Both the position numbers and the translations under genes were made by a program. DNA of 64,000 bases from Clavelina lepadiformis (Eukaryota; Chordata; Ascidiacea; Aplousobranchia; Clavelinidae): contig NC_135245.1 of NCBI RefSeq assembly GCF_947623445.1, positions 1,495,501 through 1,559,500 of the forward strand. Reading direction: 5' to 3'. Below the pieces are notes generated by a model, which did not search any database, was not told the DNA's origin, and saw only the letters and a list, made by a program, of their open reading frames with translations. Below are positions 1-64,000 of the stretch, piece after piece. Within the stretch, counting starts at the first letter, position 1. Each line of letters opens with the position of its first letter.

Positions 1-3000
1 AAACACTAGAATTTTTGGTCTAAAAAACCCAGTTTTAGCTACTTTCATGCTAAGTTTCAGCCAAATTCTGTACCCGAGCTGAGATATTGAAGCACGCCAA
101 CTGCTAGGGTAATTCCCAGGCTAGAAAACAACACCAACCATGCTGCCTTCTGATTGGTCTAAACATGTTTTTTAAAGCCCTACGTAGAACGTCCAACAAA
201 TTCATAGAGATCTTAGTTTTAGGTGTTTGACACCTTAATAGGCGCTGTCTGCCACGCAGTTAACGAGTCACGTGGCTAGATCAGGAACAGCAGTGTGATG
301 GAGCGCACTGGCTGCAAATCTCTACCCTATCACATGAAAGCACGCTAGCTCAAAAGTTAAGACAAGGCCACCGACTTCCCGATGTAGAAATTTCGAAGGA
401 AATCCGAACTCGAAATAGGTCACGCAGCCAGTCTTCGAAGCTGCTTTGATTTTACTGGGTATTTGATTTGTCTAGAACACATATATAGTTAGGTTTAGTT
501 ATCAACAGTATATGATAAAACATTGAAGTTTACTTAACGTGAGGTATGGAAAGGTGTTTTCGTTGAAATAGCGACAGCTCAAAAATTAACACCAAAAATA
601 GTTGAAATTTCATGAATACATTATGATTGGAGAACTTCACTAATCACATGAACAAAGCTGATCCATTACAGAAAACGCAGTTTAATTTTGTGAACTGTAA
701 TAAACAGTTCTACAGTTTGCTACAGCCTCTTAATTCTGAGAATTAGCTGCATAAGAATGAAAACTTTGTTCCGCTGAAAGACAGAACCTTTCTAGAAAGT
801 GTACGTCATTGGCGGCTTGTTGATCCGAGAATCACCGCTTGAACCTACAAACATAATGGCTCGATTGAAGATATCGTTTACGCTTTTTTGCATCTAAAGT
901 TTTCAAGTTAAAAACTTATTATATTTTACAACAAAAACTTAAGCCTATAAGAGTAGCTTACAAAATTTGATCAAAAATGTTGTCATATTGTTTACAAAAA
1001 TATAACAAGCCAAAACCAGTTTGAGATAGCTAACTTGTACTTATATAACCTAGCAAGCTATAAACCAGTTTAAATAACAGATATAAACGTCAACCAAAAA
1101 TTTATTCAATAAACCAAAACTTAAAACTGACATTCTCATAATCTTCAGCCATTTAGTCATAGCACAATAAAGAACATGCTCTCGCACAATTAACAAAAAC
1201 GAAAAAGTGGTAAAACTCGAACTTTTATAAAACATGCAAGGTGCCAACAATACAACTGCGCTACAATATATTAAGTTAGGATCAAGCTAAAAAGTTTGGA
1301 CAAAATTTACCATTATCATAAGCATTTGTATCACTATCAAGTATCAACAAAATATTAAATGTTCAACTCACCAAACGTACCAGAGCAAGCTTTCACTCTA
1401 CGCTGTAATATTGAACTAACCAAGCCAACGCACAACTTCTCACAGCTGCGACCTTCTCAGCCACCGTAAAAATAAAATGACCACGAGTTTCTTTATTTGT
1501 TTGTGACGTCACCTGGCATTCGGCGCGGCGCGCGTTAATTAGAGTCTGGTTTCCTTCCAAATTTATCTGCGTTTAGCGCTGAGGAGTAATTTTGAGCTTA
1601 AACCCGTAATCTATGATGTCTATGGAAAATGAAATGAAAATCAATCGGACTAAATAGCTTTTATGAGCGTATATAAGTTTTGTATTTTTGTGTGTTTTTT
1701 TACTTCTTTTTTCTTTTCTCTTTTATTGTTTGTCGTCGGTAGAGGGCGTCAAAGCAAATGCGATGATAATTTTGTTTCGGGTACCCCGGTTATACATCAG
1801 TTGTACCTGAGGTGACGTTTGGAAGATCCGAGGCGAATTATCGAATAGTTTGAACAAGCTTGGCCCTTCTAACATTTACTAGATGAGGTAGGGTCATGAG
1901 TTGTCTGTCTTTTGTTCTAGATTAAAATCTAAAAACTTTTTCCCCGGTCCCAACTGCTTAATTGTCGGCCCAACTTAGTTGTTTCATTTTGCGCGATTGC
2001 GGCGGTTATTTACAGGTTACAGGTAATTTTATGAAATGAAACGATGAAACGAAACCATCACTATTGTCACTAAATGCACTAAGCTTTCAGCGTTTATTTT
2101 GCAAAATTAAAAGTTAGATTTCAAAAGGTCATACATACCTACAAATAATATTTGGCCTAATAGCGGACTCTCATCGGCTTCAATATTCCGGCTTACTAAT
2201 TCTAATTTTGTCAATTTAATAATAATTATTTAATTTTGTTCTAATCGATACATTTTGCATTTTTGCAGTGGAGAAGAAAACTTTTGGTGCAGTGCATAAA
2301 TTCACACTTCAATCTATGGAACGACAACAACATGCTTTTGTATAGAATTGCACTAAATTATGTTGTTCACAGTTTTTATACCGTTGGTGTATTTTTAGTT
2401 TCACGTCACTGCACCGCACGTCACACTGCATGTTGCGTCATAAATCATTTATTAATATAACCACTGTTTGACATTAAATGAAGATTGTTGATCGATTCTC
2501 TCCTCAGGGCTTGGAGGACAATAACAATGACATAAACAAGCTCGTAGCAAAACAGTTTACACCACGTGTTTCGACACACAAATCCAATTGTGCTGAAACC
2601 AAGAAGTGTATTCGACTTTTTTAGTTGTCAAAGATTCTGTCCAAAGAAATCCAAAGAAACTGTCTTTAGAACGCCACCGCCTCGTCTTAACCATAACCTG
2701 TTGTTGTCAGCAAACCATTCGTGGAAGTTTTTAGCCTATTCATTGTCGTTATGCTTTTTCCCGTTGGTAAAAGCTTGTTTAATAAAAACGTGCCCTTCCA
2801 CCAGGGTTGTGGGGGAAGGCAACTGGTTGTTGCTCTTCAAAACCAACAATTCGCAGTACGAAAGCAAAAGAAATAAATTTAAAAATGTGGCGTTTTTTTT
2901 AAATTACGGTCAAGTTTTCCGTTTCACGTTGTTTTCAATTTACATACAACTATTGTGTTGTTAACGTTGTATCCATTAAATATCCAGTTTTACGTGAACT

Positions 3001-4240
3001 GCTATGTTTTGTATATTGATTGCATTTATTGGTAATTTGACTGCATTTACATACGTATAACATATACTTACACATTTACATATAAAACACGTCAACAGCG
3101 TTATGATTAACTTCTGTAGTTTGCTATAAAATCGATAAAAATAGAAAAGATAAAAATCCACCCTTGAATAAAGGGTGAAAGTTTATTTGTCACGAACATT
3201 GCTATGCAATTTATTAGTATAGGCAGTTAGTACAATTAATTGCCATTAGGACAAGGAAAATTGACATTTATTAGGCGATGTTGTTAAAAGTAGGTGATGA
3301 AGCCCAAACTTTCTATTATAGCCTATGTAGGCTACTCAGTACTCACCCACTAACCCCTTCACACGCACTTTAAAGGGGTTCGGTCCCGCAACACAGCAAT
3401 TGGAACAAACGAGATCCAAGATTCAATCTCGAACAAATCGCGCGATATAATAAGCGTAAGACGTCAATTACTGAAGGGTTGATCGCGGAGTAACGTGATA
3501 TAAAATGTATCTAATAACCAAGCAGATGTAAGCGTAAACCTTTTCGAAACAAATGTTTGCAATTATAATGTCTTTGTTAATTTCTGAATACTTTTTGAAC
3601 TCAATTGCATCCACTTAAGTTTGTAAAGAAACAATATGCGAGTGACAACATGAGCAACAACAAAAATGAGCCTTTCAGTAAACGAACTATCTCACAGGCA
3701 GAAAATAAATTTTCGAAATTCATTTATCGAAAGTGGAGATTGAGACGTGCTTCATAACCGTACAGGTCTATATAGAGTCAAAGAGGACTATATTAGAATA
3801 AATTTTACCAGTCCTATTAACAAAATAAATAATTAGCAAGCGAATACATTGCAACTACTATAACAACACTTAAATAGATCTAGTAGCGCTACTGAGAAGA
3901 CTGCCAAACAACCGAAGCAGAAGCCACACGAAGTAGAACTGTGAACTAAATGGTGCCGCGCAAAACATGCGCGAGGCAATGAAGTGCTAAACAGGATACG
4001 TATATGCGTTGTAAGGTACTAATAACAAATGTCACCACAGACATGTGTTACTGACATAACACAAATATGTCCTTGAAATATTTGCCAAGCATGCTTCGAA
4101 AATAAGCTATGATTGACGATCCAATGTTGTTTTGCTGCAGGTTTTGGACGAACGCGGTTTTGCTTTGATAAATGTAATCGGATTTGCGCATCGAGAAAAG
4201 TAAAAAACAATTTAATAAACCTTTTTCTACATTACGCTGG
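1..4240. other. Gene-poor left flank
   Basis: I see no supportable gene here. Open frames at 2263-2460 and 2566-2964 lack recognisable domains and convincing splice sites. Around 1440-1560 there is a short CpG-richer patch. Bases about 90-190 belong to a dispersed repeat that also occurs at about 40505-40600 and 45960-46055 (separate entry). Confidence 0.5.
90..190. repeat. Copy of dispersed repeat shared with receptor arms
   Basis: The stretch resembles 40505-40600 and the reverse complement of about 45960-46055. Shared landmarks in the same order are a CGCCAA-TGCTA(A/G)GGT block, a run of AAACAACA, then CATGCTGCC / CATACTGCC and TGATTGGTCTAAACA / TGATTAGTCTAAACA. The copy is diverged. No termini or target duplication could be fixed, so the family is unknown. 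Confidence 0.55.
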
Positions 4241-4241
4241 C

Positions 4242-4249
4242 TATATAAA
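4242..4249 (+). promoter_or_regulatory. TATA-like box upstream of fibrinogen-related gene
   Basis: TATATAAA lies about 90 bases before the start codon at 4339. That would place transcription start near 4270 and leave a 5' UTR of roughly 65-70 bases. The position and sequence are seen; its use as the core promoter is inference. Confidence 0.45.
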
Positions 4250-4338
4250 CCAGGCAACTTAGACTACGGTGTTTAGAAGACGAACTGACATAGACTTCAA
4301 TTAACTTTCCGAAGCAGACAATTAACAATCTCGAAGCT

Positions 4339-6028
4339 ATGAAGCTGACAATTTGTTTGGTCTTAATCACATTCAGTCGCTGGATGGTTTCTGCGCAACA
4401 ATGTAGACAGGTGAGCTTTCAACTGATGTAAATCAGAAAACTCTGACCTCCTCATTATAAGGAAAAGAGTTATATTGATCAGATATGTGATGAAGACCTA
4501 ATCCAATGGCTGCAATCTTCTATCAACGAAGCTAACGGGGATGAAATAATGGCCAAACTCACACGTAAGTTACAGCAGTTCATACTAAACTTCAACCAGA
4601 ATCTACATACTGTTGTTGTTGACCTAGGTCTCGAGAAACTGTTGAATGCCACAACTACAACCAACACGCACGCGTGTTCCCCGCCGTCATGCGATACGTC
4701 ATTAACCGACGGCGTTCAACTTCTACAAAGTGGCGAGGAAGTGTATTGCGAAGACGGATGGACTGTAAGACTTTTCCTATGTTGAATCTTATAGACTTAC
4801 TTAGGGTTAAGCTATTATTGTAAGATCTAGAATAGCTTGGCGCTCTGGGATGATTCATATAAGTCGTTTTACGATCAGGTTTTCCAAAGACGCGTGGATG
4901 GAAGTGTCAGCTTTGAAAGGGACTGGAATGAATATAGATCAGGATTCGGTGAAATCAACGGAGAATTTTGGCTGGGTAGTGCTGTTTTCATTTCTATTAT
5001 TTATATATTTTACTTTTATTCGAAGTTGCATACATATGTATGTATCACAACGTGTCAATGGATTATGCTCTATATCTCAACAGGCCTGGACAAGGTCCAT
5101 CGACTTACACAGAGTGGCAGATGCAGATTAAGAGTGGAACTCTGGAGCTTTGATAATGACTATGGTTACGCAGATTACATGTAGGGTACAATTGCGCAAT
5201 ATTCCATAATCATAAAACTCTTCGATGTACTGTATGAGGGAAAATGGTTCCGCACCAATTCAACTCATAGTTCAACAATTGTTCATTAACATTACTAATA
5301 GTAATTAAAGTAGTTTGTGTACAGGAAACAGAGTTGATTGTGTTTGATTGAATTGTCCACGACAGGTTGATTGGTTTTGACGTGGGCCTTAGCAACAATA
5401 ACAAAACAACCAAACAATGGAATAAGAGTCTTTTTTGGAAACTCTGAGTGTTTCAAAGCAAAATATTTTTGTGTAGTCGGTTTTCAATTGACGATGAAGA
5501 AAACCTCTTTCGTCTCCGCATCGGAGCATACAACGGTACAGCTGGTAACGCCTTGGGCTACCACAGAAATCAGGCTTTGTCAAGCCGGGATCAGGACAAC
5601 GATTCATCGTAGGTTTACTTTCTTGCGTGATGACGTAATTAAACTTTAAGTATTCTGATACTTCCAATATAGTTGTCAGTTGCGGTGGTTGAGTGATTGA
5701 AAGCACTGAGCAACAGTGTTTCGTTTTACACTTTCGCCTGAAATTTTGATGACATTTGGTTTGACGAAGTTCAAATGACTCTTATCACAAAATTTATTTC
5801 CTGTGATGAATTATATGCAGAGTGGGACACGACTGTGCAAATTATCTCGGTGGAGACGGAGGTTGGTGGTACCGGCAATGTCTTAGTTCCAATTTGAACG
5901 GACGCTGGGGCTCAGAAAGTGTATTTGGTCGAATAACTTGGAACAAATGGTTGGATTCGAAGCCAATTAAATCGACTGAAATGAAATTTCGATGTGATGG
6001 AAATTGGAAATTAAAAAACGTGGCATAA
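4339..6028 (+). CDS. Secreted fibrinogen-related protein (FReD), six exons
   Basis: Exons are 4339-4410, 4462-4764, 4879-4975, 5084-5180, 5477-5608 and 5821-6028. All junctions are GT-AG and in phase, giving 302 residues. Residues 1-19 ([19 protein letters not shown]) form a signal peptide. Residues about 25-115 are a spacer with few domain signs. The fibrinogen C-terminal domain follows, with [49 protein letters not shown], the calcium-loop-type RDQDNDSS, and [17 protein letters not shown]. In ficolins, angiopoietins and invertebrate FREPs this domain binds carbohydrate, acetyl groups or protein ligands outside the cell. A lectin or innate-recognition role is therefore likely, but the ligand cannot be read from sequence. 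No collagen stretch or long coiled coil is visible, so it is neither a ficolin nor a clear angiopoietin. A TATA-like box lies about 90 bases upstream. Confidence 0.93.
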
Positions 6029-7012
6029 ATTTTTCGTGGTGAACATTTTAATTTCTTTGACTTGGAAATGCTGTTTTTGTTCTTAACTTTTTAACTTCTT
6101 AAAATTAATATTACACTTTTGAATTACCAATCTAACTTTGAGTTCTGGAATAATAGAATTTATACGTAACGATTACGTTTAAGTTTAACTTAGACTGCAG
6201 CAAGGTGGTCATAAGAAAACAAGCATTTTTGAAATATTGTCAAAAGTAACACTTTCAATTCTTTTTAAAACTTTGATTGTAATCCTTCACAACAAAACAA
6301 CACTTGTATTGAAAAAATACGGTTATATCTGAAGGTTAAAAGTTACTTTTGTACCTTCACATACGTCACGCCAACGTCTTTTGAAGTAATATTACGTTGT
6401 GCTAGAAGTTTTACGTGTTAATTGAAACCTGTTATTTATTGTATACTACCATGTACGTGCAACATTTTTGGAAACATACAGCCAAAAAACGCCTTCACAT
6501 AAGCACACTTTTTAAATTTTTACTCAATAACAGTAGTTAAGAAAAGTGAAATGAATGATGGCATAAGCCTTTCGTTGGTAAAACAGCAATTACTACATGG
6601 TAACTAAAGTCTAGAAAGCGCTTTGTGTACATATAACGATTAAAATTGTTTGGCAAACACCATTAAAAAGGTCGATTTACATGTCGGTATATTTGCAACA
6701 TACGTGAGTACCGTAAGATGATAATCACAAGGTGCATTATTATAATAAAACAAACACGCAGTACATCTACTCAGAAGTGAGGAACCGTAGTACCATTTAA
6801 GTCAAAAAAGAAATTAATTAAACGCTTAGAATGTGATGAAATTGAACATGAAGCGTATAATATTATTGAAATGAAGAAAGCACGAAGTAGGGAGTGATTT
6901 TTTGTACTTTATGAACTTGACTATGAGAATGTGTTTCTGATGAAACAAAACTCTTGATGAGTAATGAGTGACAAAACTGGAGGCACCATAAATGAACAAA
7001 ATGGCCCATGTT
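6029..7012. other. Intergenic, convergent gene ends
   Basis: AT-rich DNA between the 3' ends of the fibrinogen-related gene (+) and the ETS gene (-). It should hold both 3' UTRs. I found no coding exon or repeat with definable ends. Confidence 0.5.
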
Positions 7013-10000
7013 TTACGTGCAAAATAAAATCTCATTGTACGGGAGCTGTGGTACCCATTCCGGAGACTTTTCAATTTCGTCATGAGTGAAAATGCCAACA
7101 CGATCAACATCATTGCTTTTGTAATGATCACCATGAACTTCATCTAAAGAAGAAGAGAGGCTCGTGGACCTGGGAGAGGTTCGAGAAGCATTGTTTGGCA
7201 AAGCTGGACACGATGCTTCAAAACTGTTGCTTGAAGCAACCGAACTCGGTCTACCAGGCACTGATTGAGGTCGCATGGGAGGTGTAAAGGCTTGAAACTT
7301 GGAATCATTGCTAGGCATGGAAAGGCTGGAATGGCTCGATATCTCAAAACGTTTCCTTTCAGTATCTGCAAAATGTTTTGAGCGTGGCTGTCAGTGTTGT
7401 AATGTTTCGAGTCACATTTGCCATGACTAGCCTTGACTCGAGTCAAAGTCTAAAATGACTCCCGACTTGACTTGGCTCGAGTCACAACTTTAACTGACTC
7501 GAAAACGCGAGTCACAACTCAAATTGACTTGATTTGACTCGAGTCAAGTCAGAAAAAATAACTTGGTTACAGCTCTAGTGGCGGTGCTACTGTATTTGGC
7601 AAATGTACTTTGCAACAGAAAAAGTAACAGTAAAGTATTTTGGCTTCATTGAAGTTGAACCTTTTGAAGAAAATTTGCATGTAGATTTCTTACTGCAATT
7701 ACTTTTCGTTACCTAACTCGTCATGTTCCACCGAGACATCCAACATCAAAAGACGATCAAAGGAAGCCGACTCCGAGCTCGACGGCGGCTCTTGACCCAA
7801 AACAACCGATGTAGACATTTTTGATTGCGTGCTTGTAAGATCTTGACCTGCTGGTGAAAGATTTTGTCGGTCGCAAGAGGGAGCTGTAGTGCCCAACATT
7901 ACAGCAGCTAACTCTTTTCTACCACTGCTCACTTTGATATCTGCAATATGAGCCCGAGTTAAAACGCAGACTTTTGTTGGGTTTCAAATGTCAATATATT
8001 TGTATTTACTCATTTGGTGATGAGTTTATAATGTGAACGAGATTAAAGAAAATTGAACTGAAAACTTAATCAAAAAAGGAGAGAAAGAGAACGAGAGGAG
8101 AAGGAGAAAGATTTTACCTGAATTTGTAGGTGACGTGGTATTTTCTTTGCTACGTTTTTTGTCCTTGACGTCACCACTTAATGACGTATTCGTTTTTAAA
8201 TCGTTGGAACCCGGGCTAAGGGGTTTGATCCCAAGCATTTTATGAATTTGCCTTGAAGAGTAGCCCAATATGCTTTCAAGGTCGTTTACGTACTTGTAAA
8301 CGTAGCGCCTGAAAGGAAAGAAAATCAATCCATCAATGACATGAACTTCGAGTAACCAGTAGTTGAGCCACCACACTTGCGGTAAGCAGATGAACTGGAG
8401 TTTATATGTATTCATTACTCTGTAAATTGATATCACGCGACAACAAGAAGTTAAATATTGATGGGAAATGCCCAAGGTTAATTAACCCAGATTAGTTATA
8501 CAGTATAACTTTGATCGATGGTACGACGATGACAGCATCATTTAACATGTTACGTAGTAGGAAAAATACGGTCATGTTACCTTGTTAACAATGACGTGTC
8601 AATTGACTAATTGTAGGCATATGACGATTCAACGGTAGGCTATAACACTTTGGGGCGTCACCAAACCATACGACCTTCAGCAGGGTCTCATAACCTGCTC
8701 AAACACATTCTAAGATCTTTACCTTGCTGGGCACTTCACGATGATGTTTTTGTCGTAGTAATAGCGGATTCCTCTCGACAACTTTTCATACGTCATCTTC
8801 GGTTTATTTTTCCGTAATCCCCAGCGTCTAAATCAACAAAGCTTCGTTAAATCTTTTACCATCTGTTATCCTATGAAGAATGTTGCTTAATATCTACTTG
8901 AAAATGTGATGAAATAATGGTTTCGGTTGAACCATGCAATGGTTACGGTGGTTCGTAGTCGACACTTTTGTCATAAACTTTTAACTTATGACTTATGAGA
9001 GAGTATTTTATTATAAGGTTCAACTTTTGCATATGCTTTGAATCTCCCGGTCAATGCTTGTAAATGTTTTAAAGGCTTTAAATATAAGTAAGTGGCATCA
9101 TCAGTTGCTTACGACAGATATTTTACAACATCTCTGTTTGTGAGGTAACAATTTTATCTATTGTCTAAGTGAGTTATATTTTAATAAAACTGTACTTTGC
9201 CACTTCGTCAGGCTCCTCCATCTTAAACTGCCAGTTCTCTCCGGTCCATTTGATGAGATGCTTGCATCCAGGATCACACAGAAGTTCGAGTAGGAATTGC
9301 CACAGTTGAATTGGGCCATTACCTGTGTGTGATGAACCAACAACAAACAGGTTGATAAAAGAAGCGGTGGGTTGAAGAAAAACAGGATACTGAATATCCA
9401 GACAGGAAACACGTCATAAACCTTTTTTAACTGGTTATATTAATTTACTTTCACACTTAGCTGTGTTGTTTCGTTTACTTTGTATACTAACCTGTGTATC
9501 CAGTTAGATCCTGAATGTTTATTATCGGACTAACTGCCATAGCTTCCTGCACACGTTTTGACGGTTCGTGATGACGTATGCCTATGTGATCAGTGACATC
9601 ATCAAGCCGTGACGTGTAGCTTGGAGTGGAATAGCAAGCTTCGTTGAAACTTGAGTAGCAGCCACCAGTGAAGTACTTCGGGCTGGGAGATGGTTCCAAA
9701 GGAGGATGCCGTGAAATATTGTTTGCTGCTAGATGGCGGTACGAAGTACATTGTTGTTGGGGACTTGTGAAAGGGGAACCGGGGTAATAACTAGAGGCAG
9801 TTTGGTGGATGTTTTCGGTATGAAACGTCATCTGGTTAGTCGCAAGTGACTTTTTGCTGCAATGGGAATATTGTTGCGTACGAGACGGTGATAAAAAATC
9901 TGCGGGGGCTGAAGGGTAAATTCCTGGCGGATTTGTGTACGATTGGCTAGCGTACTCGAGAAGATTGTTGTCGTTGTAGTTTATTTGAGATTTCGTAAGT

Positions 10001-13000
10001 TCCAGATCAGAAGACGCCCTTGTACAGGAAAAGAAACAATTTTTTTAATTTTACGCGCAAATCCACTACTATACAAACAAGTAAAAGTATTCTCGAAATA
10101 CTTGATCAAAAATTACAAATAATAAACAATGAACAATCATTAGAGAAGAGCAAAGCCTCCAATAGAAAACACACCTGCGCGGAGAAGCTGTGACCCCAGG
10201 ACTTTGACTTAATGAATGACCGTCGGTGTAGAGTTCTTCCAAATGCGACCTACTCTGATCCATGTATGTATTCGGCGGATGGTGACAGAAACTGTTGTGG
10301 TTTGAAACTTGCGCCGCGGTTCTGTGCGCATAAACCGAGACAGAAGTCGGGCAAAGAAACTGCGAAAATATAATAAATTTTTAGTAGGTAGGATCATTTG
10401 CTGTTAGAAACCTGCGTTTAAAATGAAAATAACAAAGTAAAATCCGTTGCTAAAGGACAAAACTACTTAAGTGCGAAGGGTTTATCACAGCAAATAAATT
10501 CATATTATGAAGCACTTTATTGACCAAAGTCGCCCCTAACTTCTGTTTATTGATGTTCATCATTATTTTTAGTCTTTATACAGTAACGATGATTTTTATA
10601 CAAAGCTTTTCAATAAAACAAACTTAAAAGCTTTTTGGTCAAAAGAAAATATGGGCAAGTGCGATGTGGCTGAAAGCAAGAAAAAGCTTTTTATAAGAGA
10701 AACTTTTTTGTCGTTTAAAACATTTTTTCTATAGGAATAGACATCCTTGTGATTATTACATATACGGATACGCAGGCTTGTCCATGGGACATTTTTTTCT
10801 GTCCCATCCCATCCCATCCCATCCCATCCCATAGCAATTCATGCCTGTCCCATCCCATCCCATCCCATCCCATGCCATCCCATCAAAATACGATTCAATA
10901 AATGTTATTAAATTTATGGAAATTTAAGTCTAATGTCTATTAGAATTGACTACATGTACAAAGAGAGATACAAAACGACAAAATTTATTGACTTTGTTAA
11001 CTTTAAAGTTCAGAAAAGTTGTCTATCTATGACAATTTATTATCATTGGTACTCATATTCCGAGTCACTGTGCTCATTTAGCAAATTTTCAATGCCATGG
11101 GAATTGCAATTCGTGCTGTCCCATCCCATCCCATCCCATGGGCCATTTCCCATGGACAAGCCTGCGGATACGTGTATAACAAGAGAGAATACAAAAAATC
11201 GAAGCCTAACCCAAGAATTTCTAAACCCATGTCTTGATTGCTATTACACTGCATAGTAACTAGACGCCACATGTGCGCCGACTACTGCGTTTCCAGCATC
11301 CGGGCTGCCCTGCCTTGATTGGGTCGAATAAAACAAATAAAGAAAAGCGACCACGTCAGCACCGAAACTTGTCAGAAATGACATGGTTGGATGAGGAAGT
11401 GAATGTGACGTGGCCAGTATTTTAAAATAGACTGACAAATAGCAGCGCGTAATTGGAGCCGAATAATTAACCCTTCACCGAATGACAATGTCATTTCTTC
11501 ATAACATAAATGTCAGCTTCATATTTGAAAACATTGCGAAAACGGACAAATAATTCTGTCAACCTCGAATGACGTTACTTATACTCACAAAGATTCATGA
11601 TGTGTTTTGTTTTTCAAAAATGTGTCTTTGGATTTTTTGCAAGCAAGTTGTTTTGCACGTAAAACAATAAACCTTTTAAAACTTCTATAATGCTTGCTGT
11701 AGAAACGTGTTCGTTCAACTTACGTCAAATTCATTTTTGGGAGCAGAAAATCTCTGCAATGATTGGTCGGTCTTCGTTCCGCACCAGTGAGGATCCATTT
11801 GCTGGTCTGAATAGCCGGAGTCTGATCCGGGACTGGACAGGGCGGAGGTGTAAGAATTACGGCAGTGTCCGTCTGAAATATAACATAAAAAGCTGACTTG
11901 AAATTATTGCCGTACTTTTGCTGAAAACTTCGGTCAAAATCGCCTGCAATCAGCCAATTGACCTGTTGAACATTGTTATTGGTTTAGTTTTACATGCCTA
12001 ACATTTATATCGTAAACTGGCTTGTATAAAAACAAAACATTCCGCACTTAGAGCACGACCACCCATAAATGGCAACCTATTTTGTCAACCTCGCCGTTTT
12101 AAAACCGCCAAACACAATATGTGTTGCAAGGCTATGCCACGTTTGCCACGATACGCGAAGCTGATAATATAAATTTAATCGAAATAAAGTATAGTTGTAT
12201 ACAAACCATGTTTGGTAGGATGATACATTTTTTGCTTCAGTTATGGACGAAAAACTCTTTTTAATCAATTACTTAACTAAATCCCGAAACAGCTTCACAG
12301 CTTTGTATGCCACAGTGAGTCTTAAACAAAATGGCTTAAAATTCACAATAAAACTGACAATTAAGGTTCTGCTATACAATATCTCTAAATCAAAGCAAAA
12401 AAAAACGTTGTTGTGTCAAACTTAGGCTCTCAGTCTTGATTGAGAAGTGAAACATTGACGCTGACAAACGTGGAAAGTTGAAAAAACGTGACCAGTTTTT
12501 TTTTTCAGTTTAATAATAGTTTTAACATTACTGCATCACAGCAGGAAAGAAGGTTTACCATCCGCTTTCGTCAGTGGATTTGCGTAAGCAAGAAGGCTTT
12601 GAACATAGCTTAGTTTGGATTGATTTTCCTGCATAATGATTAATGACTCTACTTAATTGAATTGGCTTTTGCAAATTTGAAAAATGATCACATTTCTGGG
12701 TTCGTAAAAGTTTAAGCGTTTTCGCACATTTCTTAATCATTTTTTATTACGCTGACGAACATTTGTTTAAACGAATTCATTAAACATCTATACTTGTCGA
12801 GCGGTATCTGTAGTTCACGTGCAACGTAGGTTCATAATCGGGCAACTATCCCGTTCCTCGTTAATTCATTGTTTAACTGCATGACAGTTATTAGAACATT
12901 TTTAGTTTTAATGAATAGTGCTTTTTGTGGACCTTTTTTTCACATATTTTAACAGAAAACTTGTTTCTGTTTAACTTGTAACTAATCGAGAACATTTTTC

Positions 13001-16000
13001 CATTTCGAAGGCGTTTTGAATAATGTGAACAGATTCCGGCTATCTTTAACAAGGCTCAGTTGACAATGTTAACAAACCGAAATAACTGCTGGTATAACTG
13101 ACCAGGCGAAACTAACTCCAGTCGTAAATGGCCGCATGTTTTGGGATAAACGAAATCGACGGAAACTCATATGTCCTTGCAAGGTTATTTTTAACTTTTC
13201 AAGAAAATTTTCGGGTTTTTTTCACGAAAAGCGTAAAGTGGCAACTAAAGGGCAAAAAGCGAAAAAACGTGGCTACCAGTGGATATCGGTATGACGAACG
13301 ACTTCCTGTATTCGGCGTTCACAAAAGCAGGCAGAGTAAAAAGTTGCGTGATGGACTACAGCAAGTTCACTAATGTGACTCCACTGCAACAGCAAGCTAT
13401 TAAGTACATTATACGTTAAGACAATGTCAATGATATGGGCAAGATATAATGATATTTCAGGCGAGGGTCAACTTCAGTAAAATGGCTCCATCTCAATGAT
13501 TCAAATTCAATTTGTCAATTCAATTTGTTCAATTTGTCAATTCAATTTGTTCAATTTGTCAATTCAATTTCAACTTTCACGTTAATTTTCAAAAAAAAAT
13601 TGACAACAGTTGTACATTTAATATTTTTATAAATTTCAATGATGTTGAAACCTTTTAACGAAGATATTTCAAAACACATTAATCCGAGGCCACAACGGTG
13701 TTTGTTTACTTAAGAGCTTTAATAGAGGGAAATAAAGGTTTTTTTACGGTTCTATCCAGTGAAAAAAAGAAGAATTAATTCATTTTTCCGAGACGTTCCA
13801 TTTGAAACAAGCCAAATAAGCCATATTTTCTCGTTTGATTAGTTCAAAGGCCAGCAAATGCTTGCCACCACCAAACAAACAAACAAACAAACAAAACAGC
13901 AAAAAAGGGTTTAAGCCATAAATATGCAGGTTAAAGTATTTACAATAAAAAATATTAAGTTGCTTTCGTTTTTTCAATTTTCTCCATTTACTTTTAGATC
14001 ACCTGACAGACAAAAAAAAGATCTTCCTGGTTTGCATATTTACTGCTCTAACTATTTGATTTCTTTCAAATAGCATGTTGTTAGAAAAGATTTTATCATT
14101 AACATCGCAAGATCAAATATTCAGCTAATGCTAAACTCTCTTGTTGAATGTTCAAGGCCAAGTTGTAGGCAACTTAAAAGTCAGATAAAAAGACACTGAA
14201 AAACTGACCGTCATCTGCTAGGCAGAGTTTTTACTGGAGGCTAGTACAGAGCGTCGTTACACATAGGCGGTGCACTTTCACTCAACTATAGACCGCGTTG
14301 AGCTGCATGTAAAAAATCAAACCGGATATTATTAGTCATTGTGCGTTAAGTGCGGGACCAAGTATAGACCTTTTAAGTCGGACGCATCATCACCAAAAAT
14401 GCGCAAAAATAAGAAGAGGTTGAAAAAATGAAGCGTATAATGGGTCACAGTAAAAGCTATAGTCACTAAACTTTACCCATTGCTTGACCTTGTTAAAATA
14501 GCTCATTGTTATATTTCGGTGCACTGTTTTTTTTTTGACTAAAAAGGTTTTCTTGTCCTAATTGGCCTATGACCCAAAACATTAGATTCAAATATAACTT
14601 ACTACTAAAAATGATCTAAACAAACTAGGATGTCTTAGAGATAAGGTCGGCTATCGGTTCTATAGTGCGTGGTTAAACCTCCCGAAGAGTTTGAAAGTTG
14701 GCAGCACTAACCTATCGCAGCAATGGTAATGGGCAAGACTTTTGCTTCTTTTCGGTGGCTTATGGTTAGCAGTTTACAACTCGGGCAAAACCATTACATA
14801 AAAACTAAAACCTTTAAAAGCCAAATGTTTCGGACAGTTAGCAAACAAGTTTGGGACTCCGGGACTCGAACTCGCCCTTTGCTTTGTTCAAGTCGTACAA
14901 AGACTTTCTCACTTTCCGAACATAAATATTCTGACAGTAACATGCCCCCGCGTGTACTACTTCCGCGAGACACCTTACTAAAATCTTAACTGTTTCGGTA
15001 TGACAGCGCTATCTAAAATATGCGAATCAACATTATTATTTTATGAGTTAATACAAGAACAATTAACGTCAAGATTGTACAACTGCCTTTAGCAATTGCT
15101 CCTACAAATTTTCTCTATAACGACAAAATATAGTTCTTACAAGCAAATAATTGAAGTTCTAATTATGCCAAAAAGTATTAAGACCAAGGGACTTAAAAAT
15201 ATCTTACTCATTTTGCTGCTGGTGTTTGTAAATTTATTGAGTTCGGTGTAAATGATCGCTTCGCTGTTCCAGGCTGACCTATTTTGCTCCTCTGTGACGT
15301 GAAGGGCGGTAACTGTGGGCTGAATGGCGGCAATATCTGTGTCGTCATCGCTGTGCGACATTATCAAGGAAAAATTAAGATCCTGGTTAATGTCGTCTGA
15401 AGGTCCGTGTCTCTGGGATCCCTGGGGTTGCACGCACTGAGACCCAACTGGGCCCGGAAAAACTGCTTGAGGCAGGTTCATTGCTAGGTCGGATGGGTTC
15501 CCGCTGACTGGGAACATTGTATTTTGGCAAGGCAACGCCTCATGTTTGATATTGTTCTGGTTTACGTTGAAAGAGATGACATTATTTTTTGGGATCTGTT
15601 CCGCTTCGGAATCCTTTTCCTTGCTCGCCTTGTTCCGCCTCCGTTTTGTTCCCGCGCCCTTCGTTCGACTCCCCTTGATTGATTTCTCCACCAGTTTCCG
15701 CTCCTTTGGAGTCGTAAAAAAGTCCGGATCCAAGATAGGTGAGGTCGAAATGGAAGATGTCAAGCTCTCGAGGGATAAGAGAACAGATCGCGACGGTACA
15801 TCAGTATGCTGGCCCGAATCGCCGAGAGTAATGAGGGGCTGATCGCCAGAAACCGGTACGTTAAAGCACGGCGGGTAGCGGCTGCTGTTCGTCAACGCGA
15901 GGCTACTGACGGCAGGTACGCAGTCGTAAGTTACGGGATGGCTTGAGTGGTCCTCCGAATTAGGCTGATAAGGATCAAAAGATGTCAGGTGCGAAAATCT

Positions 16001-16288
16001 CTGTTCATATTGTGACGCAGTTGGTCCCGTTACTTCGAAGTCAGAGGAACACCCGTTGATCAGGTTGGCAACCTCGCGGCTAAACGATCCAGAACTCGCA
16101 ACGAACGACGGTTCCTTGTCGACGCTTAGAAAAGATTTTTCCAAGGGAGGTAGCCGCAGAACAGTCTGAGGTTTGAAATTGTTCGAATCGTTTTCCTGCT
16201 GCGTAGAGCAATCGATGTTTGGGAAGTTTGATGACGTCATAAACTGTTGCAAGATTTCGTTCTTCGGAGCATTGGCAAACGACGTCAT
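7013..16288 (-). CDS. ETS-domain transcription factor, Ets1/2-like DNA-binding domain, nine exons
   Basis: Exons in order are 16288-15208, 11872-11724, 10359-10175, 10018-9492, 9322-9196, 8827-8723, 8308-8118, 7940-7713 and 7365-7013. Splice sites are GT-AG and every phase matches, for about 981 residues. The ETS domain spans three exons (9322-8118), with [33 protein letters not shown] (the GGA-contacting helix with the usual two arginines) and [17 protein letters not shown] followed by HKMLGIKP. That last part is closest to vertebrate ETS1/ETS2. The N-terminal exon is Ser/Pro/Asn-rich with a basic KRRRNK stretch, and about 240 residues follow the ETS domain, longer than in ETS1. No Pointed domain is seen. 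Joining the first exon across the 3.3-kb intron rests on phase agreement only. An acceptor-like CCCCAG at about 16301-16306 just upstream of the ATG could be a cis or a spliced-leader acceptor. Confidence 0.8.
7400..7556. repeat. Cluster of GACTCGAGTC palindromes in ETS intron
   Basis: Inside the last ETS intron, at least six close variants of GACTCGAGTCA or its half (GAGTCA / TGACTC / CGAGTC) occur in about 150 bases. Several are self-complementary. The half-sites resemble AP-1 sites (TGASTCA). It could be a degenerate repeat of a mobile element or a regulatory cluster; the sequence alone does not decide. Confidence 0.6.
10773..11164. mobile_element. hAT-type MITE with internal CCCAT arrays
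   Basis: The ends are inverted copies of CAGGCTTGTCCATGGGA (10773-10789 and 11148-11164), flanked by a perfect 8-bp direct repeat CGGATACG (10765-10772 and 11165-11172). The CAGG terminus and 8-bp duplication fit the hAT superfamily. Just inside each end are tandem CCCAT pentamers (about 10801-10832, 10847-10882 and 11119-11140). There is no transposase, so it is non-autonomous. It sits in the intron between ETS exons 2 and 3. Confidence 0.85.
13506..13570. repeat. Tandem repeat, about 22-bp unit
   Basis: About three copies of a unit containing CAATTTGTCAATTCAATTTG in the large first intron of the ETS gene. It is a simple minisatellite with no other signal. Confidence 0.7.
13868..13895. repeat. 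(AAAC)n microsatellite
   Basis: Short tetranucleotide run in the ETS large intron. Confidence 0.8.
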
Positions 16289-16306
16289 AGCTAATTTAAA
16301 ACTGGG

Positions 16307-19300
16307 GAAAGTGGAAAAGGTTTTTTTCCTTCTCACATTCAAAAGTCTTTTTCCGGAAAACGTTAATACAATTTGGCCCGGTTTCTGCACAGATATAAAA
16401 AAGATTTTTCTCAATATAAAGTGTTGGCTTTTGATCTCATTATCACAGCTCGCCATGTGTTTACGTCATACGTGCAATGCACCTTAAAATGACTCAACCA
16501 AATACGATCCAGCTATTTTTTCCACGTTTTAGGTTAAAAGGTTAAATACGTGAAAAACTAAGCTTAAATTTTGGATGAAGTTAGCGTTGCATCGCTTGCT
16601 CTGTTCAAAAAAGCTTAACATTTTGTACTACCTTTACTGGTTTGTAAAACAGCGCCTGAAACAGGTTCTCAAAAAAGCAAAGCAAAAAAATTATTCAATT
16701 TTCATCACAAAAGATAGGCGCGTATGAGATGAAATAAAATATACGTTTAAGCACTATCTTTATATTCTATCAATTATTTTTAGAATTTAAACACACGTGA
16801 GCCCCATCTTTAGAACTAACTATCCTGATGGTATTTTTAACTGCAAACAAACAAAAGCAACACCCAAACAAAGTTAATATAAATTATCGCCCAGCACATG
16901 CAGCAAAAACTGCAGTGCCCAGTCGAAGTTATTTTTAGAAATAAACCGTTTTTCAATACTTTTAACAAAACTCTACGTTTTCACCATAGACTGACATCAT
17001 TAGCATTGCCAGCACCGGAAAAGCAAAACCCCGCGTCATGGCACACCCGAGTTTGGTGAAAAGTGGAATCGTGCGTTCAAGCATGCTTACGTCATTGGCA
17101 TACTTTACTTATAGCTATTTATACTTTAACGTTGCTTAACTATAACCTAATACCGTTTTACCAAATTGAATAACTTTTTCGGTCAAACCCATAAAGGACG
17201 GTATTTAGACTTTCTTGCGCTCTTCTGACGTAACTGGACTTTCCTTGCTAAATTTCGTAATTTTCAGAATTTGCGTAAATAATATATAATTGATGCCGCA
17301 ATTCTTAATGACATAACAAAATCACTATTAAACGTACAAAGAAGCATATTTTGCGATATTTACAGCTGCAGCGTTATTGCTAAAATTTTGGTCAACGCTT
17401 ATGAGTTTCGATGCAGCAAAAAACTGCGCAATTTCATAAAAAAATTAACTTTTCATTTAATTTTTTCATTTTTTCTAGCTTCTACTACATTAAACGTCAC
17501 TTAGTTATTCTTTTGCATCTTTACTGAGTTACTTTCTAATTCCGAACATGACTGCAGTTATCATTTCATGTTTTCTCGTATAACCTTACAGCACGCTCCC
17601 TAAACGACGCAACGGTTTTTATAAAAACGATCCGAAAGTTACTGCAACTTCATTCGCATCAAGCAAGGCTCAGCTGAGAGGATAAACTGATTCCGAAAAT
17701 ATTTGGATCATTATCAATTCTGCCGACCTAAACCGCGAGAAAAAGTCTATCCGGATCACATGATCTACTATACGGATAGACAAGCTCGCAAGAGGAAATT
17801 GCGCTAATTAACCTAACCAGTGGCTGCAGAATGAACCTTTATCGACTGTTAAAAATTGCTGATGGTTTCGAATTGTAATGCACGCTGCTTCGACAGGGCA
17901 AAAAAAACAACCCTGTAGTATTTTTTCTTTCGTATATGAATGTATTGAATTCGATTGTTGTGTATTGCATTCGATGATTGTCGCGTCACAATTCTTCTTC
18001 CTGCGTGCACGTGTCAGATCGATGCTCAACAATGTTGACAGCGACTTGGCGCGATATTGTGTTGAAATTATGAGAGGTACGCGCATTTACTCATTCCCGG
18101 GTTGCCATGGAAACTGAAAGTTGTATTTTTCTCAATAATTCTCGATCAGTCATCGCTCGAGAAACTTCTGGCGGGTTTGAAGTCTTTATATTACAAGTTT
18201 CCATACGCTTATGTAAGCTTATTGGAGGTTGCAGTGGTAGATATAGGACTATGGTCATGTACAATTCTTTATGAATGTTACTATAGTCGCTATATAAGTG
18301 CCAAAACGTTTTTGAACCGGTCAACGCTTTGCAAGACTAAGTTAGCATAACACGTTGCTAACCCTTTTGCTGGTACTAGTCGATTATTACACAAGTATCA
18401 CGTTTCAGGAAAGTGCCGCAATCTATAACAACGTTGTAGTGACTTGTTGCAGGCCGCTTTTGCTGAGTTGGCCGGCAGAATAACGCATCCCATTAGGTAC
18501 TCTCTGCTATTTCAGTGATAGTTTATAGGAAATATTAAATTACATATTTCAATCAATCACCATGCTAATGATTAAAACGGCTTAAAACCTACGAAATATA
18601 ATAACACAAGCGAAGATGAAAGATTCCCCCAAGCCCGCTGTAATAGCACACATAAGATGGCGTTATTGCTGCAGGCCTTTTGTTAATACTGAAATTCGAT
18701 CACACGAGTCCAGTGATTAATACCGGGCAATGGTATCAACTTGTTAATGTCTCACACACGAAGACAAACTTTTTCAAGAGTTTCCTCTAAATTTTTTAAA
18801 AATAACTTTGGAATCATCTGCACAATTATACCGAGGTAGTCAAATTACGTAAGTTTTTCTTTGTGCTTTTCAGTATTCAATTTCAGCTCAATGTGAACGT
18901 TGGTTAACGTCTAATAGTTTCAAACAATATTTACAAAAGTATTCCATTACAAGTCACCATTCACTTTTTGTTACCTATCTGCAAACAAATTCCAGACTTA
19001 TTTGTTTTAGGTTGACGGGCGCCAGTTAATGGCAAAACATGCAAATTATTATACTCGCTAGATGACGCTAACGTATAAAACTTTAAGGCAGACTTTGCAA
19101 TATATATTGTAGTGGTTAAAATGAAAGTGATGGACAGCTGTTGTCAAATTAGAACGTTTTCTTACTAAGAATGAAAGTAAACTTGACATTGGTGCGTAAC
19201 CTAAACATCTTTTACTTCACTACTAATTTATATTGCCAAAAAACCGTGATTACAGATTTTATAAAACGTTTTTTTGAATTTACCGTTATGCAAAGTTGAA

Positions 19301-19902
19301 GTGATGAGGTAGGTACTAACTAGGTAATCATGCTTTAATCGATACTCGGTGTCATCAGTGTAATGTTTTAAGGTCAAAGCTTCGCATAAAGACAAAGTGC
19401 TGACCATAAGCCCACCAACACTTACAACCACCACATTGATAGCCGGCCTTCAGATGATTGAGCCCGAACTATTCCGCACTTTAAAGGAAAAAGGTGGCAA
19501 GAACTTGATAATGTTGGAAACCAATGCTGTAAAAAAATACCCATGGAGCTGCACACGTTATAAGGATAGCACTGTATAAAGCTCGTGAAGCAGTGACACA
19601 ACGGAAGATGTTACAAGGTAGGTTGCGCTGTATTACTACATGGAAACAAACGCTATCACTTCCAAGTAATTTGTGTAATTGAAAGACACAGACACATCAC
19701 ATATATCACACGATCACCACGAACTACGACGCCAATGATTCATCTGAAATAGACATAAGGCAATAAACATGACGAAATCTGCTTTGGTTACCGGTTAAAC
19801 TTCTAATGCAAGTGAAACGAACTTTTCAAGAATGACAAACAAGAATGAAACTTAGGACACTTCCTTCACAAGGAAACTGGAATTTACACACAAATGTTTA
19901 AG
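16307..19902. other. Intergenic region between ETS gene 5' end and peroxiredoxin 3' end
   Basis: AT-rich, no supportable coding exon. Open frames near 17808-18350 overlap on both strands without domain signs. Part of it is expected to hold the ETS promoter. Confidence 0.45.
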
Positions 19903-20496
19903 TTATTGCTTTTCAAAAAATTGCTTGCTTCCATCCAAATCAGGTTTAATGGTGTCTTGGCCCGGCTTCCAACCTGCAGGACAGACCTCGCCGTGCTTAT
20001 CCGTGAATTGGAGAGCTTTGACCAATCTCAGAGTTTCATCGACTGACCTTCCAACAGGCATGTCATTGATAGTAATCTGCCTCAAGATGCCCTTGTCATC
20101 AATGATAAAGAGGCCTCTATAAGCGACGCCCGAATCTTCTTCAAGAACACCGTAATCACGTGAGATAGCCATATTTTTATCGGCAATCAACGGCAATGGA
20201 ATTGAGCCTATGCCACCGCGCTTTCGAGGCACGTTCATCCAAGCGTGATGACTGAACTCGGAATCAGTTGAACAAGCCAAGAGTTCACATCCAATCTCTT
20301 GGAACTCCTTCAAACGATCAGCAAATGCGATGATCTCGGTCGGACAAACAAAAGTGAAGTCCAACGGGTAGAAGAAGAGTACGACATATTTTCCCGAGTA
20401 GTTGCTCAGCGAGATATTCTTGAAATCACCACATACAACTGCTGTCGCGGTGAACTGAGGAGCAGGCTTTCCAATTGAAGCTTTTCCGGTTGACAT
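19903..20496 (-). CDS. Prdx: Typical 2-Cys peroxiredoxin (Prdx1/2-like), single exon
   Basis: A 197-residue intact protein of the usual family length. It reduces hydrogen peroxide and organic peroxides in the cytosol using thioredoxin. The peroxidatic cysteine lies in DFTFVCPTE (about residue 53) and the resolving cysteine in GEVCPAGW (about residue 174). The conserved arginine near residue 128 lies in [12 protein letters not shown]. The GGLG motif linked to over-oxidation sensitivity reads GGIG, and the C-terminal YF motif reads FF (KQFFEKQ). There is no signal peptide, so it is Prdx1/2-like rather than secretory Prdx4. The coding region is uninterrupted, unlike its neighbours; it may be a retrocopy or the gene may have lost introns. 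The intact frame and catalytic residues argue that it works. Confidence 0.96.
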
Positions 20497-20519
20497 TTCT
20501 ACTTAAGTTTAAGAAACCT

Positions 20520-23500
20520 TATATGACTGCAACACTATTTTCAGTAAACCGGTATCAATTTCACTTTTTTCTGTAAAGCGTTACATATCAAGATTGAGTT
20601 GTAAACTGTGTGTGCAGTATATACGATACTAATACTTTAGATACAACATAAATATATTCTCTTGATTAGCAGCTATGTACAATAGGTCCATTGAATTGCT
20701 TGCTTTTAATAGTGAGTGGTATGGCAGTACACTTCTGATATGATTGCAACACAAGCAGCTGCACAATGCATACTTTTTATATCACATCAGCAATAAAATG
20801 CTTGCTCCAGTTCAGTGATCCCGACGAACAGTTACAATTTGGACAAGACCGCAAATGAAACAACCATATAGATAATATGATAAGCAGGAAGTGTACTGTT
20901 GAATTATCACAAAATTTATGTTGTATAAAGACTTTCTCAAGTCCAAATATAAATATTCCAATACAATACCATTACAGACAAAAAACTAAACAGAAACTAA
21001 CACATCCTTAAAATTTTTAAGATGTACTTGTCATGGATCTGCATAACCACTGAATCATGTTAACGGCTTACAATTAGGGTTCAATACTTTTATAGCCGAC
21101 TTCTTTAGCCATTGGTTGAAATCACTAAAATATTTCAGCATTAAAATAAAAATAAGAGCAGCAGATTTTCGTGTGTCAAAAAATGGGCTAGGCTTGCCCA
21201 GTAGGGCTATCTGTGTAATGCTTTCAAACAACGCACTGACGACAGTTGCTCCTAGCCTGGAAAGTACAGCAGATTTTGACGAAAACTCATACATGTAACT
21301 ATTCAAGGACGCAAATTTTGGCAAGATGGCATGCACTGAAGCCCTAATTCTTTGTTTATTTATTATAAACTGGTGATCAAACAATCAATTTGTCTTATGT
21401 TTATTTATTATATATCGGCGTACAAGTTGATGAACCGTGTGCGTGAAGATGTCACACTTTCCACTACGGTTAACAGCCTAAAGGGTTGGGTAGCCAGTCT
21501 ATGTTCGAATACCCATTGTTTGAATTTTACCAAAAAATTACTGTTCTAATAATAATTTTTGGTCCAATTTAATGGAGTTTTTGCAGGTCCCTCTTCTAAC
21601 TGCATACCAAATTTCAAGGTTCTAGATACAATACTTTGTAAGTTCTTTCGTGTCAAACTCACTCACCTCTAAAAATCCTGATTTTCAAGCCAAAAATGGA
21701 ATTTCGATGTCCAGCGCAAAACCAGTTGTATCTCACGAAAGAGACGAGTTAGAGAGCCTTTTTATCACACACTTGCACATTAATTAATTAAATTTCTTAA
21801 ACTCTTTATGGAGCTATGTTTTCTGCAAGTTTCTTTTTTAACTACTTTTCTCTGCTTGGATCTAAATTTTGTGGCGAAGCCAGTGTACGAAAAAGATCGA
21901 CCATGGCATAATGCATTGTTATCGAAAGCAAATTAACGTTACTTGATGTCTACAGAAAAGTGAGTCACGATACCGGATGCATTAAAAAAGATATTTATAT
22001 ACCGATTTAAACCATATATATATAAATATATATACATTAAAATGAAACATTTCATGAGCACAACAACCTCCCTGCTCCTAGCTACCTTTGTATTGAAAAA
22101 TAATTGAGACGATATGCCCATGTCGTGACCACAATCTTTTCCATTTCGAATATAGCTTAGTTGCCAGTATTGAAACAGGCAGAAGAACATGCTCGTCCAG
22201 TCGGCTCGCACGCATCATTGGTTTATCTAATTTTGCTTAGACGCAATTATTTTGTCTGGTTTATTTGAAGTATCTCACAACTTCCTGTTGTACCATTGGT
22301 TTTCCCATTTGCTACGAATCATATAATAAGTCTTCAACCACTGCATGATAGTAACAATTTGTTTATCTGGCACTTTGCGGTGATGTCTGAAGAATAGTTT
22401 CGCAAATTAAGGCTGAATTTACTAACAAACAACCGTCCAAAAATTTAATACTGAAAACATCTGATGTCTATGTTTAAAAACCTACCAATTAGAAAATGGC
22501 AAACTCAAAATGAGTGTTTAAAACTGATAAATTGTTTTTTTGTACACTGACAAAAATTTCATTAACTAGCTACATTCCAGGAAAAAATGAGTATAATGCA
22601 AAAAAAAGTTACACTAACTTGAAAATTTTTCAGCTAACAATGCAATTTAGCATGTAATGAAATTTTGCATGCGATGGTATAAATTTTGTTGTTGTACTTT
22701 CAGTAATAGCAATATAGATTTTTCTTACACCGGCTTCCCAACCCTAGTCCATCATACCACAATTAAATGGCAAAAACTTTCCCAGCCTGAAGGAACAGGA
22801 AATTGCTAATACTGGCAGTAGGCCAGTAGCGGTTTCCAGCATGAGTAAAAAAAGTTTTAAGTCAGTAAAATTCTAGCTAAGCAAACCGTAACAAGTCAGC
22901 TACCGCTAAAAGATGCCATGGTTAATTAATTACCCTAATATTTAAAAAGTTAGCCAATTCTATAAATACTAAGCCGAACTGATAAAACGTGCTTAGCATA
23001 CGGTAAGTATGAAAAAATTTCTAACATTGTCTTCAAATCAAAACACCTGCAACAACTTAACGGTTATCGCTATCATTTTATTGTTGAACGAGAAAATGCA
23101 GTTAGCTTAGAAACCAAACGTCAAAAGGACTAGGCTAGGCCTACTTCAGCTGTAGATTACATTGTTTGAGAAAGATATCTGGCAGCCTGCTATGAAAGCG
23201 CCCAGAAAATTACACCACTACATTAAAATACAAATCTAAATACGCTACCATACAATTTTCGCCGTTGAAATAAACGACACCATTTATAACACTGTTTGAT
23301 TCCCAACAGCAACCCAATGAAGTAGCGACAGTAGCGTGTTGAGAAAAATTACAGCCTGTTACACAATAGAGTACAAAGGTCATGCTCACTGGAGTGTTTA
23401 AACGGCGGCGGCACATGTTTTACTAATTTCTTCCTTCAGGAAGGTCGATGCATACCAATTTATCAAACAGCAGGCGCGCTGTCGACACTTTGATGTTGCT

Positions 23501-25962
23501 TGCTGTAATTAAAATTCATTGCATATTTGTAAAGATAGCTAGCCAATAGTACGGAATTGTCATGCTTAATTGCCGGGATTTTAAAAATCAGCATTTTTGC
23601 GTGTAGTTTACTGCCTGGTCACTTATTACAATTCAAAAAAAGAAAAGATAAATATGGCTACTTCTAGAAAGCTGTATGCCAGATGGGGCAGACAACATAT
23701 AAAAAGTTATCAAAAACCGCTAAATAAATAGTGCCATATTTTCCATTTCATAATTGCTGAACCATGAAAAAAAAAAAAGTTTCACCCTGCAAAATGACAG
23801 ACTTTGAGTTGATTGTGACTTGCTAAGAATGATAACTTAACCACAACATCAACCGCATATTTCTAGTCATTTTGTTCAATCTGCAGAGCAGTGTTCCTCA
23901 ATTATTGGTTTGGGACAGAAAACTGCGTTGCAATTTTCGTGGGTTACCGTCCGTAACATTCACAAAGCCAAAATAGGTTGCATAGGTTAGAACAGGCATT
24001 TTTAAACTTTTTCTAAACATCTAAACACTTTTTTCCAACGCAAGCAAGAAAATGGCCAGCTTGTGGTGCGGTCGTAGTGTTTAACTGGTTGTTCGTTGAT
24101 CTGGCTCCGAAGCTGTACTTAGTCGCTAAACCGTTCCTAAAGGTTAGTTGAGGGCCACAGTACGTGAACCAAGCTGACGATGTTGTTGTTGCATTGATTC
24201 ATATAAAAACGAATACTGCTTTTAGAACAGTTTCAACAGATGCTTTCAATTTCATCGTGAAAGTAAACTGATCGTTAGAGAGAACGTATTTGCGTTGTCG
24301 TAACAACTTACGTAATCTGGAGATACAATAAAAACGTGACGCGTTCTAAAATAGAGACCAAAAACATAGCAGAGCGTTTGATAGTAAATAAACGAAATAC
24401 ATCACTAGTAGCATCGAAATGTTATCAGATGAATGAAATGATAAGGAAGTAGATTAACTTATTATAAGATTGTTCCGTTGTGCTAATTGTCATAATTAGC
24501 TCTTATTCCCACGGAATGCTTGTGCAGATCTAACAATAGCTTAATATTTTTAGCTATATATTTTACTTTTAAACGCTCTATTGAATAGCTTTCTTTATTT
24601 TTTTACTGTGCTCTATTTTTGCCCTTGTTCAGAACGCGTCCCATTTCTATGTAGGCTACTTCCGGATTGCGTAAGTCACCACAACACACAATGCGTTCTC
24701 TCTATCGACCGGGGAAGTGGTGTCGAACACGTAGCTTTAAATATTTTCTATATCAAGCAGTATACGCACAGTCGAGTTGGCACATGGTGTCGTTTATTTT
24801 TTGCGATCGATTCTGAAGAGAGAAAACTTTATAACAACAAACCTGCCCACAGACAATCAATGAATGGGAAAAAAACGGCAAACAAATTTCCAATTTAACG
24901 TGAGTTTCGTTCGTAAATTCTGGCTGCGCTTTGTAGCAGAAAGCTTCGCCAAGTATATTACTATAACGAAAAAATCAAGCATCAACCAAGTAATGAATGT
25001 ATTTTTAAAAAATAGCATTGTGTTCAGTTTTAGAAAGCAAAGAGTTGACAAAATGGTCAATGCACGTTGACAACAACAAAACATTCCTCTGCAAGCGATG
25101 CGGTGACTTAATTTCACAAAGTTAGGTAGAACACAAGCAGATATGACCTTTACTTGTGTCAGCTTTTAAACGGTTAATATTTAGCCTGCCGCTATTTCAC
25201 CGGAAAAATCGTTCTTTCGAAGCTATTCTTCACAGCTTCTTGTTAACGTAACTTAATTGTTATATAATATTAACCTAAATCTACATTCTTATATAAATCA
25301 AACTCCACTAAAACCTGAAATAGCTCAGGTTAACTTTTTGCATACCCATTATCCCAATCTAACCGCCTATCTTTAACAACAGGCTGTGTGACCTACATAC
25401 GTTGAAATACTCACTTCGTACAAGATAACAAAGATAACTTGATGAAATAGTCACTTCGTAACATTAATCAATAAGATTGCGAGATTAATATTAATGCACG
25501 CAAGCCTGCAAGAAATGTATTGACTTTGAAATTCCTTCGTTAACATCTTTTCATATGATTCAAGCACGATACTTTTCGGAGAAAAATACAGCTTTTTAAC
25601 TTTTATTTTTTAGGTGATTTCTTCAAATTTCTTTCCCTCACTCATAATTTATTCATGACCTGATTAGCACACAACATTACCATGCATAATTAATTGCTTT
25701 TGTCGTTTATTTCAGCTTTAGACATGTAAACGATATTGGTGACTTATATACAACCTGATCAGCCGGTGTTACAGTAGATGACAGATGTTCTGAAAGTATT
25801 GTGACAAAAAAATCTTTAAACAAGCAAACACATTAAACACAAAATGGAAAAGAATTTCCCCAAACAGCAACACCGGCTGCGCATCACGCGGCATTGAGTA
25901 GGAAAAGATCGAGTTAAATTGCGGCCGAAAAATACTGCACGTCTTCACAGTATCATGTCTTC
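20520..25962. other. Long gene-poor stretch
   Basis: About 5.4 kb without a gene I can support. It holds AT microsatellite-like sequence (about 22010-22035), poly-A runs and scattered short open frames lacking domains. A TATATAC near 20617-20624, about 120 bases before the peroxiredoxin ATG on the minus strand, is a weak candidate core promoter. Confidence 0.45.
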
Positions 25963-26916
25963 TCAAATATCATCCTCTTCATCTTCTTTCTTGACGCGAC
26001 GACTCCTTCCTCTTCGTTGCTTCATCAACTCTTCCTCATCGCGGTCGACACTTGCCGGATAATCGGTCACGTGACCATTCGGGTAAGCACCTGATGTTTT
26101 CGCGTAAATCGGAGGTAATTTTACGTAATGAGAAAGCACAGGAGCCACTTGCGAGTTTTTCGCGTCTCGCATCGCCGCTAGCTTCCGACGGTCGGCGTCC
26201 GTCCATGCGTAGGAATCTTTCTGGACCAACGCACGCGGGCCCCAAGACCGTAAGTCGTGTCTTTGATAATGCTGTCGAAACGTGATTCGATTACTTCAGT
26301 TGAGACATCAAGGCTGCATGTACTCGGGTTCGTCCATAATTATGTCGTTTCAAATTCACTTACATTCGATTCGGTTTTCCAGTCATTCACAGCGTTGCCT
26401 AGCGACAGGGTAGACTGCAGCATGTCTCGCTTTCTTGTTGACGTCATCCTTCTCTCGCCTTTAACGAGTTTTCCCAGATGTTTGCAGCCTCTTTTTACCT
26501 CGTGCTGAACTCTCTGTACGGTGAAGTCAGGAGAGAAAAAAAGTTTTTAGTAGTCGCCCTTCAAGACTAACCAAAACTTGAAGGCTTCAAACTATTAACT
26601 TATCCGTTGGTTTAACCCGCGGTCACTATGTGGTTATAGTAGAGATTTTTGATTTAAATCGTAGCCTGGTCAGTCACGAAACCTTACGTGGTTGGTCGTC
26701 TCCCAAAAGTCTCTGTCGTATCCAAGGATGATATTGGTTGACCTGGGGTCTGCCCTTCTGTACCGGATGGTACGAGCTGGATCTATCTTCCTTGCGGACC
26801 GGCTACAATCCTCCAAATAAACAAGACATTTTATTGCCGACAACACTAAAATTGCAAAAGTTTTTCTCCACTTTTTTTATAGAAAAAAATGTTAAAAAAC
26901 TTACCAAATACTCCAT
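25963..26916 (-). CDS. Unrecognised small basic protein, four exons
   Basis: Exons are 26916-26905 (MEYL), 26810-26688, 26513-26364 and 26271-25963. All are phase 0 with GT-AG ends, totalling 197 residues. I do not recognise the family. It has no signal peptide or membrane segment. It is rich in Arg, Lys and Asp, with short aromatic motifs (ILGYDRDFWETTNH, LRSWGPRALVQKDSYAWT, LSHYVKLPPIY), and ends in a highly charged tail (RRGRSRRVKKEDEEDD). Short aromatic and proline motifs spread along a small basic protein recall ciliary microtubule-associated proteins, but that is only an impression. The 12-nt first exon is the weakest part; an alternative start cannot be excluded. The phase-0 run of three exons is good evidence that this is a real gene. 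Confidence 0.65.
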
Positions 26917-27979
26917 GATTAGCTTCAAAAAACGAGAATTCCCAACAATTACTTTTAAAACGTTTCAATTACGTCGAGCAGTATTACCATGACAACCGGA
27001 TAAACAATTGTTGCCTTTCTACGACGCAAGGTTTCAAATTTAATTTAGTCCCCTTTCTTTCCCAACAAGCTGGTTATAACCTATAAGCAACACTTGTAAT
27101 GACTAATGATGTTCTTGCCAGTTTCCAGAACTTCAGAAAAGCATGGAACGCTAGTGGTAGACAATCGCTACTGACTGTTTCGTGGATAACCCGCTTAAGC
27201 AATTTCTCACAACTACTTAGGCTTGTACTCCAATTCCATAAAAACTTAATTCAATATGCCAAGAAAATTGCAACCGCATTAAAAATTTATACCGGCTAAC
27301 TGCAGAAAGACATAACCAAGCGGACAAGGCTTCCAATGAGCGAAATGAATAGAGCAATACCGCCGAGGCAATACGACAAAGAAAAGTTTTTAAAGGTTTA
27401 AGGCTTTTGAAAACAAAACGCCTAATAACACTGAATGTCTCCCATTACGACAAACTAATGTAAGCAGTTGAGTTGTATAACTGTCAGAATTCCCTGTCTG
27501 CATTGTCTTTGTATTTTTATTTCATTGTGTTGTCATTCTCCCACAAGACACTGCATGCTGGGTTTGTTTTATTGCGCTGTATGCGGAGGACAGAAAAACA
27601 AAGTATTCGGATGGTCAAAACAAAGGAGGTCGACCGCTGGTTTCATTTCGTATCCATGACAACGACGTCAAGCAGGACTGATTATGACGCAACAGCTGCG
27701 TATTGTTTGAGTAAACTACCTGGAAACCGCGGTCAGCTCTCCTGCGCCATCTAGCGCTGACTTTTCCTAAGCGAAGTTGGGCAAATTGGTTCCATTGCAT
27801 TCTTTGCTGTAGCATGGTCCAACTTCATATTATTGAATCCAGCCATTCTTCTAAATCATCATTTTCATCTGCACGTTCTGAAAAATTCAGCAAACCAAAT
27901 TCATTCCGTCTATTTTTGATTACTATGGAAAGTGTTCCTATTACAGCTATATCAACGACTTTTATTAAGATTCTTTCTG
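26917..27979. other. Intergenic region
   Basis: Between the start of the small basic-protein gene and the stop of the Aven homologue, both on the minus strand. Overlapping open frames at 27468-27815 on both strands have no domain signs. It probably contains the promoter of the small gene. Confidence 0.4.
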
Positions 27980-30465
27980 TTAAGAATCCATTAAATATTC
28001 ACCTTTCGTAGCAGCAGTAAATGGCGATGCAATCTGGGTTGCGATACCTTGCTTTGCTTGTAGAGTAGTTTTCTTACCTAGAAGTAAAGATTTTCATAAA
28101 AAAACAATCACAAAAATTGTCCAGGGTGTATTTTCCAAGATTTTAAAAGTAGGTTAGCCATAATTTACCGTGGCTATGCAAAAAACTGTAACAAGAGTTA
28201 TCCGGATGTGCACTGAACAACATACTTGTACTAGACTCTGTATCACCTTGGGGGGCGGCTGTTCCAGACAATAGGACGTCCAGTTCAGTTTCCAAATCTT
28301 CTGCAGCACTGTCAGGTTTTTTGTCATCACAAGCGCTTTTCGCAACTTCGGGAAAATCTTCCTTTTCTTTTTCAACTGTGATGACTTCTTCAAACTCTAC
28401 CACGGCAAGACGGTTTTCGGCGATGTCAAATCCCTCTTCAATCATCGGAGCTGCTTTCTTCTTTGTTTTAATGACTGAATTTGTTTGATTATTGTCACTG
28501 CTGGTGAGAGTGCTTGTAGTGCTGGGGTTTGAAAAGTCAAAATTGTAATTTGAAAATTTGAAAGCACTTTTTACGCCAGTACGTTGATCTTCAACGGTAC
28601 CATCATCACCATTCAGCAAAGCTACAAGGGATGGCTAAAAATAAAAGAAATTTTTGAAAATAGTTTCATGTTTGTAAAAAATAACAATGAACAATACATA
28701 AATAATACAGTAGACTCTGCTTATTATGACCACCCTGGGGCCAGACCATTTTAGACATAATTCCGAATGGTCACAATAACCAAAACTGCTACAGTACTCT
28801 TTAACCACACCAGAATTGATAATTAGGCTCAAAATGACAAAAACTTCATCATTTATTTCATTAACATTAAAGTGACCGTAAGTACAGTAGATGAATTGAT
28901 AACACATGTGGCACAATTGCCAGTGTCAAGTTGTATAATTGACACAAAAAAAACTGATAAAAAAACTTGAAAAAGTGGTTGTAATATCCGACGACTGGTC
29001 ATAGTAAATGACAAATTCTAATTGGCAGAATTCGGGACCGTATCAAATGGTCATATTATGCGGATTCTACTGTATATATATATATAGAGAGAAATTTTTG
29101 TAGCGACAACATCACTAACACGTCTGAGTTGAAACTCCAGTTGAATCAAATCTTGTATTAATTTAATTTAGAGAAATTTTTCAGATAATCCAAAGCACCT
29201 CAAACTCTTTCTCATTCAATCCAAGTCTTTCAAAAAATGACAACTGGCTGAGTGAACCGGCTAATTTTTGAAAGTCGATGGTCAAAATATCATCCAAGTT
29301 CTGTTTGAAGAACTTATTGTACTTATTGAGATACCAGGCGTATTGCACAAATAGAACAATACTGACAGGAACTAAACTTATTGGTAATTTCAGTGACACA
29401 ATGTTATAAAAACAAGCTTATACACCTGTGCAGTTTCCCATTCTTTTTCTGTTGATAACTTCATGTGAGAGTAAAAGCCACCTGAAACAAAAAATCGTCG
29501 CAATTTAAATGTTGGGATTGGATCTTGAAATCTATGTACATAACTCCAACACAAGTGACAGCAAAGTTAGACGGATTTTTTGAAAACAGGAATTTAATAC
29601 GCAATACTCAAAACTTTCAAGAATACCCACAAAATAAAATCGGATATATAAAAAATAGTAGATAAAAAAGATACGAAATTATCAATAAAACAATTAACCC
29701 ACAAATTTTTTTCGGAAGTATATCATAACTAACTAAAACTACAAATTAAGCACATTACACATTCATTTTTTTACATTCTTTTAATTTCATGTGTAAAACC
29801 CGAGCATAAATGTTTCTGTAATGTTTATCTGTGCGTTGCTTTAATAAATAATTTGAAGGCAAAACATGTTTACATGTAACGAAAATGGTAGGTCGCTTAA
29901 TAATTTAAGCAATTAGAACTATCTGTGCAATGCAAAACAGATGTAATGTTAGAACACAGGTCAGGGACAGAGAATTGATTGAGAATAAAAGTTTTACACA
30001 GCAATGCTGAAAATCAACTTAAACATAAATACACACCTGCAGCGGTGACAAGATCATTGAAATCAGATCCAGTTTCCTCCTCCAACACTTCTTCCGGCTC
30101 ATCGTATCGATCCCAGTTGCTCCCGATGACACGCCTCGAAAAATTTTCACCACCATTGTGCTCGCCAACTCCTCTTCTTGAGACCTACAAGCAAAAAATG
30201 TTACATAACTAATAAAAAACTGAAAACTTTACATGAAAAGGTCTATTACAAATATTTTACTTGCTTTTTGAAAAGATATTTAGAAAAAAAATGTTGCAAG
30301 CTAGGCCTATTTTTAAAAAAGTAAACAAGAACTTAAAGTTATATATATTTCAATGTATCTACAAAACAATAACAATTTGAACCTCATTTGAAGAATTTTC
30401 ACTGGGTTTGTTCCCCCAGGTATTGTCATGTTCTTTGGTTTCAGTTGATTTTATATTTCCAGCAC
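27980..30465 (-). CDS. AVEN: Aven homologue (apoptosis and caspase activation inhibitor), N-terminus not found
   Basis: Exons are 30465-30383, 30184-30037, 29481-29426, 29300-29199, 28634-28226 and 28077-27980, all in phase (about 298 residues). The diagnostic block is SRRVIGSNWDRYDEPEE, then DFNDLVTAAG and STEKEWETAQ. This parallels human Aven (SNWDRYQD, SVLLSSAG, AEEKEWD). Next is the helix LDDILTIDFQKLAGSLSQL and the acidic ETELDVLLSG (human EEELDLLL). Vertebrate Aven binds Bcl-xL and Apaf-1, blocks caspase-9 activation and promotes ATM signalling. The 30383 donor (GTTCAA) is weak. The first exon, which in vertebrates carries RGG repeats, was not located; it may lie beyond the SINE and hAT insertions to the right. 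A pogo-like MITE lies in one intron. Confidence 0.85.
28708..29072. mobile_element. pogo/Tc1-mariner-type MITE in Aven intron
   Basis: The element is 365 bp. The ends are imperfect inverted repeats, CAGTAGACTCTGCTTATTAT at the left and the complement of ATATTATGCGGATTCTACTG at the right, flanked by TA on both sides (28706-28707 and 29073-29074). The TA target and CAGTAGA-type ends fit pogo/Tigger-like non-autonomous elements. It contains no transposase. Confidence 0.85.
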
Positions 30466-30824
30466 CTGAGCATGTTTCATGAAAAAAAGAATGATTAACA
30501 ACAAGACAGCATTTCCATCAATTCGCATGATGAAATTGCTTTTGCATCATACTGATATTGGATGGATTCAGACTGGGATATGCCAAACAACTATCAATGT
30601 ATTCTCAAAATGATTTAGACATTTTTTAAAGCTAATCAGAAGAGAAACCTGAGAGCATACAATAGTGTTTACACATCATTCATATGTTCGCAAACTACAC
30701 ACTTAAGTAAATATGTGCAAGAGACCAGGTGACAGGTGTTAATATGCAAAGTGTAGTAGCAGGTTTTCAAAATTTAAACAAATCAGCCACAAAATGACTT
30801 GCTGATATTGTGTGCAATGACAAC
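30466..30824. other. Aven 5' region, no exon found
   Basis: AT-rich. I looked for an ATG-bearing exon of Aven on the minus strand and did not find one that matches in phase. Confidence 0.4.
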
Positions 30825-31135
30825 TGCGTCAACTCGTTAGCCTAGCGGTTAGAGCACCTGGCTGGAAAAAATACAAAACAATTTGATAACAAGTGGCGCT
30901 ATTGCGATAATGTCCTTAGACAAGGTATTAATGACTCTTGCTCCGGTTCGATGGTCCTGGTAAACAGTTTCGAATTCGGGCAATACAATAAAACAAACAA
31001 AAAATGTTTGACAACCGGACCTTGCACTAAGACAAGCTGGTAGCTGTGGCTCATCACCAAGTTTAACTGGTATAAAGGATTTCCTCAGTCCGAGGATACA
31101 GATTGTGATACCATAACGACTACTGTAGTAAAGAA
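30825..31135 (+). mobile_element. tRNA-derived SINE-like element
   Basis: An A-box-like TAGCCTAGCGG within CGTTAGCCTAGCGGTTAGAG (from about 30836), and a B-box-like GGTTCGATGGTCC at about 30945, give the internal RNA polymerase III promoter layout. The spacing of about 100 bases is wider than in a tRNA. Between them is TCCTTAGACAAGGTATTAA, of the kind seen in many deuterostome tRNA-SINE bodies. The tail and target duplications could not be fixed, so the ends are approximate. Confidence 0.6.
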
Positions 31136-31621
31136 ACCCATTTTCATTATTGTTATATTATGTGCTTTAAATAATGTTGAAAATAACCAAGCCAATACTG
31201 GGTCTATTTACCTAAGTTGCAATCCATCGTTAAAAACGTTAATAATATTTAAAATTTTGCCTTCTAGGTGATGACCATTAGTCCATGACGCTAGCATTTT
31301 TCAATTCTGTTTTTGTTCTACTTAACCAACAGGGTAACAGGACTGTTGGACCATGTTTTAGTGTGTATGTATACTATGTTGGGAGTCTTGGGACAACCAA
31401 AGTAAAAGACATCTAAATTATTTTAAAACCTACGGTCTGATGGTACCTTTTGACAATCCTTGTTTCTTCTTGTACTGAGCACTATTTTTCTTCTTATGCG
31501 CGTCAGGTCTCATCACTGCTATATGGTAAACAAATAGCCACCAAACAGTCCCCACACTTGTTAGCTCTTCATACAACGTTAACTTGGTTGCTCGTCAAAC
31601 ATGAAATGACATGTTCTAAGG

Positions 31622-33711
31622 CAGTGGTTCTTAACGTGGGCGCTACCGCCCCCCAGGGGGCGTTTTTGATTTTTAGAGGGGCGGAAATACTCAGGGGGCG
31701 CTATGGGGGGCGCTATATTCAGAAGGTGTAACGATATTAACCTCACTGCAAATTAATAATAATGCGCATTGTCTGGTCTGATGCTTAATTGATTCGCAAA
31801 ACGCTTAATTGATTTGCAAAACGTAGTCAGTCAGTCAGTCTGTTAGTTAAACTTCTGCTTGGGCTAGTTTAGGGTGTAACGTCCAAATCAGCATTGTTGT
31901 TTATTCAAATTATATGATTTAAGACTGAGTGATAATGATTTATACGATTTGTGAACCGTGACCTGCTTGAAGTCATTAAAATGTGCTTTGTTGACGCCCC
32001 GTGGAAAATCGCACACTATTGGTGAAGAACTTATTATACCAGCTGTGAAAGAAATCAACAGTACTATGATGGCCACTCAAAAAGATGTAACACCTTCGAT
32101 TCCACTGAGCAATAGTACTGTGTCTTCCAGAATTGATGAAATGGCAATTGACATTGAAAATAAACTTTGTGATGAACTCAAAACAACACAATTTTCTTTA
32201 CAGCTTGACGAGACAACACTACGCGACAATGAAGCTTTGCTAATGGCTTATGTGCGCTATATAAATGCCAGTCATAAAGTTATTGAGGAGTTTCTGTTTG
32301 CTGAACTATTAGAGGTCGACACTAAAGATTCAACGGTTTATAAGGCAGTTGAACAATTCTTTAAACGGAAAGGAATTCCACTTTCGAATGTTATTGCATG
32401 TGCAACCGATGGAGCACCATCAATGACTGGACGCCATCGTGGATTCCTGGCACATCTTAAAAGAGAAGTTCCGGACATATTTACATTCCACTGTGTCATT
32501 CACAGACAGCATTTAGCTGCAAAGCATCTCAGTGGCAGATTGCATAGTACCCTGCAAGCTGTTATCAGAGCAGTGAATAAGATTAAAGCCCATCCATTGA
32601 ATGACCGCATATTTCGCCAGCTTTGTCATGAAAATGAAGAAGAATTTGAACGGCTCATGCTACATACAGAAGTCCGGTGACTTTCAAAAGGAAAATGTCT
32701 ACAACGCTTTCATGACCTCTATGATTCTGTTATTGATTTCTTTAAGTTTCAATTATTGGATGAGAAAGTGAGTTCAGATTTGGAAAGCAGAAGAGCAGAC
32801 GTTGCTTATTTGTCTGATATTTTCAAGAAATTAAATGAGGTCAACATTAAATTGCAAGGAACCAAAATGTGTCTCATCAAAGCAAAGGGAATAATAATGG
32901 CATTTATTAGCAAATTAGATTTCTACAAAAATTGTTTACTAAGGCTAGACTTAAATCAGTTTCCTAGCCTAAAAGCCATAAAGGAAAACCAAACCGATGA
33001 TTCATGTTTATCAGACACTGATCTAGACTGCTATTCCTCTCATCTTCAAGCATTGAAAGAAGAATTGTTGATCAGATTTAAAGATCTCAAAGAATTAAAA
33101 ATACCAGAGTGGGTTGTAAATCCATTCCAGGCTGATGCAAACAATGCTGATCCAAATCTAGTTGAAGAACTTATAGACTTGCAAAATGACTTTGAAGGTA
33201 AAGTGTTGTTCCAGCAGATTGGCTATGAAGCTTTCTGGCCAAAGGAACAAGTTAAATATCCTCATCTTTGGGAAAAAATCAAAGTATTACTGTTAGCATT
33301 TCCTTCATCATACCTGGTAGAGAAGGGATTCAGTTCGGTCTTGCAACTCTTAACTAAGCAGAGAAATAGATTGCAAATATGTAAAAGGGGTGATCTGAGA
33401 CTCTTTTTATCAAATATTGAAACTGATATACTTAAGTTGGTTAAGCAAGTTATCACCAGGCCCAAGGTAGTCATTAAATACATTTTTCCTGCTTTATTAA
33501 TGTGTATTTTTGTGTATCAACCATTCTCTTATTATTTCTGTTTATTAAATAATATCGCTTGTCTCAAATACAAGGCAACCGGATTTGTGATTAAGCCGGT
33601 CTTTTCGCTAAACATTTATAATTTTTAACACAGCCCTTTCATTATGGTGGGCGGCAGACTATGGAAACCTCTGAAAAGGGGCGCTGGGGGAAAAAAGGTT
33701 AAGAACCACTG
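31622..33711 (+). mobile_element. hAT DNA transposon, nearly whole, transposase interrupted
   Basis: The element is 2090 bp. Perfect terminal repeats CAGTGGTTCTTAAC are flanked by a perfect 8-bp duplication TTCTAAGG (31614-31621 and 33712-33719). GGGGGCGCT motifs repeat just inside the ends. The transposase reads on + from about 31958 to 33628. It has the QLDETT, CATDGAPSM and CVIHRQHL hAT catalytic-core motifs and a C-terminal dimerisation region (PSSYLVEKGFSSVLQLLTKQ). The frame breaks once, where the Trp expected after HTEVR is TGA (32678-32680), and continues in the same frame directly after it. No BED zinc finger is seen upstream, so the copy probably also lost its 5' coding part. It resembles the ZBED5/SCAND3-type hAT group. 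Perfect target duplications suggest a young insertion. Confidence 0.92.
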
Positions 33712-33719
33712 TTCTAAGG

Positions 33720-35021
33720 CCTATACAATAATTGTCTTCACTTACAAGTAGGCTCTTCAGCGTCACCACGTGTCACACATCGTCACAAAAAAAAACATTG
33801 ATTTAAAAATAAATTTTGGGTGGTGAAATGACTCATTGAGGAAAAATCTGTTTTCCCCCATTTCCTTCACGAGGGTTTTATAGTCTCGAAATCAAACCCT
33901 GATACACGACAGATAACGTGCGTATTCGTGTTGTGAATCATCGTATGTTTTGAGCAGAGTCTGTCTCTAGCTCTTTTCTATTTTCTAGCTGTTTTCTTCC
34001 AAAACCCTTTGGCAAGAAATCAAAAAAAGACTCACGACAAGGGGATGTGCAGGTCAGTCAAAAATTCAATACATAAGTAAGCGGAAGTTTTGAATTTTTG
34101 GATAAAGTCGGCAATGCAGCTTGTGTCTTAATGCCGTGACTCACCGTTTGGTTTTGTGGTTTTATAATTATGTGAAAGAAACAGCAAACGACAGATTTAG
34201 CGAAAGTATCTAGCTTTTGGCAAATTTTGTGAAATGTTAATAATCAATGTTTTACTTTAGCTAGTGTTGTATTGCCGGCTCAATCATCGCTAGTTATTTA
34301 TTAGTTTTTATTATTATGCTGTGAAGTATAAAGCTTGGAAAGCACACTGCACAGTAAGCTATTGGTGGGTAACCTGCGACCCGCAAATAAAAACTTTGCT
34401 GCCCGCGGAGAAATGCCAATTTTGCATTATCTTTGTAACAATAAATATGAATAGCAGTTTTCTTCAGAAATTTGTAATCTTAAGAAATTTATGCGTCTTA
34501 ATTAATTATTTTCGTAAGGAGACAATCCCTTAATTATGCCGTAAAACTAAAATAAAGATTGTTTTTTAAGTCAGCTACTTGTGAAAAGCTTATGTTATAA
34601 ATAAAGGTGCGGCCGGGTGGTTTTAGCCGGTTATTTTCATCTGGTCCTGCTGTAATAAAGGTTGCACACCACTTCTGTAAGCATATAACCTTTTTCATTT
34701 TACAAAACAACGGAATTGAAGTTTAAACGACAAACGTTTGGACACAGCCGCATATGATTATATTTTTCTCACAATTAAGAAACAAACAAGAAAGTTACTT
34801 TTAACTTTAAACTGACGGAACGCAAGAGTTTTCTTGCTTGTGGGTGACATCTAAAAAAATTACCGTAGCCTACGACAACCTGCAGAAAATTTTTAGTGTT
34901 TCAACCTTTCTGCCCTTGTTGACAACCCCACGTTCTCTAGGTCGTCGTGATGGATTTAATAGCTAATTGAGTCAGGAAGTCAATAGATCGCCTACTATAG
35001 TTCAGTTGTAATTCTGTAAAA
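33720..35021. other. Intergenic, upstream of receptor copy A
   Basis: No supportable gene. A stretch at about 34130-34170 (TGCCGTGACTCACCG followed by TTTGGTTTTG) resembles 42066-42095 (TGCCGTGAATCACTG followed by TTTGGTTTTG), another dispersed repeat. The promoter of receptor copy A should lie here; no clear TATA box was found. Confidence 0.45.
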
Positions 35022-38000
35022 ATGCTACATATTATTATTAAAATAAGCCCGGCGATTCTCTTTGTGACTTTTTACCAAGGTGAGTTATTGCTATCTCGAC
35101 AATAACGGTGAATACATTTGTACATTAGTACAAAGTTCATTTGTGATACAAAGAATTTCGTACTCGCATGAACAACTGTTAGTTTAACAAATGTTTGCAC
35201 GAAGTGCGGTAACTTTGGTTATTGCTACGCTCTGCTGTGTTGACTATTGTTATAAAGCGGTTTTGTAATGTTTTTTTACATTCAGTTTGCGCATACAACG
35301 AGGAGTTGCTGCATAGAGCATGCAGGCAAGAGGATGGCTTGTTTCTTTGCAAAGATGGATCTCAATGCATGGAGAGGTTCTATGTGAAAGATGTCTTGGC
35401 ACACTGCGCCGACAAAAGTGACGAGCTATTTGGTAAATAAAGAATTTGACAAAGCCTTCTGTTGTTATTATTGTTGGATAACGAAACGAGTAAAACAACG
35501 TTCGATCCAAAATATCCTTCTCGAAGAATCTACAACGTTTATTGTGATCAGGATCGCTAAACTGTACGGACGACGAAGTGCAGTGCCGATTCACAGGACA
35601 ATGTTCTGCCCGCACACAAAAGAATAACGGATTGGATTGTCGGCTTGAACAACTCATGATTCCCTGTTTCTCGAATAAGGGTGAGTAGGAACTATAACTG
35701 TATTTGAAGCATCTTCTTTTGGTTAATTTTTACTTAGATTTCTTTACCAAACAGCGACCAAGTTTTATACAATGTCAGCAACGGACTATATGCCATCATA
35801 ATATGAAAATTATACTTGCTAAATTTTGTTACGTTTTCACTGAATTTTAAATATTTGACTGCTATAACGTTTATTTATCCATAACGTTTTTTACTTGTTT
35901 ATGAGCAGAGTTCACTTGCGCGAAAACAAAACTCTGCATTGAGAGATGGAAAGTAATGGATGGAAACGACGACTGTAGCAGCAACACCATACGAGATACA
36001 AGCGATGAACAAACTATGTTGCCTTCATGTAACGATCTCGAATACGCTTGTGACGTAACCGAGAATCAACCACGTCGTTGTATTCCCAGAGATTGGGTCA
36101 TGGACGGGGCACAAGACTGCTTGGCGGGCGATGACGAAAGAACGCCGTTTATGGATTGTTTCAACGAGACCGAATTTCTTTGTCCGAAACAAGGCAGATG
36201 CATTTCAAGATACCGTGTCATGGACAAGTTTGAAGACTGCAACGACGGGACAGATGAGCTTGGCCCGCTGCTGTGCAACTCGACACTGGAGTTTCGTTGC
36301 CAAGTGAACGGTCGTTGCATTCCCCGTTCTTGGCGCGGAAATAAACTGAACGACTGTTTTGACTGGAGCGATGAAGAAGATCTGTATTCTAACGAATCTT
36401 GTCAAACTCACGAATTCTTATGTCATAACATGAAGAGATGTATACCAACATCATACCTGTGTGACGGCATAGACCACTGCGGAGACTGCACAGATGAGAT
36501 TGAGAATTGTGAGGAGCCTAGGATGTTTCGGTGTTCGGGAAATGAAACCGGAAAATGCATCAATTGGGAATATTCGTGCGACCAATATCGCGATTGTTCA
36601 GATTTTTCGGACGACATTACTTCGATAACCGGATTTAAATGTGAATCTAAAGTAACTGCAGATTACAGTCGTTATTGTGTTATACCACAGTGGACCCTTG
36701 AGAGTTCATACTCATCTTGCAATGACAACTCAGATATTTGCTACAGAAACGAAACGTTTCAGTGTGCCCGGTGTCTAAACAACAAAACTGTAATTGCACC
36801 GCGACAAATCTGCGACGGTGTCGTGGATTGCCCAGATCTAACGGACGAATGCCTTTGCTTTCAATATCAACACAAGCAAACTAATCAGGTCTGTGAACGA
36901 GTTTGTTATGGATTCGATTCCAACGAATGTTCGCAATGTGGACCTGGAGAACTGTTGTGTCCTGAAGATAAAGTTTGTTTATCTAAGAATAAGATATGCA
37001 ACGGTGTTATTGATTGTCCGCTGTCTGGACTGGATGAAAAAGCTTGCACAGATCAAAGAACTACTGGGACTACGTCAATTGTTCCTGATTTCCGCTGTCC
37101 GGATATATCTGCCAAAGACAAAACACTTCTTGGATTCTTAAACTTGCCTGTACCTTTAACGACTTTTGTTCCCCTTGAAGCAATAAGGTAAAGTTGTGTT
37201 TGATGTTGTCGTTATTTGTCACGAAATACTTCATCCAAGGTCTAACCGTCAGACGTTTTGAAAAATTTTAGGTTATCTTAAAATCGATAATTGATCGACT
37301 TTTAACTTGCTTGGTTAAGCAATATGAACATTTTTTGTCTCAAATAAATTGTATCGAACCTGTCACGGGAATCTTATGCTTTAATTAGATGCAACGGCAT
37401 CGTAGAATGCGCTTTCTTTGAAGACGAATGCAGCGATGAAGCCAACTGCACTGACAAGCCGCGAGTTTGCAAAGAAATTCCGCTAGAAGTAGGCATAACT
37501 TACAATCTTTAATACCGGTAAAAAAAAGTTTAAAGTTGTTAAAAGACGATTTTTTGTACAAACATTTTTCAGTGATATTTCTAAAACAATGTTTAGTTCC
37601 GATCGTAAAAAAAATTCCAAGTGCACACACTTGTATCTTTTAGACGTCTTCTCCCAACTACTCGTTTGGATCAATTTCATTGGAGTTCACATCTCGCAGA
37701 TGTTCTAACGACTTTCGTCAAATCATTGCTGGTTGGTCGGTCTGTAATGGTATTCTAGAATGTTTAGAGAGTGGCCTGGACGAAAAATACTGTCCGGATA
37801 GAATTAAATGTGATGCAGGAGAAATAAAATGGCTAGTAGGCAAGTACTACTGGTCACTTACATCAAGAATATAGACATTATTTTTAAAATTGTTGGGCTA
37901 AAGTTGATATTTAACACCTTGCAAAGTTTTGTAATATACAAACCGTAAAAATCAGTAAATGAATAATTTAAACAAAAAATTTTAACCTTGTAATATCATT

Positions 38001-39486
38001 TTCAGGTCTAGGTGAAACAAGAAAATTAGTTAGCGTTTCAAAGGACAAAGAATGCGACTTGGTGGCTGATTGTCTCGATTACGCTGATGAAAAGAACTGC
38101 AGCACAGACACACATTTTTATTGCGAAAATGGAAAACCGCTTTTTGTTCCGAGGACAAGAGTAGTCGACGGTAAACCGGATTGTGACGACCAGTCGGATG
38201 AGTGTCCTGAATCTTACTTCGTGCAAACCGGTATCTCGTCAAGGGAAGAACTCATCAAGCTGCTCGCGTTTCGAATTCTTATCTGGTTCATGGCGTTGTG
38301 CGCTCTCGTTGGTAACGCTCTTGTTGCAATTTGGACCATAAGGTCACTGGACTTTAAATCGTTCGGATCCTCAGGGAAGTCAAGTGTTGGAAAAGTGAAC
38401 AAACTACTGATTTTGAACCTGTCCGTATCGGATTTTCTCATGGGCATCGCCCTGCTTATAATCGTTATTGAAACTGTGATATTTTCTGGTAAATATTGCT
38501 TGAACGATAAACCTTGGCGGAGTGGACAAACCTGCCAGTTAATTGGAGTATTAGTCGCTTTGTCAAGTGAAACTTCCGTGCTGACCTTGGTTTGTCTTGC
38601 TAGTTATCGTCTGTACACCATATACTGGCCTTACCAAAGTCGGTTTGTAAGGCTACGCGTGTTGGCAATCTGGTTGTTAATCGTCTGGTGTACTTCGCTT
38701 GCGGTTGCAGTTTTGCCATTGGCCGCTTCACTGTCACGTGATATGATTACTAGTATGTGGATCGAAAACAACAAATTCTTTCTCACTGATATTCTTTCGT
38801 TTTCTGACTTGAAGAAATTTGCTCAAAGGATCACAATTTTGAAAGGAGTGAATTCATCACAACATTTACCGAATGATTGGTATGGTTTGGTAGATTATCT
38901 AACCATAACTTTCCCGGACGAAGCACCAAAAGTAAAAGCATATTTCGGTTATTACGGTTCAAGTGGTTTGTGTATTCCTAGGTTTTACAGAACCACAGGA
39001 GACACGTCTGATATCAACACTTTGTCATCGGTTGTGATCACTTTTAACTTTGTGGCGATGGTCTACATTGCTGCTTGCTACACAGCTGTGTTCAAGCGAA
39101 CGACAAAACAGCGAGTTGGCCAAAGCAACTCAGAAGCACAACAACGCAGACAACGGCACACACAACGAAAGATCACCGCTCTTATATTAACCGACATGTG
39201 TTGTTGGCTTCCTATTTGCATCATGACGTTTCTAAGCATGGCGGGTATGTCATTGGAACCTGCAGCTTATGCCGCATCGGCGGTGATATTACTCCCGATC
39301 AACAGCTCAATCAACCCGATCATATACACGGATGTGATTCCTCGACTCGTGAAAGCGTTTAAAGCAAATTGTGCCAGGGTCAAATACTCACAAAAGAAAA
39401 ACCGAAAAAGATTGAAAGAAGTTTCCCAAACTTCAAACCAGAGTGCACCAAACACGAAAACGGCCCAAGCCTCCTCTGTTTTGTGA
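35022..39486 (+). CDS. LDLa-repeat rhodopsin-class receptor, copy A (relaxin-receptor-type 7TM)
   Basis: Exons are 35022-35079, 35286-35432, 35552-35680, 35909-37187, 37389-37488, 37644-37839 and 38006-39486; all phases match, giving 1129 residues. A signal peptide (MLHIIIKISPAILFVTFYQG) is followed by about 14 LDLa-like cysteine modules (e.g. RCIPTSYLCDGIDHCGDC, CNDGTDE, CDDQSDEC). Exon 7 holds the seven helices: TM1 IWFMALCALVGNALVAIW, TM2 with NLSVSDFLMG, TM6 TDMCCWLPICIMTFL and TM7 LLPINSSINPIIYT. The TM6-TM7 region is closest to relaxin receptors and snail GRL101. The DRY motif after TM3 reads SYR. No leucine-rich repeats are present, unlike RXFP and GRL101. It is likely a plasma-membrane receptor; its ligand is unknown. 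Intron 6 uses a GC donor. Confidence 0.93.
37840..38005 (+). other. GC-AG intron in receptor copy A
   Basis: The donor is G|GCAAGT and the acceptor TTTTCAG. Only this donor keeps phase 1 into exon 7, which begins GTCTAGGTGAAACAAG. The matching intron of copy B (48644-48493) also begins GCAAGT, so the non-canonical donor predates the duplication. GC donors typically need a strong GCAAGT consensus, as seen here. Confidence 0.75.
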
Positions 39487-39679
39487 AACTTTTCAACCTT
39501 TTTCACCGAAACAGGTTTTAGGTTAGCAAAGCCTATTGTACATTGAATAACTGTTTTCACGGACATCGCGTATTACTCCTACCTGGGTAGTAAGAATATG
39601 GGTTGCACTTCACTCCTATATTTTATTCAGATATACTATTCGTTTTGTGTGTCATAAGCTTGTTTCATTTGAGGATTGT

Positions 39680-39685
39680 AATAAA
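39680..39685 (+). promoter_or_regulatory. Poly(A) signal of receptor copy A
   Basis: AATAAA, about 195 bases after the stop codon. The same signal is kept in copy B (TTTATT at 46819-46824). Confidence 0.6.
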
Positions 39686-40188
39686 GTATCTTTTGTCATA
39701 ACGCACTTTGTGTTTTAACGTAGAAGTCTTTGGTGATAATTCCGTAATCAAAGTGATTTCTTAAGCTCTAATCCATCAAAAGTGTTTCGTGTTTTTATTG
39801 TGTAATTACATTTCACCTTTCAACATTTTAAAGATGTTTAGAAGACAGCACACTAACCGCTTGGTGGTATATTTTTTCTATCTAATATTAGATTTAACCA
39901 AATTTTATCAATTAATGCATCACCGTATTAGTTTTTTGTCAGTAATTTTAACAATAATATCCCATACTAAGTAACGTGAGCGAACCAAACATTGATCGAA
40001 TTTGAAGGAATAGTAACTGTTCCTACTAGCAGTATTTAGGCATTAGAACTACAAAGGTATAGAAATATTGACTACGATTTCAATGTAATATGTTGCTGTG
40101 CATAGTTTTGGCGCATGACAATAATTCTTTAACGTCTTGTGATGCGTTGCTAACGTGCTTGACAGTACTTTATAACAGCAGGTGTATT

Positions 40189-40219
40189 GTAATCAAAGTG
40201 ATTTCTTAAGCTCTAATCC
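40189..40219 (+). repeat. Templated 31-bp insertion (copy of 39744-39774)
   Basis: The segment starting GTAATCAAAGTGATTTCTTA is an exact 31-bp copy of 39744-39774. It sits between two copies of AGTACTTTATAACAGCAGGT. The equivalent place in arm B (about 46330) has a single AGTACTTTATAACAGCAGGT and no insertion. It looks like filler DNA from error-prone repair in arm A only. Confidence 0.75.
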
Positions 40220-40610
40220 TAGTACTTTATAACAGCAGGTGTATTATAAGTGCATAGTCATACAGCTTATACCGAAGTTGCAAAAATATTCCAGAACTTC
40301 AAAGTTGTATCGTTTTTTGAAATTTATTTCAATGTTCTGTCACCGCTAAACGTCATTTGCAGAGGAAACATCAACGTTGCCTTTTAACTGCTGTCTGTAC
40401 GGATACCCTGAATGACGTCAGCATTAAGCATACATGTTTGAAAATATCATGTAATGACGCAAACGGGAAGTTCTGGCGAATGTTCAACCGAAACTTTCTA
40501 ATTTATCTACGCGCCAATTGCTAAGGTTATTCTTACACTAAAAACAACAACGACCATACTGCCCTCTGATTAGTCTAAACAGATGTTTCGTGACCTGCTA
40601 TACATTAGAG

Positions 40611-40754
40611 TCAGGAGTCGGCAACCTTTCGTATGCAGTGTGCCAGTTTATGAATAATGTCAAAATATCAACAACTCGCGTGCCAAACATTTTGTAAGGC
40701 ATTTTCTACATTTTCTTAAGGTGATATAACGTGCACGGGGGTTGCCGACCTCTG
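40611..40754. mobile_element. Small hAT-type MITE in arm A
   Basis: The element is 144 bp. The ends are imperfect inverted repeats sharing TCGGCAACC (40618-40626 and GGTTGCCGA at the right end). It is flanked by CATTAGAG (40603-40610) and CATTAGAC (40755-40762), an 8-bp target duplication with one mismatch. It is absent from arm B, which holds a footprint instead (45943-45959). Confidence 0.8.
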
Positions 40755-40762
40755 CATTAGAC

Positions 40763-41010
40763 TTTCAACAGTGCCATAGAAATGTTACTTATTGACACGC
40801 CTTCCACACACCGCCCTCGCTTTCAGCTCTGTTGTGGATGATTCCTCGTTTTACACCCAACTACTGCACGGGTCTGGTCTTTGCATTTTATGGATTGGTA
40901 GATCCCTAGATAGTTGTGGATATGGTATTGCACACAGAGGTAAATTAGACCCTACATGCCAGATTGCACACAGAAAAGTCAAGCTTTGCTACAGATGAAA
41001 TGTGGAAACC
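40763..41010. repeat. Dispersed repeat in receptor 3' flank
   Basis: Starts around GACACGCCTTCCACACACCG. Paired with about 45680-45935 in arm B, and a diverged relative lies at about 43775-43960 (shared ACGCCCTCGCTTT and TGATTCC). It probably belongs to one interspersed family together with the repeat at 40505-40600. No termini were defined. Confidence 0.5.
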
Positions 41011-41116
41011 TGTAAAAGCAAAGGTGTTATGACCCGTTACATCACTTTTGAAAATTTGAGTTTTACTCGTATTAAATTTAAAAGGTATTTTCATTGTAAA
41101 GATTGTACTGTAAGCC

Positions 41117-41369
41117 AGGGCTTCTCAAACTTTTTAGTTCTGCGACTCCTTGATAGGTAGCCTACAAGTGAAAGATAAACGTCTAATTACAGACATCAAG
41201 TGGTGTTTTTGTTTCTGGCAAAATCATACAAATGCACACAATCCAACAAAATACAGTAGCTGTAGTCTACCGTAATAAAAGAACCACGTAATGGCGATAG
41301 CAAAGCGAATAAAAAATTAACAACAGATAATTCAATAATTGAATTTGTTTCACGACCCTAAAATTTCTC
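41117..41369. mobile_element. hAT-like MITE, truncated at arm A breakpoint
   Basis: Begins AGGGCTTCTCAAACTTTTTA, matching the right end of the whole copy at 45261-45578. It ends abruptly within CACGACCCTAAAATT, where third-copy receptor sequence starts. About 58 bases of its far end are missing compared with arm B. Confidence 0.75.
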
Positions 41370-41671
41370 TTATATTAATCGACATGTGTTGTTGGCTTCC
41401 TATTTGCATCATGACGTTTCTAAGCATGGCGGGTATGTCATTGGAACCTGCAGCTTACGCCGCATCAGCCGTGATATTACTACCGATCAAAAGCTCAATC
41501 AACCCGATCATATACACGGATGTGATTCCTCGACTCGTGAAAGCGTTTAAAGCAAAGTGTGCCAAGGTTTCACGGAAAAATAACCGAGGAAAAATGATCG
41601 AAGTTTCTCAAACCACAAAATTAACTGTGCAATCTAAAGAATCCATAGCTCATGTTTCTTCTCCTCTGTGA
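41370..41671 (+). pseudogene. Third receptor copy, 3' fragment only
   Basis: About 100 residues matching TM6 to the C-terminus of copies A and B: DMCCWLPICIMTFLSMAG, LLPIKSSINPIIYT and PRLVKAFKAKCAK. It then has its own diverged tail ending HVSSPL and a stop at the same place. It starts abruptly at CTCTTATATTAA, fused to a truncated MITE, so an apparent in-frame start (MNLFHDPKI) is chimeric. The coding part is very similar to A and B, while its 3' flank (41672-42810) is clearly more diverged. That suggests an older copy whose coding part was kept similar by conversion or selection before truncation. Confidence 0.85.
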
Positions 41672-42810
41672 AGTTTTAAATGTTTAGCGAAGAGTCAGAT
41701 TTGCAAGAACCCAATTGAGATTCGATGACTGTTCTAGTGAACATCTCGCGTTACTCCCAACTATGTTTAAAATACCGTCTGAATGTCACTTATGTTATGT
41801 TCGGAAACATTTTATTGTAACAATTTGTGTATTACATTTCATTTATTAATTATAACTTGTAACATGGCGCGAACGATCATCAGATTACTTGTTGGGTATT
41901 TAACACACGAATCTTTCGCGATCGTTCCATTTCCAGAGTAGTACATTAGTAGTACAAGTACATTCAATATGTTACAGGAATGCATCAGTTAACGTTTAAG
42001 TTGCTTCACGTCTTTGAAAATGTTTTCAATGTTTTAGCCACGTCAACGTGCAGCTAATTTCCTTAGTGCCGTGAATCACTGTTTGGTTTTGTTACAAAAT
42101 TCTTTTCTAGGGAAGCAGCAAAAGACGAACGCTTACACTCGTTGGGTACTTAACGTGTTGTAATCTTCAGGGATCACTTCGTTGCCATTGTAATTGTTTT
42201 ATTCATTCCATGAAAACAGTTTGGTTTTGTTTTCTTTTCACTATGTTACTCGGCGATACCTTGGTATGGATATTTGCTTTCTTTGTCATTCATTTCCTCG
42301 TTACAGGCAAAGTTAGAAGTTGTTTGAAATTTGGCGATGTTTTATGTGGCGTTAAATTACGGTCAACTCAAATTAGAAAAGATAATGTAATTATACAACA
42401 TGCAAATAATTATACGTAAAACATGAGTTTATACAAAAAAAAAACAAAAGAATAAAAAGAGAATTAACACGAGCCAGCAGTGAACCTGCACTGACGAAAG
42501 CATCTGTTGAACCGTTTCGTTAAAGATAAAATTAAAATTAATAGCAGCAGATATCTTATATTTACATGCAACATATTCCGAAGTGACACGCAAACATATG
42601 CAAGTCAACTTCAAAGTTGCGTCAATTCTTTGAAAATTGTTTCAATGTTTTCGTCGCCGCAAAACGTCATTTTCAGAGAAAGCTTCAACGTCGTCCTTTT
42701 AACTTAAACTGCAGTCTGTGCGGGTACGCTGAATGACGTAAGCATACTTGATGTGAAATATCACGTGATGATGGGAACGGGGAAGTTCTGGCAAATGTTC
42801 AACCGGAACT
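41672..42810 (+). repeat. Diverged third copy of receptor 3' flank
   Basis: Resembles 39487-40500 in the same direction. Shared landmarks include AACTGTT...GAACATCTCGCGT...TTACTCC near 41730-41760. At 42605-42810 there are ACTTCAAAGTTG, GTTTCAATGTT, AACGTCATTT, CTGTCTGTGC, GCTGAATGACGT and AAGTTCTGGC. Identity is much lower than between arms A and B. It ends at about 42810, where IAP exon sequence begins on the other strand. Confidence 0.7.
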
Positions 42811-43366
42811 CTTCGTTGCCTGGCGTGGGCTGGTCTGGCTGCATTTCGGAATTGTGCCACCACGTCTTCCACAAAAGTGATGCCTTTGTGTCGGAGAACG
42901 TATTCGCAACTGCAGATCAACGAGATTTTACTACAGTGAAGTTTACTAAACGAGCCTAATGCATTTGACTGGCTAATCGTTACTGTTTAGCGTTAATGAT
43001 ATGTCATGGATATCGGATTTTTATTCGTTGTTTTAAGATCACACTTTCCAGCAAATTCATAACACGTCACGTGCTGTCACTGTGCACGTCACAAGTTACT
43101 GTACTTTATTTTTCCCTACTTACTTAGGAAACCATTTTGCATGTTCTATCCACGGGTCTTCGTTTAGGTTCCATCGGTGCAGGACTCCGTTGCAGTAGAA
43201 GCACTTTACTTTGTCGCCTTCTCTCAAATAAAGGAAACCAGCTTCGGCGAGCTCTCTTCGTGACGCCAAAATATGGTTAGGCCACTCACGAAAAGTAGTA
43301 CATCGACTCTCTATGGAGCACATCGCCGGACTGCAAGGGTCGAAACACGGGAAGAGCTCTTCATTT
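42699..43366 (-). pseudogene. Truncated IAP gene: BIR domain fused to receptor-flank sequence
   Basis: Two exons are visible, 43366-43124 and 42909-42699, with GCTTGCAG and TCTGCAG acceptors and an AA|GTAAG donor. The first encodes a BIR domain: TTFREWPNHI, GFLYLREGDKVKCFYCNG, then EDPWIEHAKWFPK. The second supplies the last zinc cysteine (CEYVLRHKG). It parallels exons 3-4 of the whole gene at 62140-63807. After about 100 bases the second exon crosses into receptor 3' flank DNA (about 42810) and stays open for about 37 more codons to a stop at 42699. UBA and RING parts are missing. Upstream exons were not identified. It could be a dead remnant or a transcribed BIR-only chimera. A BIR with all four zinc ligands (CxxC, H, C) is intact. 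Confidence 0.8.
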
Positions 43367-43369
43367 CTG

Positions 43370-45260
43370 CAAGCAATGATGCAATGCTTGTTGATTATTT
43401 TAGGCCTTTTACCTTTACCATAAAACAAAAACTTCGCTTATACGAAATGCATTTTGGTGGTGACTTATATACAACCCGCCACAGATATGCTAAATTTGAA
43501 AACAACCGATATTACTTTCAATCTACTTTGCGAACAGCAGCTTAACAAACAATTAACTATTAGTTTTTTCCTTACCCGCCGCTCTCTTGGTTGATAGAGG
43601 AAGTTCTGCCGGATGTTTCTATTATATTCATGACGAAAATGTTGTATCGTCAGGTTCGATAGAATACAACTGATAATAATTATTCGACGACTAACTGAAG
43701 ACAACTTTAAAAAAACTCGAATTAAAACAGAAGTTTCCTGTGCTCTCCAGTAAGCTTGCTGTTTATGTAACTGTTGCCAACAGTGACTGCCAGGCTTTTA
43801 TACACAACGCCCTCGCTTTTTCGTAGCTCTTAAGTAGGTGATTCCCCGCTTTTTGAGCGACTGAACGAGCCCAGTCACAGGAGGCCTTTGTTTGGCGATG
43901 TTGTAATTCGATTGTTATTGGTTCCCCTTGTTGCGTCATCGCTTTCACAGCTGTCACCCCGAACGAGCGAATGTCGTTCTCGCATAATTAGCTGGTATGA
44001 TATTCCCTTAGTCAGCACCGAATGGAAAGTTTGTTTAATAAGATGGAGTGTTATTATTATTGTGTAAATCGATCTTGGACGTTTATTTTTAACGGCTTGT
44101 GCCATTGACTAATTTGGACGGAGATCCCCTTGGCTACGACGAGGCGTTTTCGATGACATAGACAGTACATAACAAAAGAATCCTCCAAGGTAGTTTTCAT
44201 TTGCCCCAGCTGGAACTTTCCACGCGCATCCACGCCCTACAAATCATGCCCAAATCACGTTGTGACATGATCTTCATTAAACTAATTCTTTTGTTTTTAT
44301 ATGATGTTAATGAAAGTGTGGACAGCACGCCTCAAAAAACTGTGCTTGCGAAAAGATTGCGCAACTTCAAAGTTTGTTTGTTAGATGTTTCAATTGCTTT
44401 GATTAATTATTTGTCCTTACTGTGTGTAATCGATTGATAAATCCGCAACGTAACCCGTGTAAATCCTATCGATCGCCTTTGTTTTGATGGCGATGAATAA
44501 CAACGGCACACTTAAAGCGTTTTATTCGAGACATCGACAAGTGTGGATACAATAGCAGGGCACAAGCGGCCACTGATGTTTTCTATAGTTTTGGTATTTT
44601 TTCGCAACGATTAGTTTGTTATGTTGCAATAATTTATAAAGACCGTTAATAATAGCTCTTTGTAAGCATCACGCTGATCCGCGGCGACAACAGAAGTATC
44701 AATCGTACAACAAGAAATCCAACAGCGCCAGCCTATATGACGTTACCAGTAGGCTGTTACTGTTAGTATACGGCCTACATCTGTTTTATTTGTGATTTCA
44801 GGAGAGCCTTCAGTTTACCGTTTAGGGAATCATTTCGAAAAAATGGTTTACAGGAATTCATTATGAAATTAATATTGTGATTGCAAAATGAAAATTAACA
44901 TTTCCTGTGCCTTGGCCCTAACGCGATTAAAAATACATTTTTTGGTTTTAGAAGAAATGAACACTCTACAAAGAAACTTGTATAAAACCATAGGTTATTT
45001 TCGGCCTACACTTTATTTAAAACAGTTCACCAAAATAGCGCAAGCAAAGCAAACCGCTCTTCGCAGCCAACGTCATGGGTGGACGAGTTTTTGTAAACAA
45101 AATAATCGATAATCTTACGAAATCCAATCTTACGCAGCGCTTTACGCTTCGGGGAGATAAAATGCAAACTGTGCACAGCAACAATAACAAAGTGAGTCAG
45201 CAAACGCGTTGCGCGGTAAACAAAAGTATAGAATAAACACTTGGGTGAGTATGGCCTACA
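43370..45260. other. Palindrome spacer, gene-poor
   Basis: Lies between the truncated IAP gene and arm B. It contains a diverged copy of the dispersed repeat (about 43775-43960). Open frames on both strands have no domain signs. If the truncated IAP gene still has upstream exons they should lie here on the minus strand; none could be matched. Confidence 0.45.
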
Positions 45261-45578
45261 CTGCGGGGTTTCCCAAACTTTGGGGCGCGACCCGGTTTGG
45301 TGTCGCATGATGTAATTTTAGGGTCGTGAAACACATTCAATTTTAATAAATTGAATTATATTTTGTTAATATTGTATTCGCTTTGCTATTGCCATTACGT
45401 GGTTCTTTTATTACGGTAGACTACAGCTACTGTATTTTGTTGGATTGTGTGCATTTGTAAATTTGCCAGAGACAAAAACACCACTTGATGTCTGTAATTA
45501 GAAGTTTATTGTTTTAATATCTTTCACTTGTAGGCTACCTATCAAGGAGTCGCAGAACTAAAAAGTTTGAAAAACCCT
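45261..45578. mobile_element. hAT-like MITE, whole copy at inner end of arm B
   Basis: The element is 318 bp. Imperfect terminal repeats are CTGCGGGGTTTCCCAAACTT at the left and the complement of AAAAAGTTTGAAAAACCCT at the right. It is flanked by a perfect 8-bp duplication GGCCTACA (45253-45260 and 45579-45586). GGCGCGACCC and GAGTCGC lie just inside the ends. No coding capacity. The pairing part of arm B begins inside it, at about 45319. Confidence 0.8.
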
Positions 45579-45942
45579 GGCCTACAGTACAATCTTTACA
45601 ATGAAAATATCTTTTAAATTTAAGATGAGTAAAACTCAAATTTTCAAAAGTGTTTTAACGGGTCATAACAGCTTTGCTTTTACAGGTGTCCACGTTTCAT
45701 CTGTAGCAAAGCTTGACTTTCTTGTGTGCAATCTGGCATGTAGGGTAACTCTAATTTACCTCTGTGTGCAATACCATATCCACAACTATACATATCTAGG
45801 TATCTACCAATCCATAAAATGCCAAGTCCAGACCCGTGCAGTCGCTGGGTGTAAAACGAGGAATCATCCACTACATAACTGAAAGCGAGGGCGGTGTGTG
45901 GAAGGCGTGTCAATAAGTAAGATTTCTATGGCACTGTTGAAA

Positions 45943-45959
45943 GTCTAATCATTCTAACG
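45943..45959. other. Transposon excision footprint in arm B
   Basis: Read on the minus strand the site is CGTTAGAATGATTAGAC, two near copies of the target duplication (CATTAGAG / CATTAGAC in arm A) separated by a couple of altered bases. This is the typical scar of hAT excision at the place where arm A still holds the MITE. Confidence 0.75.
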
Positions 45960-47017
45960 TATAGCAGGTCACAAAACATCTGTTTAGACTAATCAGAGAG
46001 CAGTATGGTCGTTGTTGTTTTTAGTGTAAGAATAACCCTAGCAATTGACGCGTAGGTAAATTAGAAAGTTCCGGTTGAACATTCGCCAGAACTTCCCGTT
46101 TGCGTCATTACATGATATTTTCAAATCATGTATGCTTGAAGCTTACGTCATTCAGGGTATCCTCACAGGCAGCAGTTAAAAGGCAACGTTGATGTTTCCT
46201 CTGCAAATGACGTTTAGCGGTGACAGAACATTGAAATAAACTTCAAAAAACGATACAACTTTGAAGATCTGGAATATTTTTGCAACTTCGGTATAAGCTG
46301 TATGACTATGCACTTATAATACACCTGCTGTTATAAAGTACTTTCAAGTACGTTAGCAATGCATCACAAGACGTTAAAGAATTATTGTCATGCGCCAAAA
46401 CTACGCACAGCAACGTATTACATTGAAATCGTAGTCAATATTTCTACACCTTTGTAGTTCTAATGCCTAAATACTGCCAGGGGGAACAGTTACTATTCGT
46501 TCGAATTCGATCAATGTTTGGTCCGCTCACGTTACTTAGTATGGGATATTATTGTTAAAATTACTGACAAAAACTAATACGGTGAAACAATAATTGATAA
46601 AATTTGGTTAAATCTAATATTAGATAGAAAAATATACCACCAAGCGGTTGGTGTGCTGTGTTCTAAACATCTTTAAAATGTTGAAAGGTGAAATGTAATT
46701 ACACAATAAAAGCACGAAACACTTTTCATGGATTAGAGCTTCAGAAATCACTTTGATTAGGGAAGTATCACCAAAGACTTCTACGTTAAAACACAAAGTG
46801 CGTTATGACGAAAGATACTTTATTACAATCCACAAATGAAACAAGCTTATGACACAGAAAAGGAATAGTATATCTGAATAAAATATAAGAGTGAAGCGCA
46901 ACCCGTAATCTTACTACCCAGGTAGGAGTAATACGCGATGCCCATGAAAACAGTTATTCAATATACAATAGGTTTTGCTAACCTAAAACCTGTTTCGGTG
47001 GAAAAGGTTGAAAGGTT

Positions 47018-50000
47018 TCACAAAACAGAGGAGGCTTGGGCCGTTTTCGTGTTTGGTGCGCTCTGGTTTGAAGTTTGGGAAACTTGTTTCAATCTTTTTC
47101 GGTTTTTCTTTTGTGAGTATTTGACCCTGGCACACTTTGCTTTAAACGCTTTCACGAGTCGAGGAATCACATCCGTGTATATGATCGGGTTGATTGAGCT
47201 GTTGATCGGGAGTAATATCACGGCTGATGCGGCGTAAGCTGCAGGTTCCAATGAAACACCTGCCATGCTTAGAAACGTCATGATGCAAATAGGAAGCCAA
47301 CAACACATGTCGGTTAATATAAGAGCGGTGATCTTTCGTTGTGTGTGCCGTTGTCTGCGTTGTTGTGCTTCTGAGTTGCTTTGGTCAACTCGCTGTTTTG
47401 TCGTTCGCTTGAACACAGCTGTGTAGCAAGCAGCAATGTAGACCATCGCCACAAAGTTAAAAGTGATCACAACCGATGACAAAGTGTTGATATCAGACGT
47501 GTCTCCTGTGGTTCTGTAAAACCTAGGAATACACAAACCACTTGAACTGTAATAACCGAAATATCCTTTCACTTTTGGCGCTTCGTCCGGGAAAGTTATG
47601 GTTAGATAATCTGCCAAACCATACCAATCATTTGGTAAATGTTCTGATGAATTCGCTCCTTTCAAAATCGTGATCCTTTGAGCAAATTTCTTCAAGTCAG
47701 AAAACGAAAGAATATCAGTGAGAAAGAATTTGTTGTTTTCGATCCACATACTAGTAATCATATCACGTGACAGTGAAGCGGCCAATGGCAAAACTGCAAC
47801 CGTAAGCGAAGTACACCAGACGAGTAACAACCAGATTGCCAACATGCGTAGCCTTATAAACCGACTTTGGTAAGGCCAGTATATCATGTACAGACGATAA
47901 CTAGCAAGACAAACCAAGGTCAGCACGGAAGTTTCACTTGATAAAGCGACTAATACTCCAATTAACTGGCAGGTTTGTCCACTCCGCCATGATTTATCGT
48001 TCAAGCAATATTTACCGGAAAATATCACAGTTTCAATAACGATTATAAGCAGGGCGATGCCCATGAGAAAATCCGATATGGACAGGTTCAAAATCAGTAG
48101 TTTGTTCACATTTCCAACACTTGACTTCCCTGAGGATCCGAACGATTTAAAGTCCAGTGACCTTATGGTCCAAATTGCAACAAGAGCGTTACCAACGAGA
48201 GCGCACAACGCCATGAACCAGATAAGAATTCGAAACGCGAGCAGCTTGATGAGTTCTTCTCTTGACGAGATACCGGTTTGTATGAAGTAAGATTCAGGAC
48301 ACTCATCCGACTGGTCGTCACAGTCCGGTTTACCGTCGACTACTTTTGTCCTCGGAACAAAAAGCGGTTTTCCATTTTCGCAATAAAAATGTGTGTCTGT
48401 GCTGCAGTTCTTTTCATCAGTGTAATCGAGACAATCAGCCACCAAGTCGCATTCTTTGTCCTTTGAAACGCTGACTAATTTTCTTCGACCACCTGTAAGA
48501 AATGATTCATCAAGCCTACATATGTAAATTTACATATTCATAATTTGCAAAAATTTACAATTTGGTTAGCTTGGTTAAAATATATATCAAAGCATTAAAA
48601 TTTCATTAACATAATTTTAAGGAAAGACAAATAGTTGCACTTGCCTAGCGGCCAGTGTATATCTCCTGCATCACATTTAATTCTATCCGGGCAGTATTTT
48701 TCGTCAAGACCACTCTCTAAACATTCTAGAATGCCATTACAGACCGACCAGCCAAATATAACCTCAAGAAGATGTTTACATCTGCGTGAAGTGAACTCCA
48801 AAGGGATAGAACCAAATTTGAAATTGGGAATATTTGTCTTGAAAAAAAAGAACGTTCACATTACAGAAATTTTTACATCTTGAAAAACTTTCTTCGAAAC
48901 GTTGCTAATTAGTGTCCTTTAAAAAAGAATTGCTTTGTTTAACTTTTAACAACGTCAAGAAAAAAAGCTATGTTTACTTCATTCAGAGGAATTTCCTTGC
49001 AAACTCGCGGCTTGTCAGTGCAATTGGCTTCATCGCTGCATTCGTCTTCAAACTTGCCGCATTCAACAATACCGTTGCATCTAATGCAAAACAAAGAATG
49101 CGTGCGAAAGGTCTAATTGGAAGGAAGTCCATTTCAGGTGCAAAAAAGTTCATGTAAGACAATCATACAAGACAAACAATTATGGATACCAAACAATTGC
49201 AGATAATCTTCAATTTCATAGCAGATTTCAACGAATAAGCATAAGTGGTTGGATGAAATATTTTATAAAAGATTTAATTGACATTTCCATTGAAGTGTTC
49301 ACATTGAAGTTTTAAGATAAAAGAAACGCAAATACATCAAAAACTTTACCTTATTGCTTCACGGGGACCTAACATCGTTAAAGGTACAGGCAGATTTAAG
49401 ATCTCAAGAAGTGCCTTTTCATTTGTTTGAATATCCGGACAGCGGAAGTCAGTAGCGATTGACGTAGTCCCAGCAGTTCTTTGATCTGTGCAAGCTTTTT
49501 CATCCAGTCCAGACAGCGGACAATCAATAACACCATCGCATATCTTCTTCTTAGATAAACAAACTTCATCTTCAGGACACAACAGTTCTCCGGGTCCACA
49601 TTGCGAACATTCGTTGGAATCGAATCCATAACAAACTCGTTCACAGACCTGGTTAGTTTGCTTGTGTTGATATTGAAAGCAAAGACATTCGTCCGTTAGA
49701 TCTGGGCAATCCACGACACCATCGCAGATTTGTCGCGGTGCAATCACAGTTTTGTTGTTTAGACACCGGGCACACTGAAACGTGTCGTTTCTGTAGCAAA
49801 TATCTGAGTTGTCATTGCAAGATGAGTATGAACTCTCAAGGGTCCACTGTGGTATAACACAATAACGACTGTAATCTGCAGTTACTTTAGATTCACATTT
49901 AAATCCGGTTATCGAAGTAATGTCGTCCGAAAAATCTGAACAATCGCGATATTGGTCGCACGAATACTCCCGATTGATGCATTTTCCGGTTTCATTTCCC

Positions 50001-51474
50001 GAACACCGAAACATCCTAGGTTCCTCACAATTCTCAATCTCGTCACTGCAGTCTCCGCAGTGGTCTATGCTGTCACAGAGATATGACGTTGGTATACATC
50101 TCTTCCTGTTATGACATAAGAATTCGTGAGTTTGACAAGATTCGTTAGAATACAGATCTCCTTCATCGCTCCAGTCAAAACAGTCGTTCAGTTTATTTCC
50201 GCGCCAAGAACGGGAAATGCAACGACCGTTCACTTGGCAACGAAACTCCAGTGTCGAGTTGCACAGCAGCGGGCCAAGCTCATCTGCCCCGTCGTTGCAG
50301 TCTTCAAACTTGTCCATGACACGGTATCTTGGAATGCATCTGCCTTGTTTCGGACAAAGAAATTCGGTCTCGTTGAAACAATCACTAAACGGCGTTCTTT
50401 CGTCATCGCCCGCCAAGCAGTCTTGTGCCCCGTCCATGACCCAATCTCTGGGAATACAACGACGTGGTTGATTCCCGGTTACGTCACAAGCGTATTCGAG
50501 ATCGTTACATGAAGGCAACATAGTTTGTTCATCGCTTGTATCTCGTACGGTGTTGCTGCTACAGTCGTCGTTTCCATCCATTACTTTCCATCTCTCAATG
50601 CAGAGTTTTGTTTTCGCGCAAGTGAACTCTGCTCATAAACAAGTAAAAGACTAAACAAAAAATTAGTAAGTGTGTGTGTAGATCTAATTAGTTGCTGACA
50701 TTTCATACGAAAAATTAATTGCAAAATAAAGAAGGCCGTTTAACAATCGGCAAATTTAAATGCTTGAAGTACAGCTGAATCATTTTCCGTATGACAAACA
50801 ATCCGCTTCCACTCACCCTTTTCCGACATACAGCGAAGTATGATTCGGTAAAGCTTACACCCTTTTTCTTTAATTTTTCTTGAATGAGGCACGCACTGGT
50901 TAGAAAGGCGACATCGTAGTTCGCTGTCGGTACAGTTCAGTAAGCCTGTATTTACAACATACGTTAAATGCTCCGATAAGTTCGCGATACAACCGTAACA
51001 GCACAAGACTTTGTCGGATTTTTGGCGTACCCAAATGCTCGTCACTTTTGTCGTCACAATCATAATCGACATCTCTCACGTCCGATCTCAAGATGCATTT
51101 TGATCCGTCTTTGCAAAGAAACAAGCCATCCTCTTGCCTGCATGCTCTGTACAGCAACTCCTCGTTGTAGCCACAAACTGAATGTAAATAGACATTACAT
51201 GACCATGTTTGAACCCAGGTTTGCTATGAACATGTTTCAGTCTAAACTTTACATCACATTCTTTGGTAATCAAACTTTGCTCTCTCTACTCAAGTGGTCT
51301 GTAATTTGTAATCGCGGGAACAATCTGCTTTTGCCAACAGCGTGACATTGATAATAATGCAACAACTGTAAATAGCAAACTTATTTACAGTTTTCATCTT
51401 AAAAACAAGTACTCACCTTGGTAAAAAACAATAAAAAACAAAATCTCCAAGCGTATTTTTTTAGTAGGTAGCAT
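47018..51474 (-). CDS. LDLa-repeat rhodopsin-class receptor, copy B
   Basis: Exons are 51474-51418, 51177-51031, 50945-50817, 50628-49350, 49080-48978, 48837-48645 and 48492-47018, the same structure as copy A. Exons 2-7 are open and in phase. Exon 7 differs from copy A at about 20 of 475 residues; TM6 and TM7 are kept (TDMCCWLPICIMTFL, SSINPIIYT). The large LDLa exon is nearly identical up to its last 35 codons. Exons 1-3, 5 and 6 are clearly more different: exon 5 has one extra codon and exon 6 one fewer. Exon 1 (MLPTKKIRLEILFFIVFYK) has one base fewer before the donor than copy A (TTTTTACAAG against TTTTTACCAAG). With the same splice sites it then leaves the frame of exon 2. Unless another start or donor is used, the signal peptide is lost. 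Intron 6 uses the GC donor. Confidence 0.85.
48493..48644 (-). other. GC-AG intron in receptor copy B
   Basis: The donor is G|GCAAGT and the acceptor TTACAG. It preserves phase 1 into exon 7 (GTGGTCGAAG). It is homologous to 37840-38005 in copy A; apart from the splice signals the intron bodies look different. Confidence 0.75.
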
Positions 51475-53697
51475 TTTTACAAAAACGCAACAAGACTAAA
51501 CCAGCTGCACTGAGAACTTTCTGCTTTCGTTTAGAAACTAAAATTTTATGACGTTCTACAGCAGCAAACGTTGTGGTAGTGTGGAAAGACCAAGCGGCCA
51601 AACGTGCTCTATCTGTTGGAAGTATATGCAATGACTCTAACATTGGATGTTTTTCACATGTTGCGTAAATGCACGTATATGCATAATCCGTCTAAAATGA
51701 CAAACTACCGCAAATGTATAAAGTCTCTCAGTAGTACACGTTTAAACTCCTACTATAGTGACATGTCTTCACTTTAAAACTGTTGGAGCAGTTTTACCTA
51801 ATATTGTTCCAAGTTACTTTTTGAGTCATAAGAACAACGTTTTCTTGGCATCACAAATAAACCGTTGTTTAGAATCACATCACGCTCATGAAGATCTCAT
51901 CTTAAGTCACAGCATATTATGAAAAACAGTTTTTGCGTTATTGAAAATAGTGCCATCAATACGTTTCGTTCCACATTATTTAAGCTCAGTTTTTATGTTT
52001 GCAAGCAACACAACCAGGTATATCCTAAACCTAGCTTCCTTGGTGCTTGTATGAGAGAACCACGATACTTCGGATAAGGCGTTCCACGTCACAATGGAGT
52101 AATGTTAAATCATTTTTATTAAAACTTTATACCTCCACTACGAATCAGTGTAAAGTTTGCAAGCATGTCTGGTTTGCTGAAAACAGCAAAATGAAAAAAG
52201 TAAATTTATTAGTGAAACTGAGTTTTTAAAATTACACGTGTAAGATCATACTGTAGTTCATGTGCAACTACCCAAAATTAATTTGCATTTTTATTGTTGA
52301 AGACCGTAGTTATACAATACTTAGATGAGTGTAGTTTTAGCAATAGTTAGAGCAAGTAGTTATAGGAATACTTTGATAAGCAAATGATAAATTTGACCAG
52401 CAGTTTGTCAGGCGGCAATATTGGTTTTATTTACATTTTGGCACATGGTCGGCGATGGCTCGGCCATTCTGTCCGCGGTATCCTGTACAAAGCGGTCTTC
52501 TACATTGGGGAAGTGGTTTACTTCGAAAACTGCAACGATGAAGTTAAGGAAAAATATCTCGACATTAAATTTAGAGAAAGAACCCCAAAGTTCATATACT
52601 GAACCGCAAGTGGAAGATATCCATGCCGCGGGTTACACGGATTGTCTTGGCGTTGCCAAACCCTGTACAAGTGAGACCATCTAAACGGCAAATGGCCGTC
52701 CTAAGATTTCCCACTAGCATGCGCTGACGTGCTAATGCTTTTCAAAAGGCTTTTCGTTTTTCGCTGGTTTTAATTTTTTTAATTCATTAAATAAATACCA
52801 AATCTCTGTAAAACTTATACTGTCCGAGACGATCCCAAGCATGTACGAAGTTAACTTGGTACCGGGGGCGACTTCAGACACTTGACGGATGAACAGGTAA
52901 GGTTTTTTATAAGGACTTTCGGTTTCCTGAAACAAACGACCCTGCTACATATTTTCGACAAAGCTTCATTGTTTACAGCGAAAAAGCTTTGATGGATTTC
53001 AAACGTAATTTGAAAAAATACGGGCTATTTTCAAAAAAACCGTCCGATCCATCCCCGGTCTCTCCAAACCAAATTTTGCTTGACACGGATTGTAATCAAT
53101 ACAACATACAACAATTGCTCAGTTAGCGTAGGCCTACACTGTTACTGAATCGGTGGCGTAATAAGGAAGATGTGCATGAATTAAGAAAGTAGAAAATCAG
53201 AATATGCTTGGACAGAAAGATCGCTTTCAAACTTCAGAAGTAGAAAGCAAAACTCGCTTGGTCCGGTCAATTGCAGTCATCGCACGTATTATTTCCTGGA
53301 GTTTATTTCTTTAGTTGTCGGTTCCAGGTCGTTTCAACCCAAGGACGATTAAACCCAGAACGATCTACTTTAAACTGAAGATTTTCTTAATCAATTCTTT
53401 GAGCGACCACACCAATAACAACACAAGACTTAGTTGTTCGTTCATATATACAGTAACGGCCGTAACAGGAATCGTCGCAATCTCGAAAAAATAGACTAAC
53501 TAAAACAACCGCATTGCAATTTCCTACCTTATCTAGCCGCACTATGAACCAATTAGGCTTACCGAGACGTGGTTATATCCTCAAACCGTGAAAACGCAAA
53601 ACAAATTTTGTATAAAACTTTATGCGTTGACTCAATTTTAGGTTGTTTGCCATATTCTGCGTAAAGGCACATATTTCTGCGCTTATATGCTCTAGTC
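51475..53697. other. Gene-poor stretch right of receptor copy B
   Basis: Open frames at 52384-52684 (+) overlap in two phases and show no domain I recognise. The promoter of copy B should lie at its left end. No repeats with definable termini were seen. Confidence 0.4.
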
Positions 53698-53765
53698 CAG
53701 GGATCACCAAACTACGGCCCGCGGGCCAGATCCGACCCGCAAGATTAATTTGTCCGGCCCGCCTC
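53698..53765 (+). mobile_element. Solo hAT terminus
   Basis: CAGGGATCACCAAACTACGG followed by CCCGCGGGCC and further GGCCCG motifs is the typical left end of hAT elements of the CAGGGGTGGGCAAACT type. I found no matching inverted end within the next kilobase, so the element is truncated or its partner end has decayed. The right limit is not defined. Confidence 0.6.
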
Positions 53766-53769
53766 ACCT

Positions 53770-55546
53770 TTTCAAATTAGCTCGCTTCATAAAAGTCCTC
53801 ATAAACTCTTTCCAAAAAATGCGGGTTCTTCCACCATAGATTGATAATTAGAATGACAATTTTCTGACGATTCAACTCAAAAGGTTAATCACACCCACTG
53901 CGTCAACCGCCACCAATCGGATAGACCGTCCGTTGTATATAATGACGGTCATTATTTGAAACATTTCCTATAGTGCATCGTAATACAATAAAACCCAAAC
54001 ATGAAAAAAGATCAATTTCTTACTCGGGTTAGACAATCGTACTTGGTAACTGGTTAGTAGGTTATTACCACTTATCAGCATAAGATCGTTATGTTTTCAG
54101 AACGATCAAGTCAAAAAAACACCTTCAAATCCTCTTTTAAACCACTATGTTGTAATGTGAAGTTTAACAAATGTTTTCCGGCGTTATGTCATAATAATGA
54201 AGAAAGAGACAATTTCACCAAAAGTAGGTCACGTGGCTCGTTGTTAGCTTTGAGATCGACGGTTAGGTTAGGAGAAAGGGTAGGCGAAAAGTTAAATTTA
54301 GCTATTTAATGGTGTAATTACAATTAAATTTAAATTTAGAAGCTACTGTAGATTTCGATTCAAAGGTTTAGGTTACTATATGCTTTAACATTCAATTTAG
54401 GTGAAAACAAGACGAGAACGAGAAACAGCGAAACATTCTACGCACGATTTCAATCGCGAGCGAGTTCAATCGCAAAAGAACCAGGGAATTACCCCGGGCG
54501 TCAGTACGTTAAATATTTGAATTCGCTTCATCATCTGTGAATATTGATATAGGCACACTGCAAATAATATTGCAACATATCCATGACGTGTTTAATGCTT
54601 TCCAAGGAATTAAAATTTATTTTGATATTTCACTGCTATAGTCTCTGTCCAAAAATGATGTAGTACCACTTTTGCCAATTTGTGGGTATATGAGGAAATA
54701 TTCAAGTCTAGCGTGCGACGTGCTCGTCCATTAGACTCTCTACGACGTTTAAAATTGCAGATGAAATGTGCGGTAAGAAGATTCATGTCTTGAACATTAA
54801 TGTTAAATTTTGTCAAATATTGGAGCTGTGTTTTGACAAGCTCCTCACGGCTAAAAGTCTCTAAAAGCAACAAGTTTAACCTTGTACATTAATTCATATT
54901 TTCTTTGGACTTATCACACAAACAAGTATCTATATTATTATCGGCGTCAATTCTACCAAGCTAAGAATATTGCAAAAAAGAATTCCCCTGATAAGAAATG
55001 CGCTTTAACAATTCTTTTGTAACAGTTCTTACGCAAATAACTTAGTGTTTGCACAGACCAAACAAAGATTAGTATAATATTTGTTGAGCGCTGTAATCAT
55101 ATAGTCCTAGCAGGGAATATCCCGCATATACTTGCCCGGGGCAGCCTATACAAATGACGAGATGAGCGTGTGGCAGTGTCTCATTATAATGGCAGCGGTG
55201 AACAGATCAGTCGCGAGCGCAGAGAGCTGTTGAATTTGTAACAATCATGTTATATCTTTGGGATTAGCTGCTTTCAGAACCAGAGGTTAGGATAGTGCGT
55301 GTAAACACAATGGTTTTGAAACAACAAATATAAGAAGCATCAAAAAATGTAAAGGAACTAGACAATTGAAAAAAAACTTAACAGTGCGTTGCAGAGTTCA
55401 GTGTTAACCATCGCTAGCTCATCCAGTGACCGGTTTAAACGAACAAGACGAGGCCCCGGTTGATTAATGTTTGTGCTTAAAAACATTGTAACGTTAACCT
55501 ATTTACGTTATATTTTATTTAGCGATAGTTTTCATTTATAGTTATC
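53770..55546. other. Gene-poor stretch upstream of TACI-like gene
   Basis: AT-rich. An 87-codon frame at 54610-54873 (-) has no domain signs. The promoter of the next gene is expected within the last few hundred bases; no clear TATA box was seen. Confidence 0.4.
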
Positions 55547-56456
55547 ATGTCCATGTCCGGTATATTACACATTTTCGTTCCGTTTGTTTTCTTTTGTCTG
55601 TTTTTTGTCGTAGTGGTATCCTCTATAGCTATAGAAAACAATATCCTGGAAAATCATAACACAAACACCACCAAGTAAGCTTTAAAATAAAGTAGTTTAA
55701 AGTTTAACGATATGTCAGGTATAGACGTTATTTGCTTAATAATTTTATGTTGCTTTTATACAGAGCGCTAACCACTAAAAAGTTAAACGACTCTAACGAT
55801 GACGACTATTATTCTACGTACGACGATTTATTCTACGATAACGAAAAGCAAAATATAAAAGACATCGTAAATTCGGAATTCGATAGACGTAGAGACGAGA
55901 TCGAACAAATGCAATACAAAGAAATCGAGGTATGGACAAATAGTAACTGACCACTTTGTTATCTCGAACAAACGTTTTAACACAAAGTTGTTGACAGCGA
56001 TACATTTGGAAAGACGCGCGCTGTGATTGGAAGAGTTCTTTGGTTGAATCTCACGGCTTCTACGATCCTTTCCTTGGTGGCTGCAGAGACTGTTCGTCAA
56101 GTTGTCCCGAGAAAGACTTCCTATGCTACCACAAATGCAAATGTGAGTACTGTGGCGCTCTTTGCTGATTTATCAGCTTGCTGTTGTTTCTTAAACACTG
56201 TTTTGACACTAAGTGACGTTTCATCTTATGTTGTTGTGCAGTTTACACATTTAAGAAATTTCTCAAAAAACACGACGAAGAAAACCAGGTAAGAAACTCA
56301 AGGAAAAAACAGTAGGTAGTATTTTCCATACATACAATTATGAGAAACATTGACAGTATCTAATTTTACTTCGCAGAGAACACACCAAAGCCTAAATTTA
56401 CAAGTTCATGTACTTCAGGTCTTATTGCCTTTATGCTTCTTCATAAACATAGGTAA
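55547..56456 (+). CDS. Small secreted/membrane protein with a TACI/BCMA-like cysteine-rich domain
   Basis: Exons are 55547-55674, 55764-55929, 55998-56142, 56242-56288 and a last exon from about 56379 (or 56377) to 56456; phases match. The N-terminus (ILHIFVPFVFFCLFFVVVV) is a signal peptide or anchor. Exon 2 is very acidic with clustered tyrosines (NDDDYYSTYDDLFYD), a possible tyrosine-sulfation region. Exon 3 encodes a cysteine domain containing FYDPFLGGCRDCSSSC then CYHKC. The last five cysteines are spaced x2, x3, x6, x3, the same as TACI CRD2 (FYDHLLRDCISCASIC), and the FYD-x-(L/F)L stretch sits at the BAFF/APRIL contact motif (DxL). A basic helix-prone stretch follows (FKKFLKKHDEENQ). 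The last exon is ambiguous: two adjacent acceptors give different frames, one ending HKHR. No full-length second membrane span is certain, so it could be a secreted decoy. It may be a tumour necrosis factor receptor-superfamily member. Confidence 0.7.
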
Positions 56457-57223
56457 GATTTCACGCGATTGTGATTCGACAGTTACTACAAACATAAATA
56501 TGAAAACCATAATTCTTCAATTTCTAGTGAGATGGAGTTAATTATAAGTTGTCGATGACTAGGGCATTGTACGATGCTCAATTTATATTAGCTGAGAGTA
56601 ACCGCAAACTCAAACATAAAGATAAGGACAAAATTGCAGGTGCTAGGAGCAATTAGCAAAATAAGCAAGGTTTGGCTGTTTTGCTGGTTCTGCGTGAACA
56701 TACATAGTAACGAACCATTATGGGACGATGATGTAGTTGCTAGCGTATGCCATGCTGATGAGCTTATTAGGTTGTAGCCTACTGCATCGTTAAATACCGT
56801 AACAATATCTCCTACCTATTAACAACGAACATACAACGTTGTTCTAGGATTGCTGGTATTTTGCTCGGAGAAATACAAGAAAAAAATGAAAAGCTTCAAC
56901 CGACGAATCCACGGAAACGCACAAGGCGATGTTGACCACGGCATGCTTTAGCAATGGACATAGACTGGAGCGGAGTGAACAAATTTTATTCACGTCTTTC
57001 ACGACATTATTCTCTTTTCACGACATTATTCTCTTTTCACGACATTATTCTCTTTTTACGCCATTGTCGTTTATTTTTGAATTTGCATTGCGCTTGCAGT
57101 GAATTATTATTAGTCGAAACGTTTGAAGTAGGATTACGTCATTGTGGCAAAAAATTTGTTACCTCTGCTCCGTTTTTAAACTCTGTAAAGCTTTTGGTTA
57201 CTTGATACATTTCACACACGAAT
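56457..57223. other. Intergenic with a short tandem repeat
   Basis: Besides a possible alternative terminal exon of the TACI-like gene near 56527-56560 (acceptor TTTCTAG), it holds three copies of a 20-bp unit CACGACATTATTCTCTTTT at about 57000-57056. Confidence 0.5.
57000..57056. repeat. 20-bp tandem repeat, three copies
   Basis: Unit TTCACGACATTATTCTCTTT repeated with almost no variation, plus a degenerate fourth. Simple minisatellite. Confidence 0.85.
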
Positions 57224-57446
57224 TGTGACGTCAGGATCCTATTACTGTAATTGTTGTAACTTTTAATTCTACTGTATTTGAACTGTTTTAATCTCTTCAT
57301 TCACTTATCACCACTCTTTGCCTCCATCGCACCAGAGGCCTGTATATAAACTTATTCTTGGAAGATCGCTTGTACGTTCCCTGTATATCGTTGCCAATAA
57401 AGGTTTTCGGCGGATTTTCTACCCACAGTGGTTGGTGTGGTAGCGC
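57224..57446 (+). mobile_element. LTR-like remnant (Ty3/Gypsy type)
   Basis: A segment of about 204 bases starting TGTGACGTC and ending TACCCACA has a TATA box (GTATATAAAC, about 57341) and a poly(A) signal (CCAATAAAGG, about 57393), the order expected in an LTR. Ten bases later TGGTAGCGC (57438-57446) matches the initiator-methionine tRNA primer site used by Ty3-type elements. No gag-pol and no second LTR were seen, so this is a fossil fragment or solo LTR; its age cannot be estimated. The boundaries are uncertain. Confidence 0.35.
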
Positions 57447-60400
57447 ACAAGTGATAACTGGTATCATATACATGACAGAATAAATACCGACATTCCCGTT
57501 ACATTGTCACTTCAACTTGCCAGATCTTACGTTGGAAGACTATTTGCCAATACAAAAGGCCTTCCCACAACGCCGTATGTTTACATTGTTTAGATACAAC
57601 ATTTTTCAAAACTTTAGAGTTTAGGTGAAACGACGGGTGCTTTATATTTAAGAATCGCAAATGACACGGTTCATGCAGCACCTTGCTCGTAATTAATATC
57701 GTTTAACGATAAGTGAATGATTAAGTACGGTAAGTAAGACGCTGAAGGACAAATATGTTGCATGAACTTAATTACGTATATTTTCTATATGATAATTATG
57801 AATGAAACTCCAAAAGAGATCTTTTTGCCCCTTTACCTTCATGAGATTGGGAGTGCAACCATGGTAAAAGTTTTTCAATTTCCTTTACAGAACAAATTGT
57901 GTATGTCGGTTACTTATCGAGTAAGATTTTTCCTTGTCCGGTGCAAAACTATTTTCAAATACAAAAAACAGAAGCAGCTTAAATACAAATATGTTTATAA
58001 AAAAAATTTAAACTGCAAATTCTAGTAACTTGGTTTTAATTATTTTAGGTTTGGGTATAAGTTTCATGATATGTACGTTTCTTACTAAGTTTCTTAATCG
58101 ATCAAAACATGAACTAGTTTTAAACTTAAATTCACTGTTGACTAAAGGCCAAATTTTTCAGAAAGGAAAGATGTCTACTCATTACCATTAAGGTCACTAA
58201 TAAGATTACTATACTACCTTAGTATTACCATTAGACTAATACCACCACCACCACCTATTAATTAATACTGTTACCTTACTATTACCATTAGATTACCATT
58301 TGCATTAACGTCTTGTGTGTAGTTCGTATTTTTTTTGGAAAAAAAGCTTCCAATTGTGGATATCTGAAAACAATTTTTAAACACTTGGGGCCGCTTGCGA
58401 CGTTGCTGTAGAGCCGTTAAATTGGTCCGTCTTGGTGGTGCAACTTTATTTACCATCGACAAATAGATCGGTTACAAAGCGACGGTCGCGGTTGATAAAG
58501 CCGAGTTCTAACCACAATATATCTGGGAATTCACCTATCAATACCCCAAAGCTAAACTGAACTGTTACGGCAAACGGTTAAAAATAAGTTGAAATAATTA
58601 CACAAGTAAACACAATCAGATTTTGATCAACGCAACAAGCTGACTTGCGATAATGCGACCGTGGGTATCAGCAACCCTGAACAATCAAATTCATAATCAA
58701 AAAAGCACATTTGCTCGTTCATTGATTGCAGTGGTTTGTGATCGCGTTTTCTTTTTATTGAACTACAACGGTTACCTACGTACTTTTTGTTTCGGATAGT
58801 TAATGAAAAAAATAACCAATATTGATTAATTATGAATATTTTTAAGCAAAACCATAGCGAAGATCGTATGAATACGTTATTTGAATACATATCACTCAAG
58901 TACGTTATACATTCGTAATAGTTCAAACAATAAACGTAAGTATGTAGTATGGTAAAACTTTGTAGATGGCATTATGGTCCATTGCCAAACAGAAATTCAA
59001 TTTGTAGTGTACATTAGAGCAGGAAAAACATTTCTTGTTATAAAACCGGCTCGGTACGGATTACGGGTAAGTCCTGACGGGTACTTCCCCTGGGTAAGTG
59101 AGAAAGAAATCAAACACAGCTTATGAAACGGGAAGAAGCATTGCTGTAAGCATTTCTATCTTAAGTCCGTATGTCCACACTATAACGACAGCCCTAAGCA
59201 TTACATATACAAATCAGTGATAGTTACTGCTGTAACACTAAACAGGTCAACACACAACCATTTGCACCGTTGATCAGCAGGTTCCACTTGTTAAAGGTTT
59301 GGCGCAACATAAGTATTTATTCAATTTAGTATTGTAGGTCTTTACTCTTCAAGACAAATCGAATTACCAAATATTAAAATTACGCAATAACAATGCTTAC
59401 ATGCTTTAAAACGGGAAGGCTACTGCCATTACGCAACAAAATCACTTCAATGGCAACCGTGCGTGAACAGCGTGACTGGTTGACCACAGTTAATGTACAA
59501 TGCCACGAAAGGATATTTGAACAGTTACCCTTTGCTAGTACGTTAAATATGCTGTTGGCGTTATTGTTATCAATATCATTATGTTTCGTCAATGCTTTGT
59601 GTGGAATAAGATCTTAGATCACAATGTTAATATCAACTTGACGGATTGCAGCTCGCAAATACCAGATGGTGAATAATTGCCAGCGGATAAAAGTGAACCT
59701 AGTATAATTGAATAGCTATGGAACATATATATATGGACGCTTTATCAGGGAAACCAAACGCGAAGTAATGAATACAATCTTCAGCGGCTGTATTTATAAT
59801 GGTACAGGACATCACGTGCAAATGACTGTAGAAAAATCACTACAACAGGCCTATTCTAAGAACGAAAAATGGCAAACAGGAGCGAAACTAAACTTGCGTA
59901 ACAATTAAAGCTAGTATTGATGAGTTCTTAGAGCTTATTTAAGAGGGTTAATATGCTCTTTCCATTTTCGGTGTAACGGTATTCTCTATTTTCGTATAAG
60001 ACTTCTTAAATTTAGCCTTTAGCCTTCTTTAGATCATGACGTCTGTGTAAACACTATTTACTAACAGCGTCCGAGGGGAATTCCCTGGTTCTTGCCGAAA
60101 CTCAATCGCGTGATACTGCAGAGGATTGCGCAACCAAGATGGACCAGTTCTAAAACATTCTGCTAAAAATAAACACCTTCGCAGTTCCACAAATGGTTTC
60201 ACTTTTTGTTTACCTTCTTTAACTTCAAGCAAGCTGCGTTTAAAAGATACGAGTGACAGGAAGTAAAAAAGTACATTTCGTTTTTCCTGAAGAGCATTAT
60301 TTTTATTGCGAAGAAACACACCTGATAAAATCCCAAATAAAAATAGTCTCAACAACTTTCATACAGTCTTGAATAAAATTTTAGCCGAAATGATAAACCG

Positions 60401-62139
60401 AGAATTTCAAACATCGCCAAGTAATAATAAAGCGTAATAAAAACCAGAAAACCCAAATGTAATTTACGTACAATTATGGTCAGATGACACGTCGCGTGTG
60501 AGATACAAGTTCGCTATTGGTGTCGCAATCAGCCATTCTCGTTATCAAACCAGGATGAAAGAACACGCATTGTTAGAAAATGTTATACGTTGACTTTTAT
60601 GAAGCGAGCCAGTTTGTAACTTGTACGGTATTGATTTTAACTTTTTCTGTATTAAGATTACATGATATTTAATCACATTACACAATACAAAGGTAGCATA
60701 TAAGACTTCCTGGCTTAAAGGGGGTTGCCCCAAAACAGTAAACTAACCCGCTAGGCAAGTCATACCGTAACAACGGGTTGAACGAACTTTAATTACAAAA
60801 CACAATCGTGTGGTTTTAACGTTTCTAAAGCATGCGGAAAATTGACACTGGGAGAACTTTTGAATTGAAAAAATCTCACATGACACTACCAAGCGCGATT
60901 TTATTTGCGTAACTAAAACCCACAAAGAAGTTACACATTTTGAGTTTGTGAAAGCCACTCAGGTAATGTCCCAGGTGTCTGATGATAGTGTCACCTAATT
61001 TCACGTTTGGTAATTCTTTGTATATTAACCATGCTGACAGGCGTGTGACACTGCACATTGGTATGTATTTAGTTGTATAGTTAGATGTATTTTCCACGAT
61101 GTGTTTTTAGATTTATATTAAGATGTATTCCACCCGTATTGTTGTGGCCATAATGTGTGACTGCGTGTTTATGTAGTATTAGTAATTCATCGATCTGCCA
61201 CTTGTGACGCCTTTTATTGTTAGTAAGTTTTCTACACACATACACGGTTTACTCGTTTACCCATAACTCCCCCCGAGGTATGTTACGCTGCCCGCAATTT
61301 CCAATCTCACACCCTAATGATAATAAATTGATTACGCTGTGGTTTGTTGGAGAAGAGTTGTTTCAGTCTATATTTGGTTTTAATACAAGAAAGACTTTTG
61401 TTTTTATTAAATAATGCTCATAAAAGATAGGAGAACAGAAACCGGCTAATCGACTAGCCGTAAAAGCGGGAGGTTTCCCGGCCAAGGAAAATCTTGGTTA
61501 CAATAGTATGCATAGCAACGATATAACGAGCATATACTTCGTTGGGTTATAGATTAATTTGAAAATGTATTTCGCCATACGTTCAATTGCGAAAGCGTAC
61601 TGTATAAACAGTAAATTTTAAACGAACAATTGTCAACAAAATAAACGCACACACGTCCTACTTCCCTATTTCAGTATGTATGTTATGTCTATTCTAAAAT
61701 TTGAAAATTATTGCAGTACACAGTAACAGCTGCGTCAGTTCCCTAAAGGCAGTAAGTAAAATGTAGAGACATATGTTTCAACTTCAACATGATGATGATT
61801 TGTCAGATTGGACGGGCGGGGAGAGACTGGGACAAAAATATTCAAAAATTAAAAACTTGACTTCTCGGCCAGAAGCCTAAAATAGCCTGCATTCAGCCTT
61901 GCAGTAATAAAGCAACCACTTTCACATACTTGTGCAACGCCTACGGTACATTCTGTGGAAATATTATGATTTATTACTTTATGAACATAGTGAAGTTACA
62001 GTCAGTAGTGCAACACAAAATGCAATGACATACTCAGTGTTTTGTAAGCAAAGGAAATGGAAAGGGGAACAGTTTATTAAAACGATATCTGTTGTAAACG
62101 AAAAAGCTTTCATTAAATCCAGATATTGCGTCATCACTC
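57447..62139. other. Gene-poor stretch upstream of XIAP-like gene
   Basis: No gene supported. It holds a degenerate ATTACCATTAG / CCACCA low-complexity patch (about 58185-58305) and an unexplained open frame on the minus strand at 60029-60355 (see findings). The remaining open frames lack domains and splice support. Confidence 0.4.
58185..58305. repeat. Degenerate low-complexity repeat
   Basis: Imperfect repeats of ATTACCATTAG with a (CCA)5 core at about 58240-58254. Confidence 0.6.
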
Positions 62140-63807
62140 ATGGCGTCGGTGCTGGTGCCTCGGGTTCTTCCCTTCGAAACAGATCAATATAAAAACAGCG
62201 CGTTACAGCTTTTGACGCCGACAAAAGAAACGCGTATTCCAGTGGGTGCACTTGTGTAAATGGCTTTCCATCAGTCAACGCACCATTTTGTTGCAGGAAA
62301 AAATTGTCAAAGGTATGCATTAGTCTAACTTGAAAAGTTTTAAAAAATCTTGTATAATGTAAACTTTCGTGTACACACTCTTTTGCTATTTATCAAGTAC
62401 AACGTCGTAAAGAAACATTTTTTTCGCAGTTTTGAAAGATCTTTGCCATCTTTCCCAAAAGACTACTTCACTGAGCAAAAGTAAGAAGATATAACTGATT
62501 TACAGAGCCGCCGGTCCGATGCTTTTAAGACGCAACCTTTTCTAAACTATTCCCTCTACTTGTTCGTGACAGAGTGCAAGAACAACGCAATAGGATGTTT
62601 CCATGTTTCAATCCCTGGACACCAGCCATGGCGACTTTCGACGCCCGATATCGTACTTTCAGCAACTGGCCGGATCGCATACGTGCAACGAAACAAGAGC
62701 TCGCCGATGCAGGATTTATTTATTTGAATAAAGGAGACCGCACGAAATGTTTTTACTGCAACGGGGGACTCCAGTTCTGGAGTTACAACGAAGAGCCTTG
62801 GTTCGAACACGCAAAATGGTACCCTAAGTGAGTAGAACATGTTTTATAATTTGGACTTCGCACAATGCAATAAATAATCGGTTGCATCAAGTTAAAAGGG
62901 TTCCGTAAGTTAACGTTAGTACGTAGCGATAACTTTTTTCTTTCTTATTTCAGCTGCGAGTATCTTCTTCGACGAAAAGGAGTAGAGTACGTCCAAAGCG
63001 TTGCAAGTCGGTTTCCCAATCTAAACCGACCAAACACAAACAATCCTGCCCTGCGACCATCTCGGCCATCGGCAAGTAATGCCGTTTGCTGCTCTTCTGG
63101 CGACTCTACTAGTTCTTGCCATACATCACGTCCGGCTGAAGCCGACACATATTCTCGCAAGGAAGCGTTTGTAGAGAGAGTGGAAGAAGAAATGTCCTCG
63201 GAGATAATAAAACTTGCTTCTCTTATGGGGTTTGAAATGGAATCTATAAGGAGAATCGTAGAAAGGTAATCAAAATACTTTTGAATAGAGTAAAATTGTG
63301 ACTTTTCATCTACGACAAAGAAAAAAAGCTCTCGCTAGCAACATAGCACCTTATACTTTTTTGATTGAATTTGACAGGAAACTTCATACTTCTGGCGACA
63401 AATATACCAACTTGACTAGTCTAGTAGAAGATTTGCAAAAAGATGAACACGAAAGAAATCTTCATGAGGGATTGAAGAACAAACAAGTAGAACAAGATAT
63501 AGTCAGTTCTAAAAAGCAGTTTGTACTGGAAAATCGTAACAATGAACGAAGAGACGACAATGACAAAAACGAAGGGCCAATGGACACAGAAAATTTAGCT
63601 TTTCATCAAAGTTCTGATAAAACAGAAGAACGATTAGAAACTCTCAAGAAGGACGCTTTGTGCAAAGTGTGCCTTGATCGCAATAGCGAATGCGTGTTTT
63701 CGCCCTGTCACCATTTGTGTTGTTGTCTGCAATGTGCTTCCGCGCTAAAATTTTGCCCAATATGCAGGGTTGAACTGAAAAAAATTATTAAAGTATATCG
63801 TTCGTGA
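62140..63807 (+). CDS. XIAP-like inhibitor of apoptosis (one BIR, UBA, RING), five exons
   Basis: Exons are 62140-62255, 62430-62480, 62573-62827, 62954-63265 and 63378-63807, all GT-AG and in phase, giving 387 residues. The BIR domain (about residues 70-150) has RTFSNWPDRI, AGFIYLNKGDRTKCFYCNGG, EEPWFEHAKWYPK and CEYLLRRKG, with zinc ligands CxxC-H-C complete. The UBA domain (EIIKLASLMGFEMESIRRIV, then SGDKYTNLTSLVEDL) and C-terminal RING (LCKVCLDRNSECVFSPCHHL, FCPICRVELKKIIKVYRS) follow XIAP closely in order and sequence. XIAP has three BIRs, this protein one. IAPs bind and inhibit caspases through BIR surfaces and ubiquitinate partners through RING. The N-terminal 70 residues (exons 1-2) match no domain, so more upstream exons are possible. 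A poly(A) signal lies at 63954. Confidence 0.92.
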
Positions 63808-63953
63808 TCAGGTCATTATCACGTTGAATTTCTCTGCTATATTTTATACGTTGTATAATATTTTTCTACCTCTACTTTTTGCTAATGTCTGGGCTGCTTT
63901 GAATGATATTTATATTTATAGGCTATAACGCTGGGGTTTTATTTATTTATTTT

Positions 63954-63959
63954 AATAAA
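63954..63959 (+). promoter_or_regulatory. Poly(A) signal of XIAP-like gene
   Basis: AATAAA, about 147 bases after the stop codon, in an AT-rich 3' UTR. Confidence 0.55.
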
Positions 63960-64000
63960 AAATGTTACTTAAGTACGGATTTTTAATCTAACACATGTTC

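What the first reader, a model, noticed from the sequence alone, without database searches (positions are those of the whole stretch)
55547..56456. TACI/BCMA-type receptor domain in an invertebrate gene
Exon 3 holds FYDPFLGGCRDC followed by cysteines spaced x3, x6 and x3. That equals TACI CRD2 cysteine for cysteine and keeps the FYD-x-(L/F)L contact motif used to bind BAFF and APRIL. This class of TNF receptor is known for its role in vertebrate B cells. A tunicate-like homologue preceded by an acidic tyrosine-rich segment would bear on where the BAFF/APRIL system came from, and the missing clear membrane span suggests a soluble form.
Basis: partly seen in the sequence, partly recalled or inferred. 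Interest (0 to 1): 0.85.

Follow-up and report, generated by a model that had tools for sequence, protein, structure and literature searches.

The report
Sea-squirt TACI/BCMA-like receptor gene
A sea-squirt gene appears to encode a small membrane receptor whose cysteine-rich head resembles the human B-cell receptors TACI and BCMA, and it has about ten relatives in the same genome, so this type of receptor head may be older than vertebrates.

Summary
At 55998-56142 an exon encodes a six-cysteine domain with FYDPFL followed by C-x2-C-x3-C-x6-C-x3-C, the TACI CRD2 spacing from the second cysteine on. The gene is larger than reported: six exons, 55547-56951, 221 residues. The missed sixth exon completes a membrane span, so 'soluble' is not supported. 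Contig lengths point to Clavelina lepadiformis, chromosome 6.

Pfam does not recognise the window domain; its likeness to TACI alone is borderline, though equal to that of BCMA. The new evidence is ten further loci in this genome with a single domain of this type. Gene A scores against Pfam TACI-CRD2 as BCMA does (20.6 versus 21.0 bits). The window domain fits their profile beyond its cysteines (17 of 4000 shuffles as good), and an intron after the last cysteine has the same place and phase in the window gene, A, B and D, not in C or the E loci. The genome also encodes a ligand closest to APRIL, EDA and BAFF.

I read it as a divergent member of a tunicate single-domain TNF-receptor family, TACI/BCMA-like in form. 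Orthology and ligand binding are unproven.

The parts
55547..55674 (+). exon 1: start codon, hydrophobic signal peptide (or signal anchor), first stalk residues
   Evidence: open frame, donor CAA|GTAAGC, hydropathy up to 2.96 over 19 residues
55764..55929 (+). exon 2: acidic tyrosine-rich stalk (DSNDDDYYSTYDDLFYDNE, residues 52-70) and a charged segment; no cysteine
55998..56142 (+). exon 3: six-cysteine TACI/BCMA-like domain (residues 107-145 from first to last Cys)
56058..56075 (+). FYDPFL, counterpart of the TACI DxL hairpin tip (D-x-F-L here)
   Evidence: both low-confidence models place a strand on either side of it
56143..56241 (+). phase 1 intron placed one codon plus one base after the last cysteine, the place used also in paralogues A, B and D (not in C or the E loci)
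56242..56288 (+). exon 4: basic juxtamembrane stalk
56377..56452 (+). exon 5: first part of the membrane span
   Evidence: donor TAG|GTAAGATT joins acceptor CTAG in frame; hydropathy 2.44 over 19 residues across the junction; tail 194-221

Best explanation
The window holds a six-exon gene for a 221-residue single-pass membrane protein: signal peptide, acidic tyrosine-rich stalk, one six-cysteine domain, membrane span, short basic tail. It is a divergent member of a Clavelina family (11 loci found, itself included) of single-domain TNF-receptor-type proteins whose domain has the TACI/BCMA build: a short first module with a hairpin, then a C2 module with CxxxC...CxxxC. The most likely mechanism, inferred, is that the FYDPFL hairpin docks in the groove of a trimeric TNF-type ligand of the EDA/APRIL/BAFF clade, such as the one at C9:1.93 Mb. 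Three receptors would be gathered per trimer, and signalling would go through a partner or co-receptor, since this tail has none of the five TRAF-binding motifs tried; a decoy role is possible for the same reason. Shown by computation: frame and splice signals, cysteine framework, fit to the family profile, presence of the ligand gene. Inferred: fold, ligand, signalling.
For: Gene model and span; coding-like codon usage. Likeness to TACI: with exons 3+4 as query TACI CRD2 is the first of 20 rows in a search of 177,635 PDB sequences, E 0.49, not significant; the yardstick, TACI CRD2 against its best BCMA row in the same library, is E 0.34. Smith-Waterman score 58, equal to TACI-BCMA 58; 2 of 20,000 full shuffles and 308 of 20,000 cysteine-fixed shuffles reach it. 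Relatives: gene A (C1:4.375 Mb) finds B, C and D (E 2.5e-4, 2.7e-4, 0.117); B finds D at 1.8e-7; D finds six more loci E1-E6 (E 0.09-2.5), all six with the framework. Window exon in the profile of A-D: hhalign score 25.6, 1 of 300 cysteine-fixed shuffles as good (TACI 26.0, also 1 of 300; BCMA 16.4, human and frog Fn14 14.7 and 20.7, Grindelwald 19.5); hmmsearch 15.7 bits, 1 of 300; profile of ten loci 15.8 bits, 17 of 4000. Tyr seven and Gly two residues before the second cysteine are invariant in the window and A-D. Same intron place and phase in window, A, B, D. Link to TACI/BCMA: gene A against PF09305 TACI-CRD2 E 4.5e-4, 20.6 bits (human BCMA: 3.5e-4, 21.0; cut-off 22.9); gene C hits TACI-CRD2 0.028 and BCMA 0.16; 0 of 18 cysteine-fixed shuffles of A and C hit either. 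In the PDB TACI is the only molecule found by gene A's domain, E 0.077. Ligand: APRIL 2.9e-7, EDA 3.5e-7, BAFF 1.7e-6, Eiger 2.5e-5; tunicate TNFSF-T2/T3 group with vertebrate EDA-type genes, 98% bootstrap (PMC12843592, section 14).
Against: The window domain matches no Pfam model of this kind (only Fer4_3 at E 0.65 for the 40-residue core). It scores poorly against BCMA alone (33; 3442 of 20,000 cysteine-fixed shuffles as good), and its score against a TACI+BCMA profile is matched by 163 of 4000 such shuffles. TACI and BCMA are not clearly above their own shuffles in the ten-locus profile (403 and 327 of 4000); frog Fn14 does better (65 of 4000). In hmmsearch with A-D, TACI is matched by 25 of 300 shuffles. 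B and D have no TACI or BCMA row, nor have four of the six E domains, the four scanned. Gene A's second Pfam row is unrelated (PF08090, E 0.015), and 4 of the 18 shuffles hit unrelated families at E 0.05-0.18. The A-D profile finds an unrelated peptide (5ji4) and an oxidoreductase before TACI in the PDB; gene C finds 5ji4 (E 0.024) and frog Fn14 (3.4), not TACI. Adding the window exon lifts TACI from E 0.69 to 0.10, but 52 of 300 shuffled windows lift its score as much. The six E loci have no splice donor at the shared intron place and C has no intron there. Single-sequence searches with the window exon or protein find no other member. Structure models are low confidence (pLDDT 63 and 53); Foldseek finds no match at E 0.001. 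No transcript evidence, no second species.
Confidence: 0.7

Rival explanations
1. A narrower reading inside the best explanation: it is a TNF-receptor-type single-domain protein of a tunicate family, but the FYDPFL resemblance to the BAFF/APRIL contact motif is convergent. The family descends from a general single-domain TNFR (Fn14- or Grindelwald-like), and its ligands are recognised otherwise.
For: A, B, C, D and the E domains lack the D-x-L tip (YFSSTG, YPAPTG, YYDGGTG, YPAATG, YFSYTG); only C keeps the Asp. The window has Phe at the L82 position. Frog Fn14 has 5.1 bits in the ten-locus profile, 65 of 4000 shuffles as good, and is a weak PDB hit of gene C (E 3.4). Grindelwald has a C2 module of CxxxC...CxxxC type without DxL (PMC8024323, passages).
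Against: Genes A and C hit TACI-CRD2 (and C also BCMA) about as well as TACI and BCMA hit each other's models. Fn14 has CxxC spacing, not CxxxC; PF12191 finds nothing over its cut-off in this genome. Grindelwald itself does not score in the profile (0.1 bits).
Confidence: 0.45
2. The other narrower reading: it is the tunicate pro-orthologue of the vertebrate TACI/BCMA/BAFFR receptors and binds the EDA/APRIL/BAFF-clade ligand by its DxL-like hairpin.
For: D-x-hydrophobic-L at the exact place, Asp six before the second cysteine; likeness to TACI equal to that of BCMA; presence of the ligand clade in tunicates.
Against: No synteny or tree was possible; Pfam misses the window domain; gene A, not the window gene, scores best with TACI-CRD2; no TRAF-binding motif in the tail. 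One review's BLAST survey lists BAFF and APRIL homologues in lampreys but only CD40L in tunicates (PMC9141580, passages).
Confidence: 0.25
3. The domain is a disulfide-rich fold unrelated to TNF receptors that has met the same spacing by chance.
For: Best single-sequence scores are not significant on their own; iron-sulfur proteins and a short peptide score similarly.
Against: Two paralogues point to TACI/BCMA models, 0 of 18 cysteine-fixed shuffles do; signal peptide, domain and membrane span recur in A (hydropathy) and, read by eye, in B, C and D.
Confidence: 0.15
4. The exons do not form an expressed gene (pseudogene or mis-joined exons).
For: No RNA evidence could be seen; exons 1 and 5 score negative in codon usage.
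Against: Six exons, ten splice sites and one frame without a stop; 0 of 3000 non-coding samples as coding-like; intron place shared with A, B and D.
Confidence: 0.07

Closest known systems
TACI (TNFRSF13B), CRD2
   Same: Cysteine spacing from the second cysteine on, Tyr-Asp at seven and six residues before it, Leu three before it, membrane-anchored
   Different: TACI has two CRDs (recalled; speaks of its second CRD); first loop x14 against x19; L82 of DxL is Phe here; here an N-terminal signal peptide, an acidic Tyr-rich stalk and a short tail without TRAF motif
BCMA (TNFRSF17)
   Same: One CRD of the same two-module build, D-x-L-L hairpin (D-P-F-L here), single membrane span
   Different: Longer C2 loop (x8); BCMA is a type III protein (PMC6001812, passages); direct sequence likeness to the window domain is weak
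Fn14 (TNFRSF12A)
   Same: Single CRD, short membrane receptor
   Different: CxxC spacings in the C2 module (letters); low scores; no hit of PF12191 over cut-off in the genome
Drosophila Grindelwald
   Same: Single CRD with a CxxxC...CxxxC C2 module in an invertebrate TNFR
   Different: Eight cysteines, X2 first module, no DxL motif (PMC8024323 passages); no profile similarity here
Clavelina paralogues A-D and E1-E6 (this work)
   Same: One CRD of the same framework; Tyr and Gly of the hairpin; signal peptide and span in A, and by eye in B, C, D; same intron after the last cysteine in A, B, D
   Different: By eye, B, C, D and the two E loci examined have coiled-coil-like stalks; none has the D-x-F-L tip; C and the E loci lack that intron

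Membership tests
TACI/BCMA (BAFF/APRIL receptors) | six cysteines in the A1-C2 order with C-x2-C-x3-C-xn-C-x3-C | tested here: met
TACI/BCMA (BAFF/APRIL receptors) | DxL hairpin tip, Asp six before the second cysteine | tested here: inconclusive
   Asp and following Leu present, the L82 position is Phe
TACI/BCMA (BAFF/APRIL receptors) | match to Pfam PF09305 or PF09257 | tested here: not met
   no match of the window domain at E 10 or better; paralogues A and C match below the cut-offs
TACI/BCMA (BAFF/APRIL receptors) | single membrane span | tested here: met
   hydropathy only; span placed at residues 172-193
TACI/BCMA (BAFF/APRIL receptors) | TRAF-binding motif in the tail | tested here: not met
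   none of five motifs in the window tail; PAQPT in B, SNEE in D, none in A or C; E tails not tested
TACI/BCMA (BAFF/APRIL receptors) | two-module CRD fold | tested here: inconclusive
TACI/BCMA (BAFF/APRIL receptors) | binds BAFF or APRIL type ligand | not testable with these tools
   a candidate ligand gene is present
Clavelina single-CRD receptor family | profile score above cysteine-fixed shuffles | tested here: met
   1 of 300, 1 of 300, 17 of 4000
Clavelina single-CRD receptor family | phase 1 intron one codon and one base after the last cysteine | tested here: met
   present in window, A, B, D; absent in C and in all six E loci, so it marks a part of the family
Fn14 | CxxC spacings of the C2 module and PF12191 match | tested here: not met
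   spacing CxxxC; genome search below cut-off and not in this gene
Grindelwald | eight cysteines, X2 module | tested here: not met
   six cysteines; no profile likeness
multi-CRD TNFR_c6 receptors (PF00020) | TNFR_c6 repeats | tested here: not met
   not among the 16 genome matches of PF00020 nor in hmmscan

The most novel reading that the evidence does not exclude
Single-domain receptors of the TACI/BCMA kind, including the hairpin that grips BAFF/APRIL, existed before vertebrates and B cells; tunicates expanded them into a family of ten or more that reads EDA/APRIL/BAFF-clade ligands, and the window gene keeps a form of the ancestral DxL tip.
Probability: 0.3. Interest if true: 0.85.

Novelty: new variant of a known kind. 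Interest (0 to 1): 0.66.

Why it matters
Tunicate ligands related to EDA, APRIL and BAFF are in print (PMC12843592). In the listings of the searches made here (some searches listed only 20 of 60, 15 of 346 and 12 of 294 papers) and in the passages I read, I saw no report of a TACI/BCMA-type receptor outside vertebrates; one survey counts three TNFRs in Ciona (PMC4979521, passage). A family of such receptors in a tunicate would put the receptor half of the BAFF/APRIL system before the origin of B cells and would make its original, non-B-cell role testable in a simple chordate.

Tried and rejected
Rejected: a soluble product (exon 6 found); a chance motif without a gene; Fn14 and Grindelwald as nearest relatives of the window domain; FYDPF elsewhere in the genome as a marker of relatives (41 hits on both strands against 42 for the reversed control; I read 12 of the 40 others, and none has the framework). 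Led nowhere: NCBIfam, single-sequence models and Foldseek, PF09257 over the genome, TNFR_c6 over the genome as a source of relatives. Error of mine: I read L009 and L011 on the wrong strand and nearly missed gene A; put right. Not pursued: gene models of the E loci.

Full report
What is there. The window belongs to a 209.06-Mb genome of 95 contigs. The seven large contigs whose lengths I saw (28.78, 26.53, 25.07, 24.62, 20.77, 19.51, 15.73 Mb) agree to 0.01 Mb with chromosomes 1, 2, 4, 5, 6, 8 and 9 of Clavelina lepadiformis kaClaLepa1.1 (210.1 Mb in 102 scaffolds; PMC10884593, passages); the window is on the sixth. The product has 221 residues: signal peptide, acidic tyrosine-rich stalk (residues 52-70), six-cysteine domain (107-145), span (172-193), tail (194-221), N-glycosylation sequons at 40 and 51. 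Codon usage over the six exons is coding-like, 0 of 3000 non-coding samples as high, with exons 1 and 5 negative on their own. Tyrosine sulfation of the acidic stalk is my guess from recall; no call tests it.

How strong the TACI likeness is. On its own the window domain is at the edge of detection: PDB phmmer gives TACI CRD2 at E 0.65 with exon 3 (third of 30 rows, behind two iron-sulfur proteins) and E 0.49 with exons 3+4 (first of 20 rows). The useful yardstick is TACI against BCMA, two receptors for the same ligands: best BCMA row E 0.34 in the same library. Local alignment scores are equal too (58 and 58), but 308 of 20,000 cysteine-fixed shuffles of the window domain reach it against 28 of 20,000 for BCMA, and the window domain against BCMA is weak. 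Pfam finds no TACI or BCMA match for the window domain.

Relatives in the same genome. A whole-genome search with PF09305 had gene A (C1:4375400-4375640, minus strand) as its best row, 19.8 bits, below the cut-off of 22.9. Read on the right strand it is a two-exon gene: signal peptide plus domain CPVDEYFSSTGSCFSCETLCGSSPKLCQLEC, then span and a tail. It finds B and D in tandem (C1:21.73 Mb) and C (C5:13.92 Mb, one open frame). A search with B finds A, C and D; a search with C finds A and D, not B. D also finds six loci at C1:5.97-6.32 Mb (E 0.09-2.5), five of them near-copies and one more divergent, with the same framework and a longer C2 loop (x10). In the two of these that I looked at there is an open stretch with a coiled-coil-like segment and a hydrophobic span, in one also a signal-peptide-like stretch; splicing was not checked. 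The window exon was not found by these searches; searched with itself it gives only itself, and the whole window protein gives its own six exons plus one unrelated row at E 2.1. It is tied to the others by profile, by the invariant Tyr and Gly around the hairpin, and by the phase 1 intron one codon after the last cysteine in window, A, B and D. C has no intron there and the six E loci have no donor there.

Link to TACI/BCMA. Gene A's domain scores 20.6 bits with TACI-CRD2 where human BCMA scores 21.0; its second row is an unrelated family at E 0.015. Gene C's domain has TACI-CRD2 and BCMA as its only two Pfam rows (with a longer query a third, unrelated row at E 7.8). 0 of 18 cysteine-fixed shuffles of A and C hit either model; 4 of 18 hit something unrelated at E 0.05-0.18. 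Against this: B, D, the four E domains scanned and the window have no such row, gene C does not find TACI in the PDB, and in the ten-locus profile TACI and BCMA are not clearly better than their shuffles, while frog Fn14 is. So the family is TACI/BCMA-like in build, and its exact place among single-domain receptors is open.

Ligand side. The genome has six PF00229 matches in three regions. The best, at C9:1.93 Mb, is closest in the PDB to APRIL, EDA and BAFF, with Eiger behind; the top row there is a chain with one APRIL and two BAFF domains. An upstream open stretch holds a membrane span and another a run of basic residues like a furin site; their splicing was not checked. A 2026 study places tunicate TNFSF-T2 and -T3 in a 98% branch with the vertebrate EDA-type (V22) genes; the passages I read are about ligands, and the word Clavelina does not occur in its main text (PMC12843592, outline, passages and section 14). 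An earlier paper found invertebrate EDA-like ligands grouping with EDA with low support (PMC5316386, passages), and a review's BLAST survey lists only CD40L for tunicates (PMC9141580, passages).

Mechanism. By analogy with TACI and BAFF, where the DXL loop is essential for binding (PMC5865128, passages), the FYDPFL tip would enter the ligand groove. This is inference: the position of L82 is Phe, no complex could be modelled, and the tail carries none of the five TRAF motifs tried, while those of B and D carry PAQPT and SNEE. A decoy or a subunit of a larger complex is therefore as possible as a signalling receptor.

Verdict. The claim I support is a divergent member of a tunicate family of single-domain, TACI/BCMA-like membrane receptors that I have not seen described. 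I do not file it as TACI or BCMA, since the Pfam and TRAF-motif tests were not met.

Noticed in passing
35905-39483 (+) and 47021-50632 (-): Two nearly identical inverted copies of a gene that reads as LDL-receptor class A repeats followed by a seven-helix receptor (relaxin-receptor-like layout); a further fragment at 41339-41668. Labels from reading translations, no profile search.
   Followed up: no
42702-43437 (-) and 62529-63804 (+): BIR-domain-like exons between the two receptor copies and an IAP-like gene (BIR plus RING) near the window end; read by eye.
   Followed up: no
19906-20502 (-): Peroxiredoxin-like open frame of 199 residues without interruption, read by eye.
   Followed up: no
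31955-33625 (+): hAT/FAM200-like transposase in two adjoining open stretches, read by eye.
   Followed up: no
G000 C6:19.89-20.24 Mb: Seven TNFR_c6 matches in about 350 kb, five over the Pfam cut-off; three identical FYDPF-coding DNA matches just beyond it lie in short frames without the cysteine framework.
   Followed up: partly
L074-L079 (C1:5.97-6.32 Mb): Local expansion of the E subfamily of single-CRD genes (YFSYTG hairpin, x10 C2 loop), suggesting rapid turnover.
   Followed up: partly
L010 1501-1560 (C2:1.49 Mb): FNDQLLTFCFSCRSIC followed shortly by a stop: strongly DxL-like but no first cysteine or second half seen; probably chance.
   Followed up: no
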